A DNA stretch of 64,000 nt from contig NC_013524.1 in assembly GCF_000024985.1 (NCBI RefSeq), positions 62,001 to 126,000 of the forward strand, written 5' to 3'. Under the pieces are notes generated by a model that saw nothing but the letters and a program-made list of their open reading frames with translations, made no database searches and had not been told where the DNA came from. Positions 1 to 64,000 of the stretch are shown piece by piece. The position numbers and the translations under genes are program-made. Numbering within the stretch: the stretch's first letter is position 1; every line of letters begins with the position of its first letter. Origin of the DNA: Sphaerobacter thermophilus DSM 20745. GTDB taxonomy: Bacteria > Chloroflexota > Chloroflexia > Thermomicrobiales > Thermomicrobiaceae.

Positions 1-1
1 G

Positions 2-319
2 CTAAGCGCCGAGGACGACCAGTTCAACGCCACCCTCACGATGGGAGTGGTGCGGGAGCCGTTTGAGATCAGCGAGGACGCTGAGATCGTCCGGGTGCTC
101 GGCCGCGCCGTGGAGCGCGAGCTGGGGCAGGAGCCGGTGGTCTATGGCGGCTTCGGATGGATGGACTCGGCCCTGCTGGCCGCCGCCGGGGTTCCGACGG
201 CGATCTTCGGCCCCTCCGGGGAGGGGGCCCACGCGTTGGTCGAGTGGAGCGACCTTGCTTCCCTGGAGGCCGTCACCCGTGTCATCGCCCGCGTCGCCTA
301 CGACTTCTGCGGGATGTAG
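2..319 (+). CDS. M20-type zinc peptidase/deacylase, C-terminal part (partial)
   Basis: The frame is open from the window edge to the TAG at 317-319, so only the last ~105 residues are present and the start lies outside. The visible part has GGFGWMDSALLAAAGVP followed by FGPSGEGAHALVEWSDL. This matches the C-terminal end of M20 metallopeptidases (ArgE, DapE, carboxypeptidase G2), where a small-residue/D segment precedes 'G-P' and the last zinc-ligand histidine (here in GAH). Such enzymes hydrolyse N-acyl amino acids or short peptides in the cytoplasm. The substrate cannot be told from this fragment. A dispersed repeat follows the stop codon at once. The family is fairly safe; the specificity is not assignable. 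Confidence 0.7.
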   Translation, partial: LSAEDDQFNATLTMGVVREPFEISEDAEIVRVLGRAVERELGQEPVVYGGFGWMDSALLAAAGVPTAIFGPSGEGAHALVEWSDLASLEAVTRVIARVAYDFCGM

Positions 320-332
320 GCGGTGCTGGGGA

Positions 333-388
333 TCCCCTCACCCCCGCCCCCTCTCGGACGGAGCCCACAATGGGAGAGGGGAGGACAG
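333..388. repeat. dispersed CCCCTCACCCC palindrome, copy 1
   Basis: A C-rich arm (CCCCTCACCCCCGCCCCCTC) is followed by a short centre containing CGGACGGAGCCCACA and a G-rich arm GGGAGAGGGGAGG. The same plan recurs at 17020, 51783, 58722 and 59715, and the CGGACGGAGCCCAC centre is shared with the 59715 copy. It lies between the 3' ends of the M20 fragment and lepB, so it could also end transcription from both sides. Confidence 0.7.
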
Positions 389-413
389 TGTTCAGCAGCA
401 GGCTGAGGGACGC

Positions 414-1049
414 TCAGAGCGTGCCGGGAGGCCAAAGGGAGAGCCAGACCTGACCCTTGATTGCACTGATCGGTACGGGGCCGAAGTCGCGCGAGTCGCG
501 CGAGTTGCTGCGGTTGTCCCCCATCACGAACACGTACCCTTCCGGGATAACCTGCTCGTTCCCGGCCCTGAGGAAGCGGCCCGGTCGGGTCGTGGCCATG
601 CCGTTGATGTAGGGTTCATCGAGCCGCTCGCCGTTCACATAGAGTGCGCCGTCGTGGATTGATACCCGATCGCCGGGGAGTCCGACGACGCGCTTGACAT
701 AGGGTTTCCCGCTGGCGTCGTGGGCGTCCAGGATCACGATGTCGCCACGGCTGGGCTTCCCGAAGGGGTACACCATGCGTTCGCCGTCGCGTTCGACGAA
801 GGGGAGGGCGTCGAGGATGCCGTTGACGTCGATGTGCAGATAGGCGTGCCGACCCACGAGCAGGAGCTGACCCGGCTGGAGCGCCGGAACCATCGACGTG
901 CCCTCCACCCGGTACGTCAGGACGACCGCGCGGATCAGCACGAAGATGATGACGGCGGTGAGCAGCGTCTGCACGATCTCGCGGAGCGCGCTCCGGTCTT
1001 GGGCTTGCTCCTGCTGCCCTGCTGCCTGCTTGTCGCTGCCGGTTGCCAT
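414..1049 (-). CDS. lepB: signal peptidase I
   Basis: This 211-residue protein cleaves signal peptides from exported preproteins at the outer face of the membrane. After a polar N-terminus it has one membrane segment (QTLLTAVIIFVLIRAVVL, residues ~23-40). Box B EGTSMVPAL follows with the catalytic serine, then KRVVGLPGD with the catalytic lysine, and the box E region MGDNRSNSRDSRDFGPV. Length and motif order are those of Gram-positive-type S26A peptidases. The ATG at 1049 was chosen because the residues upstream of it in the same frame are low-complexity and the homology-bearing region starts just after it. It is transcribed away from the histidine-rich gene at 1208, so the 158 bases between them hold both promoters. 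Confidence 0.93.
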   Translation of the reverse strand: MATGSDKQAAGQQEQAQDRSALREIVQTLLTAVIIFVLIRAVVLTYRVEGTSMVPALQPGQLLLVGRHAYLHIDVNGILDALPFVERDGERMVYPFGKPSRGDIVILDAHDASGKPYVKRVVGLPGDRVSIHDGALYVNGERLDEPYINGMATTRPGRFLRAGNEQVIPEGYVFVMGDNRSNSRDSRDFGPVPISAIKGQVWLSLWPPGTL

Positions 1050-1207
1050 CCGCGTCCGTGTCCCCTCGTCGAAGTGGTGTCGACCCTGCTGCGCCTGAGG
1101 ATACCCCATCGCGCCGCAGTGGCGGGTGAACACCGGGCCATGCCTGCTGGCACCACGTGTGCGGGCTGCGTAGGAGATGTGTCCCGACCGCGAAAGGAGT
1201 GGAACCC

Positions 1208-1477
1208 ATGACGGCGCAGCGCACCGAAGGCGAAGGCCAGGAGCCAACCCATACCCACCCGGCGGTCACCCATTCGCACGATCACTACCACGTCACGCAC
1301 CACCACACGGGCGGTGCCGGGGATCCGCTCGAGCACCGGGTCTACTGGCACACCCATCCGCACAACCACAACGAGCTCACGCATAGCCACGACTACGATC
1401 GGGACGACGAGGAGCAGCACCACGGCCGTGAGGCCCACGTGCACGACCATGCCGCCCCGACCCAGTCGCCGGCCTAG
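1208..1477 (+). CDS. small histidine-rich protein, probable metal binder
   Basis: This 89-residue protein contains 21 histidines, mostly as HTH, HSH, HDH and HHH clusters (HTHPAVTHSHDHYHVTHHH near residues 15-33, HTHPHNHN near 48-55). No membrane segment, signal peptide or folded domain is recognisable. An AAAGGAG ribosome site at 1192-1198 fixes the ATG. The composition suggests binding of Ni, Zn, Co or Cu ions, as storage or chaperone, but no metal-enzyme or transporter genes are next to it. It stands alone, divergent from lepB. The gene is convincing (strong Shine-Dalgarno site, acidic/His composition); the function is inference from composition only. Confidence 0.7.
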   Translation: MTAQRTEGEGQEPTHTHPAVTHSHDHYHVTHHHTGGAGDPLEHRVYWHTHPHNHNELTHSHDYDRDDEEQHHGREAHVHDHAAPTQSPA

Positions 1478-1565
1478 GTCCAGGAGCGCCGGCATCCTTG
1501 CCGGCCCCCGTGCTGCCCTGGTGACACAGGACGGGAGCCGATGAGACGCGGGCGCTCCTGACGCC

Positions 1566-2984
1566 CTAGAGCGGCGGGCGGCGCGTCGCGAAGTCGGTTG
1601 TCGCCTCGTAGGCGCGGGCCGCGCGGCAGATCGTTGCCTCATCGAACGGCCGGCCGATCAACTGGAGGCTGGCGACCGGCTGGTTCTGGTCATTGAAGGC
1701 GCAGGGGAGCGCGATCGCCGGCTGGCCCGACAGATCGACCGGGCAGGTGTAGCGCACCATGCAGTCCAGCGTCGTTTCCTCCACCCCGTCGATGGTGACC
1801 GTGTCCTGACCGATCGGGACGGGCGGGTGCGGGAGCGTCGGCGTCGCGATGACGTCGCACTGCTCCATGGCCGCGCGGAAGCTCTGCTTGATCATCGTGC
1901 GTAGCCGCTGGGCTTTGAGGTACATCGGGCCCGAGATGGCCTCGCCCGCTTCCAACAGGACTCTTATGTCGGGGGCGTACTTGTCCGCCCGCGTCCGCAG
2001 CAGGTGTTCGTGATAGCTTGTGGCCTCGGCCATGACGATGGCGAACTCGGCGAGGAGTGAGTGTTCGACCCAGGGCAGGTCGACCTCGACGATATCGGCG
2101 CCCAGCTCGCCAAGCCGGGCGATAGCCTGTTCGACCCCCTGCTTGACCTCTGGGTGGATCCGCTCGAAGAAGTAGTTGCGCGGCACGCCGACGCGCAGGC
2201 CGGTTAGCCCGCCCTCGATCCCGTCGGTGTAGTCGGGCACCGGCACCGGCTGGGTGGCGGTGTCCATCGGATCGTACCCGGCAATAACGTTCAGCATCAG
2301 AGCCGCGTCGGTGACGGTCCGGGTCATCGGGCCCACATGGTCCAGCGACCAGCTCAGCGCGAGCGCGCCATAGCGGCTGACCCGGCCGTAGGTGGGCATC
2401 AGCCCGACGTTGCCGCAGAGCGCGGCCGGGATGCGGATGGAGCCGCCGGTGTCGCTGCCGAGGGCGGCGATGCACTCTCCAGCCGCAACGGCGGCGGCCG
2501 ACCCACCACTGGAGCCGCCGGGGATGTGCCCCGGCATCCACGGGTTGTGGGTCGGGCCGAAGGTCCAGTTGTTGGTGGTGACCCCGAAGGCAAACTCGTG
2601 CAAGTTGAGCTTGCCGGTGAAGATCGCGCCGGCCTGGCGCAGGCGCGTCACCGTGGTCGCGTCCTCGTCCGGCACGAAGTCCTCGAGCACCGCCGAGCCC
2701 GCGGTCGTGCGAACGCCGCGGGTCATCAGCAGGTCCTTCAAGCCGACCGGGATGCCGTGGAACGGACCGAGGTAGTTACCCATGGCGATGTTGCGCTCAG
2801 CGGCCTTGGCCTGGGCCATGGCCTCGTCGGCGAGCACGGTGATGTAGGCGTTCACCTTCGGCTCGACCGCCTCGATCCGCTCCAGCACCTGGTGGGTCAA
2901 CTCCACCGGTGAGACCTGCCGCGAGCGGAGGAGCGGCGCCAGTTCGGTGACGGGGAGGAAGGGCAGATCGTCATAGGAGCTCAT
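1566..2984 (-). CDS. amidase signature family hydrolase (GatA/AtzF-like)
   Basis: This 472-residue protein of the amidase signature family hydrolyses amide bonds with a Ser-cisSer-Lys triad. The lysine is in VGLKDLL (~residue 83). The glycine-rich GGSSGGSAAAVAAG segment carries the cis-serine, and GSDTGGSIRIPA carries the nucleophile. Length is normal for the family. It starts at an ATG overlapping the last 14 bases of the small gene upstream, so the two are translationally coupled. No gatB or gatC is adjacent, so it is more likely a free amidase of the AtzE/allophanate/indoleacetamide type than the tRNA amidotransferase subunit. The substrate is unknown. Confidence 0.88.
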   Translation of the reverse strand: MSSYDDLPFLPVTELAPLLRSRQVSPVELTHQVLERIEAVEPKVNAYITVLADEAMAQAKAAERNIAMGNYLGPFHGIPVGLKDLLMTRGVRTTAGSAVLEDFVPDEDATTVTRLRQAGAIFTGKLNLHEFAFGVTTNNWTFGPTHNPWMPGHIPGGSSGGSAAAVAAGECIAALGSDTGGSIRIPAALCGNVGLMPTYGRVSRYGALALSWSLDHVGPMTRTVTDAALMLNVIAGYDPMDTATQPVPVPDYTDGIEGGLTGLRVGVPRNYFFERIHPEVKQGVEQAIARLGELGADIVEVDLPWVEHSLLAEFAIVMAEATSYHEHLLRTRADKYAPDIRVLLEAGEAISGPMYLKAQRLRTMIKQSFRAAMEQCDVIATPTLPHPPVPIGQDTVTIDGVEETTLDCMVRYTCPVDLSGQPAIALPCAFNDQNQPVASLQLIGRPFDEATICRAARAYEATTDFATRRPPL

Positions 2985-3186
2985 CCTCGTCGCTCCTCTC
3001 GGCTGGATAGCGCGGCTCGAAGACGGTGCTGGGTTCCACGAGCCAGAGCGGCTCAGGGTCGATGGCATTCAGCCCGTCGATGATCGGGCCCGCGACGGCG
3101 GCAACGGCCTCAGCTACGTCGGGCGGAATGTCGCGCCCGACCTGCTCGGCGAAGAGGCGCTCGACCGCTTCCCGGGACAGGGGCAT
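2971..3186 (-). CDS. small amidase partner (AtzG/GatC-like)
   Basis: This 71-residue acidic protein (MPLSREAVERLFAEQVGRDI... ending ERSDEDELL) begins behind a GAAAGGAGGG ribosome site and overlaps the amidase start by 14 bases. The pattern of an N-terminal helical half followed by a proline/aspartate-rich tail ending in a bulky-residue segment (DPEPLWLVEPSTVFEPRY) recalls GatC and AtzG. These wrap around and stabilise a signature amidase partner. I infer that it is the obligate small subunit of the downstream amidase. It could also be an unrelated coupled peptide. Confidence 0.6.
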   Translation of the reverse strand: MPLSREAVERLFAEQVGRDIPPDVAEAVAAVAGPIIDGLNAIDPEPLWLVEPSTVFEPRYPAERSDEDELL

Positions 3187-3495
3187 GACGTCCCTCCTTT
3201 CGGTTGTCCGGATATCTCGATTGTCGCCGGAATTTCGGCGGGCGTCAATCGTGAGACGAGAGGAACCCCGCCACTCGGTGCGTGCCGCGGCGTGGAATCC
3301 TTCACGCCACCCACCCCGAGCACGGGCTGGCCGCATACACCTGACTCATTCGTGGAACTTCATGAGCATCTGCCGTCCTACGCGGAGCTGCATGCCATAG
3401 GGTGGCGGTTGGCTTCGCTCAGGATGACATCGGACGGGATGAAATGGGAACGAGAGTGCAGCCGCATTCCGTGGCGGGCTGGGGTGCCTGTTCGT
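3187..3495. other. intergenic region with widespread-repeat fragment
   Basis: These 309 bases separate the amidase operon from a membrane gene on the same strand. They hold the promoter side of the small amidase partner and, at 3413-3425, GCTTCGCTCAGGA, half of the GATCCTGAGCGAAGC repeat that is complete at 10405. No open frame with convincing codon use is seen. Confidence 0.5.
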
Positions 3496-3879
3496 CTACC
3501 TGGGTTCACTCGCCTGGGAGTGGGGGCGCTGCATCTCGGCGCGGCTGAGGAAGAGGATCAGGCCGGTAATGAGTTCGGGCACCACGACGAAGAAGTAGTC
3601 GTTGGCAACGGCACCGCCGATGCCGGCCAGCACGACGAGCAGCCCGCCGATCCAGGCGAAGGGGAGCCGCAGCAGGACGGCGCCTCCGGTGGCGAGGTGG
3701 ATCACCAGGAGCGCGGCGTTGAGCCAGACCAGGGTCGGCTCGTTATCCACGCTCCGGAAGAAGCTGAGGAGTGCCCAGGCGGCGCCGGTGACCATGAAGC
3801 CCACCCCGGCCATCAGGACCTTGCCCGGGAGCGTCCCCGCCTCAGGCTGCTGTGTCGCGCGTGTGTCGTCCGGCCGCAC
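3496..3879 (-). CDS. small four-helix membrane protein, unknown
   Basis: This protein of about 127 residues has three or four hydrophobic segments: VLMAGVGFMVTGAAWALLSF, LVWLNAALLVIHLATGGAVL, WIGGLLVVLAGIGGAVAND and FFVVVPELITGLILFL. It has a short charged tail and no recognisable family motif, and it should lie in the cytoplasmic membrane. The start is uncertain. The GTG at 3879 has an AGGG about 8 bases upstream and a sensible short N-terminus. An ATG at 3813 is the alternative, but it would begin inside the first membrane helix. Longer in-frame extensions are arginine/proline-rich and look non-coding. Neighbours give no clue to function. Confidence 0.6.
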   Translation of the reverse strand: MRPDDTRATQQPEAGTLPGKVLMAGVGFMVTGAAWALLSFFRSVDNEPTLVWLNAALLVIHLATGGAVLLRLPFAWIGGLLVVLAGIGGAVANDYFFVVVPELITGLILFLSRAEMQRPHSQASEPR

Positions 3880-4092
3880 CCTGTCCCTACTCTCGCTCGA
3901 TCGGTCGAAGCCAGCATAGAGTCGCCGGGTCCCGGCGAACTCCACACCGATTCTACCGAATCTGTGTGAGGTGCAGCCGGCAGGCGGGGACTTTTCCGGC
4001 CGCTCGCGCGGGTTGCCGCGCTCGCCGCTTGCGCCGAGCGCTGCACGGTTTCCTCGCGGCACGATGACCGATCATCCGGCGCGGACGGCGGC

Positions 4093-5037
4093 TCACGGCT
4101 GTTGGCCGTACCGCCACATGTAATAGTGCTGGCCGACGTTACCCGCCTCGACTTTCCAGCCGTCAGGATTGCTCGGGGTGTAGGTCAGCACGCGGCGCTC
4201 GAAGACCTGGACCAGCACCAGGGTCGGCACTCCTCTGACGTTGACCTGGGTCCAGTAGGGTTCGGTCAGCGGATAGCCGGTAGCGTAGATCGGGTTCTCG
4301 AAATACGGCCCGATCACGTACTGGCCGTCCTCGTAGATGAGCCCTGTACCGGTCATGAACTCCCAGAACACATTCGGGACCGAATGCACCGGGGAGCGGG
4401 TGTCATACAACGCCGCAGTCCAGACGTTCTGTGCGGCCAGCGAGGGGTCGGTGCCGACCACGCCCTCCGGGGTAATCGTATGGATGATCGGCTGGTCGAT
4501 CGGGTGGGGTGGCTCGTTCAAGAGTTTGGCGAAGGTGGCGTATGTCGGCCCAGGTGAGTCAGGGTCCCCCGCGACGACAACGTTGGCAGGTTCGCGTGGG
4601 TCGGAGAAGGCGTCGTCGCCCAGTTGCACCACGCCGGTCACCAGCTCCTGAGCCAGCAGGCCGTTGGTAACGTCCCAGGGTTGTTCCGCACGCCAGGAGT
4701 TGTCTTCCATCCGGGTCTTGTCGAAGTACCGGACGTGGCGTTCGCCGCTGGGGGCGTCGCCATAGATCTCGACGATGTCCGTGACCGCGTTACCCGGGCC
4801 CCAGATCCAGGTGCGGTTCACCCGCCCCTCGGTAACCGGGCGGTCCATGCGCGCCCAGGTTCGCTGGAAGATCGCCTCCACCTCCGGGGGCGGCGCGGCA
4901 GGATTGACGACCGGCCCCGGCTCGAGGGCCGGTGCTTCCGCGGCGACGGCTGGGGACCAGAGTACGCTGACGGCAAGAACCAGTGTTGCGCAGAGCAGGG
5001 TCGAGGGTAGCAACCGGCGGCGCGGCGAGGGTGTCAT
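4093..5037 (-). CDS. secreted protein made of a module shared with the 38-40 kb subtilase
   Basis: This 314-residue protein has an N-terminal signal peptide (RRRLLPSTLLCATLVLAVSV, cleavage near AVAAEA). The mature ~280 residues align from end to end with the C-terminal part of the subtilase at 38453-40492. Shared landmarks are W.WGP, YFDK.RME, TGLLA.E, VAGDPD, YATFA, DGQY..GP.F, GYPLTEPYW, VLVQVFERR.LTY.P and GWKVE.GNVGQHYY.WR. The GYP-TE...VQ.FER core recalls LGFP-like wall repeats. No catalytic motif is visible. An extracellular or cell-wall role is inferred. The ATG at 5037 sits before the signal peptide, and a promoter-like pair lies ~100 bases upstream. Confidence 0.75.
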   Translation of the reverse strand: MTPSPRRRLLPSTLLCATLVLAVSVLWSPAVAAEAPALEPGPVVNPAAPPPEVEAIFQRTWARMDRPVTEGRVNRTWIWGPGNAVTDIVEIYGDAPSGERHVRYFDKTRMEDNSWRAEQPWDVTNGLLAQELVTGVVQLGDDAFSDPREPANVVVAGDPDSPGPTYATFAKLLNEPPHPIDQPIIHTITPEGVVGTDPSLAAQNVWTAALYDTRSPVHSVPNVFWEFMTGTGLIYEDGQYVIGPYFENPIYATGYPLTEPYWTQVNVRGVPTLVLVQVFERRVLTYTPSNPDGWKVEAGNVGQHYYMWRYGQQP

Positions 5038-5136
5038 CGTAACCCCCTTCTCGGAATGCCCCGATCCGCAAGCCGTCACCAGGGCGGTGGGTGCGACCCT
5101 CGCGCGGCCCCGGATGCCGATGCGCTGCATGTATCT

Positions 5137-5164
5137 ACTCTAGACAGGGCCAATGATTAGTCAA
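5137..5164 (-). promoter_or_regulatory. candidate promoter for the secreted protein
   Basis: On the minus strand TTGACT (5164-5159) is followed after 16 bases by TAGAGT (5142-5137). The flanking DNA (5155-5185) is unusually AT-rich for this window. It would give a leader of about 90-100 bases before the ATG at 5037. This is a visual match to a housekeeping promoter only. Confidence 0.4.
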
Positions 5165-5245
5165 TAGCTATTAAAAATCTGTCAATGCCGGAGCAGCCGC
5201 CCCGTGGCGTTCGGGAGCGCCTCCGGTGGTGCGATTCTTAGGGGG

Positions 5246-5965
5246 CTATCGCCGGCTCGGGGCGCCGCTCGGCACCGGTCCGGGCCCGCCCGCAAACTCG
5301 GCCAGTCCCCACAGATCGCGCCAGATGAAGTCGGGCTGCTCCGGGCCGGGTGGGGCTTCGACGTGGCGGTTGACCCAGGCGGTGTGGAATCCGAGGCGCT
5401 GGGCCGGGCCGATGTCGTACTTGAAGCCGAAGGCGACGTGCAGGATGCGCTCGGGTGGCTCGCCGACCTGCTCCAGCAGGTAGCGGAAGCCCTGTTCGGA
5501 CGGTTTGTAGGCCCCGACATCCTCAGCCACGATGACCCGCTCGAAGGGAAGGTCGAGATGCCGCAGCGTGTGCGCCATGATGTCGCGGTCCGTGTTCGAG
5601 AGGATCACAAGCCGCAACCCTGCTGCGTGGGCCTGGAGGAGGGCCGGGCGGGTGTCGGGGAACGGCTGCCAGCTCCGCATCGAGCGAACGAGATCCTCGC
5701 CGTAGGCCGGGTCCCAGGAGTAGCCGCGCTCTTCGGCCCAGCGCCGCAGGCTCTCAGTCAGGATCTCCTTGTACGGGCGGTAGCCTCCGGCCAGGAGGTC
5801 GAACTGGATCGCCTCCCAGCGCTCGCGGAGCGTCATGCCGGGGTCGGGTGACGGATCCCCGAGCCGGAGCGCAAGCGAATAGAGGAACGAGGCCGCGCCA
5901 CCCTCCCAGTCGATCAGCGTGCCGTAGCAGTCGAACGTCGCGACGCGGATGTCCTCCCGCCTCAC
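5246..5965 (-). CDS. haloacid-dehalogenase-type HAD hydrolase
   Basis: This 239-residue HAD superfamily enzyme has motif I FDCYGTLIDWE (nucleophile Asp ~11) and motif II ILSNTDRD (~residue 122). A lysine in GAYKPSEQGF (motif III) and an acidic motif IV region GFKYDIGPAQRLGF follow. The cap insertion and motif pattern match type II 2-haloacid dehalogenases, but these motifs also occur in phosphatases. Usual motif IV in dehalogenases is S/A-N-x-x-D; here it is FGFKYDI, so the substrate is open. The GTG at 5965 is preceded by GGGAGG at good spacing. It is a single gene and cytoplasmic. Confidence 0.82.
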   Translation of the reverse strand: MRREDIRVATFDCYGTLIDWEGGAASFLYSLALRLGDPSPDPGMTLRERWEAIQFDLLAGGYRPYKEILTESLRRWAEERGYSWDPAYGEDLVRSMRSWQPFPDTRPALLQAHAAGLRLVILSNTDRDIMAHTLRHLDLPFERVIVAEDVGAYKPSEQGFRYLLEQVGEPPERILHVAFGFKYDIGPAQRLGFHTAWVNRHVEAPPGPEQPDFIWRDLWGLAEFAGGPGPVPSGAPSRR

Positions 5966-6079
5966 CCGGAACCTCCCTTCGGTGCGGAGTCCATGCCGTC
6001 CACGCGCGTATTGCAGGCACAGACATCATACGGCAGCGCAGGGCATGCGTGCTCCACGAACCGAGGGAACAGATGAGAC

Positions 6080-6114
6080 GACAACGAGGGAGGCTCCACA
6101 GCCTCCCCCGTTGT
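6080..6114. terminator. long hairpin, probable bidirectional terminator
   Basis: GACAACG-A-GGGAGGCT, a CCAC loop, then AGCCTCCC-C-CGTTGTC gives a 16-bp stem with one A/C mismatch. It lies just beyond the 3' end of the FAD oxidase gene (6186, minus strand) and before the HAD gene. The U-tract is weak. Confidence 0.6.
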
Positions 6115-6185
6115 CCCCAACCCTCCTGTGCGTTTTCAGAACTCCGGCCTGCCAGCGGGCCCCAGGTCGGACGCCGTCGGTATCG

Positions 6186-7595
6186 TCACCGCGGCGGGAT
6201 GTTCTGGTTGACGCGGAACAGATTGGCCGGGTCGTACTTCGCCTTGATCGCGGCAAGCCGGTCGTAGTTGTCCCGATAGGTGGCTCGGATGCGCTCCGCG
6301 CCCTCCTCCATCATGAAGTTGATGTAGGAGCCGCCGGCGGAGTAGGGGTGTAGCGCCTCCCAGTACTCGCGCGCCCACTTGGTGATCCGGTCCTTGTCGG
6401 CCGGGTCGGGGCTCACGCCGACGATGACCTGGACCCACTTGGCATCGCGGTAGCTCCAGGCGGTGGTGTCCTTCGGAATCCGGTTTGCGGCGCCGCTGAT
6501 GGCGTAGATGTGCGACCCCGAGAGGAACGTCGGCAGCTTGGTGCCGTACTCAATTTCCGTGGGGATCGCCTCGTCTGGGATGTCGTTGAAGAAGTCGGCC
6601 TTCCAGTACCACTGCAGGCCCGGAGGGTAGAGCGCATCGAACAACTGCTGGAGCACGGGCAGTGGCATCGGCCCGACCCAATCGAGCGCCGGCGGGCCAA
6701 ACTGCGCCCGGATCGGCGCGAAGGTGGCGTCCGCTTGCTCCATCGGGCCGGTATAGGTCCAGATGACGCCGCACATCGTCTTGTTGTGCAGTTCCTCCGG
6801 GAACGGCTCCGCCGGCGGCACCTTCAGGAAGGCGAAGAAGCCGCTGAGATCGTCCGGCTGGGGCGGCAGGAAATCGCGGAACCAGCGCAGCACATCGCCT
6901 GCCTTGTCGGCGTCCCAGAGCATCGGGCCGGCGTATACGGTGCTGACCGGGTGCAGCCGGAACAGGAACGAGGTGACCACGCCGAAGTTGCCCCCTCCGC
7001 CACGCAGTGCCCAGAAGAGGTCGGAGTTCTGCTGGGCATTGGCCGTGACGAAGCGCCCATCCGCCAGGACGACGTCTGCTTCGAGCAGGTTGTCGATCGC
7101 CAGCCCAAACCGGCGGGTGAGGTGGCCGAGCCCGCCTCCGAGCGTGATCCCGCCGATGCCGGTGAGCGAGACGGTGCCGCTGGGGGTCGCCAGGCCGAAG
7201 GCGTGCGTGGCGTGGTCCACATCGCCGAGCGTGGCACCCGCCTCGACCCGCGCGGTCCGCGCCTCGGGGTCGACCCGGACGCTGTTCATCTCCGACAGGT
7301 CGATGACCAGCCCATCGTCGCAGACGCCGAGGCCTGCCCCGTTGTGCCCGCCACTGCGGACGGCAAGGAGCAGGCCGTGCTCGCGGGCGAAGTTCACAGA
7401 CTCGATGACGTCGGCCACGTCGACGCAGCGGGCGATCATCAGTGGATGCTTGTCGATCATGGCGTTGTAGACCTTGCGGGCCTCGTCGTAGTCCGGGTCT
7501 CCCCGGCGGATGAGTTGCCCGCGCAGCGACTGAGCGAAGGCCTGGACGTCGGCCTCCGGAAGCTCACGCATCTCGGTTGCCGTCTGCAGCGTCAT
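6186..7595 (-). CDS. berberine-bridge-enzyme-like FAD-linked oxidase
   Basis: This 469-residue protein has a PCMH-type FAD domain: VRSGGHNGAGL carries the histidine that binds the flavin 8-alpha position, then GATLGDV, GIGGITLGGGLGHLTRRFGL and ALRGGGGNFGVVTSF. The C-terminal BBE segment contains GGSYINFM and the typical ending YDPANLFRVNQNI. The second covalent link of plant BBEs uses a cysteine in a CPTVG-type loop. Here that loop reads SLTGIGG, so a single histidyl link is expected. Such enzymes oxidise sugars, alcohols or alkaloid-like compounds with O2. An AAGGGGGTG site precedes the ATG at 7595. The LuxR-type regulator immediately upstream may control it. Confidence 0.88.
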   Translation of the reverse strand: MTLQTATEMRELPEADVQAFAQSLRGQLIRRGDPDYDEARKVYNAMIDKHPLMIARCVDVADVIESVNFAREHGLLLAVRSGGHNGAGLGVCDDGLVIDLSEMNSVRVDPEARTARVEAGATLGDVDHATHAFGLATPSGTVSLTGIGGITLGGGLGHLTRRFGLAIDNLLEADVVLADGRFVTANAQQNSDLFWALRGGGGNFGVVTSFLFRLHPVSTVYAGPMLWDADKAGDVLRWFRDFLPPQPDDLSGFFAFLKVPPAEPFPEELHNKTMCGVIWTYTGPMEQADATFAPIRAQFGPPALDWVGPMPLPVLQQLFDALYPPGLQWYWKADFFNDIPDEAIPTEIEYGTKLPTFLSGSHIYAISGAANRIPKDTTAWSYRDAKWVQVIVGVSPDPADKDRITKWAREYWEALHPYSAGGSYINFMMEEGAERIRATYRDNYDRLAAIKAKYDPANLFRVNQNIPPR

Positions 7596-7819
7596 CGGTG
7601 CACCCCCTTCGCTCCTGGGTGCTCCCCAGGGTGATAGTGTCGGCGCGTCATGCTCGATGCTGGCAGCATAGGGAAACCGCGTGGCGTGAGATATCCGGGG
7701 ATTCCCGGTATTTTCCCCTGGGTTTGGGGTGTCGACGGGGAGGGTGTGGCGTGGGCAGGCGCCATTCGCTGCGTGGCAGGTCCGCTGCAGGCTGGGAAGG
7801 TTTGGCGCGGTGGTCGGTG

Positions 7820-7841
7820 TCCGGGGGTTCACCCCGGGATC
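7820..7841. repeat. REP-like CCGGGGGTTCACCCCGG element (degenerate copy)
   Basis: CCGGGGGTTCACCCCGGGA is a degenerate copy of the GCCCGGGGG-TTxA-CCCCCGGGC palindrome also found at 41088, 48951, 49195 and 62873. It lies between the oxidase start and the regulator stop. Confidence 0.5.
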
Positions 7842-7867
7842 GCGCCGACTGTGGACAGTAGGGTTCG

Positions 7868-10267
7868 TCACAGCTCGGCGCTGGCGCCGGACGGCTGGCC
7901 GGAGGTGGATGAGGCGACCCAGGCTGCCAACTGGGCGCGGGAGCGGAGCCCGAGTTTGGTCAGGCAGTTGCTGACGTGCATCTCGACCGTCTTCTCGCCG
8001 ATGGAGAGGTCTGCGGCGATCTCACGGTTCGTCTTCCCAAGCGCGACGTGGAGGGCGACCTCGTACTCGCGCCGGGTCAACCCGCCGAGTTGCGTGCGCG
8101 GTCGACGGTGGAGCCGGCTGGGGCCGGGTGGGGTAGCGAGGAGGCGTTGGGCCCGCTCGACGGCTTCGGCGAGTGTCAGCGCCCGGCCCTGGGTCCAGGC
8201 CGGCTCGAAGGCGGCATCGTCCAGCATGCCACGCACGACCCGGACGCTCCGCTCGTACTCGGCGCGGTCGGCCGGCTCCCACTGGACGCCGATGGAGGCG
8301 CGCAGGGCATCGGCCGCGCCCAGGAGTTGCGCGGCCTGGATGGCCGTGGCCCAGCCTCCGGAGATCGCCCCCGCGATGCCGATCAGGCAGATCGCGGTGC
8401 CGTGGGTGTTGCGCAGCTCCCAGGAGAGGGACAGGCTCTCGGCGAAGAGCGCCAGCGCGCGGGGCCGGTCGCCCAGGCGTGCGACGACCGGTGCCAGGTT
8501 GTGGAGCACCATCGCGATGCGCTCCTGCTCGGCCAGGGAGCGCCAGATCACCAGGCTCTCTTCGTAGCGGGCCGCGGCAGCGGCATCGTCCCCGCGCAGC
8601 CGCGCGATCTCCCCCAGCCGGTTGAGCGTGCGCGCCACGGTGCGCCGAGCGCCGACCCGCCACCCGATCGCCAGCGCGTCCTCGAAGTAGGTCGTGGCCC
8701 GTTCCACGTCGCCGGTGATGAAGTGGAGGCTGCCGAGGTCGAGCAAGGTCTGGGCGCGGAGCGCCTCGTCGTCCACCTCGTGATAGAGCACGAGGTTGAC
8801 CTCGTGAAGCGCGCGGGCACGGTCAATTTCGCCCTGCCGCACCAGAAGTGCAGCCAGCGCGTCACGCGCCTGGGCCGTGACCAGGGGCGGCGCGTCACCG
8901 GGCATGGCGAGGATCTCGTCCAACCATCGCTGCCCGGTGCCGAGGTGGTCGTGGATGAGCCAGAAGTTCTCGAGGGCGGCGCCGAAGCGGAGCGCGGCTT
9001 CCTTGTCTCCGTGATCAATGAGCCAGCGGAGCGCCGTGCGCAGGTTGCCCACCTCCTGCTCAAGTCGCTCGATCCAGCGGGCCTGGGTGGCGTGGTAAAG
9101 GTGAGCCGCCGCCGTCTCGACGAATGACAGGAAGTAGGTCGCGTGCCGCTCACTGAGTCTGTCCCAGTCGCCGCTGGCCTGCAGGTGCCCAAGGGCGTAC
9201 TCGCGGATCATGCTGAGCATGCCGAATCGGGGCGTGCCGTCGGGACTGGTCGTGCGCTGGATCAAGCTCTTCTCGAGGAGCGATGTGAGGCCGTCGAGCA
9301 CGGCCTGCCGCGCCTTCGGGCTTTCATCCGCGGCGCAAATGGCCTCGGCCGCGTCGAGCGTCCAACCGTCGACGAAGATGGCGAGCTGCTGGAAGCGGCG
9401 GCGCTCATCCGGTGCGAGGAGCCCGTCGCTCCAGGCGATGGCGTCGGAGAGTGTTTGGTGCCGGGCGGGGACATCGCGGGCGCCGTCGCGGAGTTCCGAC
9501 AGGCCGCGCTCCAGGCGCTCGGACAGCATGGCCGGTGAGAACATCTTGAGTCGGGCCGCTGCCAGCTCGATCGCGAGCGGGATCCCCTCAAGGCGAAGGC
9601 AGATCGCAGCGATGCTTGCGGCGTTGTCGGCCGTAAGGGAGAACGTCGGGTCCACCGCCCGTGCCCGGTCCACCAGCAGCGCCACCGAGGAGTAGCCCGC
9701 GAGTGTGGCAGGCGATGCAGAGATGGACGGAGGCAGAGCCAGGGGCGGGACCGGCCACTCATGCTCGCCGCGGACGCGTAGGACGGCGCGGCTGGTCACG
9801 AGCGCGACGAGGTGGGGGCAGCGCGTCAACAGCTCCGCGATGTCCGGAGCCGCGCCGACGACCTGCTCGACGTTGTCCAGAAGCAGCAGCGTCTCCGTGC
9901 CCCACAGCGCGGCGACGAGCCGGTCGAGGAGGGGCTGGCCGTGCGCGGTCGGGACTCCGAGCGTCCGCGCCAACACCGAGAGGACCCAGGCAGGGTTGCG
10001 CACCGCGGCGAGTGGCACGTAGTAGACCTCACCGCCGGTCCGCTGCTGCCACTCGCTCGCCACGGCCAGCCCGAGCCGGGTCTTCCCGATCCCTGGCGGC
10101 CCGGTCAGTGTCACCAGTCGCGCGCCGTCGCGGGTCAGCAGTCGCAGGAGAGCGTCCAGCTCCGCTTCCCGTCCGATGAGCGGGGTCAGGGGCTGCGGGA
10201 GCCCGCGCGTGCCGGCGCGCATCAGCGGCGAGATGGGGATCGGCTGGTTCTCGGGCACGTTTCCCAT
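7868..10267 (-). CDS. LuxR-family regulator with NTPase and TPR-like domains
   Basis: This 799-residue protein is a large signal-transducing transcription factor. Residues ~25-300 form an NB-ARC/AAA-like ATPase with Walker A GPPGIGKTRLG and Walker B TLLLLDNVEQV. The middle (~400-680) is alpha-helical with TPR-type repeats (for example LLDLGSLHFITGDVERATTY). The last ~65 residues are a LuxR/GerE helix-turn-helix (LTRREYEVALHVALGKTNRE, then TVEMHVSNCLTKLGLRSR). The architecture is like MalT/LAL regulators. Ligand sensing through the helical repeats and ATP-dependent DNA binding are family knowledge; the target is not shown. The neighbouring FAD oxidase, 272 bases downstream on the same strand, is the obvious candidate. 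The ATG at 10267 begins just before the conserved region. Confidence 0.87.
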   Translation of the reverse strand: MGNVPENQPIPISPLMRAGTRGLPQPLTPLIGREAELDALLRLLTRDGARLVTLTGPPGIGKTRLGLAVASEWQQRTGGEVYYVPLAAVRNPAWVLSVLARTLGVPTAHGQPLLDRLVAALWGTETLLLLDNVEQVVGAAPDIAELLTRCPHLVALVTSRAVLRVRGEHEWPVPPLALPPSISASPATLAGYSSVALLVDRARAVDPTFSLTADNAASIAAICLRLEGIPLAIELAAARLKMFSPAMLSERLERGLSELRDGARDVPARHQTLSDAIAWSDGLLAPDERRRFQQLAIFVDGWTLDAAEAICAADESPKARQAVLDGLTSLLEKSLIQRTTSPDGTPRFGMLSMIREYALGHLQASGDWDRLSERHATYFLSFVETAAAHLYHATQARWIERLEQEVGNLRTALRWLIDHGDKEAALRFGAALENFWLIHDHLGTGQRWLDEILAMPGDAPPLVTAQARDALAALLVRQGEIDRARALHEVNLVLYHEVDDEALRAQTLLDLGSLHFITGDVERATTYFEDALAIGWRVGARRTVARTLNRLGEIARLRGDDAAAAARYEESLVIWRSLAEQERIAMVLHNLAPVVARLGDRPRALALFAESLSLSWELRNTHGTAICLIGIAGAISGGWATAIQAAQLLGAADALRASIGVQWEPADRAEYERSVRVVRGMLDDAAFEPAWTQGRALTLAEAVERAQRLLATPPGPSRLHRRPRTQLGGLTRREYEVALHVALGKTNREIAADLSIGEKTVEMHVSNCLTKLGLRSRAQLAAWVASSTSGQPSGASAEL

Positions 10268-10404
10268 GCCGGGGCTCCGGTGCGTAATAGGTCGCGGTGG
10301 GTTGCGCCTCGTACCGATTAGACTAGCACTCACTATGAGCCGCTTCCAGGGGGTAGCGGGGGTGTTGGAGTTTGACGAGGCCGACCCCGTCGTGCAGTGG
10401 CTGT

Positions 10405-10427
10405 GATCCTGAGCGAAGCGAAGGATC
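10405..10427. repeat. GATCCTGAGCGAAGCG-type dispersed repeat
   Basis: GATCCT-GAGCGAAGCGA-AGGATC has 6-bp inverted ends around a GAGCGAAGC core. Another GATCCTTCGACTC fragment follows at 10459, and a half copy is at 3413. I recall this sequence as a repeat found in many unrelated high-GC genomes. It lies between the LuxR gene start and the DUF4132 gene end. Confidence 0.6.
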
Positions 10428-10510
10428 TCTCCGGTGCGTGGCCGGTCCGACGCGCGATCCTTCGACTCGGACGGGGCCACCACCCGGCGGCCCCGCGCCC
10501 GCCGGCTGTG

Positions 10511-13405
10511 CTAGCCCTGCTGCACGCGTTGGATCTGCGCCAGGATGGTCGGATCCGTGATCTGGTCGTCCTGCGCAAGGAGCAGGATCTTGCTCACCAC
10601 GATGCTCACCTGCCGGTCCCCCTCGTCGGCGAAGGGGAGGAAGAGGCCGTCCGCATCGGTCCCCCAGCTCGCCGGGACGATGCAGAGGTGGTTGCCCGGC
10701 TCGATGTGGATCGCGCCGCTCCCGAGGTGGACCCGGTAGTCGGCCCGCCGGCCCTGGATCCGTGCGAAGTGGCCGTCGACCGTAACGTTCGGCAGCCCGA
10801 GCTCCGTCAGAAGCGCCTGCACGAGTTCGCCCCTGCGCTGGTACCCCTCCGGCGAGAGGCGCACCGCGCCGTCCCGCTGGGCGACCGATACGACCAGGTC
10901 GGCGTCTCGCATCACCTCGGAAAAGAGACGTGGAGGCACGTCCGCGAGCGGCACTGGATCGCGTGCCATGCCGTGGCTCGGCTCGAACCAGATCTCGCCG
11001 CTCGTAACGGCAGGGTGCTCCGCGAGGAAGTGCCCCGCGTCCGGGAACTCAAACACCGCGGTGAGGCTGGCAGACGCCAGCCGCTTGCGAGGGCGGGCGA
11101 TCTCGTCCTGTCCCATTTCCCAGCCGCGGGCCTGGAAGAGCCGGGAGGCGACCGCTGCGTCGAGGGGCTGCCCGGCGAAGCGGCGGGACCGCGGTGACGT
11201 CCCCTGCTCGGCGGGGGTGAGCAGGTACAGCTCGCGGAAGACCTGCGCGAAGGGTTGAACGATGCGGCGGCGCACGATTGCGCGCTGCCACTCGCCCAGA
11301 CTTCCGTCTTGATAGAGATCGTAGGGGTGGGCAACGCGGAGCGGGGCACGGAGCGGGAGCCGGCCGCCGTCGAGCGTAACGAGCGCTGCCCCGTCGTCCG
11401 CCAGCATGCCCAGCGCCCCTGTCTCATCGACGAGGACCAGGCTCGCCAGCATCGCCCGTCCGAGCGGGAGCCGCAGGATCCCGGCGATGTCCTCGGCAGT
11501 GAGCGACGCGCCGTCGCCCATCATCTGCTCCAGGGTCGCGCGCAGCCGCGCCGCCTGGTCACGCATCTGCTTGATGGTGTCCGCCAGCTCGGCGTAGGCC
11601 GGACTCTTCCGCACGGCTGCCGGGACGCTCTTGAGGATTCGTCCCCCGCGGCGGACCCGGATCTCAGGCCGGAACCCGTCCAGGGCAATCTCCACCTCGT
11701 AGCCCTCGATCGACCGGATCTCGCCCGGCTGTGCCACCGCGCTCCCGAGTCGTGCCTCCATGGCCCACTCCAGGCGGACCACGTCCGGGTAACCCGCGTT
11801 CTGCGCCAGGTTCGCGAGCGCCACCTGTGCGGCCGCCTGCTCGCTGGCCTGGCGCTGCGGGCCGAATGAGCGCGCTTCCCGGGCGAACGCGCGCAGGAAC
11901 AGGTAGCGCTCCGCGACCTCCTCCGCTCCGCGCTCCAGCGGAAGGAGGCCGAATGCCTTCACGGCGATCTGGTTGCGCTTGGCCAGACCCTGTTCGACCC
12001 ACGCGCGCTCCCACCCGGCGAGAGCCTCGATCAGCCGGACCGTGTTCCGCGCGCCGACCTGGGCCGAGCGGAACAGCGCCAGCACCTGCCGCGCCGTGTC
12101 GTCGCCCGCCTGCGCCAACGCGGCGCGCACCGCCGCGACGTCGAGCACTCCATTGTTCGGATCGGGTGAGTTCCGCACGTCGGTCTCTTCGAGTGGGCCG
12201 GCACTCTCCAGTCCGGCCGTTGAAACGATCTGCTCGACGAGCGGCAGTGCGTGCGACCAGCCCAGCGCGTCGAGGATCGGGGCGCGAGCGCGCCACGCGA
12301 TCGGGAGCATCGCCTTCAGCGTCTGCGGGCGAACCTGCCGCAGGTCCGCGACGAGCTGGGCGTGCTCCTCCGCGCTGGCCGGCTCGACCGCGGCGGCCGC
12401 CAGGTGGACGATCCCCGACTCCAGGCCATCACTGAAACGGTAGTCCTTCCAGACCAGCCGGCCGAGGCGCAGGCGGTCGTGCAGGCGGGCGGCCTGGACC
12501 AGGTATTGGTTGCCCCGCAGGCCCCGCATCTGTTTGAGCAGGTGGTAGTTGTCCTCGGAGAGATCCTGGGCGAGGTCCCAGGCCAGGCGGCCGCTGTAGT
12601 CCCGCACGGTGCGCAAGAACGGAGACAGATCGGCCTGGGGTGCCCGCCATCGCGGATCGGCGCGCTGGCTGAGGTTGCCGATCGCGAAGGGCATACAATG
12701 GGCCGCTCGCGCGAAGACCTCGTAACCCAGGCGGCCGTGCTGGAACAGGCGCTCCAGCAACGCAGGCACCTGCTGGTTCAGGGGGCCGAGGTGGACCTCG
12801 TAGCCGCGCGCCGCGCCCCGGCCGATTCCGTGAGGCGGCGGGCCGTTGACGGGGGCATCGAGATCACCCATCACGAGCCGCTCGATCACGTCGAGCACCG
12901 CCGATGTGGGCTCCAGCAGCGTGAGCAGCGCCAGGTAGTCCTCCAACGTGGGTGGGGGCTGCGTAGTGAACGCAATCTCCCCACGCTGCACCTGGAGATG
13001 GGGTGTCAAGGGGGCGTACGGGTTGGCGAAGACGACGCGGAGGCGGGCTTCCAGGCGCGCGTCGATGTCGGGCGGCGGGTGCCGGACCACACAGGCACCG
13101 AGTACGGTGACGGTGACCGGAATCAGGTGAGCGTGCTGGGACAGCCGCTCCTGCCAGGGGAACGGATCGAAATACGGCTCGGCGGCCAGCACGCCGAGCT
13201 CCGCGGGTGACCAGCGCGTCTCAAGGCGCCGCAGGCTCTCCTCCAGCGCCCCACGCCATGGGTGATCCTCGGCACGCAGGATCCACGCGAGCGAGCCGGA
13301 GAAGGGGAGCTGTCGTGCCCGTGCGGGCCACACCTCGTCCGCCCAGCCCAGGATTTCCTCCGTGATCGCCGGTTCGCGATGGCCGAACGGCCACAGCCGG
13401 ATCAC
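10511..13405 (-). CDS. large DUF4132-like protein
   Basis: This 964-residue soluble protein has no signal peptide or membrane helices. The C-terminal ~250 residues carry the conserved ending I associate with DUF4132 (MolR/YehI-like) proteins: RADYRVHLGSGAIHIEPGNH, CIVPASWG, LFLPFADEGDRQVSIVVSKI and a final KILLLAQDD-TDPTI segment. The middle holds a helical stretch with SLEGYEV-like and VRRGGRILKSVP strands (~residues 570-600). The biochemical role of this family is not established. It starts at a GTG whose last bases overlap the upstream gene's TGA (GTGA), so the pair is translated together. Family assignment rests on memory of the C-terminal motif. Confidence 0.65.
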   Translation of the reverse strand: MIRLWPFGHREPAITEEILGWADEVWPARARQLPFSGSLAWILRAEDHPWRGALEESLRRLETRWSPAELGVLAAEPYFDPFPWQERLSQHAHLIPVTVTVLGACVVRHPPPDIDARLEARLRVVFANPYAPLTPHLQVQRGEIAFTTQPPPTLEDYLALLTLLEPTSAVLDVIERLVMGDLDAPVNGPPPHGIGRGAARGYEVHLGPLNQQVPALLERLFQHGRLGYEVFARAAHCMPFAIGNLSQRADPRWRAPQADLSPFLRTVRDYSGRLAWDLAQDLSEDNYHLLKQMRGLRGNQYLVQAARLHDRLRLGRLVWKDYRFSDGLESGIVHLAAAAVEPASAEEHAQLVADLRQVRPQTLKAMLPIAWRARAPILDALGWSHALPLVEQIVSTAGLESAGPLEETDVRNSPDPNNGVLDVAAVRAALAQAGDDTARQVLALFRSAQVGARNTVRLIEALAGWERAWVEQGLAKRNQIAVKAFGLLPLERGAEEVAERYLFLRAFAREARSFGPQRQASEQAAAQVALANLAQNAGYPDVVRLEWAMEARLGSAVAQPGEIRSIEGYEVEIALDGFRPEIRVRRGGRILKSVPAAVRKSPAYAELADTIKQMRDQAARLRATLEQMMGDGASLTAEDIAGILRLPLGRAMLASLVLVDETGALGMLADDGAALVTLDGGRLPLRAPLRVAHPYDLYQDGSLGEWQRAIVRRRIVQPFAQVFRELYLLTPAEQGTSPRSRRFAGQPLDAAVASRLFQARGWEMGQDEIARPRKRLASASLTAVFEFPDAGHFLAEHPAVTSGEIWFEPSHGMARDPVPLADVPPRLFSEVMRDADLVVSVAQRDGAVRLSPEGYQRRGELVQALLTELGLPNVTVDGHFARIQGRRADYRVHLGSGAIHIEPGNHLCIVPASWGTDADGLFLPFADEGDRQVSIVVSKILLLAQDDQITDPTILAQIQRVQQG

Positions 13406-13866
13406 GGTGCGCCCCCCACCAGTGGCATCAGTCGAAGGAAGGTCACGGTGGTGCCGGGAGCGAAGCGAACTTCCTCGTCAAGCCGCTCGACGCGCTGGCC
13501 GTCCACCAGAATCAGGTACGCGCCCGCCTCGAAGGCGCGGAGCGCTCGCTCGACCTCCGCCGCGGGATCCACTTGGCGTGGATGCAGGGCGCGCCGTGGC
13601 GGGCGCGGGCGGATCGCGCCCCGCTCGGCCTGCGCGACGATCTCCTCGGCGGTCAGGTACTGCCGGTCGAGCGCGCGGCGTGCCTGCTCGAGGTCGAGGT
13701 GCTGCCGCACGCGCAGCTCACGGACCTGTTCCTCGACGGTCCGGCGGATCAACTCGGCGACGGTGATCGTCTCCTCCGGCAGGTCGAGCCGCACCGGTGC
13801 CAGGACCGGTTCGTCGGGACTGCCACCGACCACCCGGCTTCGGACCTCGACGGTGACTGGAGCCAA
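13402..13866 (-). CDS. small partner of the DUF4132-like protein; beta-grasp-like tail ending near GG
   Basis: This 154-residue protein is coupled by a 4-base overlap to the DUF4132-like gene. The N-terminal ~45 residues are strand-rich (VTVEVRS... LDLPEETITVAELIRR). A charged helix with two Arg/Glu runs and a proline-rich PRPPRRALHPRQ linker follow. The C-terminal ~35 residues read AYLILVDGQRVERLDEEV then FAPGTTVTFLRLMPLVGGAP, which resembles the end of MoaD/ThiS-type beta-grasp proteins, with Gly-Gly two residues from the end. A TTG start at 13866 is chosen because GGGAGGTGA lies 4-5 bases upstream. No ubiquitin-like fold can be proved from sequence alone, and function is unknown. Confidence 0.65.
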   Translation of the reverse strand: MAPVTVEVRSRVVGGSPDEPVLAPVRLDLPEETITVAELIRRTVEEQVRELRVRQHLDLEQARRALDRQYLTAEEIVAQAERGAIRPRPPRRALHPRQVDPAAEVERALRAFEAGAYLILVDGQRVERLDEEVRFAPGTTVTFLRLMPLVGGAP

Positions 13867-14177
13867 GCGTCACCTCCCGGCGCTGACTGATGCGGGAGCG
13901 CCTACGCCGGGATCGTATCGGCCGCCGAGCGGCGGGGACAATCCATGCGTGGGGGACGATCGTCCCAATTCGGACCCGGTGCAGCGCGGTAACCGGTTGG
14001 CGAGCGCGGCACCTCACTCTGGCAACCGGGGCGGCCAGGATCACAGCCACCGGGTCTGGCTTGATCGTCCAGCGACCTGGTGCCCACAGGAGTCTGACCG
14101 GCGCGGGACGAGATGCGGTTAGAATGCCGCTGGACGTGCGGCAGGGGCCGCTACTTATCGAAGTCAAGGGGGGAACC
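13867..14177. promoter_or_regulatory. divergent intergenic region with perfect 14-bp palindrome
   Basis: These 311 bases separate the minus-strand DUF4132 operon from the plus-strand M20 gene. GGGACGATCGTCCC at 13953-13966 is a perfect palindrome and could be an operator for one or both. A TTAGAATG at ~14116-14123 is a possible -10 for the M20 gene. No open frame of interest lies here. Confidence 0.4.
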
Positions 14178-15518
14178 GTGGACAAGGCGGAGATGAAGCG
14201 CCGGGTCTGTGCGGAGATCGACCGGCGCGCGGATCTGCTCATCCAGGTCGGACAGGACATCTACCACGATCCCGAGCTGGGTTTCAAAGAGCACCGGACG
14301 GCGAAAATCGCAGCAGAGGTGCTGCAGAGCCTCGACCTCTCGGTCCAGACCGGTCTGGCGGTGACCGGGGTCAAGACGGTGGTGGACTGCGGCTCGGCTG
14401 GGCCGACGGTGGCAGTGCTGGGCGAGCTCGACTCGCTGCTGGTGCCCGACCACCCGGCAGCCAACCCTGAGACCGGCGCTGCCCACTGCTGCGGGCACAA
14501 CGCGCAGATCGCTACCATGCTCGGCGCCGCGGTCGGCCTGGTCGGCTCGGGCGTGCTGCCCTCGCTCAGCGGTCGGGTCGCGTTCTTCGCCGTGCCGGCC
14601 GAGGAGTACGTCGAGATCGAGTACCGCAACGAGCTGCGGCGGCAGGGCGTGATCGAGTTCCTGGGCGGCAAGAGCGAGCTAATCGCCCGCGGTGCCTTCG
14701 ACGACGTGGACATGGCGATGATGGTCCACGGCGCCAGCGCCCAGTCACTAAAGGGCAAGGCGGGCGTCTCCGCCTCGAACAACGGGTTCGTCGGGAAGCA
14801 GGCCCGTTTCATCGGCAAGGCGGCCCACGCCGGGGGCGCACCCGATAAGGGCATCAACGCCCTCTACGCCGCCCACGTCGCCCTGGCGGCGATCAACGCC
14901 CAGCGGGAGACGTTCCGCGACGAGGATGCCATCCGGGTCCACCCGATCATCACCCGCGGCGGCGACCTGGTGAACGTGATCCCGAGCGACGTTCGGCTGG
15001 AGAGCTACGTGCGCGGCAAGACGATCGAAGGGATCGAGAGCGCGTCGCAGAAGGTCGACCGGGCGCTGCGTGCCGGCGCGCTGGCGCTCGGCGCCAAGGT
15101 AGAGATCACCACCCTACCCGGCTACCTGCCACTCATCAACAACCGGGCGATGGCCGACGCCTTCAAGGGGAACTTCCTCGAGTTCTACCCTGAGTCGGAG
15201 TGGGAAGAGACGGGCCACCGCAGCGGTTCGACCGACATGGGCGACATTGCCCACATCATGCCGGCCCTGCATCCCTACGTCGGGGGCTTCAAGGGCACCG
15301 CCCACGGCGCTGACTGGGGCATCGAGGATCCGGAGATGGCGTACATCCTGCCCGCCAAGCTCATGGCGATGACCGTCATCGACCTGCTCGCCGATGGCGC
15401 CACGCTGGCCAAGGAGATCCTTGACCGCGACAAGCCGCCGATGACCAAGGATGAGTACCTGGCCTTCATGCGCCGCATCGCACGCGAGGAAGTGTTCGAC
15501 GGAGCGAGCGAGGAATAA
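14178..15518 (+). CDS. M20 family amidohydrolase (AbgB-like)
   Basis: This 446-residue cytoplasmic zinc/manganese hydrolase has HDPELGFKEHRTAK, VLGELDSLLVPDHP, the metal-site HCCGHNAQIATMLG, PAEEYVE (catalytic and ligand Glu), a dimerisation lid starting near KQARFIGKAAHAGGAPDKG, and a terminal HRSGSTDMGDIAH. The length and the E-L-D-S-L variant resemble AbgB and related peptidases that release amino acids from N-acyl or aminobenzoyl conjugates. A GTG at 14178 with AGGGGGGAA upstream was preferred over ATG at 14193. Upstream extensions are arginine-rich and look non-coding. It is followed by a strong terminator and is probably monocistronic. Confidence 0.85.
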   Translation: MDKAEMKRRVCAEIDRRADLLIQVGQDIYHDPELGFKEHRTAKIAAEVLQSLDLSVQTGLAVTGVKTVVDCGSAGPTVAVLGELDSLLVPDHPAANPETGAAHCCGHNAQIATMLGAAVGLVGSGVLPSLSGRVAFFAVPAEEYVEIEYRNELRRQGVIEFLGGKSELIARGAFDDVDMAMMVHGASAQSLKGKAGVSASNNGFVGKQARFIGKAAHAGGAPDKGINALYAAHVALAAINAQRETFRDEDAIRVHPIITRGGDLVNVIPSDVRLESYVRGKTIEGIESASQKVDRALRAGALALGAKVEITTLPGYLPLINNRAMADAFKGNFLEFYPESEWEETGHRSGSTDMGDIAHIMPALHPYVGGFKGTAHGADWGIEDPEMAYILPAKLMAMTVIDLLADGATLAKEILDRDKPPMTKDEYLAFMRRIAREEVFDGASEE

Positions 15519-15560
15519 CCCCGCCGTCGGGTTATCGCTCGTTCTCGTGCCACAGAAAGC

Positions 15561-15590
15561 GAAGCCGCCCGCCGTGAGGCGGGCGGCTTC
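15561..15590 (+). terminator. hairpin terminator after the M20 gene
   Basis: GAAGCCGCCCGCC-GTGA-GGCGGGCGGCTTC forms a perfect 13-bp stem with a 4-base loop, 42 bases after the stop codon. There is no long T-run, as is usual in high-GC genomes. Confidence 0.8.
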
Positions 15591-15677
15591 GGCCCAGGAT
15601 CGCTCCGCGGCGCGGTGAGTCTGAAGCGGGATCATTCGATACCGCGGCGGGCCCGGCTCTGCTCTGGATACGGAGTA

Positions 15678-15989
15678 TCAGGCGTCGTCCTGAACCGGGT
15701 ATCTGCCGCCGGTCAGCAGCGCGAAGTCGTGGGCGTCGACGATCTTGGTGCCCTGGACGAACCAGGCCCAGGGACTCTGAGGATCGCGGTCCCTAAACTT
15801 GTTGAGTCGTGCACGGAGAGTGGCGTCGATCACGACCGGTGCATCAAAGAAGTAGTTCACATTCTTGACCTTGAAGGCCCAGGGGAATCGTTCGGATTCG
15901 TTGACGCCTGGTATCTGTTTGCGCTCTGGGGTGGAAGCCACCTCAGCAGTGGCCACGACCCCCTTGCCGGTCTCGTAGAAGGCGAGCAT
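15678..15989 (-). pseudogene. EVE/PUA-like domain protein, probably missing its N-terminus
   Basis: The ~103 residues beginning LAFYETGKGVVATAEVAS are similar in pattern to the second half of EVE (PUA-like) domain proteins, in which a GDRxxFYxTG strand is followed by G-V-A-x-E-V and a W/F-x-V-K strand. Normal EVE proteins have about 40-60 residues before this point, with conserved aromatic and K-P-G-D residues. Here a TAA stop lies immediately upstream in frame and no good ribosome site precedes the ATG (15989) or TTG (15998). I infer an N-terminally truncated remnant, but a short functional protein cannot be excluded. Confidence 0.45.
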
Positions 15990-16051
15990 GTCAAGCAATT
16001 AGGTCCTCAATCGCATCGTCGACCGGGTGCTACGGACTCCCGCCTCGCCGC

Positions 16052-16795
16052 CTACCGCGGTAGCTGCTGCAGCTTCCGCGGAGTCGCCGCTCGCTGCTCG
16101 CTTCGCGCCGTGGACCTGGCACCTTCGGCGCGCAGCAGGCCGACCGCCAGCACCGCGTACCAGATCATGGGGAGATAGCCGACGACGCGCTCGTTCAACC
16201 CCATCCACGGCGTCGGCTCGTTCGCGGCCAGGGCACTGTTCTGCTGGCTCATCATGAAACCGGCCACAAGGATCACGAGGATGGTCGCATACGAGTAGTA
16301 CCGGAACCGCTTGCCGAGCAGCCGCGACCCGAAGCCGACGGCCAGCGCGAAGAGAATCGGCATCCCGATGCCGTACCATTGGTGCATCTGGTTGCGCAGT
16401 GTGTCCTGGCTGGCGGCCATCACCTCCCGTGTGGCCATCGGGAAGGCGATCCCGCCCACGAGACCCCACACGGCTTCGGCGATCACAAGCGCGCCGGTGA
16501 CGTGCCCGGCGCGGCTCTCTCCTGCTGCTCGCCAGATGCCGATGCCGAAGGCGGTCAGCAGCGCGGCATACGGGATGCCGCTGAACACCTGCATGAAGGT
16601 CCGGGTTGGCGCCCCTTCGGCTGACAACTCACTGACGACCTGGTCCGCGTAGCTGTACCCTGGGTAGCGTATGCTGCCAACCATGTCTATGGCGACCCAC
16701 CACGCCGACCCGGCGATGCCGCAGCCGAGCAGGATCTGCTGCAACGTGGGGTGGCGCTCCACGGCCCGGCGCAGTGGCGGGAGCAGGGCGACCAT
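16052..16795 (-). CDS. DUF998 family membrane protein
   Basis: This 247-residue integral membrane protein has about six hydrophobic helices. The conserved PGYSYADQVVSELSAEGAPT segment between the first two helices is typical of DUF998 proteins. Further helices include FMQVFSGIPYAALLTAFGIG, IAEAVWGLVGGIAFP, GIGMPILFALAVGFG and ATILVILVAGFMMSQQ. The molecular role of the family is not known. The ATG at 16795 is preceded by GGGAGG at 6 bases; the in-frame TTG at 16831 has no such site. It is a single gene. Confidence 0.8.
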   Translation of the reverse strand: MVALLPPLRRAVERHPTLQQILLGCGIAGSAWWVAIDMVGSIRYPGYSYADQVVSELSAEGAPTRTFMQVFSGIPYAALLTAFGIGIWRAAGESRAGHVTGALVIAEAVWGLVGGIAFPMATREVMAASQDTLRNQMHQWYGIGMPILFALAVGFGSRLLGKRFRYYSYATILVILVAGFMMSQQNSALAANEPTPWMGLNERVVGYLPMIWYAVLAVGLLRAEGARSTARSEQRAATPRKLQQLPR

Positions 16796-17115
16796 GGATG
16801 CCTCCCATTCGCGCGGTTGTGGGATATCCAAGGGCAGCCTACTCCTACGCCGACCGCAGGGGCATCACATTGCCTGATGCGTTGTGTCAGGCTCGTGACA
16901 TATCGGGAGATAGCAGAATCGCTGTTCGTTGATGCCGTTGCGGTAGTCAAGACCACCGCATCAGGCACGAGGTCGGCGGCGACCCAGGGGGGTATGTTCG
17001 CCTGTCCGGCACTCCGGGTTGTCATGCGTCATGCGTCCCCCTCACCCCCGGCCCCTCTCTCACCAGGGGAAAGGGGAGAATGACGCATGACGTATGACGC
17101 ATGACGCATGACGGC
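16796..17115. other. intergenic region upstream of the DUF998 gene, holding repeat copy 2
   Basis: These 320 bases hold the promoter side of the DUF998 gene and, from 17020, a dispersed repeat. No gene is seen. Confidence 0.5.
17020..17112. repeat. heptad-flanked CCCCTCACCCC palindrome, copy 2
   Basis: The left side reads GTC-ATGCGTC-ATGCGTC. The centre is CCCCCTCACCCCCGGCCCC ... AGGGGAAAGGGGAG. The right side is five 7-base units ATGACGC-ATGACGT-ATGACGC-ATGACGC-ATGACGG. Thus the centre is an imperfect palindrome and the flanking heptads are inverted relative to each other. It lies just past the chaB-like stop codon. Confidence 0.75.
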
Positions 17116-17334
17116 TTACTCATCCTCCGACGGACCCTCGACCCACTTCCCGGTCTGCTCGTCCTTGTGGTACTTGCGCTTGAGGGCGCCCCAGGCGATC
17201 CGGTGGGCGCGGGCTTCGTCGTGTCCGTACTGCTCGTAGGCCGAGTTGAACGCCTCTTTGTAGATGCCTTCGGCGTGCGGTGGCAGCGCGTCGCGGACGC
17301 TCTCCGGTAGATCTGATCGGCGCTTGTAGGGCAT
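17116..17334 (-). CDS. ChaB family protein
   Basis: This 72-residue protein matches the ChaB pattern: MPYKRRSDLPESVRDALPPH, then AEGIYKEAFNSAYEQY, HRIAWGALKRKYHK and a short acidic tail. ChaB was named as a putative cation transport regulator, but its biochemical role is not settled. An AAAGGAG ribosome site lies 8-10 bases before the ATG at 17334. It is transcribed divergently from the phosphatase-fold gene, 151 bases away. Confidence 0.88.
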   Translation of the reverse strand: MPYKRRSDLPESVRDALPPHAEGIYKEAFNSAYEQYGHDEARAHRIAWGALKRKYHKDEQTGKWVEGPSEDE

Positions 17335-17485
17335 GACGTGTGCTCCTTTCGTCGTACCGATCACCGAAGGTTCTGGCAATCGAGGTGCCAGGGGCCAGCC
17401 GTATACTGGGTGACAACGCAATCGGACATATGACTCGCCGATGACTCGCCGGGCCAGAGGCGCGGCGGAGAGGGAGGGACGAGCG

Positions 17486-18751
17486 ATGCGGTACCACGAT
17501 GAGCCGGAGCCCGTCCGTGCGCTCCTTGAGCGCCAGCGCCTGGATCCGTCCTTCCCCACCTGGGTCCGGCCGAGCTACGACGGCTACGGCGTGGTGAACC
17601 TGCCCTGGACGGTGCTCGATATCCTCGGCGCACCGGTGGAGGGAACGCCGCTGGCGCCGGAGCTGGTGCCGGCGGCGTTGCGCGACGGTGTGCGCGTGGT
17701 CGTCCTGATCGTTGTCGATGCGCTCGCCTACTTCCAGCTCCGGGAGGGGATGCGCGCGGGCGACACGCCGGTCCTGGCGCGAGTGTGGGAAGAGGGGACG
17801 GCCTTCGCGCTCACGTCGACCTTTCCGTCGACCACCGTGGCGGCGCTCACCGCGCTTCAGACCGGCGTCCCGCCGTCCCAGCACGGGATGGTGGCGTACA
17901 CCTGCTACCTGCGCGAGTTCGGGATGCTGAGCAACCTGATCCGTTTCAGCCCGGTCGGCCGCTTCGACAGCTATGCTGCGACGGGGTTCGATCCAGGCAC
18001 GTTCCTCCCGGTGCCGACGATCTACGAGCGCGCCGCGGCAGCCGGCGTCGCGGCGGAGATGATCAACTACCGCTCCTTCCAGCACAGCCCGCTGACCCGG
18101 ATCCAGGGGCGAGGCGCGGCGTACCGCGGCTACCGGACGCTGGGCGAGTTCGGCACCGTGATCCGGCGAGCGGTCGCTGAGCCCGGGCGGCGGCTGATCT
18201 TCGCCTACTGGCCGATGATTGACCTGATCGGTCACATCGAGGGCCCGGAGGGGGAGACGTCGCGAGCGGATCTGCGCCTGCTGGATGCGCTGCTGGGGCG
18301 AGAGGTGTTCGATCAGGCGCGAGACGACGTCCTCTTCATCCTGACGGCGGACCACGGGCAGATTCAACTCGATCCAGACCAGGTGCTCAGCCTCAATGAG
18401 GTGCCGGATCTCCTCGCGGATCTACGGGTGCCACCGGCCGGGGAGCGGCGGGTGGGCTATTTCCATCCACGCGCCGGGCGGGAGGAAGCGGTGCGGGAGC
18501 GCCTACGTGAACTGGCCGGTGAACGCGGTGTGGTCGTCGAGGGCGCGGAACTGCTGGACCAGGAGCTAGTCGGCCCGGGGCCGTTGTACCCGGAGGTGCC
18601 GTCGCGCGTTGGGGAACTGGTACTGCTCGCGCGCGGTCCGGCGACATTCCCCTACAGCGCAGCGGGCGATCCGGCCGAACCGATGCTGGGGGCGCACGGA
18701 GGGCTGGAGGCCGAGGAGATGCTCGTGCCCTGCCTGCTGTGGCGGCGCTGA
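17486..18751 (+). CDS. alkaline-phosphatase superfamily phosphodiesterase/nucleotide pyrophosphatase
   Basis: This 421-residue protein has the fold markers of type I phosphodiesterases. VVVLIVVDALAYF holds the first metal Asp, TSTFPSTTVAALTALQTGVP holds the nucleophilic Thr, QHGMVAY follows, and YWPMIDLIGHIEG, TADHGQ and the terminal HGGLEAEEMLVPCL supply the remaining metal ligands. No signal peptide or membrane helix is seen, so it should act in the cytoplasm. The substrate could be a nucleotide, a phospholipid or a phosphonate. GGGAGGG 6-7 bases before the ATG at 17486 supports that start. It is probably monocistronic. Confidence 0.85.
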   Translation: MRYHDEPEPVRALLERQRLDPSFPTWVRPSYDGYGVVNLPWTVLDILGAPVEGTPLAPELVPAALRDGVRVVVLIVVDALAYFQLREGMRAGDTPVLARVWEEGTAFALTSTFPSTTVAALTALQTGVPPSQHGMVAYTCYLREFGMLSNLIRFSPVGRFDSYAATGFDPGTFLPVPTIYERAAAAGVAAEMINYRSFQHSPLTRIQGRGAAYRGYRTLGEFGTVIRRAVAEPGRRLIFAYWPMIDLIGHIEGPEGETSRADLRLLDALLGREVFDQARDDVLFILTADHGQIQLDPDQVLSLNEVPDLLADLRVPPAGERRVGYFHPRAGREEAVRERLRELAGERGVVVEGAELLDQELVGPGPLYPEVPSRVGELVLLARGPATFPYSAAGDPAEPMLGAHGGLEAEEMLVPCLLWRR

Positions 18752-19130
18752 GCGTAGGAAATCGCGTTAAAAGCGACACGGAGCGCTGGGGGACACAGGC
18801 GCTCCGCGTCAAGGGAAGGGAAGGGATTGGGTTCCGGGTCGTCGGCGGGGGTGCCGCGTCCCGGTATTACGTAGTCTACCTGTTTGACATAAACCTGTCA
18901 AGACCACTCCCCGACCTGGCAGGTTCCGGTTCAGTGATGCAAACGGCGTGCCACCCCTGTGACCTTGCGTCAGATTGAAGATCGGCCGCCGCGTATCTAC
19001 GGACTTATGCGGGTGTCGGCGGCCGTTTACGGCGCACTGAAACATGGGATGGAGATCGTTGCGGTCGGAAGGGGGAGGGGGCGAGGATGGGGACTCAGCC
19101 CCCTCCCGGGGGGTTGTGGGGTGGGATGTG
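18752..19130. other. intergenic region between convergent genes
   Basis: These 379 bases lie between two 3' ends. A symmetric TTGACA-6-TGTCAA is at 18884-18901, and CCCCCTCCCGGGGG, a short possible terminator for the beta-helix gene, is near 19100-19115. No gene is supported. Confidence 0.45.
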
Positions 19131-21524
19131 CTACGGATACGGCGTGCCGTAGCGCTGGTGCAGCGCCCAGGCGCCGATGCGGCCGAGCAGCACGTCGAAC
19201 CGCGGCGGGAACTCGCCGGGGTGCCACTCGAAGCGCGCCCGCTCGAAGTACTGCACCGTGTAGAGCTCGCCGGTATCGGGGTTCCGCTCGACGAACTCCT
19301 CGCTGATCGGATAGCCGTAGATCGCCAACCCTCCGAACGCCTCCCAGTAGGACCGGAAGCCGAAACAGAGGTTGTGGCCGGTCGCTTCGAAGTAGGTGCA
19401 GCTATCCGCCGCGCCGGGATTCGCCCGCTGGAACGGCGGTTCGTCGCCGCGCCCGGCGGTCATGTCGCGCCCGAGCAGGCCGAGGAGGACGTCGTAGCGC
19501 TCCGGCCAGACGCCGGGATGCCACTCAAAGCGGGCGCGCTCGAAGTACTGAACGGTCAAGCCGTTCTCGACGAACTCCTCGGTCACCGGGTAGCCGAAGG
19601 TCGCCAGGCCACCGAAGTTCTCCCAGTAGGAGCGGAACCCGGCGCAGAGGTTGTGCTGCGTCTGGGGGAAGAAGATGCAGCCAGCCTTCGGCTCAGCAGG
19701 CTGAGCCGGCGGGAACTGACCGGGCGGCGGTGAAACCACGGTCCAGGTGATCTCCACGCTGTCGCTCAGGTCGGTTCCAGCCACCGTCGCCGTCACCGTG
19801 TCGTCCCCCTCGTAGGTGCCGGTGTAGCTGAAGGTGGCCTCGCCGTCCTCGTTCGTAGTTCCCTCGCCGGACTCGTCGTGGATGCCGTCGACGTCGAACT
19901 GCACCGTCACATCGGCGACCGGATCGCCCTCGGCGTCCGTGACTGTCGCGGTCAGGGTGACCTCCTCACCGGCCGTGGGCGAAGTGTTCGAGGCCACGAG
20001 TTCGATCGCTTCGACCGCGGGCGGCGGTGAAACCACGGTCCAGGTGATCTCCACGCTGTCGCTCAGGTCGGTTCCGGCCACCGTTGCGGTTACCGTGTCC
20101 GTTCCGGCGAAGGAGCCGGTGTAGCTGAAGGTGGCTTCGCCGTCCTCGTTCGTGGTTCCCTCGCCGGACTCGTCGTGGATGCCGTCGACGTCGAACTGCA
20201 CCGTCACATCGGCGACCGGATCGCCCTCGGCGTCCGTGACTGTCGCGGTCAGGGTGACCTCCTCACCGGCCGTGGGCGAAGTGTTCGAGGCCACGAGTTC
20301 GATCGCTTCGACCGCGGGCGGTGGGGTGGGCGTGCTGACGATCGTGACGGACGTCTCGACCGTTTGAGCATCGACCGTGGCGGAGATCGTCGCCTCGCCG
20401 GCGGCCTCGGCGGTAAAGGTCGTGGTGGCCGCGCCGGCTGCGGTGCTGGTGTTCGCCGGGTCGAGCGTGCCGGCGTCCGCAGGATCGACGTCGAAGTCCA
20501 CCAGGATGCCGTTGGGCACCGTGCCGTCGCTGCTGGTGTCGTCGCCGTCGCTGTTGGTCGTGAGCGATGCGGTGACGGTCGCCTCCTCGCCGCTCTCGAG
20601 CTCGGCGGTGTCGGTCGTCACCGTGAGGGTGAGCCACGGGTCGAGGTTCACTGGGCCGGCAACGGTGTTGCAGCCGTCCTCACCGGGACCCGCGTTACAG
20701 CCCCACCAGTTGTTGGTGGCGTCGAGGACCGTCGTTGACTGGTTGTTGATCCCCATGCCATCGACGTTGCCCGCGATGCGGTTGAACGCGATGCGGTTGC
20801 CACTCCCAGTGAATTCCGAGAGGAAACGGATCCCGGCACCGCCCTCCGGCTCCAGGGACTTGACGTTGTTGCCGGTGATGTTGTTCGAGGCGATGGTGAC
20901 GTTGTCTGCTCGCGCCTCGAGCAGGATACCGTTCCCGTTGCCGCTGATGGTGTTATTGGTGATGGTGGCGCCGTCAACCCCCGAGGACACGTAGATTCCC
21001 GTCGGGTAACCAGTGATGACCGTGTTCCGGACCGTCGAGCCGCTGCCCTGGTAGCCCCAAGCGATCGCGATCGAGTTTTCTACCCCTGCCGGTCTCCGGA
21101 TGGTGAAGCCCTCGATCGTCGTATCGGCGCTTGTCAGGGTGATGGTATAGGACTTGTTCCCCGCAACACCGGTGATGCTCGTGCGGTCGACGCCGGCGCC
21201 GCTGAGCGTCAGGCCGCTCTTGTCGGCCGGCAGCGTAAGGTCCTCACGGTAGGTACCGGCCCCAACGTGGATCGTGTCGCCGCTCTCGGCCACGTCGATC
21301 GCGTGCTGGATCGTGGCGCACGGGTTGTCCTCGTCGAGGCAGTCATTGCCGTCGTCATCCCCACCGACGGCGACCCAGCGGTCTGCCTGGGCGCTGGCCG
21401 GCCCGGCAGGAACCAGTGCCGCGCCGAGTGCGGCGATCAGCGCCAGGACGCTGACCAGCCTGATGGCGCGCGCCAGCACACCGCTCGGGCGTCGCGCGCG
21501 CCGCGCCCGAACCGAACTCACCAT
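19131..21524 (-). CDS. large secreted beta-helix protein with Ig-like repeats and two C-terminal wall-type modules
   Basis: This 797-residue exported protein has a signal peptide (LVSVLALIAALGAALVPAG, cleaved near ASAQA). It has a right-handed beta-helix of ~230 residues (GGDDDGNDCLDEDNPCATIQ onward, many NNTISGNGNG-type turns) and a short Ig-like region. Two near-identical ~99-residue Big-1-like domains follow (ELVASNTSPTAGEEVTLTAT). The C-terminus has two ~85-residue units with GHNLC.GFRSYWE.FGGLA.Y, GYP.SEEFVE and VQYFERARFEWHPG. The last units share the GYP-x-E...VQ.FER core with the proteins at 4093 and 38453. A cell-surface or adhesin-like role is inferred. GAGGGACAG precedes the ATG. 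Confidence 0.82.
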   Translation of the reverse strand: MVSSVRARRARRPSGVLARAIRLVSVLALIAALGAALVPAGPASAQADRWVAVGGDDDGNDCLDEDNPCATIQHAIDVAESGDTIHVGAGTYREDLTLPADKSGLTLSGAGVDRTSITGVAGNKSYTITLTSADTTIEGFTIRRPAGVENSIAIAWGYQGSGSTVRNTVITGYPTGIYVSSGVDGATITNNTISGNGNGILLEARADNVTIASNNITGNNVKSLEPEGGAGIRFLSEFTGSGNRIAFNRIAGNVDGMGINNQSTTVLDATNNWWGCNAGPGEDGCNTVAGPVNLDPWLTLTVTTDTAELESGEEATVTASLTTNSDGDDTSSDGTVPNGILVDFDVDPADAGTLDPANTSTAAGAATTTFTAEAAGEATISATVDAQTVETSVTIVSTPTPPPAVEAIELVASNTSPTAGEEVTLTATVTDAEGDPVADVTVQFDVDGIHDESGEGTTNEDGEATFSYTGSFAGTDTVTATVAGTDLSDSVEITWTVVSPPPAVEAIELVASNTSPTAGEEVTLTATVTDAEGDPVADVTVQFDVDGIHDESGEGTTNEDGEATFSYTGTYEGDDTVTATVAGTDLSDSVEITWTVVSPPPGQFPPAQPAEPKAGCIFFPQTQHNLCAGFRSYWENFGGLATFGYPVTEEFVENGLTVQYFERARFEWHPGVWPERYDVLLGLLGRDMTAGRGDEPPFQRANPGAADSCTYFEATGHNLCFGFRSYWEAFGGLAIYGYPISEEFVERNPDTGELYTVQYFERARFEWHPGEFPPRFDVLLGRIGAWALHQRYGTPYP
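19731..20324. repeat. tandem 297-bp duplication inside the beta-helix protein gene
   Basis: Two copies begin with TGAAACCACGGTCCAGGTGA at 19731 and 20028, exactly 297 bases (99 codons) apart. They are almost identical, differing mainly in the ~100 bases nearest each start. They encode the two Big-1-like domains. The similarity suggests recent duplication or ongoing gene conversion. Confidence 0.85.
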
Positions 21525-22009
21525 GAACTGTCCCTCGCTTCCTACTCCGCCGCCGCGGTCCACAACGTGCCACCAGGACCAAGGGCGGGCCCCGAGCTGT
21601 GGTGTTGTCGCTCTGCTGGAGTCCTACGGTGTCTGTCGACGCACGGGGGGCTGCGGCGGTCCACGTGCCATCGTGGTGCGGGAACGAACCGGGGCCAGAC
21701 GCCGGACGAGTGTGCCGCGTACGCTCATCGGTCGACATCCTCCTGTCCAGCACTCGCGTGCGCGTGGTTTCTTCACACCGTTGACGACGACTGCGGACAG
21801 GATGATCTGTGATCGTTGCAACATCTGTGCCAGCTTCCGCGTTTGTTTCGCGCTGACGCATCGGGCGGGTTACCCGCCGGCCACGAATGTACGGCAGGCA
21901 GGTTCCCTTCCGGTTCCCGGTGAGCACTGGAGTGGGATTGGAGGGTACACAGAGTGAAGAAGCGTTTGGGGTGCCGGGCCGGGGCATTGCGCCCCGGCCC
22001 GGCCGCGGA
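21525..22009. other. 485-bp intergenic region
   Basis: It holds the upstream region of the beta-helix gene and, at its right end, a terminator hairpin for the M20D gene. GGCGGGTTACCCGCC near 21866-21880 is a further short palindrome. Short open frames here have no ribosome site or recognisable motif. Confidence 0.45.
21973..22003 (-). terminator. GC hairpin after the M20D hydrolase gene
   Basis: GCCGGGCCGGGGC, an ATTGC loop and GCCCCGGCCCGGC give a 13-bp perfect stem just beyond the stop codon at 22010 on the minus strand. A T-tract is lacking. Confidence 0.65.
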
Positions 22010-23197
22010 CTACTCGGAGCCGTTCAAGTAAGCGAGGGTGGCGCGGATCAGTGTCTCCACACCGATCGGGAGCACTTGCTCGTCGATGTCGAAGCGCGGG
22101 TGGTGGTGGCCAAACGTCTTCCCGGTGCCCTCATTGCTGGAACCGACGAAGAAGTAGCAGCCCGGCGCGGCCTCCAGGAAGAAGCTCATGTCCTCGGAGC
22201 CCATCGTCGGTGTGGCCTCGACCACGTTCTCCGACCCGACCACCTCAGCCGCTGCGGCTCGCACGATCTCGGTCATGGCCGGATCGTTCACCGTCGCCGG
22301 GACGCCGAAGCTGTACTCGACCTCCGCTTCAGCCCCCATCGCCTCCGCGATAGAGCGGATCAGCGCCGGCACCCGCTCGCTGAGGTGGCGGCGGACTTCC
22401 TTGTCGAAGGTGCGCACGGTGCCTTCAAGCTCCGCGTGGCTGGCGATGATGTTGCTGGCGGTTCCGGCGTGGAGCTGGCCGACGGTGACGACCGCGGACT
22501 CCAGCGGCGGAACCTCGCGGCTGACGAGCGACTGGAGCGTGACGACGGTCTGGGAAGCGATGAGCGTCGCGTCGATGCCGCGGTGCGGCTCGGCGGCATG
22601 GGCGCCGCGGCCGCGGATGACCGCTCGGAATACGTCGCCGGAGGCCATCAGCGGGCCGGACCGAACGCCGATCACGCCGACGGGCAGGTTCTGCCACACG
22701 TGCAGGCCGAAGCAGGCATCGACGGGAGGATCCGCCATCGCCCCTGCCTCGATCATCTCCTTGGCGCCGCTGACGATCTCCTCGGCGGGCTGGAAGGCGA
22801 ACGTGACGTTCCCGGCGATCTCCTCGCGCATCCCGGCGAGCACCGTCGCCACCCCGAGCAGAATGGCGGTGTGGGCGTCATGGCCGCAGGCGTGCATCAC
22901 GCCCGGATTCTGCGAGCGGTAGGGGACGTCGTTCTCCTCCTCGATCGGCAGGGCGTCCATGTCCGCCCGCAGGAGCACCGTGCGGCCGGGCCGCCCGCCG
23001 CGTAGCACGCCGACCACTCCGGTTCGCCCCACGCCGGTGCGCACCTCCAGACCCAGCTCGCGCAACCGCTCGGCGACCACTCGGGCGGTGTTCTCCTCCT
23101 GGAAGGCCAGTTCCGGGTGCTGGTGGAAGTAGCGCCGGTCCTCGATCAGTTGCGGCGTCAGCCGCTCGACCTCCTGGTCAATCATGCGTCCCGTCAC
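22010..23197 (-). CDS. M20D amidohydrolase (hippurate/IAA-amino acid hydrolase type)
   Basis: This ~395-residue cytoplasmic metal hydrolase has RYFHQHPELAFQEENTA, LLRADMDALPIEEEND, the metal cysteine/histidine motif HACGHDAHTAILLG, FQPAEE, a dimerisation domain starting GRGAHAAEPHRGIDAT, and TMGSEDMSFF plus GHHHPRFDIDE at the end. This set is diagnostic for M20D enzymes that remove acyl groups from amino acids (hippuricase, N-acetyl-diaminopimelate deacetylase relatives). The GTG at 23197 has AAAGGAACG upstream; ATG 23185 is the alternative. The substrate is unknown. No operon partner is seen. Confidence 0.88.
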   Translation of the reverse strand: MTGRMIDQEVERLTPQLIEDRRYFHQHPELAFQEENTARVVAERLRELGLEVRTGVGRTGVVGVLRGGRPGRTVLLRADMDALPIEEENDVPYRSQNPGVMHACGHDAHTAILLGVATVLAGMREEIAGNVTFAFQPAEEIVSGAKEMIEAGAMADPPVDACFGLHVWQNLPVGVIGVRSGPLMASGDVFRAVIRGRGAHAAEPHRGIDATLIASQTVVTLQSLVSREVPPLESAVVTVGQLHAGTASNIIASHAELEGTVRTFDKEVRRHLSERVPALIRSIAEAMGAEAEVEYSFGVPATVNDPAMTEIVRAAAAEVVGSENVVEATPTMGSEDMSFFLEAAPGCYFFVGSSNEGTGKTFGHHHPRFDIDEQVLPIGVETLIRATLAYLNGSE

Positions 23198-23458
23198 CGT
23201 TTCCGTTCCTTTCCTCTCAGTCGGATGATTCGACCGGAGCATCATAGCGCCCTCCGCTGCCAGCCGGAATGTCTCGTGCACGCAGACGGCGAGATCATGG
23301 TCGATGTGGACTCAGAAGGAAGTCGGCCAGGCTGACGAGGAGTAGCGGATTCGTGATCTCTCCGAGGAGGAGTTCGGGGGAGGTCGCTGAATCGAGGGAC
23401 GCATTACGCGCCAGTAACAAACAAGGGCAGAGCGCCCCGCCTGTCACCCGTCTCAACT

Positions 23459-23896
23459 CTACTCCGAGTCGTATACTTCCAGGTGTTCCCTGATCCATTC
23501 TGCGATCTGGTCCACCGTGAGCTGGTGCTTTGCGACGTTGATCAGAAGGGAGAACTTCTCGTCTTCGGTCGCTACGATCCTCCAACCGTTCGCGGCTAGA
23601 AACCCCTCCGCCACCACACTGGCAATTCGCTTGTTGCCGTCGATAAACGGGTGTCCCCGGATCAACCCCCAAAGCAGGTGTGCCGCCTGCATGACCAGAT
23701 CAGCGCCCGCGTAAAACGCCGCCTGGCGCGGTCGCTGGAGTGCCGAATCGAGCACATCCCTGTCTCGGACATAATTCGGCGCGGCCTCTGGGGGGATCCC
23801 GGTCACATCGGCATAAAGCTTAAGGACATCCTCGACCGTCGGATAAACGGGCGCCCCCCAGCACTCGCGCCCCTTGCTAGGACTCACCTCGGTCAT
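23459..23896 (-). CDS. doc: Doc-type Fic-fold toxin
   Basis: This 145-residue protein has the Fic motif in Doc form, HPFIDGNKRIASVVAEGFLA (residues ~81-100), with Lys where AMP-transferring Fic enzymes have Gly. Doc toxins phosphorylate elongation factor Tu and stop translation. The N-terminal YPTVEDVLKLYADVTGIP and middle AAFYAGADLVMQAAHLLWGL are typical of the family. The ATG at 23896 overlaps the antitoxin gene by 20 bases, so expression is coupled. The antitoxin is AbrB-like rather than the classical Phd. Coding sequence here looks slightly less GC-rich than its neighbours, which fits acquisition by transfer. Confidence 0.85.
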   Translation of the reverse strand: MTEVSPSKGRECWGAPVYPTVEDVLKLYADVTGIPPEAAPNYVRDRDVLDSALQRPRQAAFYAGADLVMQAAHLLWGLIRGHPFIDGNKRIASVVAEGFLAANGWRIVATEDEKFSLLINVAKHQLTVDQIAEWIREHLEVYDSE

Positions 23897-24134
23897 ACCG
23901 CTTCAGCCGCTCGTACAGCTCGCGGTTCCGCTCAATCACCCTGCGCGACGCCTCAAGGAAATCGTGCCGGGCCCGCGGCGTGATCGCGACTGGCTCGACA
24001 ATGAGGCATCCGTTCTGCTCGTCGGCTGTCACCTGGACATGCGACCCAATCTCCAGGTTGAACTTCTTCACCAGGTCGGGCGGCAACGTAATCACGGTGC
24101 TGTTGCCGTCACGACGCACCTTCACCAGCGCCAC
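23877..24134 (-). CDS. AbrB/MazE-type antitoxin
   Basis: This 85-residue protein starts with a swapped-hairpin DNA-binding domain (VKVRRDGNSTVITLPPDLVK then LEIGSHVQVTADEQNG). A charged helical tail (ARHDFLEASRRVIERNRELY) probably wraps the toxin. The GTG at 24134 is chosen because GGGAGG lies 6 bases upstream; in-frame ATGs further up have no site and would overrun the palindromes described below. It overlaps and precedes doc, the normal antitoxin-first order. Autoregulation through the upstream inverted repeats is inferred. Confidence 0.82.
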   Translation of the reverse strand: MALVKVRRDGNSTVITLPPDLVKKFNLEIGSHVQVTADEQNGCLIVEPVAITPRARHDFLEASRRVIERNRELYERLKRYDRGES

Positions 24135-24660
24135 AGCAGTCCTCCCATCTTCCGTACTCTCGGAAGTGGGGACGGTCACCATAGTCCCCACGCGAGGGTG
24201 CCATGCAAGGGTGACGTTGTCAACTCATCCGTGACGTTCGTCTGTCGCCTCGCGTGACTTCGTGGTGGCTGGCGACGCGGCGTGGTGATGACGCCTCCTA
24301 CTGTCTGGTGATCTGCAACTGGGGGGCGCCTGATTCGCGATCGCCCCGAGGAGGCGTTGGAGTAAGGAGAGGCGCTGAAGGGGTCACGATGTGCCCGAAC
24401 ATGCGCCAGGCGATAGCAGAATCATGTCCGGCCGTCGGCGCCGGTCCAGGCGTCTGGGGAGATGGTGTGGGCGCGGTATCCTAAGTAGGCATTAATCGCG
24501 CGGCGTGCCGCGACAGCGGGGGCAGGACGCCGCGCCGCGTGAACCCGGGGGATTGGCGAGGCCGCTGAGCCCGACGGTAGGGCCACGAGCGGCCGATTGA
24601 GGGGGAGGCGTGAGGGCAGGGCGCCCGGTCGCTGAGCCTTCCTGGGAGGGCCGAACCGTT
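24135..24660. other. 526-bp divergent intergenic region
   Basis: It separates the antitoxin gene (minus) from the first GNAT-like gene (plus). Besides the antitoxin palindromes, it must hold the promoter of the five-gene biosynthetic cluster. No gene, riboswitch or tRNA was recognised. Confidence 0.45.
24149..24190. promoter_or_regulatory. two inverted repeats upstream of the antitoxin gene
   Basis: CTTCCG-TACTCT-CGGAAG (24149-24166) and TGGGGAC-10-GTCCCCA (24167-24190) lie back to back, 15-56 bases upstream of the GTG start. Adjacent operators of this kind are usual for autoregulated toxin-antitoxin operons. No binding evidence exists. Confidence 0.5.
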
Positions 24661-25707
24661 ATGGTCGTGCTGCGGAACTACGAACCGGGCGATCTGGTCC
24701 AGATCAGCCGGCTACGAGCAGCCGTCTACTCCCGTCATGATGATGAGCGGCTGGCGTGGCATGCGTCGGTCTGGCATTGGCTGGAGACGCACCCGCTCGC
24801 CCCGGAGCATCTCCACCGCTGGGTCCTGGCGGACGGTGACCGCATTGTCGGCTTCCTGGCCGCGGTGCCGCAGTACTACCGCATCGCGGGGAAGCGCGTC
24901 GTCGCGCACACCCCCACCGACTACATGGTCGATCCCGATTACGGGTTCCACGCGGTCAGCTTGATGCGTACGTTCTTCCGGACCGTGGAGAACTGCGTCA
25001 GTGTCGACTGGTTGCCGTCGGTGATCCGCGTGCAGACCTGGCTGGGTGCAACCCAAGTGGCCAATCTGCGGTACGCCGCCAAGATTCTGACCACGGCCAA
25101 GCTGCCGGTGTCGCTACCGGGTCCGGTCGCCGGTGGTGTGAATCTGGGATTGCGCGCAGCTGACCGGCTACTGACTCTGGGGCGGCAGAGCGTGACGGTC
25201 AAGGTGCTCGACTCGTTCGACGAGCGCTTCGACCGCTTTTTCGAGTCGCTGACGGCGCATGTTCCCTGCCTCGCGGAGAAGGACGCGGCCTTCTTGCAGT
25301 GGCGCTACGGACTCTCGTCGCCACAACCCGCGGGGCCGCTGCTGGGCGCGCTCAACGGGGACGAGTTGGTGGGCTATGCCGTCTTACGCGTGACCGACAC
25401 CGACCGGTCCGGGTACATCATGGACCTCACGGTGCGGCCCGGCCGCCAGGACGTGGCCGCCGCGTTGCTGCGTGCCTCGATTCACCATCTCCGGCAGAGA
25501 GGTGCGCATCTGATTCGGTACCGGTTCTTGCCGTCGTCGCTAGCGCCGCTGCCGCGCGATCTGTGGCGTTTGGGGTTCTTCACACGCAAGCAGACGCATA
25601 CCTTGCAGGTGAAGTTCGCCGACCCGGAGTTGCAGTCGGTGGCGACGAACCCGCTGAGCTGGGCGTACAGCGCCGGTGACGGGGAGTTGAGTTTCTGGGT
25701 TGAGTAA
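24661..25707 (+). CDS. GNAT-like acyltransferase, paralogue 1
   Basis: This 348-residue protein has an N-terminal acetyltransferase-like part (VVLRNYEPGDLVQISRLR, then WVLADGDRIVGFLAAVPQYY) and a second GNAT-like part near residues 230-320 (LVGYAVLRVTDTDRSGYIMD, LTVRPGRQDVAAALLRASI). The whole length is paralogous to the next gene: both have 348 residues when the aligned ATGs are used (24661, 25929), and they share FHAV.LMR.FFRTVENCV, TTAKLPVSLP and LQVKFADPEL. A GTG at 24610 is an alternative start but has its Shine-Dalgarno site too close. The following ACP and ligase genes suggest the acyl donor may be ACP-bound. The substrate is unknown. Confidence 0.75.
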   Translation: MVVLRNYEPGDLVQISRLRAAVYSRHDDERLAWHASVWHWLETHPLAPEHLHRWVLADGDRIVGFLAAVPQYYRIAGKRVVAHTPTDYMVDPDYGFHAVSLMRTFFRTVENCVSVDWLPSVIRVQTWLGATQVANLRYAAKILTTAKLPVSLPGPVAGGVNLGLRAADRLLTLGRQSVTVKVLDSFDERFDRFFESLTAHVPCLAEKDAAFLQWRYGLSSPQPAGPLLGALNGDELVGYAVLRVTDTDRSGYIMDLTVRPGRQDVAAALLRASIHHLRQRGAHLIRYRFLPSSLAPLPRDLWRLGFFTRKQTHTLQVKFADPELQSVATNPLSWAYSAGDGELSFWVE

Positions 25708-25928
25708 GGGATTGCGGTCCGAACGCTACTGGGCATGACGCCCTGCGTCCCGCTTCTGCCCGCGGTTGCTCCGGTCGACTCGAACAGGACCTTCAGCCTG
25801 GTAAGTCCCTTAGCGAACGCGCAAGGTTATATATGGTTAGATGGTGCTAGAGATAAGCGCCGTCAGATGCATGCACGCGGTGCAACGGTAACTCGGAGAA
25901 CCGAGTCCTGGTGAAGGACCAGAATATC

Positions 25929-26975
25929 ATGGCAGTAGTGCGGGAATTCGAACCGGCTGACCTCGATGGCGTGAAAGAGTTGCGCGCACGCGCGTTCTGG
26001 CATGCGACCCCGGAACGCCTGGAGCGGGATGCGTCGATCTGGCGGTGGCTGGAGACGCACCCGCTTGCCGCGGAACATCTGCATCGCTGGGTGCTGGTGG
26101 ACGGCGACCGGATCGTCGGCTTCCTCGGTGCCATCCCGCAGTACTACCGTATCGCCGGGCGACGCGTGGTAGCCCATGCCCCCGGCGAGTACATGGTGGA
26201 CTCCAATTATGGGTTCCACGCTGTCTTGCTCATGCGCGCGTTCTTCCGCACGGTGGAGAACTGCGTGACCTGCGATTGGCACCCGGAGGTGCTGCGCGTC
26301 CAGGGCTGGCTCGGCGCGACCGACGTGGTAGACCTGGAAGCCTTCACCAAGCCGCTCACCACGGCCAAGCTGCCGGTATCGCTACCGCGTCCGGTCGGAG
26401 CTGTCGTAAATCTCGGGTTACGGGTGGTAGACTCGATCCTCACCACTGGTCGAGATCGGTTTGAGATCAAGGTACTCGACGACTTCGACGATCGCTTCGA
26501 CCGCTTCTTCGAGGCGGTCTCGTCCCAGGTTCCGTGCATCCCTGAGAAGGACGTTGCCTTTCTGCGCTGGCGATATGGTGAGTCGTCGCCTCACACCGCC
26601 AGCGCGATCCTCGCGGCACTCGACGGCGATGATCTGCTCGGCTATGCAGTATTGCGGGTCACTCCGACGGACCGGGCGGGTCTCATGCCCGACGTTACGG
26701 TCTTGCCGGGGCGGCACGATGTGGCGCGGGAGCTGGTGCGGGCGGCGGCCCGGTATTTCCGGCGGGCCGGCGCTACGGTGATCTGGTATCGTTTCCTGGC
26801 GTCGCCCGTTGGGCCCCGACCGTCTGACGTCCGGCGGTTGGGTCTTATTCCGCGCAAGCGGCGACCCCGCTTGCAGGTAAAGTTTGCTGATCCCGAGCTA
26901 CACCAGATGGCGGTGAACGCTGCCAACTGGGCGTTTAGCTACGGTGATGAAGAAGTAGGCTTCTGGGATGAGTGA
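25929..26975 (+). CDS. GNAT-like acyltransferase, paralogue 2
   Basis: This 348-residue protein aligns along its whole length with paralogue 1: MAVVREFEPADLDGVKELRA, WVLVDGDRIVGFLGAIPQYY, FFRTVENCVTCDWHPEVLRV, LGYAVLRVTPTDRAGL, and LQVKFADPELHQMA near the end. The ATG at 25929 has AAGGA 10 bases upstream and matches the paralogue's start. A gap of 221 bases, with an AT-rich TTATATATGG (25825-25834), separates it from the first copy and could contain a second promoter. Next comes the ACP gene, 72 bases later. Two copies suggest two sequential acylations or heterodimer formation; this is inference. Confidence 0.75.
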   Translation: MAVVREFEPADLDGVKELRARAFWHATPERLERDASIWRWLETHPLAAEHLHRWVLVDGDRIVGFLGAIPQYYRIAGRRVVAHAPGEYMVDSNYGFHAVLLMRAFFRTVENCVTCDWHPEVLRVQGWLGATDVVDLEAFTKPLTTAKLPVSLPRPVGAVVNLGLRVVDSILTTGRDRFEIKVLDDFDDRFDRFFEAVSSQVPCIPEKDVAFLRWRYGESSPHTASAILAALDGDDLLGYAVLRVTPTDRAGLMPDVTVLPGRHDVARELVRAAARYFRRAGATVIWYRFLASPVGPRPSDVRRLGLIPRKRRPRLQVKFADPELHQMAVNAANWAFSYGDEEVGFWDE

Positions 26976-27047
26976 CGGGGTGCGCCCGGCGCAGCGTGCG
27001 CGTACAGCTACATTCTCTGCATCCGCCAAGAGAGGAGCGGCTTCGAC

Positions 27048-27296
27048 ATGACGGTGGACGGCGCCGTGAAGGGTCCGATTCGCGAGTGGTTGATGGCCAA
27101 CGCCACCGGCGGCCGGCCGGTGAGTGACGACCAGCCGCTCATCCGAGACGGCCTGCTGACCTCGCTGATGGTGGTGGAACTGGTCATGTTCCTGGAACAG
27201 CAGTTCGGCGTGGTCATCGACGACATGGACGTGAGCGAGGAAAACTTCGCCTCGATCCAGGCAATCGCTGAATTGGTGGATCGGAAGCGCGCATGA
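27048..27296 (+). CDS. acyl carrier protein
   Basis: This 82-residue acidic helical protein has a 4'-phosphopantetheine site in RDGLLTSLMVVELVMFLEQQ; the serine of TSL is the likely attachment residue, in place of the usual DSL. The rest fits a four-helix carrier (FGVVIDDMDVSEENFASIQA). A GAGAGGAG site precedes the ATG. Its last four bases overlap the ligase start (ATGA), so the two are made together, as expected for a carrier loaded by its ligase. It is not next to fatty-acid synthesis genes, so a dedicated role in the cluster is likely. Confidence 0.85.
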   Translation: MTVDGAVKGPIREWLMANATGGRPVSDDQPLIRDGLLTSLMVVELVMFLEQQFGVVIDDMDVSEENFASIQAIAELVDRKRA

Positions 27297-28867
27297 CGCA
27301 TCGGGCAGTCTTCACGTTACATGACATGGCCCGCAACGCCGCCGAGCGTGACCCGAGCGGCATCGCGATCGTCTCCGGGTCGGATCGGTACACCTTCGCG
27401 GATCTGCTCGGCGCGGCCGAGGCCATGGCGGCAGCGCTGGTCGAGCACGGCGTGAGGCTGGGGGATCGCGTCGCCATCTACGCCGAGAAATCGTTCGTGG
27501 CGGTGGCAGCCATGGTGGCCGCGTCCCTGGCCGGGGCGGCCTATGTGAACGTCAACCCGCTCCTCAGGGCGCGTCAGGCCCTGCACATCCTGCGCGACTG
27601 CGACGTGCGGCTCGTCATCGGCGACGCGGACAAGCTCGCCGCTCTCGGCGAGGAGGCGCCCGAGCGCGCCTTCGTCATCGGTGACAAGGTGCCCGATGTC
27701 CCGCGCGCCGGGGGCTGGCTTACGGTTGCCGAGGTGCTGCGCGGTGAGCACGGTCGCGCGGCTCTGCCGCGGGTTCAAGAGCACGACATGGCGACCATCA
27801 TCTACACCTCCGGCTCGACCGGCCTGCCCAAGGGCGTCGTCTTCAGCCAGCGGAACGTCGTCGTCGGGGCCGAGATCGTGGCGACGTACCTGGAGAACAC
27901 GAGCGACGATCGCATTCTGTCGGTGCTGCCGTTCAGCTTCGACTACGGCATGAACCAGTTCACCACCGCCCTTCTGGTGGGTGCGACGCTCGTGCTCCAG
28001 CGCTCGGCATTCCCGGCTGACGTGATCCGCTCGCTGCGTGAGTACGAGATCACGGGCCTTGCCGGGGTGCCGCCGCTCTGGGGCCTGCTGGTGCAGATGG
28101 GCCGGGAACTGGAGGAGCGCCCGCTCACGTCCCTGCGCTACATCACCAACTCGGGCGGTCAGGTGCCGGCGGCTCACGTGGCTGAGCTCCGGCGGCTGTT
28201 GCCGACCACCAAGATCTACCTCATGTACGGACTGACCGAGGCCTTCCGCTCGACCTACCTGCCGCCTGACGAGCGGGACCGCGGCCCGGCCTGCATCGGG
28301 AAGCCGATTCCCAACACTGACATCTGGGTGCTGAACGAGAAGAACGAGCACTGCGCGCCGGGCGAGATCGGCGAGCTGGTGCATCGGGGGCCAACCGTGT
28401 CGCTCGGCTACTGGAACCGGCCGGAGGACACCGCAGAGCGGTTCCGCCCCAACCCGTTTGCACCGCCTGGGCTGCCGCACCCCGAGTGGGTGGTCTATAG
28501 CGGCGACCTGGTGTGGCGGGATGAGGATGGCTTCCTGCACTTCGTGGGGCGGAAGGACAACCTGATCAAGACCCAGGGCTACCGCGTGAGCCCCGAAGAA
28601 GTGGAGGACGTGCTCATCGGCACCGGGCTGGTGCAGGAAGCCTGCGCCTTCGGGATGCCCGACCCCGACCACGGACAGCACATCGTCGCGGTGGTGGTCC
28701 CGCGCGGGGACCAGGAGGTGTCCGCCGACGAGGTGCGCCGCGCCTGTGTGCGGCAGGCACCACCTTACATGGTGCCCAAGGTGATCCAGATCCATCAGGG
28801 GATCTTGCCCCGGACGCCCTCGGGCAAGATCGACCGTCAGGCGGTGCGCGATGCCTACGCAGGTTGA
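27293..28867 (+). CDS. AMP-forming acyl/amino-acid:ACP ligase
   Basis: This 524-residue ANL-superfamily adenylating enzyme has the P-loop IIYTSGSTGLPKGVVFSQRN, the adenine site YLMYGLTEAFRSTYLPP, the hinge region YSGDLVWRDEDGFLHFVGRK, and the catalytic lysine in LPRTPSGKIDRQAVRDA. ANL enzymes activate a carboxylic acid as acyl-AMP and pass it to CoA or a carrier thiol. The overlap with the ACP gene makes ACP the natural acceptor. It resembles the ligases named 'exosortase A system-associated', which also travel with an ACP and a PLP decarboxylase. The actual acid is not predictable. It overlaps the decarboxylase gene by 17 bases. Confidence 0.87.
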   Translation: MTHRAVFTLHDMARNAAERDPSGIAIVSGSDRYTFADLLGAAEAMAAALVEHGVRLGDRVAIYAEKSFVAVAAMVAASLAGAAYVNVNPLLRARQALHILRDCDVRLVIGDADKLAALGEEAPERAFVIGDKVPDVPRAGGWLTVAEVLRGEHGRAALPRVQEHDMATIIYTSGSTGLPKGVVFSQRNVVVGAEIVATYLENTSDDRILSVLPFSFDYGMNQFTTALLVGATLVLQRSAFPADVIRSLREYEITGLAGVPPLWGLLVQMGRELEERPLTSLRYITNSGGQVPAAHVAELRRLLPTTKIYLMYGLTEAFRSTYLPPDERDRGPACIGKPIPNTDIWVLNEKNEHCAPGEIGELVHRGPTVSLGYWNRPEDTAERFRPNPFAPPGLPHPEWVVYSGDLVWRDEDGFLHFVGRKDNLIKTQGYRVSPEEVEDVLIGTGLVQEACAFGMPDPDHGQHIVAVVVPRGDQEVSADEVRRACVRQAPPYMVPKVIQIHQGILPRTPSGKIDRQAVRDAYAG

Positions 28868-30188
28868 CCGGGCACTGGCCGCAGCTGAGCGGCTGGGAGG
28901 CTGGCAGAACGGCGTCTTCAGCCCTGGGGGTGTAGCCCTGGCCGATGTCGTCGATCGTGCCGGGACGCCCTGCTACCTCTACCACGGCGGCGTGGTGCTG
29001 GAGCAGCTCGAACGTGTGCGGGCCGCCGTCGGACCGGATGTCGAGGTCGCTTACTCGGTCAAGGCCAACCCCAGCCTGGCGCTGACCCAGCTCCTGGCTC
29101 GGGCCGGAGCCGGCGCCGAGGTGGCCTCGGCGGGTGAGTTGCACCTGGCGCTTGCGGCCGGGGTCGACCCGGAGCGTATTGTCTTCGCCGGTCCGGGCAA
29201 GACCGAGGACGAGCTGCGGCGCGCCGTTCGCGCGGGTATCTTCGCGGTCAACGTCGAGTCGCTGGGTGAGATCGAGCGGCTGGCCCGCGTTGCCGAGGGG
29301 GAGGGGCGCGACGTCGGCGTCGGGCTGCGGATCAACCCCGCCCAGCCGCTGATCGGCTCGCACATGCGCATGGGTGGCCGGCCGACCCAGTTCGGGGTCG
29401 ACGAGGCGGACCTGGAGCGGGCCGTCGCGCTGGTCGAGTCCAAGCCGCGGCTCCGGCTGCGCGGGCTTCACGTCTACACGGCGACGCAGGTGTTCGATGC
29501 CGACGCGCTCGTGGAGCACGCCCGCAACGTCTTCGACCTCGCAGCGCGTGTTGCGGACGCGGCGGGCCGGCCGCTGGAGATGATCGACTTCGGTGGCGGG
29601 TTCGGGATTCCCTACTTCGAGCACCTGGAACCGTTCGACCTCGACCGGTTCGGCGCCGGGTTCCGCCCACTCCTGGACGAGCGGCTCTCCGACCCGCGAC
29701 TGGCCGGTGCCCGCTTCATCCTGGAGCTCGGCCGCTATCTGGTCGCCGAGGCGGGCGTCTACCTGACGCGCGTTGTCGACGTGAAGCAGTCGTGGGGCAA
29801 GACCTTCGTCGTGACCGACGGCGGGATGAACCACCACATCAGCGCGACCGGGAACTGGGGGCAGGTCTTCCGCAAGCCGTACCCGATCCTCAACGTCAGC
29901 GCCGATCCGGCGGCCGCGCTGGAGCAGACGGATCTGGTCGGCCCATGCTGCACGCCGCTGGACATGTTCGGCACGGACATTCAGATGGCACTGCCGCAGC
30001 CGGGTGACATCATCGGCGTCTTCCTCAGTGGCGCGTACGGCTACAGTGTCAGCAGCCTGAAGTTCCTGAGTCACCCTGAGCCGGCCGAGGTACTGGTCTG
30101 GCAGGGCGAGGTCCACATCCTTCGCCCGGGAGGCCGACCGGAGGACGTGCTGGCGGGGCAGAGCGGACTGCCCACCGAGCAAGGGTAG
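28851..30188 (+). CDS. fold-III PLP-dependent decarboxylase (LysA/ornithine decarboxylase type)
   Basis: This 445-residue enzyme has the PLP lysine in VAYSVKANPSLAL, then AGAEVASAGEL, the histidine of GLHVYTATQ, DFGGGFGIPY, ELGRYLVAEAG, the active-site cysteine region GPCCTPLD, and GAYGYSVSSLKFLSHP at the C-terminus. This order is that of alanine-racemase-fold decarboxylases of diaminopimelate, ornithine or arginine. Canonical GPxCExxD is changed to GPCCTPLD, and EPGR to ELGR, so the substrate may differ from diaminopimelate. Its place after ACP and ligase suggests that it produces the amine, or acts on the carrier-bound amino acid. It is the last gene of the run. Confidence 0.87.
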   Translation: MPTQVDRALAAAERLGGWQNGVFSPGGVALADVVDRAGTPCYLYHGGVVLEQLERVRAAVGPDVEVAYSVKANPSLALTQLLARAGAGAEVASAGELHLALAAGVDPERIVFAGPGKTEDELRRAVRAGIFAVNVESLGEIERLARVAEGEGRDVGVGLRINPAQPLIGSHMRMGGRPTQFGVDEADLERAVALVESKPRLRLRGLHVYTATQVFDADALVEHARNVFDLAARVADAAGRPLEMIDFGGGFGIPYFEHLEPFDLDRFGAGFRPLLDERLSDPRLAGARFILELGRYLVAEAGVYLTRVVDVKQSWGKTFVVTDGGMNHHISATGNWGQVFRKPYPILNVSADPAAALEQTDLVGPCCTPLDMFGTDIQMALPQPGDIIGVFLSGAYGYSVSSLKFLSHPEPAEVLVWQGEVHILRPGGRPEDVLAGQSGLPTEQG

Positions 30189-30289
30189 GAGGGCCACGTA
30201 GCGCCCGCGTCCTCGCCCTCCTCCTGCGGGTTGGTCACCTGCCCGGTGTCCGAACTGAGTGGTGCAAGGGCTCGCGCGCGGTGGTCTTG

Positions 30290-30314
30290 GCCCGGCGGCT
30301 TTAGCCCCGGGCAC
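30290..30314. repeat. REP-like GCCCGGCGGC...GGGCAC element
   Basis: A 25-bp element starting GCCCGGCGGCTTTAGCCCCG is identical to the copy at 49091-49115 and, apart from one base, to the copy split by the insertion sequence at 61670/62745. It lies between convergent genes and may act as a terminator or nucleoid-protein site. Confidence 0.75.
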
Positions 30315-30415
30315 GCGATGACCGGCGGATATCCATGGAGTTCGTCACCCTCCACTAAGCCGGGACCGGCTCTCCCCAGGGTGACATGGCAACCAGGTGC
30401 CCGCTGCACGTGCCG

Positions 30416-31678
30416 TCACAGGCTCGAAGCGAGGAGCCGGTCGATCCCGATGCCGACGGCGCCGAGGAGGACGGTGATCCCCAGCGCCAGGGCGAGGCGG
30501 GTGGTCAGGCGACGGTCTGCGCCGACGCGCGCCGCGAGCGTCAAGTTGATCCCGATGCTGGTCAGCGTCGCGAGGACCGCGCCGGTGCCCGCGACTGTGG
30601 GATTCAGCGTTCCGTTGGCAGTCAGGATTGCCGCGGTGGCGACCGTGCTGGCGCTGGAGACCGCCCCGCCGATGAGGCTGGCCACATAGAACCCCGCGTC
30701 GCCGAGCAGGCGCTCGGCGACGGTGCCGGCGACCGTGATGGCGAGGAAGATCAGTCCAAAGCGGAGCGCTGCGGTGATCGAGAAGGGGGAGGGCAGTTCG
30801 ATCGGGACGTCGCTGCTCTTCTCCTCATCGGACCGCTGCCCGATCACGGCGAACGCCACGGAGGGGAGGAACAGGAGCGCAAAGGAAGCCGCGGCAGCGA
30901 CGAGCGCACGGGGGGCGAGGAGGCCGAAGACCACGGCGTTGCGCACCAGGGTGCCAGCGGTGGCGAGGAGCACGCCCTGATAGACGACGTTGCCGAGGCC
31001 ATGCTTCGCGCGTCGGTGGAGCGTGGCCAGCTCCACGACCGCAATGCTGCTGTTCACCAACCCCCCGAGAAAGCCGGAGACCCGCACGCCCCGCGTGCCG
31101 TACACCTTCAGCAGGATGTAGTTCGCGAATCCAAGCCCGGCGATCAGGATGACCGTCGCCCACGAGTCGCGGGGCGAGATCAGGCCCCATGGGTCGACGG
31201 CCTCTTCAGGCAGGGCCGGGTAGATGACGAAGGCCAGCATCGCCAGCAGAATCGCCGAGCGCAGCTCCTGCACACTCAGCCCGCCGGTGAACCCGGCTAG
31301 CGGCTCCTTCCAGGCCAGCAGTCCGGCAGTGACAACCGCTACGGCGGTTGGGGTGAGCGTGTGTCCTAGTCCTGCCAGGACGCCCGCGAAGCCGACCACC
31401 AGGAGCGCGGCGGAGGTGGTCAGCTCGAGGTCGCGACCGAAGAGGATCGCGCGCACGCTGATCAGGATGACAAGGATGCCGAGCAGGCCGAGCGCCGTCA
31501 GGGCGTAGGGTGGGCCGAGCAGTGCTCCGAGGCAGCCGAGGAGGGCACCGAAGCCAAACGTGCGCAGGCCGGCCTCCTTGCCGCGCCACTCCCGCTCCAT
31601 GCCGACAAAGAGCCCGATGGCGAGGGCCAGAGCGAGACGCTGGAGCGTCGGCAGGTAGGGCCAGAAGTCGGATTGCAT
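30416..31678 (-). CDS. MgtC/SapB- and DUF4010-type membrane protein
   Basis: This ~420-residue protein has some ten or more membrane helices. The N-terminal ~130 residues carry the MgtC/SapB signature (LALALAIGLFVGMEREWRGK, GLRTFGFGALLG). The remainder is the DUF4010 part (VYPALPEEAVDPWGLI region, YGTRGVRVSGFLGGLVNSSI, GGAVSSASTVATAAI). The transported or sensed solute is unknown. It starts at an ATG (31678) or GTG (31681) overlapping the TGA of the transporter gene upstream, so the two form an operon. Length and domain order are normal for this fusion family. Confidence 0.83.
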   Translation of the reverse strand: MQSDFWPYLPTLQRLALALAIGLFVGMEREWRGKEAGLRTFGFGALLGCLGALLGPPYALTALGLLGILVILISVRAILFGRDLELTTSAALLVVGFAGVLAGLGHTLTPTAVAVVTAGLLAWKEPLAGFTGGLSVQELRSAILLAMLAFVIYPALPEEAVDPWGLISPRDSWATVILIAGLGFANYILLKVYGTRGVRVSGFLGGLVNSSIAVVELATLHRRAKHGLGNVVYQGVLLATAGTLVRNAVVFGLLAPRALVAAAASFALLFLPSVAFAVIGQRSDEEKSSDVPIELPSPFSITAALRFGLIFLAITVAGTVAERLLGDAGFYVASLIGGAVSSASTVATAAILTANGTLNPTVAGTGAVLATLTSIGINLTLAARVGADRRLTTRLALALGITVLLGAVGIGIDRLLASSL

Positions 31679-33243
31679 CACCGGGCCTCGGTCGATTGCA
31701 CTTCCTCGCTGCTTCCAACTGGCAGAGCTGCTGGTTCCTCGCCCGCGTCAGGAGCGCTCTCGCCGGCCTCGGCCGCCTGGAGATCCTTGATCGAACCCCG
31801 CGGGAAGCCCAGCAGCACGACGAGGAACGCGACCACGGCGATGCTCAGGACACCCAGGTAGACGTAGACCAGCGAGTCGGCCAGGGCGGTGCGCATGGTC
31901 TCAAGCATGGCGGGCGAGAGTGTCGACCGCACGGCCGGGTCGAGGAGAGCGTTGACGTCGCGAGCGGTTTCGGGCAGCGCGGAGAGGCGTGTGGCCATGC
32001 TGGCGCTGAGCACGGTCCCGAGGGCGGCGACACCGATCGCGCCGCCGATGGTGCGCGAGAAGGTGATCGACGCGGTTGCGATGCCTCGCTCGGCCCACCC
32101 AACCGCGTTCTGGGCTGCGATGATGAAGGCCGTCGCGCTCAGGCCCATGCCGATCCCGAAGGTGCCCGCGGCAACTACTGCGAGCCAGAGCGAGTTACCG
32201 TGTGGCACCAACTGGAGGACGACCGAGGCCAGCACGATCGCCGTCAGCCCGGCGACGACCGCCGTACGGTAGCCGAACCGCAGGATGATCCGGCCCGAGA
32301 GGATCGACGCCAGCGACCAGCCTATTGAGTTTGGGGCGACCACCATGCCGGCCGTGACCGCGGTGCCGAGGAGCACGCCCTGGACGTAGAGCGGGAGGTA
32401 GGACGTGACGCCGAACATGGCTCCGCCGACCAGAATGCCGGCCAGGAAGGCAGCGCCAATGACGCGTGTGCGGAACAGGTGGAGCGGCAGGATCGGCTCG
32501 GCTGCCCGCTGCTCGGTGCGGACGAAGAAGACCAGCAGGACGACTGCGAGCGCCAGCGACCCGACCACGATCGGGTCGGTCCAGGCGCGGCCTTCGCCGA
32601 CCTCCAGCAGGGCGACGAGCAGGGCAGTGACGCCGAGGGTCAGACTGACGGTCCCGGCGTAATCGATCGCGTGGCGCTTGCGCTCCACCTGCTCGTTCAG
32701 GAAGAGCCAGAAGAGGATCGTCGCGGCGATGCCGAAGGGGAGGTTGATGTAGAAGACCCAGCGCCAGTCGACGTAGTCCACGATGAAGCCACCAACGGTC
32801 GGCCCGGCGACCGCGGAGGTGCCCCAGACGGCGCTGAAGAGACCCTGCATCCGGGCGCGCTCCTCGACATCAAACAGGTCGCCGACGATGGTGAGCGTTA
32901 CCGGGATGATGCCGCCGGCCCCGAGGCCCTGGAGCGCGCGGAAGGCAACCAGTTGGGGCATGCTCTGCGCCGCGCCGCAGAGCATCGACCCGAGCAGGAA
33001 GATGCCCGCGGCGGCGATGAAGAGCGGTTTGCGGCCGTAGAGATCGGCAAGACGCCCGTAGAGCGGGACGGTGGTGGTCGAGGTCAGGAGGTAGGCGGAG
33101 AAGACCCAGGAGTAGAGGGACATCCCGCCCAGTTGCCCGATCACGGTCGGCATGGCAGTGCCGACGATGCTGGTGTCCAGCGCGGCGAGGAACGTGCCCA
33201 GCATGACTGCTACGACCACGACGCGCCGGTTGGTCTGCCGCAT
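31678..33243 (-). CDS. MFS drug transporter, DHA2 (EmrB/QacA) type
   Basis: This 521-residue protein with about 14 membrane segments belongs to the major facilitator family. Helix 1 contains MLGTFLAALDTSIVGTAMPT, followed by motif A GRLADLYGRKP in the first loop and the motif C region SAVAGPTVGGFIVDYVDWRW, features of proton-driven drug exporters of the DHA2 class. The C-terminal tail (~40 residues) is cytoplasmic and acidic. It is expected to export drugs, siderophores or other amphiphiles. It is coupled with the MgtC-like gene. No TetR or MarR gene is adjacent. Confidence 0.9.
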   Translation of the reverse strand: MRQTNRRVVVVAVMLGTFLAALDTSIVGTAMPTVIGQLGGMSLYSWVFSAYLLTSTTTVPLYGRLADLYGRKPLFIAAAGIFLLGSMLCGAAQSMPQLVAFRALQGLGAGGIIPVTLTIVGDLFDVEERARMQGLFSAVWGTSAVAGPTVGGFIVDYVDWRWVFYINLPFGIAATILFWLFLNEQVERKRHAIDYAGTVSLTLGVTALLVALLEVGEGRAWTDPIVVGSLALAVVLLVFFVRTEQRAAEPILPLHLFRTRVIGAAFLAGILVGGAMFGVTSYLPLYVQGVLLGTAVTAGMVVAPNSIGWSLASILSGRIILRFGYRTAVVAGLTAIVLASVVLQLVPHGNSLWLAVVAAGTFGIGMGLSATAFIIAAQNAVGWAERGIATASITFSRTIGGAIGVAALGTVLSASMATRLSALPETARDVNALLDPAVRSTLSPAMLETMRTALADSLVYVYLGVLSIAVVAFLVVLLGFPRGSIKDLQAAEAGESAPDAGEEPAALPVGSSEEVQSTEAR

Positions 33244-33347
33244 CAGCCATCCCGTCTCATACGTACCGGCCGCATGGCGCGGCCGGTTCTAACCACGTCG
33301 TATCGCTATGGTACCACGGTCACACTGGATGGCCGTGAGACGGCGGG

Positions 33348-33629
33348 CTACCGCATCGCGGCGCGGGCACGCTTCCGGGCGCGCTCCGTTTGCTGGGCCG
33401 TATCCTCTTCGCTGGGGCGCAGCAGGCGGTAGAAGAGGCTGAGGAGGATGAACGTCGGTGGCCACTGGCCAACGAAGATCGCCGCCGTCCGCTTGCCGAA
33501 CAGGAAGAGGATCGCGGAGATCAGGAGCGAGACGATGGCTGCCGTCCAGTAGAACCGGACCGGCAGTTCCTCCATCGTTGCCATCATGCTGGTCGTCTGC
33601 TGCTGCTTCTCTTTGCCACGGCCGAACAT
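33348..33629 (-). CDS. small two-helix membrane protein, unknown
   Basis: This 93-residue protein has one clear hydrophobic segment (FYWTAAIVSLLISAILFLFG), a second (IFVGQWPPTFILLSLFYRLL) and a basic C-terminus. There is no known motif. A GGGAGGG site 7 bases before the ATG at 33629 makes the gene credible. It is the last gene before a 104-bp gap ahead of the transporter operon. A role is not predictable. Confidence 0.65.
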   Translation of the reverse strand: MFGRGKEKQQQTTSMMATMEELPVRFYWTAAIVSLLISAILFLFGKRTAAIFVGQWPPTFILLSLFYRLLRPSEEDTAQQTERARKRARAAMR

Positions 33630-33732
33630 GTGCTGTCCCTCCCATCGTGGTCCCGGGTGAATCAAACGACGCTCGCTGGTCCGCATGTTCCATACCAGTT
33701 ACGGGAGGTCGCCTCTCGGCCTGGACAGGTTG

Positions 33733-34959
33733 TCACGGGCGGCTCGTGGTGCCGGGCTCGCTGCCGAGGCTGGGGGCAACGGACTCGTGGTTGGCGGACG
33801 TGTCCAGGTGGCGGATCATCGCCAGGGCCACGTCAACCGCGCGCGCGACCGTGCGGATGTCCACACGCTCCGGGGTGTCGGAGGTCTGGTGCCAGTTCGG
33901 GATGAACCCCTGATCATCGGCCGCAAAGAGCCCGATTGCCGTGTAACCGTGGAGGAGAACAACGGACTGATCGGTCGCGGGCAACCGGTGGGTCTGAGGC
34001 CGCAGCCCCCACTCGGGATGCTCCCGCGCGACTTCCCCGGCGATGCGCAAGAGCATGGGCGATGAGCGACGCAGCAGCAACAGCCCCTCGCCCCGAGTGA
34101 AGCGTATGTTGCCGGCGCCCACCGAATCCAGGGAGATGAACGAGGTCCGGTCGGGATCGAAGAGATTGTCACGGAGAAACTGGCGTATCCCGGCGCCGCC
34201 CGCCTCGGCACCCGCGGTAAAGAGGAGCCAGACCTCCAGCTCGCGTGGCGGGTTGCGTCGCAGGGCACCCGCGATGCTGAGTAGCGCCGCCACGCCCGAA
34301 GCGTCGTCGTTCGCTCCGGCCACCGGCACCCCGCGGAGCTCGCGCTGCAGCAGGAGCACGGTGGCCCCGATCAGGATGACCAGCGGCACCAGCGAGGCAT
34401 ACCACGGGATCCGCGACGGCGTGGCGAGCGCGACGGCTTGCAGCACCGGGAGCAAGATCATCGATGCGGCCGTCGCCACGGCCAGCAGGCGGAGCCGCGC
34501 GACGATGGGCTGTTGGGAGAGCCAACCGGAGCGGGCTGTGTCGAGGTGCGCGGTGATCACGACGCGCCGCGGCTGTTCCCGTTCCCCGGCCGGTAGCCCC
34601 CGGGCCGGCGCGATCAGCCCAAGCACGTTGTGGCTTATGCGCGTCGCGGCGAGGCGAGAAAGCGCGGGTCGCCCGGTCACTTCGAGCGCCGCCAGCACCA
34701 GCGCGGCGAGGCTGATTACCAGGGCGAGGATCTCGGACACGAGCGCCAGCGGCACGCTCAACGCCGCGACGACAAAGAGCGTCGCGTAGACGAGGTTGAA
34801 GCCGCGCGGGATCCGTACCGGCAGGAGCGTCGAGGCAACACCCATCTGTTGCAGGCGCTCGATGACGTAGCCGGCGGCTCGCCGCTCGTAGGGACTGCCG
34901 GGTGGGCGCGGGCCGATCCTCGTTGCGAGTGTGGCGATGTCGTTCGGGTCGACGGCCAC
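33733..34959 (-). CDS. membrane-anchored M28-type peptidase, one metal ligand apparently missing
   Basis: This 408-residue protein has an N-terminal peptidase start (ATRIGPRPPGSPYERRAAGY), two internal membrane spans (~56-90) and further ones (~165-205) interrupting the peptidase fold. M28 metal motifs are then seen: TAHLDT, AGANDDASGVAALL, LFTAGAEAGGAG, ISLDSVGAG and WHQTSDTPERVD. M28 enzymes normally have EE in the third motif; here it reads AEAG, so the second glutamate (a zinc ligand) seems replaced by alanine. Activity is therefore uncertain. The GTG at 34959 has GGGAG 8 bases upstream. Confidence 0.78.
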   Translation of the reverse strand: MAVDPNDIATLATRIGPRPPGSPYERRAAGYVIERLQQMGVASTLLPVRIPRGFNLVYATLFVVAALSVPLALVSEILALVISLAALVLAALEVTGRPALSRLAATRISHNVLGLIAPARGLPAGEREQPRRVVITAHLDTARSGWLSQQPIVARLRLLAVATAASMILLPVLQAVALATPSRIPWYASLVPLVILIGATVLLLQRELRGVPVAGANDDASGVAALLSIAGALRRNPPRELEVWLLFTAGAEAGGAGIRQFLRDNLFDPDRTSFISLDSVGAGNIRFTRGEGLLLLRRSSPMLLRIAGEVAREHPEWGLRPQTHRLPATDQSVVLLHGYTAIGLFAADDQGFIPNWHQTSDTPERVDIRTVARAVDVALAMIRHLDTSANHESVAPSLGSEPGTTSRP

Positions 34960-35127
34960 CGGGCGTCTCCCTTCGGATACGCGCTGTCCTCGGGCAGCCT
35001 GGCCGCGCCAGTGCCCTGCGTAGGTTCGTTCGTACGCCCCTTTTCCCTATCTCAGCACGGCGCGTCGCGGCCGTCAACCCCACAGCGGGTGTGTGTTCGT
35101 ACAGACCCTCGCTTCCCTGGAGGCGCC

Positions 35128-36684
35128 TCATCCGCCGGGCGGAGGGAGTTGATCGAGCCAGGGATAGGAGAAGGTGTCCCGGAACAGCGGGCGCAGGTCC
35201 ACCGGACTGTGGAGCTGCCACGTCAGGAGCACGTCCCACGGTGTGACGATGTCGAATCGGAAGCGCTCGTAGAGCTCGCGCATCGCCGCCCAGAAGGCGT
35301 CGGGCCCCATCTTCTCGTACACCGTCTGGTAGAAGGCATGCCCCTGGCGGTAGATCGACTCGTAGCCGGGGATACCGGGGCCCGGTGGCAGCTCGCCATC
35401 GGTGCTGTCGAGCGGATGGAGATAGCCGCCCGGGGGCGGGGGCGGCTTTTCCTGAAAGTCGGATGCGAGGCCGGCTTCGAGGAACTGGGCACCTCCTTCA
35501 TCGATCCAGGGGTCCTGCTGCGGGCGGGTGCCGATAATCCCGTAGAGCCACTGGTGCGCCGTTTCGTGGTAGGTCAGCCGGTCCAGCCAGTTGACGCTCA
35601 AATTCAGGTATACCAGCATCGGGAACTCGATCCCGCCGTGGAGCGACGGCCCGGCCTCGGCCATGCGGAACACCGGGTAAGGGTACGGCCCGATCAGTTC
35701 CGAGAGCCGGTCGAGGGCCAGCACCGCGGCCGAGAGCGCCGTCTGCCGGGCCTGCTCGGGCGTGCCGGGCAGGCTGTACAGCTCGACCTGCACACCCCCG
35801 GCCGTCGTCGCGGTGTCGATCTGGAGATTGGGGGCGGTGATCATCGCGAAGTCGCGCACGTTCTCGGCGCGGAGGTGGTACCGGACGGCGCCGTCCGGCA
35901 GCGGCTCGCGAGTGACCTCCTCGCCGGTATGCGCCAGGACGTAACCCGGCGGGATCGGGATGCGCACGTCGAACGTCGCAGTGCGGGTGTACGCCGGGTC
36001 GGCCGTGCTGGGGTACGGGTGGTCATCGGAGAGGATCGGGAACCAATAGCCCAGGCGGACGATGTTGCCGTCGAGACCGGTGCCGTACCAATCCTCCGGC
36101 ACCTGGCGCAGGTTGAGGGTGAACCGGAAACCGACTATCGCCGTTTCTCCGGGAGGTGCCGGGATCGTGAGCGTGAAGCCGTCGTTGCGTACGTCCGGCG
36201 TGACCGGCTGGTTGTCGAGCGTCGCGCCGTCGAGCTGGAAGTATCCCGCCTCGGCCGGGGTCACGGTGAAGTGCAGTTCGGGTAACGGGCCGCTGCGGCT
36301 TCGGAGTGTGACACGTTCCACTACCTCCAGGTGGCCGGTGCCGGGATCGAAGGCGGTGACCTCGAGGTCATAGTGGGCGTCGACGTCCGGCAGCTCCACC
36401 TGCTGGTCGGGCGGCCGCGTCAGGGAGGGTGAGGGCACGGGTGTTGGAGTGAGGATTGCGGTGGGGGCGGGCGTGCTTGGCGATGGAACGGTGACCGTCG
36501 CGGTGGCGGAAGGCGCGCTCGACGATGGGGCGGTAGCCGTCGCGGGAACGGTGGCCGTCGGCACGAGGGGTGTGGTGGTGTCGCCGGGGCTCGACTCCCC
36601 ACCGGCACGACCACAGGCCGCGACCAGAGCGAGCGCGACCAGTGCTGCGATGAGGCGCGAATGGTGCACGCCGCGCTGGGGCAT
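35128..36684 (-). CDS. secreted M1-family metallopeptidase-like lipoprotein
   Basis: This 518-residue protein begins with a lipoprotein signal (LIAALVALALVAAC, Cys ~24). A Thr/Pro/Ser-rich linker (~30-90) and an M1 aminopeptidase-type N-terminal beta domain follow. The catalytic part has the zinc motif HETAHQW (~residue 370), the third ligand in WIDEGGAQFLE 18 residues on, and GGIEFPML in the place of the GAMEN substrate loop. The catalytic residues appear intact. It should be anchored outside the membrane and cleave N-terminal residues from peptides. GAAGGAGGG lies before the ATG. It is transcribed away from the glycosyltransferase-like gene. Confidence 0.85.
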   Translation of the reverse strand: MPQRGVHHSRLIAALVALALVAACGRAGGESSPGDTTTPLVPTATVPATATAPSSSAPSATATVTVPSPSTPAPTAILTPTPVPSPSLTRPPDQQVELPDVDAHYDLEVTAFDPGTGHLEVVERVTLRSRSGPLPELHFTVTPAEAGYFQLDGATLDNQPVTPDVRNDGFTLTIPAPPGETAIVGFRFTLNLRQVPEDWYGTGLDGNIVRLGYWFPILSDDHPYPSTADPAYTRTATFDVRIPIPPGYVLAHTGEEVTREPLPDGAVRYHLRAENVRDFAMITAPNLQIDTATTAGGVQVELYSLPGTPEQARQTALSAAVLALDRLSELIGPYPYPVFRMAEAGPSLHGGIEFPMLVYLNLSVNWLDRLTYHETAHQWLYGIIGTRPQQDPWIDEGGAQFLEAGLASDFQEKPPPPPGGYLHPLDSTDGELPPGPGIPGYESIYRQGHAFYQTVYEKMGPDAFWAAMRELYERFRFDIVTPWDVLLTWQLHSPVDLRPLFRDTFSYPWLDQLPPPGG

Positions 36685-36836
36685 CCGTTACCCTCCTTCT
36701 GCAACCGCAGTCCAGGGAATGTTTCGCTGTGAGGCTAGCATACGTCGGGACCGGCTGGATTGCATCGGGAAGGAACGCGGCTCGTCGCGCCTCCAACGGT
36801 CGTGTATGAAGGGCGGGGGCGAAGAGGTGCGGTTCC

Positions 36837-38312
36837 GTGTCGGCAGACCGTAAGTTCCTCCCGCGCGCCTCAGCCGCGCGGCAGGTGGAGATACCGCAGG
36901 TGGAAGCGCGGGAACTCGCGGCTCCGTCGCGCCACTGGCCGATGGCCGTATGGCGCACGCTGGGGGCTGGGGATCGCGCAGTCATAGGCGCAGGTGGTGT
37001 CCTCGGCACCATCTTGCTGGCGCTCACGATCGTCACCGTCAGAGCCGGAGAAACTCCGGCGCATCCGAAGCTCCAGGAGTTCGCGCGCAATGCCCGGCTC
37101 TTCTCCAGGGTGGTGCCCCACGTCGCGGAGCTGGGGGTGCTGCCCTACGCGATCTTTGCCTGCGCCTGTGTCCTCGCTCTCTGGCTGATCTACCTCTGGC
37201 TGATCTGGCTGGTGCGCGGCAAGCAGATCGACCATCGCCTGGTGCTCGCGGGCGCAGTGGCCTTCGGGGTGGTGGCGCTCACGGTGCCGCCCGTCTTCTC
37301 CACCGACATCTTCTCCTACAGCATCTTCGGCCGGCTTGCGAGCGTCTACGACCTCAATCCCTACCTGACCACCGCCGCGCTCGGCGCGCCCGGCGATCCG
37401 GTCGTGCCCTACCTGTACTGGCAGTGGCGCCATATCCCGTCCCCTTACGGCCCGCTCTGGACCCTGGTCTCCGAGGTGGTCACCCTGGGCCGACACGCGA
37501 CCCCGCTGGACCTGGCGATCCGGTTCAAGGTGCTGGCGCTTGGGGCGGTGCTGCTCGACGGGTGGCTGATCTATGTCCTCGTGCGGCGCCGCTGGCCGGA
37601 GCATGCAGGGTGGGCCTACCTGGCGTTCGCCTGGAACCCGATGGTACTGGTCGAAGGTGTGGTGACCGGCCACAACGACGCGCTGATCCTGGCTCTCGTC
37701 CTGGTCAGTGCCTACCTGCTGCTCCAGGCGCGGCCGTACCTCGCCTTTGCCGGGCTGGTGGTCTCGGGCCTGGTGAAGTACTCAACGCTGCCGCTTCTCG
37801 CCGTGGTCGGGCCACGGTTCCTGATGCGGGCGTCGCCGTCGCAGAGGGCGGGTATCGTAGCGCGGCTGGGCGCCATCGCGGCGTTGCTGGCGGTCGGAGC
37901 GTTCGCGCCCTACTGGGGCGGGCTGGCTGTGCTGATGAGCACGCTCGACGAGCCGGGCCGTGGGGTGAACAACCCGGTGATAGTGGTCGGGCGCTGGCTC
38001 ATTGCCACGCTCACTGAGGGCCACGTGCGCCTCGGTGTTCCGGCGACCGTCGCGCTCTCGCTGGCGGCGTTTGGCGCGTGGCAGGCGTGGATGTTGTGGC
38101 GGGCACGTTGGCGGAAAACCTGGGCAATCTTTGACGAACTCGCGCTGTGGGCAACCTCCCTGGCCGTCTTCCTTCTCCTCTGGCCTCGCATCCACACCTG
38201 GTACTTCGTGGTACCCTTGGGTCTCGCGCTCGCGGCGGGGCCGGTGTACCGGCGGGTGTATTGGGGGATACTCCTGGTGTCGCTGCTCTCGTACGCGTCC
38301 TACGGATTGTAG
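36837..38312 (+). CDS. polytopic membrane protein, GT87/MptAB-like glycosyltransferase
   Basis: This 491-residue protein has ~12 membrane helices after a 45-residue cytoplasmic tail. FSTDIFSYSIFGRLASVYDL in an outer loop and NPYLTTAALGAPGDPVV resemble the DxD-like segment and following loop of polyprenol-phosphate-sugar-dependent mannosyltransferases (GT-C fold: GT87, MptA/MptB). YLAFAWNPMVLVEGVVTGHN is another family-like segment. It would transfer a sugar from a lipid carrier on the outer face. The GTG at 36837 has GAGGTG upstream. The acceptor is unknown, and the neighbouring secreted peptidases do not clarify it. Confidence 0.72.
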   Translation: MSADRKFLPRASAARQVEIPQVEARELAAPSRHWPMAVWRTLGAGDRAVIGAGGVLGTILLALTIVTVRAGETPAHPKLQEFARNARLFSRVVPHVAELGVLPYAIFACACVLALWLIYLWLIWLVRGKQIDHRLVLAGAVAFGVVALTVPPVFSTDIFSYSIFGRLASVYDLNPYLTTAALGAPGDPVVPYLYWQWRHIPSPYGPLWTLVSEVVTLGRHATPLDLAIRFKVLALGAVLLDGWLIYVLVRRRWPEHAGWAYLAFAWNPMVLVEGVVTGHNDALILALVLVSAYLLLQARPYLAFAGLVVSGLVKYSTLPLLAVVGPRFLMRASPSQRAGIVARLGAIAALLAVGAFAPYWGGLAVLMSTLDEPGRGVNNPVIVVGRWLIATLTEGHVRLGVPATVALSLAAFGAWQAWMLWRARWRKTWAIFDELALWATSLAVFLLLWPRIHTWYFVVPLGLALAAGPVYRRVYWGILLVSLLSYASYGL

Positions 38313-38452
38313 GCACAGCGACCACCCGAGCCCGGCCGCCGGGAACCGCAGCGCCGCTCGCTCGTTGCAGCTACGGGGATGCTCTGGAGCCACCGGCGGG
38401 GGATCAGTGCCGGAGGCGCCGGAGCGGGGAAGCAGGGAACGGAGCGATCCGC

Positions 38453-40492
38453 GTGACCAGAGGGATAGGGAAGGGACCGCGGGCTGTCGCCGCGCTCCTG
38501 GTGCTGCTGCTTGGGGCCGTGTTCGGCTCACTCCCGGTCAGCGCCACAAGCGATGCGATCTCTCAGACACCGCCGTCCACCGACTGGATCGTCGCGCTCC
38601 GTCCGGAGGCGCGTTATCAGTTCCAGTCACTGCACACGTTGGTCGGCGATGCCGTTCTGAAGCCGCTGGAGTATGTGCCGGGGACGTACGTGGCGCGCTT
38701 CATCGGCCGGACCGGTGCGGCCGACGGAGTCGCCCGGCTGCTCGCCAGCTCGGCTGTGGCGTACGTGGAGCCGGACATCCGCTTCACCTACCAGTGGGAG
38801 CCGAACGACCCGCTCCTGCCGAATCAAGATTGGGTGCGAACCATCGGCTTGCCCGACGCCTGGTCGCTCACGACCGGTACTCCGTCCGTCGTCGTGGCGG
38901 TCGTCGACTCGGGCGTCCATGCCGACCACCCCGACCTCGCGGGAAAGGTGCTGGAGGGCTACAACTTCCTGCAGAGCGGGTCGGACGTGTCCGACGACGT
39001 GGGGCACGGCACCGCCGTCGCCGCGATCATCGCGGCGCGGGGCAACGACGCCGTCGGTATCGCCGGAGCGGCGATGGATGTGACCATCCTCCCGGTCAAG
39101 GTGGGTGACGCGGACGGCGCGCCGGTGAGCGCCATCGCCAACGGCGTCCGCTACGCGGTCGACCACGGCGCCAGTGTCATCAACCTGAGCCTCGGCGCCG
39201 AGTCCGAGAGCGCCACGCTCCACCAGCAGATCCAGTACGCCTACGAGCGGAATGTTCCGGTCGTCGCGGCGGCCGGAAACGACCCGAACCGCCCCACCTT
39301 TCCTGCCACGTACCAGGAGCCGATCTCGGTCGGCGCTGCCACGCACGATGGTGCGGACGTGGCTCCCTTCTCCTCGCGTGTCAGCCGCGTCGATCTGACC
39401 GCGCCCGGCATGTCGATCCTCTCCGCTCACTGGCAGGAAGGTGTCGGCGCCACCTGGGAGACGGTGCACGGCACGTCGTTCGCCGCGCCGATGGTCGCGG
39501 GTACGGTCGCCTTGATGCGCGCGGTCAATCCCGGCATGTCGATCGAGGCGATCCGAGCGGCGTTGACCGGGACGGCGCGTCAGACCTACCCGGCGGGGAC
39601 GCTCGGAGGCGGCGCCGGCCTGCTCGACGCGGCCGCTGCCGTGCGGCAGGCGTACCGGCCCGCTTTTGCCCGCACCTGGGAGGCGGCGGACCAGCCGGTG
39701 GCGGCGCTTGCGACCCAGCGCACCTGGCTGTGGGGTCCGGCGGCCTTCGCGGTCGGTCCGGAGCCGTACGTTGAGACGCAGCACGGTCACCGGCTCGTGG
39801 CCTACTTCGACAAGGCGCGCATGGAGGTGACCGATCCCCACGCCGACGCCAGCAGCCCCTGGTATGTGACCACCGGTCTACTCGCCACCGAGATGATCAC
39901 CGGGGCGCTCCAGCTCGGCCACAACAGCTTCGAGCAGCGATCACCGGCCAACATCCCGGTCGCGGGTGACCCGGATGATCCGTCCGGCCCGCGCTATGCC
40001 ACGTTCGCCGGGCTGGTCGACGTCCCCGCATTGGACGAGGGAACGGTCATCACCCAGACGCTGGACCAGGATGGGCGCGTCGGGTCCGACGAGCGCCTCG
40101 CGGCCTACGGTGTTACCGCGGTCGACTACATCCCGGAGACCGGGCACCGGATCGCCAGCGTCTTTGCCGAATACCTGAGCAGCAGCGGGCTCGTGCTGCG
40201 GGACGGCCAGTATCAAACCGGACCACTCTTTGATCCCGCCTTCTATGCCAGCGGTTACCCGATCACCGAGGCCTATTGGGCGCGGGTGAAGCTGGCAGGG
40301 GAAATGCGCGATGTGCTGGTGCAGTGCTTCGAGCGGCGCTGCCTGACCTACGCGCCGGACAATCCCGAGGGCTGGAAGGTCGAGATGGGCAACGTCGGGC
40401 GCCACTACTACCAGTGGCGCACCGGCCAGTACCCGCCGGAAGGGGCGGCGCCGGAGAACCCGGTTCCGCTTGCCCGCGGGCCGCAGTGGTGA
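38453..40492 (+). CDS. secreted subtilisin-like serine protease with shared C-terminal module
   Basis: This 679-residue protein has a signal peptide (VAALLVLLLGAVFGSLPVSA), a ~70-residue I9-like propeptide, and an S8 catalytic domain with Asp in VAVVDSGVHADHPDL, His in DVGHGTAVAAII, oxyanion Asn in AAAGNDPN and Ser in HGTSFAAPMVAGTVAL. From ~residue 404 to the end there is a ~260-residue module aligned end to end with the secreted protein at 4093-5037, including DGQYQTGPLFDPAFYASGYP, VLVQCFERRCLTYAP and GNVGRHYYQWRTGQYP. The protease should act extracellularly, and the module may bind the cell surface. A GTG start with GGAG upstream is chosen. It converges with YggT, 6 bases apart. Confidence 0.88.
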   Translation: MTRGIGKGPRAVAALLVLLLGAVFGSLPVSATSDAISQTPPSTDWIVALRPEARYQFQSLHTLVGDAVLKPLEYVPGTYVARFIGRTGAADGVARLLASSAVAYVEPDIRFTYQWEPNDPLLPNQDWVRTIGLPDAWSLTTGTPSVVVAVVDSGVHADHPDLAGKVLEGYNFLQSGSDVSDDVGHGTAVAAIIAARGNDAVGIAGAAMDVTILPVKVGDADGAPVSAIANGVRYAVDHGASVINLSLGAESESATLHQQIQYAYERNVPVVAAAGNDPNRPTFPATYQEPISVGAATHDGADVAPFSSRVSRVDLTAPGMSILSAHWQEGVGATWETVHGTSFAAPMVAGTVALMRAVNPGMSIEAIRAALTGTARQTYPAGTLGGGAGLLDAAAAVRQAYRPAFARTWEAADQPVAALATQRTWLWGPAAFAVGPEPYVETQHGHRLVAYFDKARMEVTDPHADASSPWYVTTGLLATEMITGALQLGHNSFEQRSPANIPVAGDPDDPSGPRYATFAGLVDVPALDEGTVITQTLDQDGRVGSDERLAAYGVTAVDYIPETGHRIASVFAEYLSSSGLVLRDGQYQTGPLFDPAFYASGYPITEAYWARVKLAGEMRDVLVQCFERRCLTYAPDNPEGWKVEMGNVGRHYYQWRTGQYPPEGAAPENPVPLARGPQW

Positions 40493-40498
40493 GGGGTG

Positions 40499-40954
40499 CT
40501 ACGCCTCGGTCGGCTCAGTGGTGTAGAAGATGAGCCAGATCAGGCGAACCAGCCCCCAGCCGATGAGGAGATAGACCACCATCGCGATGAGGGAGTTGAT
40601 CTCCAGCACGGAGTTGCCGCTCTGCGGATCGTTCACGATGCCCAGGAACGGGTTGACGAAGACGCCGCTGAAGTCGTAGACCCCGTTGACGAACGCGTTG
40701 TCGGGGTTGGCGGCGATCAACTTCAGGAGGACTCGCAGGCCGATGAGTGCCTCGATGAAGCCGATGATCGTCCAGACCACGGTCGCGATTCGCTGAAAGA
40801 TGGCCCGGCGCCGGAGGACTTCCTGCGCCGGGTCACGCTCGTGGACGACCTCGTGCTCTACGCGGCGACGGTATTCTCCAGGTGGGTCAACCGGACTGGT
40901 CTCCTCGACCCGCCGCTCTTCGCGGACGCGGCGCTCTCGCTCGTAATCAGCCAT
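40499..40954 (-). CDS. YggT family membrane protein
   Basis: This 151-residue protein has a strongly charged N-terminal half (ERERRVREERRVEETSP) and two to three membrane spans (VVWTIIGFIEALIGLRVLLK, LIAMVVYLLIGWGLVRLIWL). The spacing NPFLGIV between them fits YggT/YlmG proteins, which have been linked to osmotic adaptation and division. The N-terminal extension of about 60 residues before the first helix is longer than in classical YggT. No sepF or division genes are near. Function here is unknown. Confidence 0.75.
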   Translation of the reverse strand: MADYERERRVREERRVEETSPVDPPGEYRRRVEHEVVHERDPAQEVLRRRAIFQRIATVVWTIIGFIEALIGLRVLLKLIAANPDNAFVNGVYDFSGVFVNPFLGIVNDPQSGNSVLEINSLIAMVVYLLIGWGLVRLIWLIFYTTEPTEA

Positions 40955-41087
40955 CAGTGCAACTCCTCATCTCCGCACGCTGCAGGCTCTATAGGACTGG
41001 TTTCCCGGAACACGCAATGTACGTGCCGGGCGGGACAGGATGCTGACCGTCATCAGCGCGGCTGCGTGACGCAACGAGCGGCGGTGA

Positions 41088-41113
41088 GTGCCCGGGGGTT
41101 TACCCCCGGGCAC
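41088..41113. repeat. REP-like GTGCCCGGGGG...CCCCCGGGCAC palindrome
   Basis: A perfect palindrome with 11-bp arms (GTGCCCGGGGG / CCCCCGGGCAC) around TTTA, between the YggT start and the upp stop. It belongs to the same family as 48951, 49195 and 62873 and could serve as a terminator for upp. Confidence 0.75.
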
Positions 41114-41154
41114 AGACTCCTCGCCGGAAAGCAGGGGGGACGGGCGTCATCCCC

Positions 41155-41856
41155 CTACAACGTCCCAAAGATGCGGTCGCCGGCGTCGCCGAGGCCCGGG
41201 ATGATGAAGCCGCGGTCGTTGAGGTGGTCGTCGAGCGCGGCGAGGAAGATCCGCACCTCAGGGTCGGCGTCGAGCATGGTCTGAACCCCGAGCGGGGCGC
41301 CGATGATGCCCAGCGCCGACACCCGACCGTGGTAGCCCTCCCGGACGATCTCGAGGGCGGCGCGGAGTGACCCGCCGGTGGCCAGCATCGGGTCGAGCAG
41401 CAGCAGGTGGTCGATCTCGGCGTAGGATTCAGGCAGGTTCGTGTAGTACACGGACGGCTGGAGCGTGGCTTCGTCTCGGCGGACGCCGATCTGGTAAAGC
41501 GGCGCGGACGGGAGCAGGTTCCGAATCGGCTCCAGCATGCCCAACCCGGCGCGGAGGATTGCAAGCGCAGCGACGCGCTCCGCGAGGCGGTGACCAGGGA
41601 CGGGCGTGCCGCTGTGCCCCGGCACGGGCATCGGGGCCGTGGCCGTGTCCGCGAGCGCGGCCCAGAGGAGGAAACGTGTCACCTCCTCGATTGCGCGTGT
41701 GAATTCAGGCGCCGGAGTGCGGATGTCGCGCAGCAGCGTGACCTGGGTGGCGAGCAGCGGGTGCTCGAGGACCGTCAGTCGCGGGTGCTGCGCGATCTCT
41801 GCGCGAGCCGGCTGGCTGCGTCCCCGCATTGGTGCCGGTGCGTGTGTCCCGTCCAT
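41155..41856 (-). CDS. upp: uracil phosphoribosyltransferase
   Basis: This 233-residue enzyme converts uracil and PRPP to UMP for pyrimidine salvage. It has ALAILRAGLGMLEPIRNLLP, the PRPP-binding loop LLLLDPMLATGGSLRAALEI, and the family C-terminus FIIPGLGDAGDRIFGTL. It is about 20 residues longer than typical UPRTases, because of an insertion near TAPMPVPGHSGTPVPGHRLA in the second quarter and an N-terminal extension. ATG 41829 is an alternative start. It lies 10 bases after the DUF362 gene on the same strand, so co-transcription is likely. Confidence 0.9.
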   Translation of the reverse strand: MDGTHAPAPMRGRSQPARAEIAQHPRLTVLEHPLLATQVTLLRDIRTPAPEFTRAIEEVTRFLLWAALADTATAPMPVPGHSGTPVPGHRLAERVAALAILRAGLGMLEPIRNLLPSAPLYQIGVRRDEATLQPSVYYTNLPESYAEIDHLLLLDPMLATGGSLRAALEIVREGYHGRVSALGIIGAPLGVQTMLDADPEVRIFLAALDDHLNDRGFIIPGLGDAGDRIFGTL

Positions 41857-41866
41857 AGTCCTCCCT

Positions 41867-42967
41867 CTACCGGCGGTAACGCCGGTCGGACGATAGTCCC
41901 CCTCTACCGGCGGCGACGCCGGTCAGACGTTGGATATCATCCAACCACCGTGCAAGCAATGGGTCATCTGCCCGTTTCGGGTCTGGCACGAGCTTCACCT
42001 GCCCGGGCTCCGGCGCACCCAGACCGAGCGCGATCGCAGCCCGGATCTGCTCCTGCTCCCAGAGTCCGGCCCTGCGCCGCGGGGACCCGCGATCGAGCGT
42101 GGCCAGCACCGCGGCTCCGCAGACGTCCAGCGCGATCCGGTCGCCGCTCGCCAGGAACAGGCCCGTATGCGTCGTATATCGCTGTGCCGAGCCGCCGTCC
42201 AGCACCAGGAGGTCCGGACGGAAGGCGAGGTTCATCTCCGCCGCGGCACGGCCCCGGTCGCGCGCGGCGCGGGCCGCCACCTGGGTTCGCGGGTGGACGA
42301 TCCCCGACCAGAGCGCAAGGCTGGGCGCGACCGATTCCGGACGGTGGGGCGGGAGCACCGGCACGCCGACGATCACGTCTGCTTCGTAAACCGACTGGGG
42401 GATCGAGACCGCCTTGATCGCCCGGGCGCGGTCACCCAGCGGCACGGTAACCCACCGGTCGTAGCGGAAGTCGACAAAGTGTGCCCCGTTGTTCTCGATC
42501 ACGTCGAGCAGGCCGCTGCGGAACACCCGAGCCGTCGTGTCGTGCCAGGGTGGACCGGCCATCTCTCCCACGATCACCTCCCGCGCGCCGTGGTCCTGCA
42601 CGAGTTGGATAATCGCCTCCAGCGCTCCAGGGCTGGTGGACGCGGGCGCGGGAATACCGGATGCCGCGTCCGGCTTGATGAGCACCCTCCGCCCGGCGAT
42701 GTTCAGTCGCTCCAGCCCGCCAAGCACCTCGATGGCGCGCCTCACGCCCTCCGCCGGGTCCGGGGCCGTGGTGACGGCAACCAGGCTGCGGCCGCTCTCG
42801 TCCACGTAGGCGTTCGTCTTGGGGGCCGGGAGCGGCATCGTCGGCCCGGTGTCGGAAAGCAGCGTCTCGGCCGCCGGGATGATCCGGCGCGCAGCCAGGA
42901 TCGTGGCCCCGGTGGCCCCAAGCGCCATAGTCAGGCCGGCGACTCGGCCGCTGCGAAGGATGCGCAT
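41867..42967 (-). CDS. DUF362 domain protein
   Basis: This 366-residue protein has an N-terminal hydrophobic segment (RVAGLTMALGATGATILAAR), so it may be exported or membrane-anchored. The DUF362 features are VLIKPDAASGIPAPASTSPG, REVIVGEMAGPPWHDTTARV, VIVGVPVLPPHRPESVAPSL and a conserved LDGGSAQRYTTHTG. No cysteine-rich ferredoxin motifs are present, unlike many DUF362 iron-sulfur proteins. Function is unknown. ATG 42967 was chosen because the upstream frame is Arg/Ala-rich non-conserved sequence. It is followed by upp after 10 bases and is divergent from the methyltransferase. Confidence 0.75.
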   Translation of the reverse strand: MRILRSGRVAGLTMALGATGATILAARRIIPAAETLLSDTGPTMPLPAPKTNAYVDESGRSLVAVTTAPDPAEGVRRAIEVLGGLERLNIAGRRVLIKPDAASGIPAPASTSPGALEAIIQLVQDHGAREVIVGEMAGPPWHDTTARVFRSGLLDVIENNGAHFVDFRYDRWVTVPLGDRARAIKAVSIPQSVYEADVIVGVPVLPPHRPESVAPSLALWSGIVHPRTQVAARAARDRGRAAAEMNLAFRPDLLVLDGGSAQRYTTHTGLFLASGDRIALDVCGAAVLATLDRGSPRRRAGLWEQEQIRAAIALGLGAPEPGQVKLVPDPKRADDPLLARWLDDIQRLTGVAAGRGGLSSDRRYRR

Positions 42968-43133
42968 CGTCCCCGCTCTCCCAGAATCAGGGCGGTTCGC
43001 GGCCGCCAGTATAGCCGCCCGGGGATGCGATTGGGCCCGGGCATGTCCAGGCTTGACACCGCGCGAGGCGTGCCGGGACAATCGGGCCTGCTTTCGCGCC
43101 AGGAATGAGCAGGGCTGGGAAGGATCGCGCTGG

Positions 43134-43742
43134 ATGGGGACGCCGAAATACCCCGAGCATGCGGTGGCCGATGCGCGGGCGCAGGCCGTGCTGGACCGGT
43201 TGCGGGCAGCGGATCAGGCGCAGCGGGACGCGGGGCTGCCGCAGTCGCGGCGGACCCGCAACATCACGGCGCCGACCGGATCGTTCCTCTACGCCACTGT
43301 GCGCGCAACCGGCGCCCGTCGCATCTTCGAGATGGGCTCGTCGAACGGTTACTCGACCATCTGGCTCGCGCTGGCCGCGCGGGAGCTCGGTGGTTGGGTG
43401 GTTGGCAGCGAGATCCTGCCGGAGCGCGTCGAGGCGGCGAACCGCAACCTCGCCGAGGCCGGACTGGCGGAGGTGGCGGAGGTCCGCGCCGGGGACGCGG
43501 CGGTCCTCGCCGCCGACGTGGACGGGCCGCTCGACCTCGTGTTTATCGACGCCGAGAAGGACGACTACGGGCGCCTCTTCCTGGCGGTCATCGACCAGGT
43601 CCGCCCTGGCGGCCTGGTGCTGACCGACAACGTCGTCTCCCACGACTGCACGGCATTCCAGGAACTGGTCCGCAGCCGCGACGATGTGGTCACCGTGACC
43701 TTGCCCTTCGAGCGCGGCATCGAGTTCACCGTCAAGCGGTAA
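43134..43742 (+). CDS. SAM-dependent O-methyltransferase-like protein
   Basis: This 202-residue protein has a class I SAM-binding fold. RIFEMGSSNGYSTIWLALAA is motif I (E-x-G-x-x-x-G). VVGSEILPERVEAANRNL provides the acidic residue after beta-2. DLVFIDAEKDDYGRLF and GGLVLTDNVVSHD are metal/active-site segments typical of the COMT/PCMT-like methyltransferase_3/24 group. The acceptor could be a catechol or another hydroxyl. AAGGA lies 10 bases before the ATG at 43134. It converges on the ABC permease gene with only 8 bases between stops. Confidence 0.8.
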   Translation: MGTPKYPEHAVADARAQAVLDRLRAADQAQRDAGLPQSRRTRNITAPTGSFLYATVRATGARRIFEMGSSNGYSTIWLALAARELGGWVVGSEILPERVEAANRNLAEAGLAEVAEVRAGDAAVLAADVDGPLDLVFIDAEKDDYGRLFLAVIDQVRPGGLVLTDNVVSHDCTAFQELVRSRDDVVTVTLPFERGIEFTVKR

Positions 43743-43750
43743 GCCATGAC

Positions 43751-44770
43751 CTAGCTGAACCGGCCCGCAAGGGGTTCTCCCCGCTGAGGGCCTTCGGCCG
43801 GGAGCGGGGCGGCTCGCGCCAGGTGGCGGCCTGCGGTCTCGGCCGGCGTGCCCGACGCGTGGGTGGCCGGGGCGTGCTGGAGGCCGGTGGTGACCCAGGT
43901 CGTGGCGAGGATAACCGTGGCGATGGCCACCGCCGGAGGGAGCACGAGCCAGGGCCAGACCGGCCGCGCGAAGAGCAGCGGGTCGCTGAAGGCCCAGCTC
44001 AGCATCGACCCCCAACTCACCGTGCCGCTCTGCGCCAGCCCCAGGAACGCAAGCGTGGCCTCGGCGAAGATGGCGAAGCGCACGGTGAGGATCACCTTGG
44101 TCGGCAGGATGTCGAGAGTTGCCGGGAGGAGGTGCCGCCGGGCGACGTGGACGCTACTGCCCCCAAGGCCGCGGGCTGCCTCGACGTACGGTTCGGCCCG
44201 GATGCGGATGACGACGCTGCGGACCACCCGGGCGAAGGCCGGCCAGGAGAGAAGACCGAGGGTGAGGATCAGGTTGGTCTGGCTCGGCCCGACCAGGGTG
44301 ACGATCAGCAAGTAGAGCGGGATGCTCGGCAGGGCAAGCAACAGGTCGGCAAGCCCGATGAGGGGCGCCTCCAACCGCCGGGAGAGCCCGGCTGCCAATC
44401 CGACCAGCCAGCTAAGCGCGGCCGAGATCGTGGCCACGGCGAGGGCCACGACGAGCGAGGTGCGCGCCCCGGCGATGAGCTGGCTCAGGACGTCCTGGCC
44501 GATGTCGTTGGTGCCGAGTGGGTGGCCCGCTCCCGGTGGTTGCAGCGGCGGGCCGACCGGCAACGTCGGATCGTACGGGGCGAGCCACGGCCCGAACATC
44601 GCGAGGATGCCGCTCACGGCTAGCAGCCCGCATCCGAACCAGAAGAGCCGGGGACGGGTGCCGGGGAACCGCCGCGCGGCGTTGTGCCGCGCCGGGTGAC
44701 TCTGCTTCCGGTGATCTGGATCAGCGTGCAGCGGCGGTGCCCAGTGGTGGCGGTCGGTTCGCTCAGCCAT
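43751..44770 (-). CDS. oligopeptide/nickel-type ABC transporter permease (DppC-like)
   Basis: This 339-residue membrane permease has an N-terminal cytoplasmic tail, a first helix (LFWFGCGLLAVSGILAMFGP), the family segment HPLGTNDIGQDVLSQLIAGA, and five more helices. An EAA-like coupling loop EAARGLGGSSVHVARRHLLP and ATLAFLGLAQSGTVSWGSML follow. With DppB it forms the channel for peptides or related small molecules. Its start overlaps dppB by 8 bases. It is the last gene of the operon. No ATP-binding genes follow. Confidence 0.88.
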   Translation of the reverse strand: MAERTDRHHWAPPLHADPDHRKQSHPARHNAARRFPGTRPRLFWFGCGLLAVSGILAMFGPWLAPYDPTLPVGPPLQPPGAGHPLGTNDIGQDVLSQLIAGARTSLVVALAVATISAALSWLVGLAAGLSRRLEAPLIGLADLLLALPSIPLYLLIVTLVGPSQTNLILTLGLLSWPAFARVVRSVVIRIRAEPYVEAARGLGGSSVHVARRHLLPATLDILPTKVILTVRFAIFAEATLAFLGLAQSGTVSWGSMLSWAFSDPLLFARPVWPWLVLPPAVAIATVILATTWVTTGLQHAPATHASGTPAETAGRHLARAAPLPAEGPQRGEPLAGRFS

Positions 44771-45764
44771 GGCCTGTCCCTCCGCGCGGGTCGAGCCGGA
44801 GGTAGGCCAGCTCGGCCAGGAGGTTCGCCAGGAGCACCCCGAGGCTGGCGAGCAGGAACTCGGCCTGCAGCACCGGGTAGTCCCGGGCGCGGACCGCCTG
44901 GAAGGCCAGCAGTCCCAGGCCGGGAACGCCAAAGACGCGTTCGACGACGAGCGCCCCGCCCAGGACGGCGCCGAGGCGCAGGCTGAAGAAGGTCAGCAGC
45001 GGCAGCGCCAGGTTCGGCAGGGCGTGCCGCAGGACGATCTGCCGCACGGGCAGCCCCTTGGCGTGGGCCACGGTAAGCCAGGATTCGCCGCGCAGCCCGG
45101 CCGTCGTATCGCGGGCCAGCAGCAGGAATCCGGCGACCCCGGCCAGCGCGAGCGCGGTGGCGGGCAGGGCCAGGTGCCATGCCGCATCTGCCAACCGCTG
45201 CACAGTGGCGCCGGCCCCGTCGCCGTACGCCGCGAAGACGGTCCGCCCACCCATAAGCGGGAACCAGCCGAGCCCGACGCTGAAGACCGCCAGCAGGCCA
45301 ATGCCGATCAGGAATTCCGGGATCGCGCTGAGCGCCCCGCTCAGTGAAACGAGCACGCGGTCAAGCGCCCTGCCCGCGCGCCAGCCGGCCAGCAGGCCGA
45401 GCGCAGTGCCCAGCAGGGTTGAAAGCGCGAGCGCCGTTAGCATCAGCGCCAGCGTCCAGGGGAGGCGCTCAAGAATGAGCCGCGAGACGGGCGCGGGCTG
45501 CGCGATGGACCAGCCGAGGTCGCCGCGGGCGAGGTCGCCGAGGTAGCCGATCAACTGCCGCCCGAGCGGTTCGTTGAGGCCGTAGTAGTCGGCGATCTGT
45601 GCCCGGGCCTTGGCCGGGAGGGGCATCGCGGCCGTCATCCCCTCGGCGCCGCCCGGGTCGAGCGGGTCACCCGGCAGCAGCCGCGGGATCAGGAAGTTGA
45701 GCAGCACCACCGCGGCGGCAAGGAGCAGATAGCGGACCAGCAGGCGGGCCGGGTCGCGACGCAC
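44763..45764 (-). CDS. oligopeptide/nickel-type ABC transporter permease (DppB-like)
   Basis: This 333-residue protein has six membrane helices. It begins LLVRYLLLAAAVVLLNFLIP and has the typical DYYGLNEPLGRQLIGYLGDL and RGDLGWSIAQPAPVSRLILE segments. The EAA loop is changed to AHAKGLPVRQIVLRHALPNL, still with the conserved G, and VVERVFGVPGLGLLAFQAVR is present. It starts at a GTG 10 bases after the substrate-binding protein gene. It pairs with the DppC-like permease downstream. Confidence 0.88.
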   Translation of the reverse strand: MRRDPARLLVRYLLLAAAVVLLNFLIPRLLPGDPLDPGGAEGMTAAMPLPAKARAQIADYYGLNEPLGRQLIGYLGDLARGDLGWSIAQPAPVSRLILERLPWTLALMLTALALSTLLGTALGLLAGWRAGRALDRVLVSLSGALSAIPEFLIGIGLLAVFSVGLGWFPLMGGRTVFAAYGDGAGATVQRLADAAWHLALPATALALAGVAGFLLLARDTTAGLRGESWLTVAHAKGLPVRQIVLRHALPNLALPLLTFFSLRLGAVLGGALVVERVFGVPGLGLLAFQAVRARDYPVLQAEFLLASLGVLLANLLAELAYLRLDPRGGTGHG

Positions 45765-45774
45765 GGCGGTCCCC

Positions 45775-47421
45775 TCAACTCTCGATCAGCGTGAGCTTGT
45801 TGTTTGGAAAGGGGATGCCGTTCATCAGCCCACCCCAGGTCTCCATCGGCGTGAAGACGCGCGGGTCGTAGACCCAGTAGAAGCGCCGGTGATAGAGGAC
45901 GATGGTCGGCAGCTCCTCGGCCAGGATCTCCTGCATGCGGAAGACGATCTCACGGCGCCGCTCGGGGTCGCGCGTGGCCGCAGCCTCCTCGCCGAGGCGC
46001 GCGTACTCGTCGTGGCGGAAGATCGAGCCCTGGGCGAAGGCGTTGGCCTCCTCGCCCGCGTACCAGCGCCGCAGGTAGTCGGGATCGCCACCGACGCCGA
46101 TGTGGCTGGTGAGGGCAAGCTGGAAGCTGCCCTCCGACAGCAATTGGGTGCGTGTCGGGGCGTCAACCCGCTTGACGTCGAGGGTAATGCCCACGGCGGC
46201 CAGCATCGGTGCCATGAGGTCGGGCTCGCGCGCGCCGGTGTCGGCAATCAACTCGATAGTGAGCTGTTCGCCGCCGAGCAGCGTGCGGGCACGCTCCGGG
46301 TCGTACGGGTACTGCGGCAGCGACGGGTTGAACCAGGGCGTCTCCGGTGGCACAACCCCGGCACTGCCGACGATGGCCGGCCCGCGGGTGATCGTCTCCG
46401 CGATGCGGGCGCGGTCGAGCGCGTAGGCGATGGCCTGCCGCACCTCCCGCCGGTCCAACGGCGCTCGCCCGGTGTTGCAGACGAGGCGGACCAGCGAGAG
46501 GGGCGCCGTCGCGAAGACGCGGAGGGACGAGTTGTCAGCAATGAGAGTTTCGACCGAGGCGTCGGTGCTCAAGGACAGGTCGGCGTCTCCCTGCTGCACG
46601 ACCTGAACCCGGGCCTCGGCCGGGACGGTGAACTGCTGCCACTCGCGGACGCGTGGGCGGCCTCGCCAGTACCCCTCGATGGCCTTCAGGCGATAGGCAC
46701 CGGCCGCCGAATCGTAGGCGGCCAATGTGAAGGGCCCGCTTCCGATGGCGCGATCCTCCCCCTCGTAGGTGGTCGGGTCTGCCACCCTCTCCCAGACATG
46801 GCGCGGCACGATGGGGACGATCCCGGCGATCTCCTCCAGGAAGGCCGCGTAGGGCTGCGTGAGGGTCATACGCAGGGAGCCGTCGTCCTGTCCCTCCTCC
46901 GCGGAGGCGACCATCGGGATCGCCATCCAGCGGTACGGGTGATCGCGGTAGTACTGGAAGGAGAAGACGGCGTCGGACGCGGTTAGCGGCTGCCCGTCAT
47001 GCCAGGTGGCTCCGGACACAAGCCAGAAGGTGTACTCCGTCCCGTCGGGAGTGGCTTCCCAGCGCTCGGCGAGCCACGGGATGATGCCCTCTTCGTCCTT
47101 CCAGGTGAGCGTGTCGTAAATGAGCGTCAGCAGGACAGCACCCCCTGGCCCGGTTGTGGAAACCTGAAAGGGGTTCGGATAACCGACGTCGGTCCACCAG
47201 GCGAAGCGCACGGCGTCCACCGCCTGCGCCGGGGATTCGACGGGTGCGGTGGGCGTGGTGACCGAGATAGGCGCGTCGGTTGTCGAGGTGCTGGTCGGTG
47301 GTGCGCCACCCTGCTGGGCCTGACCACCGCCGCAGCGGGCGAGCATCGCCGAGGCCGCGGCGCCACCGGTGAGGAGGGCGCCCCGGTGCAGGAGCGTGCG
47401 CCGCGTCAGCCGGACCACCAC
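45775..47421 (-). CDS. oligopeptide-type ABC transporter substrate-binding lipoprotein
   Basis: This 548-residue family 5 solute-binding protein has a twin-arginine-like start (VVRLTRRTLLHRGALLTGGA), a lipobox AMLARCGGG, and a Thr/Ser/Pro linker. The fold features include LAERWEATPDGTEYTFWLVS, WHDGQPLTASDAVFSFQYYR, RAIGSGPFTLAAYD, REVRQAIAYALDRARIAETI and a C-terminal YDPRVFTPMETWGG. It captures the substrate outside the membrane. GTG at 47421 or 47418 lies just after GGGAGGTGA; the second has better spacing. The gene upstream (30 bases) is the tandem GATase-like gene. Confidence 0.88.
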   Translation of the reverse strand: MVVRLTRRTLLHRGALLTGGAAASAMLARCGGGQAQQGGAPPTSTSTTDAPISVTTPTAPVESPAQAVDAVRFAWWTDVGYPNPFQVSTTGPGGAVLLTLIYDTLTWKDEEGIIPWLAERWEATPDGTEYTFWLVSGATWHDGQPLTASDAVFSFQYYRDHPYRWMAIPMVASAEEGQDDGSLRMTLTQPYAAFLEEIAGIVPIVPRHVWERVADPTTYEGEDRAIGSGPFTLAAYDSAAGAYRLKAIEGYWRGRPRVREWQQFTVPAEARVQVVQQGDADLSLSTDASVETLIADNSSLRVFATAPLSLVRLVCNTGRAPLDRREVRQAIAYALDRARIAETITRGPAIVGSAGVVPPETPWFNPSLPQYPYDPERARTLLGGEQLTIELIADTGAREPDLMAPMLAAVGITLDVKRVDAPTRTQLLSEGSFQLALTSHIGVGGDPDYLRRWYAGEEANAFAQGSIFRHDEYARLGEEAAATRDPERRREIVFRMQEILAEELPTIVLYHRRFYWVYDPRVFTPMETWGGLMNGIPFPNNKLTLIES

Positions 47422-47451
47422 TCACCTCCCGTCCCCGTCCCGAGTGCGGAG

Positions 47452-48675
47452 CTACGATGCCGCTGTCGCCTTCAGGGCCGGCGCGAGTCGCTTCTGCCGC
47501 TCCAGCCAACCCAGGATCGCCCGCAGCAGGGGGCGCGTCGTCTCGGTCCCGAACCCGGCGTGGCAGTCCGGGTCCATCGTGCCCGCGAGCACCGCGCCGG
47601 GGAACGTCTGCTCGTCCAGGAAGAGCAAGACGGCGCCGTTACCATCCCCGACGAGCACCTGGGCGTTCGGGTGCCGCTCGTAGCGACCGTGCGAGTGCCA
47701 CCGGACATCATCGACCGTAAGTCCGGCCACAAGCGGGTGGTTTCCCAGTGTGAGCGTGTCGAGATTGGGCCGCTCTGGCTGCCACGTGCCGACCGGGAGC
47801 CACGGCTGGTTCACCTCCTCAAAGCACACCAGGATCCCGCCAGCCTGCAGGTAGGCTTGGATCTTCGCGCGGTTACGCGTCAGCAGCGTCTGGTTGCTCT
47901 CGCGAGGGACCCACAGCGCGGCATAGTCGTTGAGGTTAACCGCCTCCAGTTCCCAAACTGGGAGGACGGCGAAGGCCGGTGCGAACTCCGGGTCATCGTA
48001 GAAGGCGCGCTGGAAGTGGACGCCGGAGTAGAGCCCGGCGATCTTGCGCGGGTGACTGCCGCGGCGACTGCGGCTGGCGGCGGCTTCGGCGCGGGCCCAT
48101 TCGAGCAGGTTGTCCAAGAACCGGCTGGCGACCGCGCTCCCGTGGAAGGTGTGGGTGTCGGGATCGAGGTTGCTGGTAGCCACGATCACCCCGTTGGTGC
48201 TGACGCGATCGACGTAGAGCCAGGGGTCGCCCCGCGCGTTCCGCACGAGCACCTCGGCGCCCGGTGGCGCCACCAGGTGACCGTGGCAACACCAGTGCTC
48301 CCGCGCGGGGTGCCAGTGCAGCTCGGTGGCACTGAACCCCGCCACGATGGGGTGATCCGGTGCGGTCACCACCGGCTCCAGCGTGTCCTCGACGCACTCC
48401 TCCTCCCACCGGCAGCCTGGGAACCAGTCCGCCCACAACTCGCCAAAGGCCAGCAGTACGCCACCCTGATCCAGGAAGCGGGCGATCTGGTAGCGGCGGG
48501 CGCGAAGTGCCTCGCCGTCCGTCGAGCGCGGCACCACCACGAGGTCGTACCGGTTGAGGTCCACCCCTGCGAGATCGCCGACGTCGAGCACCTCGAAGCC
48601 GGCGAAGGGCTGGCCAGGCTGGAGCAAGCCGTAATGGTAGGCCACGCCGCCGGAGATGATCGCCTGCCGGACCAT
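47452..48675 (-). CDS. tandem ThuA/glutamine-amidotransferase-fold protein, unknown
   Basis: This 407-residue protein is built of two similar halves. Half one has FEVLDVGDLAGVDLNRYDLV, VPRSTDGEALRARRYQIARF and LDQGGVLLAFGELWADWFPG. Half two has FAVLPVWELEAVNLNDYAAL, VPRESNQTLLTRNRAKIQAY and LQAGGILVCFEEVNQPWLPV. Both halves continue with HPLVAG/HPIVAG and W..HG motifs. This layout resembles the ThuA/class I GATase-like fold, but the usual catalytic cysteine is replaced by F-G-E or F-E-E, so no amidotransferase activity is expected. A GAGGAG site precedes the ATG. It heads the ABC transporter operon and may process or bind its substrate, possibly a sugar derivative. Confidence 0.6.
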   Translation of the reverse strand: MVRQAIISGGVAYHYGLLQPGQPFAGFEVLDVGDLAGVDLNRYDLVVVPRSTDGEALRARRYQIARFLDQGGVLLAFGELWADWFPGCRWEEECVEDTLEPVVTAPDHPIVAGFSATELHWHPAREHWCCHGHLVAPPGAEVLVRNARGDPWLYVDRVSTNGVIVATSNLDPDTHTFHGSAVASRFLDNLLEWARAEAAASRSRRGSHPRKIAGLYSGVHFQRAFYDDPEFAPAFAVLPVWELEAVNLNDYAALWVPRESNQTLLTRNRAKIQAYLQAGGILVCFEEVNQPWLPVGTWQPERPNLDTLTLGNHPLVAGLTVDDVRWHSHGRYERHPNAQVLVGDGNGAVLLFLDEQTFPGAVLAGTMDPDCHAGFGTETTRPLLRAILGWLERQKRLAPALKATAAS

Positions 48676-48950
48676 GACACACTCCTCTGTGGCGATTGGA
48701 CTATTCGGTTGGCCCGCACGCAATACTCATTCGCCCGCCGCACAATGGTTGCCACGAGCAAGCTGCGCGTGAGGCGGACTCCTTCGGTGGGGTCTGGTGA
48801 GTGACGCGCGGCAGGTTATCGGTGGTGAGCGCTTCCGGTATTGTGGGGCTCTACGTCGGTGGCGCGTGCCCGGGGATGGGTGGTGCGATGACCCCTGCAC
48901 CGTGCCAAGTGCCCGGGACGGGTGGCACGAGGATCCCGGTGTCGTGGCGC

Positions 48951-48977
48951 GTGCCCGGGGGTAAACCCTCGGGCTGA
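48951..48977. repeat. REP-like CCCGGGGGTAAACCCTCGGG element
   Basis: A degenerate copy of the GTGCCCGGGGG family with a CCCTCGGGC right arm, followed at once by an ACTGAAGGGGCTG segment. Confidence 0.6.
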
Positions 48978-48990
48978 CACAGCGAAGCCG

Positions 48991-49070
48991 ACTGAAGGGG
49001 CTGGGATCACTGCGTCCGGTGGGAGGTCGGATCGGATACGCCGGCATGTCGGCAACGCAGCCCCTTCAGT
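48991..49070. repeat. inverted repeat ACTGAAGGGGCTG / CAGCCCCTTCAGT
   Basis: Perfect 13-bp arms at 48991-49003 and 49058-49070 enclose 54 bases. The arm sequence recurs at 62775-62787 next to the insertion sequence. It could be a long-range RNA hairpin or two oppositely oriented copies of one repeat. Confidence 0.7.
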
Positions 49071-49090
49071 GGGCTTACCCATCTATTTAG

Positions 49091-49115
49091 CCCGGCGGCT
49101 TTAGCCCCGGGCACG
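49091..49115. repeat. REP-like GCCCGGCGGC...GGGCAC element
   Basis: Identical over 25 bases to the element at 30290-30314. Confidence 0.8.
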
Positions 49116-49166
49116 GGCCGAGCCGCCAACACCGTATTGTCCGGGTCTGAGACCTGCTACGCTCTT

Positions 49167-49217
49167 AGCCCGCTTCAGCGGGCTTTCGTTGTGAGCCCGG
49201 GGGTTCACCCCCGGGCA
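49167..49217. repeat. paired hairpins AGCCCGCT-TCA-GCGGGCT and GCCCGGGGG-TTCA-CCCCCGGGC
   Basis: Two adjacent palindromes (49167-49184 and 49195-49216). The same two, in the same order and spacing, occur at 62845-62894, which shows that the pair is mobile or copied as a unit. It lies ~100 bases past the 3' end of the 49314 gene and may help terminate it. Confidence 0.75.
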
Positions 49218-49313
49218 TGCGCCACGGCTCGCGGACTCTCCCACCACCCGCCCCGGACACAGACGGCGGCATTCGATGGTGGCCCGTGGATCGGTGCGAG
49301 CGGATTCCCGCTG

Positions 49314-51833
49314 TTAGTCGGTCGGACTGCGTTCCACGTCGAGAGGGCCGAAGAATCCCTCGGGCGCCACGTCACCGGTGGGAAGGGTGATGGGCAGGCG
49401 CGGAAGGTCGGGAGTCGTCGGATCGTACAGAGCGACGAGTAGGCGCAAGGGGCCGTCCGGCAGTGTGTCGGGCAGGCGCAGCGACGCGGGCAGGGCGATG
49501 GTGGCGCCGGGCTGCCAGCGGCTCGTCGGCAGTGCTCCGTCGAACGGCTGGCTGTCGTGCTGGGCGACGACGCGCTTGGCCTCGTCGATGACCTGGACCG
49601 TCACGGAGAAATCGCTGTCCATCGGACGCTCGACTGCCCAGTGCACCGTGACGGTGATCTTGTCGCCGGGCCGATACACGCGCTGCTCCCACTCAACGGC
49701 GGCGAGGCGGACGGGAGTCTCTCCCCGCGGCGCCGAAGCGGGTCGGATCTCGACCTCCTGCTCGAGCGTGGCACCCAACGCCCCCGCGGTCAGGCGGAGG
49801 TGGTAGCGGCCGGGCTGCGCCGGCGTCGGGACGGCTACCAGGATCTGCCGGTCGTCTGGGTCGATCACGACCGGGAGGTCCAGCGGGACCGTTGCTTCCT
49901 TGACCACCTGCTCTCCGGGATCGGTCCAGACCGCCTTGGCCGCTGGTGGGCGGTCGAGGGTTGTGACCGCCTGGTTGCTGTTCGGGTTGATGGCGGTCAA
50001 CACAGCCGGGAAGGTGGCATCCGGGAGGGCGGTGGTGGGCGCGCTGAGCCGGTACGACACCGGTGCCCGAGCCGCAGGGTGGACGAGGTAGACGGTCGCG
50101 TTGCCGAACTCGCCTTCCCGCTCCAGTTCCGGGAGGCGGTCGGCGGCGGCCACGGCCGCCTGCCAGTCGTAGCCCGGTGCGTCGTGGTGGTGGACCACGA
50201 CGTAGCGGACGCCGATGTCCTGCAGGACACCGACGTTGTCGGCGTCGATGCGCGACGGTGTCTCCGGGTTGTCGTCGTGCAGGCCGCTCATGAGTCGCAC
50301 GTACCGCTCCGGGAGGAAGCTGGTGTAGCCTGCGACGATCGGCTGCCAGTGGCGTGTCGAATAGTAGATCTGTCGTGTCGTCTCCGTCACATCGGCCCAG
50401 AGGCCGTTGGCTGGGAGTTCGAAGACCGCGCCGCGCGGCTGGGTCGCCAGCCAGTCGTACACCGCGACGGTGTCCGGGTCGCGCGGCACCCGCTCGGTTC
50501 CCACATCACTGCGATACTCGGCCAAAGCCGCGCCTGCCAGCAGCAGGAGCAGCGTGCCGCCGATTACCCCGGCCCGAGCCGCCGGTAGCCGGGGACGAAG
50601 CGTTGACCAGGCGGTGGCGAGGCCGAGCCCGGCAAGGATCTGGAGTCCGAGCAGCGCCACCATGCCGAAACGCGCCACGTCGCGCATGGCGGTCATGCCA
50701 GGAACCCAGTCGTACAGCCAGCGGTAGGGGAGCGTGACGGTGCGTTCGCCGATGGTGGTGTCGGGACCGAGGGAAAGGACGACGCCGATGACTATGAGGA
50801 GGGTTGCGTAGGCGACCCACGGCCCGCGGTGCCGCGCGGCCAGCCCGAGGCCCAGCAGCGCGCCAAGGACAGCGACAGCGCCGGGGAAGAGTGGGTTCGG
50901 GTAGGCGTGGGGCAGCGTCTCGCGCCAGAGGTGGTTGAGCGGGCTGACCGCGATGTAGCTGGTCGGTTTGGCTGCGAAAGTCCGCACCAGCTCCAGGTCG
51001 CGGGCGAAGCCGTATTCACGGTTCACCTCCAGCCGCGCGAGCACGATTGGCGCGAATGCCAACACGGGAATGCCCACGACCAGCGCGATCCAGGCGATGA
51101 GGCCCGGCGTGAGTCGTCGGCGCGCCTCCCAGAGGAGGAACGGGATGACCAGCCCCACCATGCCGAGTGCCATCAGTGCCAGCGTGTCGGAGGCAAGGAC
51201 CTGCACGGTGAGGAACCCGGCGGCGAGCGCTGCGTCGCGGGGGCGGCGGTGCCGGGTGAATCGGACCAGCGCCCAGATCGTGAGCGGGATCCAGCCGTAG
51301 CTGAGCAGGTTCAGGTGGCTCAGGTGGCCGTAGCGGTAGGGAGTGTAAGCGGCGAACGCTCCGGCCAGCAGTCCCGCGCCGAAGCTGCCGCTCAACTCCC
51401 GAACAAGGAGCGCGACGCCGGTCCCGAGCACGACGAAGGTGCTCAGGAAGAGCAGGTTGTAGGTGAGCACGTCGTTGCCGGTCAGGATCTGGACCGGCCA
51501 GGCCAGCAGGGACGTGCTCAACCGTGGCTCTGAGAAGAGCAGGGAGTAGCGGAAAGGGTACGCCGTGTTGCCGTGCCACTGGTTCGTGGGATCGCGCAGG
51601 AGCTGGTGCTGCGTCCAGCGCATCGTCCAGATCTCATAGAGCGGATCGCCCAGATCCTGCACGGCCGAACCGGCGTGGGGGGCCAGGGGCCAGGTCATCA
51701 CCAACGCAAGTGCGGTGAACGCCAGGAGGTAGATGCGTGGCGGGCCTGGCCGAGCCGGAGCGCGGGTTCGGTCCTCTGCGCTGCGTGCCGCGTGTTGCGT
51801 ACTGGGTGGTGCGTGGTCCGTCGTCGACGTCAT
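49314..51833 (-). CDS. large polytopic membrane protein with periplasmic C-terminal domains, GT-C-like
   Basis: This 839-residue protein has about 11-12 membrane helices in its first ~480 residues (IYLLAFTALALVMTWPLAPH first). An outer loop after helix 1 reads SAVQDLGDPLYEIWTMRWTQ. The rest is a soluble ~370-residue part with two beta-sandwich-like domains (EVEIRPASAPRGETPVRLAA; VEWEQRVYRPGDKITVTVHW). The helix pattern and acidic first loop suggest a lipid-linked-sugar glycosyltransferase (GT-C/YfhO-like), but no family motif is certain. The N-terminal residues TDHAPPSTQHAARSAED are encoded by heptad-repeat DNA, so the true start may lie downstream, near residue 32. Confidence 0.65.
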   Translation of the reverse strand: MTSTTDHAPPSTQHAARSAEDRTRAPARPGPPRIYLLAFTALALVMTWPLAPHAGSAVQDLGDPLYEIWTMRWTQHQLLRDPTNQWHGNTAYPFRYSLLFSEPRLSTSLLAWPVQILTGNDVLTYNLLFLSTFVVLGTGVALLVRELSGSFGAGLLAGAFAAYTPYRYGHLSHLNLLSYGWIPLTIWALVRFTRHRRPRDAALAAGFLTVQVLASDTLALMALGMVGLVIPFLLWEARRRLTPGLIAWIALVVGIPVLAFAPIVLARLEVNREYGFARDLELVRTFAAKPTSYIAVSPLNHLWRETLPHAYPNPLFPGAVAVLGALLGLGLAARHRGPWVAYATLLIVIGVVLSLGPDTTIGERTVTLPYRWLYDWVPGMTAMRDVARFGMVALLGLQILAGLGLATAWSTLRPRLPAARAGVIGGTLLLLLAGAALAEYRSDVGTERVPRDPDTVAVYDWLATQPRGAVFELPANGLWADVTETTRQIYYSTRHWQPIVAGYTSFLPERYVRLMSGLHDDNPETPSRIDADNVGVLQDIGVRYVVVHHHDAPGYDWQAAVAAADRLPELEREGEFGNATVYLVHPAARAPVSYRLSAPTTALPDATFPAVLTAINPNSNQAVTTLDRPPAAKAVWTDPGEQVVKEATVPLDLPVVIDPDDRQILVAVPTPAQPGRYHLRLTAGALGATLEQEVEIRPASAPRGETPVRLAAVEWEQRVYRPGDKITVTVHWAVERPMDSDFSVTVQVIDEAKRVVAQHDSQPFDGALPTSRWQPGATIALPASLRLPDTLPDGPLRLLVALYDPTTPDLPRLPITLPTGDVAPEGFFGPLDVERSPTD

Positions 51834-51905
51834 GCGTTCCCCTCACCCCGAACCCTCTCCCACCAGGGGAGTGGGGGAAAGTACGCAGTACGCAGTGCGC
51901 ACTAG
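51783..51905. repeat. heptad-flanked CCCCTCACCCC palindrome, copy 3
   Basis: The left side is degenerate 7-base units of the GCGTACT/GCGTGCC type. Next come CGTCATGCGTTCCCCTCACC, a TCTCCCACCAGGGGAGTGGGGG core, and right-hand AGTACGC-AGTACGC-AGTGCGC units. It reaches into the first codons of the 49314-51833 gene and touches the 3' end of the L,D-transpeptidase gene. Confidence 0.7.
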
Positions 51906-52882
51906 TAGTGGATGTGCACGATCGAGCCGAAGTCGAGGAAGTTCCAGAAGAACTCGGCATCATGCAGGAGCAGGCCGATGCAGCCATTGCTCCCGTAACC
52001 GCCGAACTGCCACGGCGGAGTCCACCAGTTCTGGTGTATTGCGTAACCGCCCGCCTTGAAGTATTGAGTGAACTGGACGTTCTCCAGGTAATAGTACTCG
52101 GGATGGCCCTCGGGGATGCCGACCGTGGCCGAGTCCATTGTTTCATTGCGCACCCGGCGCTCGATCTGGAAGATGCCCAGCGGCGTCCTGCCGTCGCGCC
52201 CGGCGGTGATAATGGCGGCGTAGACCGGCGTGTCGCCGTCGTAGACCACCGCGTAGAACGTGCTCAGGTTCACGTCCACCCAGTGGCCGTCGAAGATCTC
52301 CGGGGGTGCATCGGCCACGAACGGCTCGACATACGCAGCCGAGACGTACCGCTCCCCTCCGAGCCGGTACCAGACAGTATTCCCCTCCACGTCGTCGCCC
52401 TGGACTTCTTCGTAGATGGCGAGCGTGTGGCCGGCGTACGTCGTATCGACCACATCGGCGTCGAGGCGCGGCGCGGAGCGGATATTCAGGCTCCCGGTCG
52501 TCACCCTGCCCATCATGGCGCCGTCCGGTGTCCGGATCGCTTCAGCCCAGCCGGGACCGGCGAGCCCGGTCGTTGGGGTCGGCGTTGGTGTCGGCTCCGG
52601 GGTCGGTGTCGGAGTCGGTGTCGGCTCCGGAGTCGGAGTGGGCGTTGGCGTCAGGGTCGGCGTTGGCGTCGGGGTCGGCGTTGGCGTGCTGGTCGGGCTG
52701 GCCGCGGCGGCTGGTACCTCTGGCGTTGGCGTCGGGAGGATGTTTCGCTGAGCCGCGTCGCTGGGCACCGGTTGCGCATAGACTGCCGCGACCATTGCGA
52801 TCACAGCTGAAACGGAGACGAAAAGCAGCGGGATCACAAGTCTTGCAGGCCCGAGGCGGGTCTGCCGACGTACGAGCGCCAC
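51902..52882 (-). CDS. secreted L,D-transpeptidase (YkuD) with SH3-like domain and TPTP linker
   Basis: This ~326-residue exported protein has a signal/anchor helix (LVIPLLFVSVSAVIAMVAAV) and a long Thr-Pro linker (52560-52690). An SH3b-like domain follows (TTGSLNIRSAPRLDADVVDT), then a C-terminal YkuD domain with IHQNWW, FGGYGSNGCIGLLLHDAEFF and FLDFGSIVHIHY. YkuD enzymes crosslink peptidoglycan through the cysteine; the usual SHGC is here SNGC, a variant to note. GTG 52882 with AGGA 8 bases upstream is the likely start. It lies 22 bases after the TlpA-like gene and probably shares its transcript. Confidence 0.85.
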   Translation of the reverse strand: MALVRRQTRLGPARLVIPLLFVSVSAVIAMVAAVYAQPVPSDAAQRNILPTPTPEVPAAAASPTSTPTPTPTPTPTLTPTPTPTPEPTPTPTPTPEPTPTPTPTTGLAGPGWAEAIRTPDGAMMGRVTTGSLNIRSAPRLDADVVDTTYAGHTLAIYEEVQGDDVEGNTVWYRLGGERYVSAAYVEPFVADAPPEIFDGHWVDVNLSTFYAVVYDGDTPVYAAIITAGRDGRTPLGIFQIERRVRNETMDSATVGIPEGHPEYYYLENVQFTQYFKAGGYAIHQNWWTPPWQFGGYGSNGCIGLLLHDAEFFWNFLDFGSIVHIHY

Positions 52883-52904
52883 AGGCACCGATCCTATCCG
52901 GGCG

Positions 52905-53519
52905 CTATGCCCCAATCCCCAGTTTCGCGAGTTGACTCTCGAGCGAGTCCTGCGTCGCGATGCCAAGCCACATGTAGACGACCTTGCCATCGCGATCGAT
53001 CAGGTAGCTCTGCGGGATCCCGTAGACCGCGTAGCGCTCCGAGATCTTCCCCTTCTCGTCGAGCGCGAAGGTCCACGAGTAGCCCCCTTCCTCGACGTAC
53101 GGACGCACGAGTTCTGGGGGCTCCGCTTGATTAACGCCGAGGATCGTGAATCCGTTATCGCGGTACTTCTCGTAGACCGCCTGGAACTCGGGCATCTCGA
53201 TCTGGCACGGCTTGCACCACGTCGCCCAGAAGTTGACCAGCACCACCTGCCCTCGGTAGTCGGAGAGCCGGACGGTTTCCCCGTTGAGGCCGGGAAGCTC
53301 GAAGTTGGGTGCCTTCTTGCCGGGCTCCACCACGCCGCCGGAGTTGCCGGCGAAGGCGAAGGTGTAGACGAGGAAACCCGTAATCAGGAGCACGACGACG
53401 GCGAGGGACATCAGGGGCACGCTGGACAAGCCGGTAGCGGATCTGGCCGGCGAGGCAGTATCCGATGCGGTGCTGTCCGGAATGTGGGAGCCGCGGTTGG
53501 CGTTCGAGTCCGCGTGCAT
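52905..53519 (-). CDS. membrane-anchored thioredoxin-like protein (TlpA/ResA type)
   Basis: This 204-residue protein has one N-terminal membrane anchor (LMSLAVVVLLITGFLVYTFA) and a TlpA/AhpC-TSA-type thioredoxin domain outside. PGKKAPNFELPGLNGETVRL is followed by the redox site NFWATWCKPCQIEMPEF, the cis-proline region YGIPQSYLIDRDGKVVYMW and a terminal helix. It should reduce or exchange disulfides of exported proteins, for example cytochrome c apoproteins. GAGGGG before the ATG at 53519 supports the start. The L,D-transpeptidase, with its catalytic cysteine, follows at 22 bases, which suggests it keeps that cysteine reduced. Confidence 0.88.
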   Translation of the reverse strand: MHADSNANRGSHIPDSTASDTASPARSATGLSSVPLMSLAVVVLLITGFLVYTFAFAGNSGGVVEPGKKAPNFELPGLNGETVRLSDYRGQVVLVNFWATWCKPCQIEMPEFQAVYEKYRDNGFTILGVNQAEPPELVRPYVEEGGYSWTFALDEKGKISERYAVYGIPQSYLIDRDGKVVYMWLGIATQDSLESQLAKLGIGA

Positions 53520-53531
53520 GAACACCCCTCG

Positions 53532-53771
53532 CTAATCAAGGAACGGAACAGCGCGCCTGGCCGAGGCGAACAGCACGGTTGGCTGCTGTACCCTGCTAAC
53601 GGCCAGGGAAGCAGCGACGCCGATGGCGTTCGGAGCGGAGCGCATGGCGCTGAGTTGGACCAGGATCTCGACCGGCTCGTGCAGGCCGGCCACGGTGCGG
53701 GCTTGGTTGGCGGTGATGGCGAGGCGCACGACCCTATCCTCTCGCAAGTCGCCCACGGGTATTCTAGCCAC
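53532..53771 (-). CDS. possible small hypothetical protein
   Basis: A 79-codon frame with a GTG start and high-GC third positions (MARIPVGDLREDRVVRLAIT...) ends 12 bases before the TlpA start. It has no motif, no clear ribosome site and no membrane segment. It could be a real short gene leading the operon or chance. The rest of the 53520-53811 gap shows nothing else. Confidence 0.25.
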   Translation of the reverse strand: MARIPVGDLREDRVVRLAITANQARTVAGLHEPVEILVQLSAMRSAPNAIGVAASLAVSRVQQPTVLFASARRAVPFLD

Positions 53772-53811
53772 GCCTTCCGGTTCTCTTCAACCGGAGCCGG
53801 GGGCCGGTCGC

Positions 53812-54297
53812 TTACCCCCAGGCCAGCTCGGTGAAGGCGCGGTCGAAGTAGACCAGCGGGTCGTCGGCCTCGCCGAGGGCGACATGCTCCACCTGCCCGA
53901 CCACGATGGTATGGTCACCACCCGGGTAGCGCGCCCACGGGCGGCACTCGATCCAACCGACGCAGCCCTCGATCAGCGGGGTGCCGAGCGCGCCGACGCG
54001 GTGTGGAACCCGTGCGAACGTCGGGTCGGCCAGCGGCGCGCGTCCGGAAAACTGATCGGCCAGGAATGACTGGTCGCGGGCGAGGATGTTGACGGCGAAG
54101 GCCGGCGCGCGCTCCAGCTTGTCGTGGCCCTGCGTCTCCCGGTTGATGCAGGCCAGGACGAGCGGCGGATCGAGCGAGACGGAGCAGAACGAGGACACAG
54201 TCATGCCGTGGTAACCGTCCGGGTTGGCGGTGGTCACGACCACCACGCCGCTCACGAAGCGGGCCAGGACATCGCGAAACAGGTCTGGATCGACCAT
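53812..54297 (-). CDS. flavin reductase-like FMN-binding protein
   Basis: This 161-residue protein has the flavin reductase domain: RFVSGVVVVTTANPDGYHGM, TVSSFCSVSLDPPLVLACIN, AFAVNILARDQ and a conserved TIVVGQVEHVAL near the end. Such proteins reduce FMN/FAD with NAD(P)H and supply flavin to two-component monooxygenases (HpaC-like). No monooxygenase large subunit is adjacent, so its partner is elsewhere, or it acts alone. GAGAGGAG precedes the ATG at 54297. It is divergent from the alpha/beta hydrolase, 97 bases away. Confidence 0.87.
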   Translation of the reverse strand: MVDPDLFRDVLARFVSGVVVVTTANPDGYHGMTVSSFCSVSLDPPLVLACINRETQGHDKLERAPAFAVNILARDQSFLADQFSGRAPLADPTFARVPHRVGALGTPLIEGCVGWIECRPWARYPGGDHTIVVGQVEHVALGEADDPLVYFDRAFTELAWG

Positions 54298-54394
54298 TCG
54301 TGCTCCTCTCCACGTGGCGCGGCTGCCGCGGCCTCGCGCGTGCGAAAGCGATGGACGAGGGCCGTTATCGTCGCTCGATCGCGGGAGACGTGCC

Positions 54395-55336
54395 GTGGCG
54401 AAGGGTGAGAGCGGACCGGAGATGACCGTCGACGGTGAGAGCTTCGATGACCGGCTCGCGCCCGGCGCGGCGGATGAATTCGCCGCGCGGGGACAGTGGG
54501 TCATCGCTGACGGACTCCGTCTCTTCCTCCTCGATGAGGGGACCGGCTTCCCGGTCCTCCTGCTGCACGGCGTGCCGACCTCCTCGTTCCTCTGGCGTGA
54601 CGTCGTGCCGGTGGTCGCGCGGACCAACCGGGCGCTGGCGCCGGACCTGCCCGGATTCGGCTACTCAGACAAACCCCGCGGCCGCTCGTACGCGGTTCCT
54701 GCTCAGGCCGACGCCGTGGCCGCGCTCCTCGACCGACTGGGCATAGACCGCTGCGCGCTCGTCGGGCACGACCTCGGGGCACTGGTCGCGGCCGACCTTA
54801 TCGCACGGGAGCCGGAGCGCTACACGCACCTGGTGGTGACGAATACCAGCCTGCGGGTCACGGGCTGGCACGGAGCCTCGCCGCTGACGCTGCTGCGCCT
54901 CCCGCTAGTGGGTGAGTGTGCGATGGCGCTGGCGCGGCGGTGGATGCTCGGGCTGGCGATGCGCCCCTATCTCGCCCGGACCAGCCGGCTCACCCCCGAG
55001 GCGCTCGACCACTACTGGTGGCCGTTCGCCCACGGCTTCAAGTCGGTCCTGCTGTCGATGGTACGCGAGAGGATCGGTTCACCGGACGACTTCGCCCGCT
55101 GGCGGGCGGCGCTAGCTGCCTACCCCGGGGCGGCCCTGATCGTCTGGGGCCTGCGCGACCCGACCTTCGGCCGCGGCGAACTGGACGACGTACGTTCGCT
55201 CCTGCCGAGGGCGACGGTGCAGGCGTTCCCCAACGCCAACCACTTCATCCCCGAAGACCGCCCGCTCGCGCTCGGCCGCCTGATCGCGCTCTTCGTTGCC
55301 GGGGAGCCGATCCCAAATGCACTGCCGGAGGGGTGA
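54395..55336 (+). CDS. alpha/beta hydrolase (haloalkane dehalogenase/epoxide hydrolase type)
   Basis: This ~313-residue protein has the oxyanion HGVP (VLLLHGVPTSSFLWRDVVPV), DLPGFGYSDKP, the nucleophile elbow VGHDLGALVAADLIAREPER with Asp in place of Ser, a helical cap (WWPFAHGFKSV region), WGLRDPTFG and a terminal NANHFIPEDRP histidine. The Asp nucleophile in GHDLGA is characteristic of epoxide hydrolases and dehalogenases. The distinction needs the cap tyrosines. GTG 54395 has GGGAG at 7 bases; ATG 54422 is the alternative. It is a single gene. Confidence 0.83.
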   Translation: MAKGESGPEMTVDGESFDDRLAPGAADEFAARGQWVIADGLRLFLLDEGTGFPVLLLHGVPTSSFLWRDVVPVVARTNRALAPDLPGFGYSDKPRGRSYAVPAQADAVAALLDRLGIDRCALVGHDLGALVAADLIAREPERYTHLVVTNTSLRVTGWHGASPLTLLRLPLVGECAMALARRWMLGLAMRPYLARTSRLTPEALDHYWWPFAHGFKSVLLSMVRERIGSPDDFARWRAALAAYPGAALIVWGLRDPTFGRGELDDVRSLLPRATVQAFPNANHFIPEDRPLALGRLIALFVAGEPIPNALPEG

Positions 55337-55342
55337 GGTTGA

Positions 55343-55472
55343 CGTCATGCGTCATGCGTCACACGTCACAGGTCATCCGGGTGGCGTCGTGGGTGCTAGG
55401 CGGAAGGCAGGAGGCCGCGCCCTGCACTGAACACCCATCACGCGGATTGATGACGCATGACGTATGACGCCC
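55343..55472. repeat. heptad repeats without the CCCC core, copy 4
   Basis: The left side is GACGTC-ATGCGTC-ATGCGTC-ACACGTC-ACAGGTC and the right side GATGACGCATGACGTATGACG. About 75 bases of unrelated DNA lie between. It separates the 3' ends of the convergent alpha/beta hydrolase and ferredoxin reductase genes. Confidence 0.65.
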
Positions 55473-56519
55473 CTACTCCTCCGCGCTCGCTGCCGCCGCG
55501 GCGGCCCGGGCCTTCTTCTCCATGATGTTGGTCGAGTGACCGGGGTCGAGCCGGGCGGAGGGGTCGATGTAGACCATCGCGTGGTTCACCGCGCTGACCG
55601 CCTCGGCCACGCCGGTCGCGATCAGCTTGAACTTGGCCGGGTAGGTCACGATATCGCCCGCACCGAAGACTCCCGGGATGTTCGTCTCCATCGTGATCGG
55701 GTCGACCACGATGCTGTTGCGCTCGATCTCCAGACCCCACTCGGCGAGCGGGCCGAGCCGTCCCGAGAAGCCGATAGCAATGATCATCTCCTGGGCCGGG
55801 ATCACGTGTCGCTCGCCGGTTCGCGTGTGGTGGAAGTGGACCTCCTCCAGGTGGTGGTTGCCGCGGACCTCGAGCACCTCGTAGAAGGGGTAGTGGAGCT
55901 TGACCGACGAGGCTTCCAGATCACGCACCGACTTCTCGTGCGCGCGGAACTTGCTGCGGTGAATCACCGTGACGCTGCGCGCCATCGGCTCCAGCGTCAA
56001 CGCCCAGTCGACCGCCGAGTCGCCACCGCCGACGATGACGACGTCCTTGTCGCGGAACTGGTCGAGGCCCCGGACGAAGTAGTGGACGCCACGCCCCTCA
56101 AACTCGGCCACGCCGGGGGCGGTCAGGCGCTTCGGCTCGAACGCGCCGACGCCGGCGCAGATGATGACGGTCCGCGTCCAATGCTCGGCCTTGTTGGTCA
56201 CGAGGCGGAACAGCCGCTCGTCCTCGAACCGCTCCAGTGCGCGAACCTCTTCACCCAGTGCGGTGACGGCGCCGGTGGAGAGGCCTTGCTCGACCGCACC
56301 GGCTACGTAGTCCTTGGCCAGGATCTTGGGGAAGCCGGCCACATCGTAGATGTACTTCTCCGGGTAGACCGCGATGAGCTGGCCGCCGAGCTCGTCGAGC
56401 GAGTCGACGATCTTGGTGCGCATGCCACGCATGCCGGCGTAGAACGCGGCGAACAGGCCGACCGGCCCGCCCCCGATGATGGTCACGTCGTAGATATCGC
56501 GCGTATCGGCCACTCCCAC
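55473..56519 (-). CDS. thioredoxin-reductase-like ferredoxin--NADP reductase
   Basis: This 348-residue flavoprotein has an FAD site YDVTIIGGGPVGLFAAFYAG, DELGGQLIAVYPEKYIYDVA, an NADPH site KDVVIVGGGDSAVDWALTLE with a following HRSKFRAH, and a terminal FAD motif PGVFGAGDIVTYPAKFKLIA. The thioredoxin-reductase CxxC is absent, as in TrxR-like FNRs (YumC type), which pass electrons from NADPH to ferredoxin. It is divergent from the thiolase and next to the Paa genes, which lack PaaE, so it may supply electrons to the epoxidase. GTG 56519 is the start; GTG 56513 is also possible. Confidence 0.87.
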   Translation of the reverse strand: MGVADTRDIYDVTIIGGGPVGLFAAFYAGMRGMRTKIVDSLDELGGQLIAVYPEKYIYDVAGFPKILAKDYVAGAVEQGLSTGAVTALGEEVRALERFEDERLFRLVTNKAEHWTRTVIICAGVGAFEPKRLTAPGVAEFEGRGVHYFVRGLDQFRDKDVVIVGGGDSAVDWALTLEPMARSVTVIHRSKFRAHEKSVRDLEASSVKLHYPFYEVLEVRGNHHLEEVHFHHTRTGERHVIPAQEMIIAIGFSGRLGPLAEWGLEIERNSIVVDPITMETNIPGVFGAGDIVTYPAKFKLIATGVAEAVSAVNHAMVYIDPSARLDPGHSTNIMEKKARAAAAAASAEE

Positions 56520-56600
56520 GCTCTCCCATGCCAGTCATGACCCACCGCGTGTGCCCGCGCGTGTCGATCGCGGCGGGTCCTTCACCCCATATTCCTTATG

Positions 56601-56659
56601 ATTATACCTGGAGGGACGATACCCATTTGCCCGGGAGCGCCGACTGGCGCGGGTATAAT
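56601..56659. promoter_or_regulatory. divergent pair of TATAAT boxes
   Basis: A TATAAT on the minus strand (56606-56601) lies ~82 bases before the reductase gene, and a TATAAT on the plus strand (56654-56659) lies ~85 bases before the thiolase gene. No convincing -35 boxes are seen at 16-18 bases, so activation by a regulator is possible. Confidence 0.5.
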
Positions 56660-56743
56660 CCGGGGGCACGACACGAACGGGAGCCGCACGGACGCGCGCG
56701 GCGAGCGGGTTGGCGCGCGGTCCGCTGCGAGAGGAGGCATGTA

Positions 56744-57940
56744 GTGAACGAGGCATGGATCGTCGCGGCGGTGCGCACGCCGGTCGGCAAGCACGGGCGA
56801 GCGCTCGCGGGCGTCCGGCCGGACGACCTCGCGGCGGTGGCACTGCGGGCCTTGATGGAGCGGGCGGGCGTGCCACCTGGTGAGGTCGAGGACGTCTACA
56901 TGGGCTGCGCCAACCAGGCAGGCGAGGACAACCGCAACGTCGCGCGCATGAGCCTGCTCCTGGCCGGCTTCCCCGAGCATGTTGGCGGCTGCACGGTGAA
57001 CCGGCTGTGCGGTTCGGGCCTGCAGGCGATCGCCGACGCGGCGCGTGCCGTCATGCTCGGCGAGGGCCACGTCTATATCGGCGGTGGGGTCGAGTCGATG
57101 AGCCGCGCCCCGCTGGCGATGCCCAAGCCTGAGCGCGCCTACCAGTCGGGCAACGTCACGGCCTACGACACGACACTCGGCTGGCGCTTCGTCAACCCCA
57201 AGATGAAGGCGATGGGCCACACCGAATCGATGGGGGAGACGGCCGAGAACCTGGCCGAGGAGTACCGGATCCCCCGCGAGCTGCAGGATCGATTTGCGCT
57301 GCGGAGCCACCAGAAGGCGATCGCCGCGATCGAGGCGGGAAAGTTCCGTAACGAGATCGTGCCCGTCGAGGTCAAGGACGGTGTGGTCGCGCAGGACGAG
57401 GGGCCGCGCCCCGACACCTCCCTGGAGAAGCTGGCAGCGCTGCGCCCGGTGTTCCGCGAGGGCGGCACGGTAACCGCCGGCAACTCCAGCCAGATCAACG
57501 ACGGTGCGGCGGCCGTGCTGGTCGTCTCCGACGAGTACGCCCGGGCGCACGGCCTGCGGCCGCTGGCGAAGGTCCGGAGCGTGGCGATCGCCGGGGTGCC
57601 GCCGCGCATCATGGGTATCGGTCCGGTGCCCGCCACCGCCAAGGCGCTGGAGCGGGCCGGGATCAGCTTCAATGACCTCGGCCTGATCGAGTTGAACGAG
57701 GCGTTCGCGGCGCAGTCGCTGGCGGTGCTGCACGAGTGGCACATGGACCCGGAGGATCCGCGCCTCAACCCGAACGGCGGGGCGATCGCCCTGGGCCACC
57801 CGCTGGGCTGCTCCGGCGCGCGGATCATGACGACACTGCTGCACGAGATGCAGCGGCAGCCGGATGTCGCCTTCGGCCTGGCGACCATGTGCATCGGTGT
57901 CGGCCAGGGCATCGCCATGGTCGTCGAGCGAGTCGCCTGA
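56744..57940 (+). CDS. acetyl-CoA acyltransferase (thiolase), likely beta-ketoadipyl-CoA thiolase
   Basis: This 398-residue thiolase has the acylated cysteine in VNRLCGSGLQAIADAARAVM (~residue 91), LIELNEAFAAQSLAVLH, the histidine in NPNGGAIALGHPLGCSGARI, and the second cysteine in LATMCIGVGQGIAMVVE. It cleaves 3-oxoacyl-CoA with CoA, or forms it. Placement before paaA-D suggests the last thiolytic steps of phenylacetate breakdown (PaaJ-type), but a general thiolase is possible. GAGGAGGC 6 bases upstream fixes GTG 56744. A TATAAT lies ~85 bases upstream. Confidence 0.9.
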   Translation: MNEAWIVAAVRTPVGKHGRALAGVRPDDLAAVALRALMERAGVPPGEVEDVYMGCANQAGEDNRNVARMSLLLAGFPEHVGGCTVNRLCGSGLQAIADAARAVMLGEGHVYIGGGVESMSRAPLAMPKPERAYQSGNVTAYDTTLGWRFVNPKMKAMGHTESMGETAENLAEEYRIPRELQDRFALRSHQKAIAAIEAGKFRNEIVPVEVKDGVVAQDEGPRPDTSLEKLAALRPVFREGGTVTAGNSSQINDGAAAVLVVSDEYARAHGLRPLAKVRSVAIAGVPPRIMGIGPVPATAKALERAGISFNDLGLIELNEAFAAQSLAVLHEWHMDPEDPRLNPNGGAIALGHPLGCSGARIMTTLLHEMQRQPDVAFGLATMCIGVGQGIAMVVERVA

Positions 57941-58135
57941 CGACAACCGAATCGCGGGCGTCTCGTCCGTCCTTCGCCAACCCAGCGCAGGTTGGTGAGG
58001 CGAGCGAGGCGCCCGCGTTCCTGTTTGCTGGCGCGCCACTTGCGCCACCGTTCAGTGGCAGCCCTCGCGGGAATCCCAGCGCAGCTTGACAACAGTGTGA
58101 GGTTCCGGTACAAGAGGGTTGCGAGGTTCACCTAA

Positions 58136-58149
58136 CAAGCGTTCGTTTG
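58136..58149. promoter_or_regulatory. PaaR-like operator overlapping the TetR gene leader
   Basis: CAAGCGTTCGTTTG fits, with one mismatch, the pseudo-palindrome CNAACGNNCGTTNG that I recall for the TetR-type PaaR of Thermus. It ends 8 bases before the ATG of the TetR gene, so binding would block its own transcription and that of paaABCD. No second copy was noticed in the window. Confidence 0.5.
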
Positions 58150-58157
58150 GAGCCCGC

Positions 58158-58793
58158 ATGGATCGGCGGACCGAGATCATGACCGCGGCCGGCCGGCTGT
58201 TCAGCGAAGCCGGCTACCACGTCACCTCGATGCGCGACCTGGCGAGAGCCGTCAACCTCCAGGGTGGCAGCCTTTACGCCCACATCGCGTCGAAAGAGGA
58301 GATCCTCTTCGAGATCGTTTCCCACGCGGCGGATCTCTTCCTGGCCGGTGCCGCGGCGGTCCCGCCGGACCTGCCGCCCGCGGAGCGCGTGGCCCGGCTG
58401 GTCGAGGCACACCTTGCGGTCATCGCCCGGGAGATCGGCAACGCCACCGTCTTTTTCCACGAGTGGCGCTTCCTCTCGCCGGAGCGCAAGGCGCAGATCC
58501 AGGAGCGGCGTGACGCCTACGAGGCGTACTTCACCCGGGCGATCGCGGACGGCGTGGAAACCGGCGTCTTCCGGGTTGAAGACCCGAGGCTGGCGACGCT
58601 GTTTGTCCTCTCGGCGTTGAACTGGACCTATCAGTGGTACGACCCGGCCGGGCCGATCCCGCCGGATGAATTCGCGCGCCAGTACGCCGCGATGGTGCTG
58701 GGCGCATTGGGAGCGGATGGCCCCCTCACCCCCGGCCCCTCTCCCCGGGTGGGAGAGGGGAGGAGTACGGAGCACGCTGGAGGTGCGGCATGA
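58158..58793 (+). CDS. TetR-family regulator of the phenylacetate genes (PaaR-like)
   Basis: This 211-residue TetR repressor has an N-terminal helix-turn-helix (RRTEIMTAAGRLFSEAGYHV, DLARAVNLQGGSLYAHIASK) and a helical ligand domain with FFHEWRFLSPERKAQIQERR and ALNWTYQWYDPAGPIPPDEF. Its stop overlaps the paaA start (ATGA), so it is co-translated with paaA, and the operator at 58136 suggests autorepression relieved by phenylacetyl-CoA. The last ~24 residues (PLTPGPSPRVGEGRSTEHAG) are encoded by a dispersed repeat and are probably a non-functional tail. ATG 58158 has GGAG at 6 bases. Confidence 0.88.
   Translation: MDRRTEIMTAAGRLFSEAGYHVTSMRDLARAVNLQGGSLYAHIASKEEILFEIVSHAADLFLAGAAAVPPDLPPAERVARLVEAHLAVIAREIGNATVFFHEWRFLSPERKAQIQERRDAYEAYFTRAIADGVETGVFRVEDPRLATLFVLSALNWTYQWYDPAGPIPPDEFARQYAAMVLGALGADGPLTPGPSPRVGEGRSTEHAGGAA
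58722..58766. repeat. dispersed CCCCTCACCCC palindrome, copy 5 (inside a gene)
   Basis: CCCCTCACCCCCGGCCCCTC followed by TCCCCGGGTGGGAGAGGGGAG lies in frame in the 3' end of the TetR gene and encodes its GPSPRVGEG tail. A trace of heptads (AGTACGG-AGCACGC) follows. Confidence 0.75.
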
Positions 58794-59707
58794 CCGACGA
58801 GCAGCGGGTCGAGGAATTCAAGCGAGCGGTTCAGTCTGGTCGCAAGGTCGAGGCGGGCGACTGGATGCCCGACGAGTACCGCCAGCGGCTGATCCGCTTC
58901 ATCGAGATGCACGCTAACTCCGAGATCATGGGCGCGCTGCCGGAGCGCGACTGGATCCTCCGCGCGCCGACGCTCCAGCGCAAGCTCGCCGTGACCGCGA
59001 AGATCCAGGACGAGGTGGGCCACGCCCAGTTGCTCTACCGGCTGGTGGAGGACCTGGGGAAGCCGCGCGAGCAGATCTTCGCCGACCTCATCTCCGGCAA
59101 GAGCAAGTTCCACAACGTGTTCCACTACCCGACTCGCTCCTGGGGGGATGTCGGCATTATCGCCTGGCTGGTCGACGCCGCCGCGGTCATCAGCCAGTCG
59201 GCGCTGCTCAAGAGCAGCTACGCCCCCTATGCCCGCACCATGCGCCGCATCTGCTGGGAGGAGGCGTTCCACCTCAAGCACGGTGAGGACATCGTGCTCA
59301 CGGCCATGATGGGCACCGCCAAGCAGCGGACGATGATGCAGGAAGCGCTCGAGCGGTGGTGGGAACCGCTGATGATGTTCTACGGCCCGCCGACACCGCC
59401 CGAGCAGGACAAGGACCTCGCCTGGGCGATCAAGTCGCGTCCAAACGAGGACCTGCGACAAGACTTTCTGACCAAGTACGTGCCTCGCATCCGGGAGATC
59501 GGGCTCCGCATCCCCGACCCGAAGCTGCGCTTCGACGAGTCGACCGGGCGCTGGGTCTACAGCGAGATCGATTGGGACAAGCTGGTCGCGGTGGCGCGGG
59601 GCAATGGCCCTGCGTCGCAGCAGCGCCTCGGCTTCCGGCGACTCTCCTACGAGGAGACCGCCTGGGTCCGCGAGGCGATCACCGGCGGCGCGGAGTTGGT
59701 GGCGTAG
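58790..59707 (+). CDS. paaA: phenylacetyl-CoA 1,2-epoxidase subunit A
   Basis: This 305-residue catalytic subunit is the diiron, ferritin-like protein that inserts oxygen into the ring of phenylacetyl-CoA. Metal-ligand regions are IRFIEMHANSEIMGALPERD, KIQDEVGHAQLLYRLVEDLG and the later MRRICWEEAFHLKHGED. The size and the PTRSWGDVGIIAWLVDAA and YGPPTPPEQDKDLAWAIKSR segments are those of PaaA. The ATG overlaps the TetR stop by 4 bases. It works in a complex with PaaC, with PaaB bridging; electrons come from a reductase not encoded next to it. Confidence 0.95.
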   Translation: MTDEQRVEEFKRAVQSGRKVEAGDWMPDEYRQRLIRFIEMHANSEIMGALPERDWILRAPTLQRKLAVTAKIQDEVGHAQLLYRLVEDLGKPREQIFADLISGKSKFHNVFHYPTRSWGDVGIIAWLVDAAAVISQSALLKSSYAPYARTMRRICWEEAFHLKHGEDIVLTAMMGTAKQRTMMQEALERWWEPLMMFYGPPTPPEQDKDLAWAIKSRPNEDLRQDFLTKYVPRIREIGLRIPDPKLRFDESTGRWVYSEIDWDKLVAVARGNGPASQQRLGFRRLSYEETAWVREAITGGAELVA

Positions 59708-59714
59708 GTCGAGA

Positions 59715-59832
59715 CGAGTGCGTCATTCGTTCCCCGCACCCCAGGCCCCCTTCGGACGGAGCCCACCAGGTGAGGAGGGGTGAACGACGGAGTACGCAGT
59801 ACGCAGCACGCATGACGCATGACGTATGACGT
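59715..59832. repeat. heptad-flanked CCCC palindrome, copy 6
   Basis: GTGCGTCATTCGTTCCCCGC is followed by a core with CGGACGGAGCCCACCAGGTG, then GAGGAGGGG and six 7-base units AGTACGC-AGTACGC-AGCACGC-ATGACGC and so on, ending at 59832. It splits paaA from paaB inside an otherwise tight operon. Confidence 0.75.
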
Positions 59833-59846
59833 TCCAGGAGTCGCCC

Positions 59847-60137
59847 ATGCAGATCTACGAGGTCTTTCGCCAGGAGCGCGAGGGGGAGCCGATGGTCCAC
59901 GTCGGGAACGTCCAGGCGCCCGGCGACGATCTGGCTCGACAGTACGCTCGCGAGGTCTACTCGCGCCGCGGGGAGGCGACGCGGCTCTGGCTGGTGCCTC
60001 GCGCGGCCATCGAGGAGATCGGTGACGCCTACTTCCTCCGGCCGCCGATCGAACGGTCCTACCGCATGGGCGAGGCGTACCGCGTGACCGTGCAGAAGCG
60101 GCGGCAACTGGCGCAGGAGGGCGCACATGAGAGCTGA
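59847..60137 (+). CDS. paaB: phenylacetyl-CoA 1,2-epoxidase subunit B
   Basis: This 96-residue small subunit joins PaaA-PaaC pairs. It has QIYEVFRQEREGEPMVHVGN, GDDLARQYAREVYSRRGEAT, LWLVPRAAIEEIGD and YRMGEAYRVTVQKRRQ, the normal PaaB pattern and length. ATG 59847 has AGGAG at 7 bases; an in-frame ATG at 59826 lies in repeat DNA. Its end overlaps paaC by 11 bases. The paaA-paaB gap is filled by the heptad repeat, which may weaken coupling. Confidence 0.93.
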   Translation: MQIYEVFRQEREGEPMVHVGNVQAPGDDLARQYAREVYSRRGEATRLWLVPRAAIEEIGDAYFLRPPIERSYRMGEAYRVTVQKRRQLAQEGAHES

Positions 60138-60954
60138 GGTGACGTCGGCGTTGGGGCGCTACCTGCTCACCGTGGCCGACGATGAGTTGATCCTGGGCTA
60201 TCGGGACTCGGAGTGGACCGGGATCGCGCCGCTGGTCGAGGAGGACGTCGCCTTCAGCTCCCTGGCCCAGGACGAAATCGGGCACGCGCGGCTCTACTAC
60301 ATGCTGGCGGCCGACCTGCTGGAGTCAGACGCCGACCACCTGGCGCTCGGGCGTGGGCCCGACGACTACTACCACGCGAGCGTGCTGGAGACGCGCACCA
60401 CCCCGAAGTACGACTCGTCCGGTGCGCATCGCGGCGGTGGGGACTGGGCGCGCGCCGTGGCCAGGCGATTCCTGTACGACCTGTTCGACGACCTGCGCAC
60501 CGACGCGCTGGTGAGTTCCAGCTACGCCCCGCTGGCCGGGGCGGTGCAGAAGATCCGGCGGGAGGAGCAGTACCACCTGCGGCACGGTGCGGCGTGGTGG
60601 CGGGCGCTCGCCAGTGCCGAGGGTGAGGCGCGCGAGCGGCTGGAAGGGGCGCTGCTCGCGCTCTGGCCGGGCCTGCTCGGGTTGTTCGAAGACGCTCCGG
60701 GGGAGGATCTACTGGTGGCCGAGGGCCTGTTGTCACGTCGCACCTCGGACCTGCGCGATGCCTGGCTGGAGCGAGTGCAGGACCACTGCGCTGCCGTGGG
60801 AATCCGCTTCCCGGCGGAGCGGACGGCCGCCGGCTGGTCCATCGCCGTGTCACCCGAAGCGGGCGGGCGCCAGGGGCGCCACGGGCCGGCGTGGGCCGAA
60901 CTCTACGACGAGATGACCATGGTGCGTCGCCTGGAGCCGGAGGCCGTCTGGTAG
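60127..60954 (+). CDS. paaC: phenylacetyl-CoA 1,2-epoxidase subunit C
   Basis: This 275-residue ferritin-like protein is structurally related to PaaA but plays a scaffold role in the epoxidase. Features are LGYRDSEWTGIAPLVEEDVA, AQDEIGHARLYYMLAADLLE, DALVSSSYAPLAGAVQKIRR and EEQYHLRHGAAWWRALASAE. It starts inside the end of paaB, and paaD follows after 24 bases. Order A-B-C-D and lengths fit the known operon. Confidence 0.93.
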   Translation: MRAEVTSALGRYLLTVADDELILGYRDSEWTGIAPLVEEDVAFSSLAQDEIGHARLYYMLAADLLESDADHLALGRGPDDYYHASVLETRTTPKYDSSGAHRGGGDWARAVARRFLYDLFDDLRTDALVSSSYAPLAGAVQKIRREEQYHLRHGAAWWRALASAEGEARERLEGALLALWPGLLGLFEDAPGEDLLVAEGLLSRRTSDLRDAWLERVQDHCAAVGIRFPAERTAAGWSIAVSPEAGGRQGRHGPAWAELYDEMTMVRRLEPEAVW

Positions 60955-60978
60955 CCGGGCCGCGAGAGGGGGCCGTCG

Positions 60979-61461
60979 ATGGGCGCGAGCACGATCACGG
61001 AAGCGGAGATATGGGAGGCGCTACGCGAGGTGCCCGACCCCGAGATCCCCACGATCAATGTCGTCGATCTGGGGATCATTAGGCGGGTGACGGTCGGTGA
61101 CCCGATCCGAGTCGAGATGATGCCGACCTTCACCGGCTGCCCCGCGATCGACATGATGCGCCAGGACATCGAAGCGCGCCTCAGCGCCTTCGGGCCGGTC
61201 GAGGTCGTCGTGGTCTACGACGAGGCATGGACCAGCGATCGAATCACCGCCGCCGGTCGGGAAATGCTCCGGGCGGCCGACCTCGCGCCGCCGCCCCATG
61301 GCGCCATCCGGCTGACGCCGGTCCCGGTCACCCCGGTTGCCTGCCCCTACTGCGGCTCAACCGACACTCAGATCGAAAACCTCTTCGGCCCGACCCCCTG
61401 CCGCTCGATCTTCTACTGCCGCGCCTGCCGCCAGCCGTTCGAGCAGTTCAAGGCGGTGTAG
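60979..61461 (+). CDS. paaD: PaaD, DUF59/zinc-ribbon protein for epoxidase maturation
   Basis: This 160-residue protein has a DUF59 (SufT/MIP18-like) domain (EALREVPDPEIPTINVVDLG, TFTGCPAIDMMRQDIEARL) and a C-terminal zinc ribbon with CPYCGS and CRAC. PaaD is required for an active epoxidase, probably in iron-sulfur or diiron assembly. GAGAGGGGG precedes the ATG. It is the last paa gene before the insertion sequence; paaE, normally next, is not present here. Confidence 0.9.
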   Translation: MGASTITEAEIWEALREVPDPEIPTINVVDLGIIRRVTVGDPIRVEMMPTFTGCPAIDMMRQDIEARLSAFGPVEVVVVYDEAWTSDRITAAGREMLRAADLAPPPHGAIRLTPVPVTPVACPYCGSTDTQIENLFGPTPCRSIFYCRACRQPFEQFKAV

Positions 61462-61684
61462 CGCATTGGTCCACGACGGCGGCCAGTGCCCGGGGAGAAC
61501 CCCTGGACTCACAATGGGAAGCCGGCTGGAGCCGGCTGGGGAACCATCTGGAGTGCGGCGGCATGAGCCGCCGCTTTGGCATGGCGCGGCGTGATGCCGC
61601 GCTGGGGTTGGTTTCGTACAGTCGGAGGGACGCCGGATAGGTGGCGGAATGGTCCCGGCGCCCTGCCGCGTGCCCGGGGCTCAA
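61462..61684. repeat. cluster of REP-like hairpins left of the insertion sequence
   Basis: Successive palindromes AGCCGGCTGGAGCCGGCT, GGCGGCATGAGCCGCC and GCGCGGCGTGATGCCGCGC, plus a CCCGGGGAGAACCCCTGG element, fill the 223 bases after paaD. The last element starts GTGCCCGGGGC at 61670 and continues on the other side of the IS (62745). Confidence 0.65.
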
Positions 61685-62744
61685 ACGCTTGGTGTGAGTT
61701 AGGGCGCCGTGGCTACCAGGTGATCAGGTTCGCCACCGCCAGCAGCGGCCGTCCCCGCTGCCGATTTAGCCAGCAGCAGAGATTGTGCAGCGCCACCCGG
61801 GCCGCCAGCCGCGCCTGGAAGCCCGCCAGCGTGTGCGGCCGCTCGCGCTCCAGCCCGAAGGTGTGCAGCAGCCGCCCGATGACCGTCTCCACGATCTGGC
61901 GATGCCGGGCCGCCCAGCGGCGGACCGCCTTGGGCCAGCGCCGCCGACTGCCTCGCTGCGGGGTGGCCACCAGCGTCACCCCGTAGGTGGCCGCCAGGTG
62001 CGCCTCGTAGTCCTCGCCGGCAAAGCCACTATCCGCCAGATAGGTCGCCACCGGCGTGCCGACACTGGGCAGGCGGGGATCGGGGTGGGCCCGACAGGCA
62101 ATCAGGGTCTCGGCGAGGGACCGCTCATTGGTGCTGGCCGGGGCCACGCCCCAGCCGGTGATCGCCCCCTCCAGGCTGACGGCGGTCAGCACGCGGAAGC
62201 CGGCAAACCAGCCCAGGCGCAAGCTGAAGCCGATGTTGGCCTCGCCGGCCAGCCAGCCCCGCCCGCGGCGCTTGGCGTTGCGCACCGGAGCCGGCGCCAC
62301 ATCGAGCACATCCACCGCCACTGGCCCCCGGCCAAGTTGGTCTGCCAGGTAGAGGGCGAACTGGGCCAGGGCGACCTGATGCCGCCGCAGCAGCCGGTTG
62401 TATTGGCTGCGGTGGGGCAGGGTCGGGAAGTAGGGGCGCAGGTGGCGCTCGGCGTAGCGGTAGAAGTCCTGCTCACTGGAGAACCTCATCCACTGCCCGA
62501 AGATGGCCAGGGTCAAGACCTCGCTGCGGCTCAGGGCCGGCGCGGGGCCGGGGCGGTGGGGCTCCGGGGGCAGGTGGGTCTGGCAGAAGGTGTCGACCAG
62601 GACATAGACTGTAATCAGGAAGGTGTCCACATCCATCGGGTGCTCCTTTCGTGGGAGACGGATACGAGCTATCTCCCGTATGGAAGTGGGCACCTTCCTG
62701 TGTCAAGAGGGCACAGCATGCCCCGGCTAACTCACACCAAGCGT
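61685..62744. mobile_element. complete insertion sequence (~1060 bp) with perfect 18-bp ends
   Basis: The ends are ACGCTTGGTGTGAGTTAG at 61685-61702 and its exact reverse complement at 62727-62744. TCAA lies immediately outside both ends (61681-61684 and 62745-62748), consistent with a 4-base target duplication. It holds one transposase gene in the minus orientation. Removing it and one TCAA restores a REP-like element similar to those at 30290 and 49091. The element looks intact and recently moved. The family is probably IS982-like or another DDE group; this was not verified. Confidence 0.85.
61713..62636 (-). CDS. DDE transposase (IS982-like)
   Basis: This 307-residue transposase of the IS lies between its inverted ends. 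The N-terminal part (DVDTFLITVYVLVDTFCQTH, SRSEVLTLAIFGQWMRFSSE, PHRSQYNRLLRRHQ) is a helical DNA-binding region. Catalytic acids are Asp in VAVDVLDVAP, Asp in ATYLADSGFAGEDYE and Glu in RHRQIVETVIGRLLHTFG. It is intact, with AAAGGAG before ATG 62636. The subgroup is assigned from the N-terminal pattern; an IS5- or IS4-like alternative remains possible. Confidence 0.8.
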   Translation of the reverse strand: MDVDTFLITVYVLVDTFCQTHLPPEPHRPGPAPALSRSEVLTLAIFGQWMRFSSEQDFYRYAERHLRPYFPTLPHRSQYNRLLRRHQVALAQFALYLADQLGRGPVAVDVLDVAPAPVRNAKRRGRGWLAGEANIGFSLRLGWFAGFRVLTAVSLEGAITGWGVAPASTNERSLAETLIACRAHPDPRLPSVGTPVATYLADSGFAGEDYEAHLAATYGVTLVATPQRGSRRRWPKAVRRWAARHRQIVETVIGRLLHTFGLERERPHTLAGFQARLAARVALHNLCCWLNRQRGRPLLAVANLITW

Positions 62745-62894
62745 TCAAGCCGCCGGGCTGAATAGTTGGGTCAGCCCACTGAAGGGGCTGTGATGGCCAC
62801 ACGTCGGCGGAGCCTATCCAGCACTCGTTAGTCTCAGCGTCCCCAGCCCGCTTTAGCGGGCTTCTCTTGTGAGCCCGGGGGTTTACCCCCGGGT
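62745..62894. repeat. REP-like cluster right of the insertion sequence
   Basis: It contains the second half of the split GCCGCCGGGC element, CCCACTGAAGGGGCTG (62771-62787), and the AGCCCGCTTTAGCGGGCT and GCCCGGGGGTTTACCCCCGGG hairpins at 62845-62894. This is the same pair as at 49167-49217. Confidence 0.7.
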
Positions 62895-62985
62895 CCTCAG
62901 CACGGCGCGGGACTCCTCGCGCCATCTTGTCCCGGATCTCATTGCCCGGCGGGCGTCGCACCGACGCCAACCCGGCCTGCCACCG

Positions 62986-63243
62986 CTACCCCGGCTGGTG
63001 CTCAACGCCGCCTGCGGCGGGGGGCACCGGGGGCGGATTCGGGGTGAGGAGGAGATCTTCGGCGTCGGTGATGGCGCTGGGGGAGACGCCGAAGAGGCGG
63101 GCAAGGCTGAGCACCTGCCCCTCGTTGGGTGAACTGACGCCCGATTCCCACTGTTCGATGACTTCGGGGAGCGTGCCGAGGCGCCGTGCCAGATCCTCGC
63201 GGCTCAGCCTGTGGTGCTCTCGGAGTGTCGTGATCGTGCTCAT
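62986..63243 (-). CDS. XRE-type helix-turn-helix regulator, small
   Basis: This 85-residue protein has a Cro/XRE DNA-binding domain (TLREHHRLSREDLARRLGTL, EVIEQWESGVSSPNEGQVLS, LARLFGVSPSAI) and a proline-rich tail. The ATG at 63243 is preceded only by a weak site. It lies, in opposite orientation, between the IS and paaK. The target is unknown; it may regulate itself or the paaK promoter on the other side. Confidence 0.78.
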   Translation of the reverse strand: MSTITTLREHHRLSREDLARRLGTLPEVIEQWESGVSSPNEGQVLSLARLFGVSPSAITDAEDLLLTPNPPPVPPAAGGVEHQPG

Positions 63244-63689
63244 GGGTCGTGCCTCCGATCGTGTGCGCCTGCGGAGGTGCGGCGCAGGGTGCGTGCCCTG
63301 GCGCGGTCATTGCCGGTGGAACAGGGCGGGGCCCGGCGGGCCAGCCATGTGGAGCGGATGACGTCGGCGGCACCAGTGCCAGCGTGGAGGATTTCCCGCT
63401 CCACTCCCTCCTCCTCGCCCACGCTGACCCGGCGCAGCCGACGATCCGCACTGGCACGCTAGCGCATCGAGGTGGTCTTGTCTTTGCGCACGAGCAAGTA
63501 CGGGCGTGCTGTGTGGCGCGTGCGGGCAACAGGGCTTATGATGGTTGCCAGTTCCAAAGTACGCACGTGGCGCCTGCGTGACAGTCCCTCCGGGTGGTTC
63601 CTTGCCGCCCGACCAGCGATCTCTCCCCGCCTGTCGACGCTCTGACGGGCGGTCGGTGCACACCGTCTCACGACGAAGGAGGGAGAGCC
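63244..63689. other. 446-bp divergent region upstream of paaK
   Basis: No gene is supported. A TATGAT at 63537-63542 is a weak -10 candidate for paaK, and GAAGGAGGGAGAG at 63675-63687 is its ribosome site. No second PaaR-type operator was found. Confidence 0.4.
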
Positions 63690-64000
63690 ATGCCGATGTT
63701 CCAACCCGAGATCGAGACCCTCCCCAGGGACCGCCTGCGCGCATTGCAGGACGAGCGGCTGCGCGCTATCGTGGCCTACGTCTACGACCGCGTACCCTTC
63801 TACCGCGAGTCGTTCGACGAGGCGGGGATTCGGCCGGCCAACATCCGCTCGGTCGACGACCTGACGCGCCTGCCCTTCACCCGGAAGGAGCACCTGCGCG
63901 ATCACTACCCCTTCGGCCTGCTCGCCGTGCCGCGCGAGCGTCTGGCACGCGTCCACGCCTCGAGCGGCACCACCGGGAAGCCCACGGTCGTCTCCTACAC
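63690..64000 (+). CDS. paaK: phenylacetate-CoA ligase, N-terminal part (partial)
   Basis: The first ~103 residues of an AMP-forming phenylacetate-CoA ligase run to the window edge. The start MPMFQPEIETLPRDRLRALQ, then VYDRVPFYRESFDEAGI, DDLTRLPFTRKEHLRDHYPF and the P-loop HASSGTTGKPTVVSYT match PaaK closely. It activates phenylacetate to phenylacetyl-CoA, the substrate of PaaABC. GAAGGAGGGAGAG lies just before the ATG. The rest of the gene is outside the window. Confidence 0.9.
   Translation, partial: MPMFQPEIETLPRDRLRALQDERLRAIVAYVYDRVPFYRESFDEAGIRPANIRSVDDLTRLPFTRKEHLRDHYPFGLLAVPRERLARVHASSGTTGKPTVVSY

Follow-up and report, generated by a model that had tools for sequence, protein, structure and literature searches.

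A candidate carrier-protein-dependent route to the beta-alanine bridge of Sphaerobacter thermophilus murein

What is the function of an operon that joins an acyl carrier protein (ACP), a ligase and a decarboxylase to two acetyltransferase-like proteins in S. thermophilus? The window, by which we mean the whole stretch of 64,000 nucleotides analysed here, holds five intact, co-oriented genes on the + strand. The first two, GNAT1 (24661..25707) and GNAT2 (25929..26975), form a tandem pair of paralogues of 348 residues each, 62% identical without a gap over all 348. GNAT1 has a PF13527 GNAT domain at its N-terminus and a PF00583 GNAT domain at its C-terminus, and is the proposed beta-alanyl transferase. 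There follow the genes for an ACP of 82 residues (27048..27296; PF00550), with Ser39 in the motif GLLTSL as the presumed phosphopantetheine serine, an ANL ligase (27293..28867; PF00501 and TIGR03098), and a fold-III PLP decarboxylase (28851..30188; PF02784 and PF00278), the ends overlapping by 4 bp between ACP and ligase and by 17 bp between ligase and decarboxylase. The initial annotation had described this arrangement and named the four families, and both descriptions stand, the family calls being upheld by Pfam and NCBIfam matches. Ser39 aligns across all the trio ACPs. We also considered the OlsHI/AmcB type for the ACP and rejected it, the matches to those models falling far below cut-off.

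The neighbours of the operon in the window encode an M20 peptidase, a Fic/MazE pair, and MgtC-like, MFS and M28 proteins. As had been claimed from the start, no polysaccharide gene is among them and no exosortase is near; indeed PF09721 has no match anywhere in the S. thermophilus genome (3,993,764 bp, two replicons). The Fic/DOC-family protein and a MazE-like antitoxin (23459-24191, - strand) lie directly upstream of the operon; in the genome Bu17 the interval from the M20 peptidase to the GNAT gene (L043) has no ORF for the Fic/DOC protein. The gene at 19131-21563 on the - strand encodes a large protein that looks secreted and contains beta-helix and bacterial Ig-like (Big_1) domains.

What does the trio of ACP, ligase and decarboxylase make? 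Among solved structures the decarboxylase is closest to BtrK (E 1e-87), the enzyme that removes CO2 from glutamyl-ACP in butirosin synthesis. Where the S. thermophilus enzyme has GPCCTPLD and ELGR, BtrK reads GPLCTPED and ESGR, and other ACP-linked relatives read GPLCTPxD and ELGR; CTP.D is common to all of these, and diaminopimelate decarboxylases have CES.D or similar. The motifs had been quoted correctly and read as the sign of a new substrate. That reading falls away: since BtrK and the ACP-linked relatives share CTP.D, the seemingly changed positions mark the kind of enzyme that acts on an ACP-bound substrate. The gene setting is also that of the BtrK/VinO kind, with genes for a free ACP and a ligase as neighbours. 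The likeness to the exosortase A trio holds for the ligase, which scores 631.6 bits against TIGR03098 (cut-off 592), and fails for the decarboxylase, which scores 426.7 bits against TIGR03099 (cut-off 478.45) and belongs to a separate clade. In the tree, the wall-type decarboxylases form one clade with support 100/100, apart from the polysaccharide-cluster and BtrK-like enzymes. A BtrK-like clade with a GPLCTGLD-type motif and no adjoining ligase was seen in one Chloroflexota family (L013, L016, L018, L020, L022 and L027).

In the specificity region of the ligase, VinN is the closest relative among solved structures. In VinN the amino and carboxyl groups of (3-methyl)aspartate are bound by D230, S299 and R331 (PMC7756342, PMC11253843), which align with D217, S287 and R319 of the ligase; F231 and K330 of VinN correspond to Tyr218 and Phe318, and the beta13-beta14 loop has the same length in both. 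BolO has been assigned to aspartate through the same residues (PMC7756342). Judged by these positions, the ligase code points to aspartate as the loaded amino acid. As the alpha-carboxylate is the group that leaves, the amino acid must be held via its side-chain carboxylate, and VinN-VinL-VinO is a tested precedent for side-chain loading followed by decarboxylation on the carrier (PMC11284099). It thus seems very probable, as far as sequence comparison can tell, that the trio makes a beta-aminoacyl-ACP, most likely beta-alanyl-ACP: the ligase is a predicted L-aspartate (beta-carboxyl)--ACP ligase, and the decarboxylase is predicted to turn isoaspartyl-ACP into beta-alanyl-ACP. The steps up to beta-alanyl-ACP follow from family logic and are well supported.

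Where would a beta-alanyl group be used? The murein of S. thermophilus S 6022T is of type A3beta, with beta-alanine cross-links, and acid hydrolysates of this one strain gave Glu:Orn:Ala:beta-Ala:Mur:GlcN of 1:1.1:1.2:1.6:0.9:1.1 (PMC3035262). The predicted product of the trio matches the bridge amino acid published for the species. If we may speculate, each bridge could hold one or two residues, given the two GNATs and the ratio of 1.6 beta-alanine to one glutamate. Murein types containing amino acids that no tRNA carries, such as beta-alanine, have stood in chemotaxonomy lists for decades; in the literature that we searched, no account was found of the route by which beta-alanine enters the bridge. 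To our knowledge beta-alanine has no cognate tRNA, and so a tRNA-dependent Fem route would not serve for it. We think it probable that the trio serves the murein bridge.

Does the gene order recur, and in what company? In the sister genome HOG56 GNAT2 is reduced to a fragment; GNAT1 (91%), ACP, ligase and decarboxylase are intact there and 91-97% identical to their S. thermophilus counterparts. A genome from another family of the order (G302) has, all in one direction, YkuD L,D-transpeptidase - FemAB - MurJ - FemAB - GNAT - ACP - ligase - decarboxylase, with 47-64% identity over the last four genes (about 48% to GNAT1). In a genome from a further family of the phylum (G444) the order is Mur ligase - ACP - ligase - decarboxylase - MurJ, the trio being 53-60% identical; no GNAT or FemAB-like gene was found on that contig. 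Because the block recurs in another family of the order and in another of the phylum, the clustering of these genes exceeds chance. The initial annotation had asked whether the order returns without exosortase A. The trio does exist without exosortase. The block recurs with the GNAT in G302 and as the trio in G444, and the homologues repeat their order in consistent loci and are not scattered. Bu17 (G316) has a GNAT and the ligase and decarboxylase, the GNAT and the ligase being on different contigs. In all, three genomes have the GNAT linked to the trio. Of the 61 genomes of the order, four have the GNAT family, and these are also the four with a high-scoring TIGR03098 ligase, a coincidence of 1 in 521,855 if the genomes are taken as independent draws, but three of the four belong to one genus. 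A strict-pattern contig scan that included the GNAT pair matched only two Sphaerobacter MAGs.

More distant relatives of the GNATs are found in several settings. On a Rubrobacter plasmid a GNAT with 50% identity is flanked by VanW, peptidoglycan-binding and sortase E genes; the trio is absent beside it. In two Azospirillum, remote GNAT relatives have in their vicinity an ACP and a ligase that shares 40% identity with the Sphaerobacter ligase, with no decarboxylase, so that GNATs of this family accompany ACP-ligase pairs. The Azospirillum polysaccharide cluster (L114, 6749-13068; L113) includes ACP, ligase, AsnB, NadE-like and remote GNAT genes, and perhaps brings about an aspartyl or asparaginyl decoration of a glycan. 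The ORF immediately 5' of the Shinella ACP matches the GNAT profile weakly (E 0.003). Two sets of candidates were rejected: Chloroflexota ligases L100-L106, which are TIGR03098-like and mostly have an adjacent ACP, are without the decarboxylase that a further trio would have, and a Shinella GNAT-like ORF (L045:4903-5988) does not match GNAT1.

What has become of the usual bridge enzyme, FemAB? With weak matches counted, FemAB is present in 52 of the 61 genomes of the order. In Bu17, G126 and G320 a FemAB gene is flanked by genes for a HEAT-repeat protein and a Mur ligase, the conserved order being HEAT - FemAB - Mur ligase - WD40. S. thermophilus and HOG56 keep the flanking genes, FemAB is gone, and about 200 bp remain. 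The remnant, on the correct strand, retains residues like RDESGxxxVEYYRxVLTMTG, to be compared with RDKFGIHRVEYYRDVLTTFG of FemAB. The two scars score 29.6 and 30.4 bits against a shuffle maximum of 23.1, and for each gap none of 1000 dinucleotide shuffles scored as high. S. thermophilus and HOG56 otherwise have weak FemAB matches only (E about 4e-4); those of S. thermophilus are divergent FemAB-like proteins on chromosome 1 (C1:1263811-1267823), and no full FemAB was found elsewhere in its genome. At L076 (G000:C1:1258000-1272000), positions 5641-10418, the tandem Acetyltransf_6/FemAB-like genes adjoin those for an ATP-grasp protein, a formyltransferase, Wzz and a DegT aminotransferase, and this is likely a polysaccharide locus. 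Bu17 retains FemAB alongside the GNAT, ligase and decarboxylase, which counts against the pathway proposed below.

Are the GNATs, then, a form of FemAB? They have no match to PF02388 (FemABX), matching PF00583 and PF13527 instead; hhalign, with shallow profiles, gave GNAT and FemAB a probability of kinship of 0.1%, so that none is detectable by this comparison. Against the PDB the GNATs find only GNAT acetyltransferases, at E>0.01. The two Pfam GNAT matches in GNAT1 may point to a tandem GNAT fold; the AF2 model, built from four sequences, was unusable (pLDDT 37).

Our proposal is that the operon encodes an ACP-dependent, tRNA-independent pathway for a beta-alanine interpeptide bridge. The ligase would adenylate L-aspartate at the beta-carboxylate and load it on the holo-ACP, and from the resulting isoaspartyl-S-ACP the PLP decarboxylase would remove the alpha-carboxylate, leaving beta-alanyl-S-ACP. 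The beta-alanyl group would next be passed by one or both GNATs to L-ornithine, at its side-chain amine, within a precursor of peptidoglycan, either lipid II or UDP-MurNAc-pentapeptide. Beta-alanine would in this way form the cross-bridge in the A3beta murein, with the GNATs standing in for the tRNA-type FemAB enzyme that has been deleted. Linkage, co-occurrence, wall context and FemAB loss suggest the GNATs as transferases and ornithine as their acceptor. The Azospirillum ACP-ligase pairs lend the GNAT step further support. Against the proposal speak the separate contigs of GNAT and ligase in Bu17, the G444 contig with its trio but no GNAT, the Rubrobacter plasmid GNAT with no trio beside it, and the lack of detectable sequence kinship to FemAB. 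For the whole mechanism, GNAT transfer included, our confidence is moderate, and we favour it.

Other uses of the trio can be envisaged. The GNATs might decorate a secreted glycan or an exopolysaccharide with the beta-alanyl group, something that may also happen in exosortase-A and rhizobial polysaccharide clusters; related trios do lie in polysaccharide clusters of Shinella, Sinorhizobium and Aureimonas, and remote GNAT relatives are also met within such clusters. We think this unlikely, as the operon has no polysaccharide gene near it, the wall-type decarboxylases are a clade of their own with MurJ, Mur ligase, FemAB and L,D-transpeptidase as context, and the murein of the species is known to contain beta-alanine (PMC3035262). 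It is also quite unlikely that a different transferase, such as the tandem FemAB/Acetyltransf_6-like proteins of chromosome 1, builds the bridge from beta-alanyl-ACP while the GNATs do something else. Those genes exist, and G444 has a trio with no GNAT on its contig; however, they lie amid Wzz, ATP-grasp, aminotransferase and formyltransferase genes, a polysaccharide setting, and it is the GNAT, linked in three genomes and co-occurring in four, that accompanies the trio.

The remaining two readings look beyond polymers. The initial annotation envisaged a small product: an amino acid loaded on the ACP, decarboxylated, N-acylated and released. Loading and decarboxylation are predicted here too and probably take place, and it is true that VinN/VinL/VinO and BolO/BolC/BolN serve natural-product pathways and that amine N-acylation is common among GNATs. 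A free N-acylated metabolite is nevertheless very unlikely, given the beta-alanine of the murein and the murein-gene context of the relatives, which it would leave unexplained, the FemAB loss, and an operon that has neither PKS or NRPS nor a release enzyme. One might suppose instead that the trio supplies free beta-alanine for pantothenate and CoA, as PanD (PF02261) is absent from the S. thermophilus genome. None of the 21 genomes of the family has PanD, however, and only three of them have a high-scoring ligase; the GNATs and the wall context would also go unexplained. We set this PanD replacement aside as very improbable.

How does the proposed bridge pathway compare with known systems, and what would it mean? 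The individual reaction types are already known; what would be new is their use, via a carrier protein, for peptidoglycan bridges, a route not found in the literature searched. In VinN-VinL-VinO, which makes the vicenistatin starter unit, an ANL ligase joins an acid of the aspartate type to a free ACP via the side-chain carboxylate, and PLP decarboxylation then gives a beta-aminoacyl-ACP, as predicted here; BolO-BolC-BolN of the bolagladins does likewise and has been proposed to use L-aspartate. The Vin and Bol products prime a PKS or NRPS, whereas the Sphaerobacter operon has GNATs and a peptidoglycan context and no PKS or NRPS. In the butirosin side-chain system, BtrJ-BtrI-BtrK, the carrier is loaded by an ATP-grasp ligase; BtrK shares the CTP.D motif with the Sphaerobacter decarboxylase, but in Sphaerobacter loading would be by an ANL ligase whose code is of the aspartate type. 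The exosortase A-associated TIGR03098/TIGR03099 set has the same ACP-ligase-decarboxylase composition; the Sphaerobacter decarboxylase is below the TIGR03099 cut-off and in a separate clade, and the genome has no exosortase. That set has long lacked an assigned function, and the present proposal suggests one. FemAB and FemX do the job proposed for the GNATs, placing an amino acid on a stem-peptide side-chain amine, and both have GNAT-type domains; the Fem enzymes depend on tRNA, whereas the Sphaerobacter donor would be an aminoacyl-ACP, and sequence kinship went undetected. The FemAB scar offers a case of gene replacement. If the proposal is true, natural-product chemistry, that of beta-aminoacyl-ACP, has been put to use in primary wall synthesis, and a wall can use an amino acid that is carried by no tRNA and made on the carrier itself. 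We would put it at about an even chance that, beside the tRNA-dependent FemABX enzymes and the ATP-grasp ligases, peptidoglycan bridges are built by a third class of system, in which a new GNAT family carries out carrier-protein-dependent transfer and whose unit, without the decarboxylase, acts on polysaccharides elsewhere.
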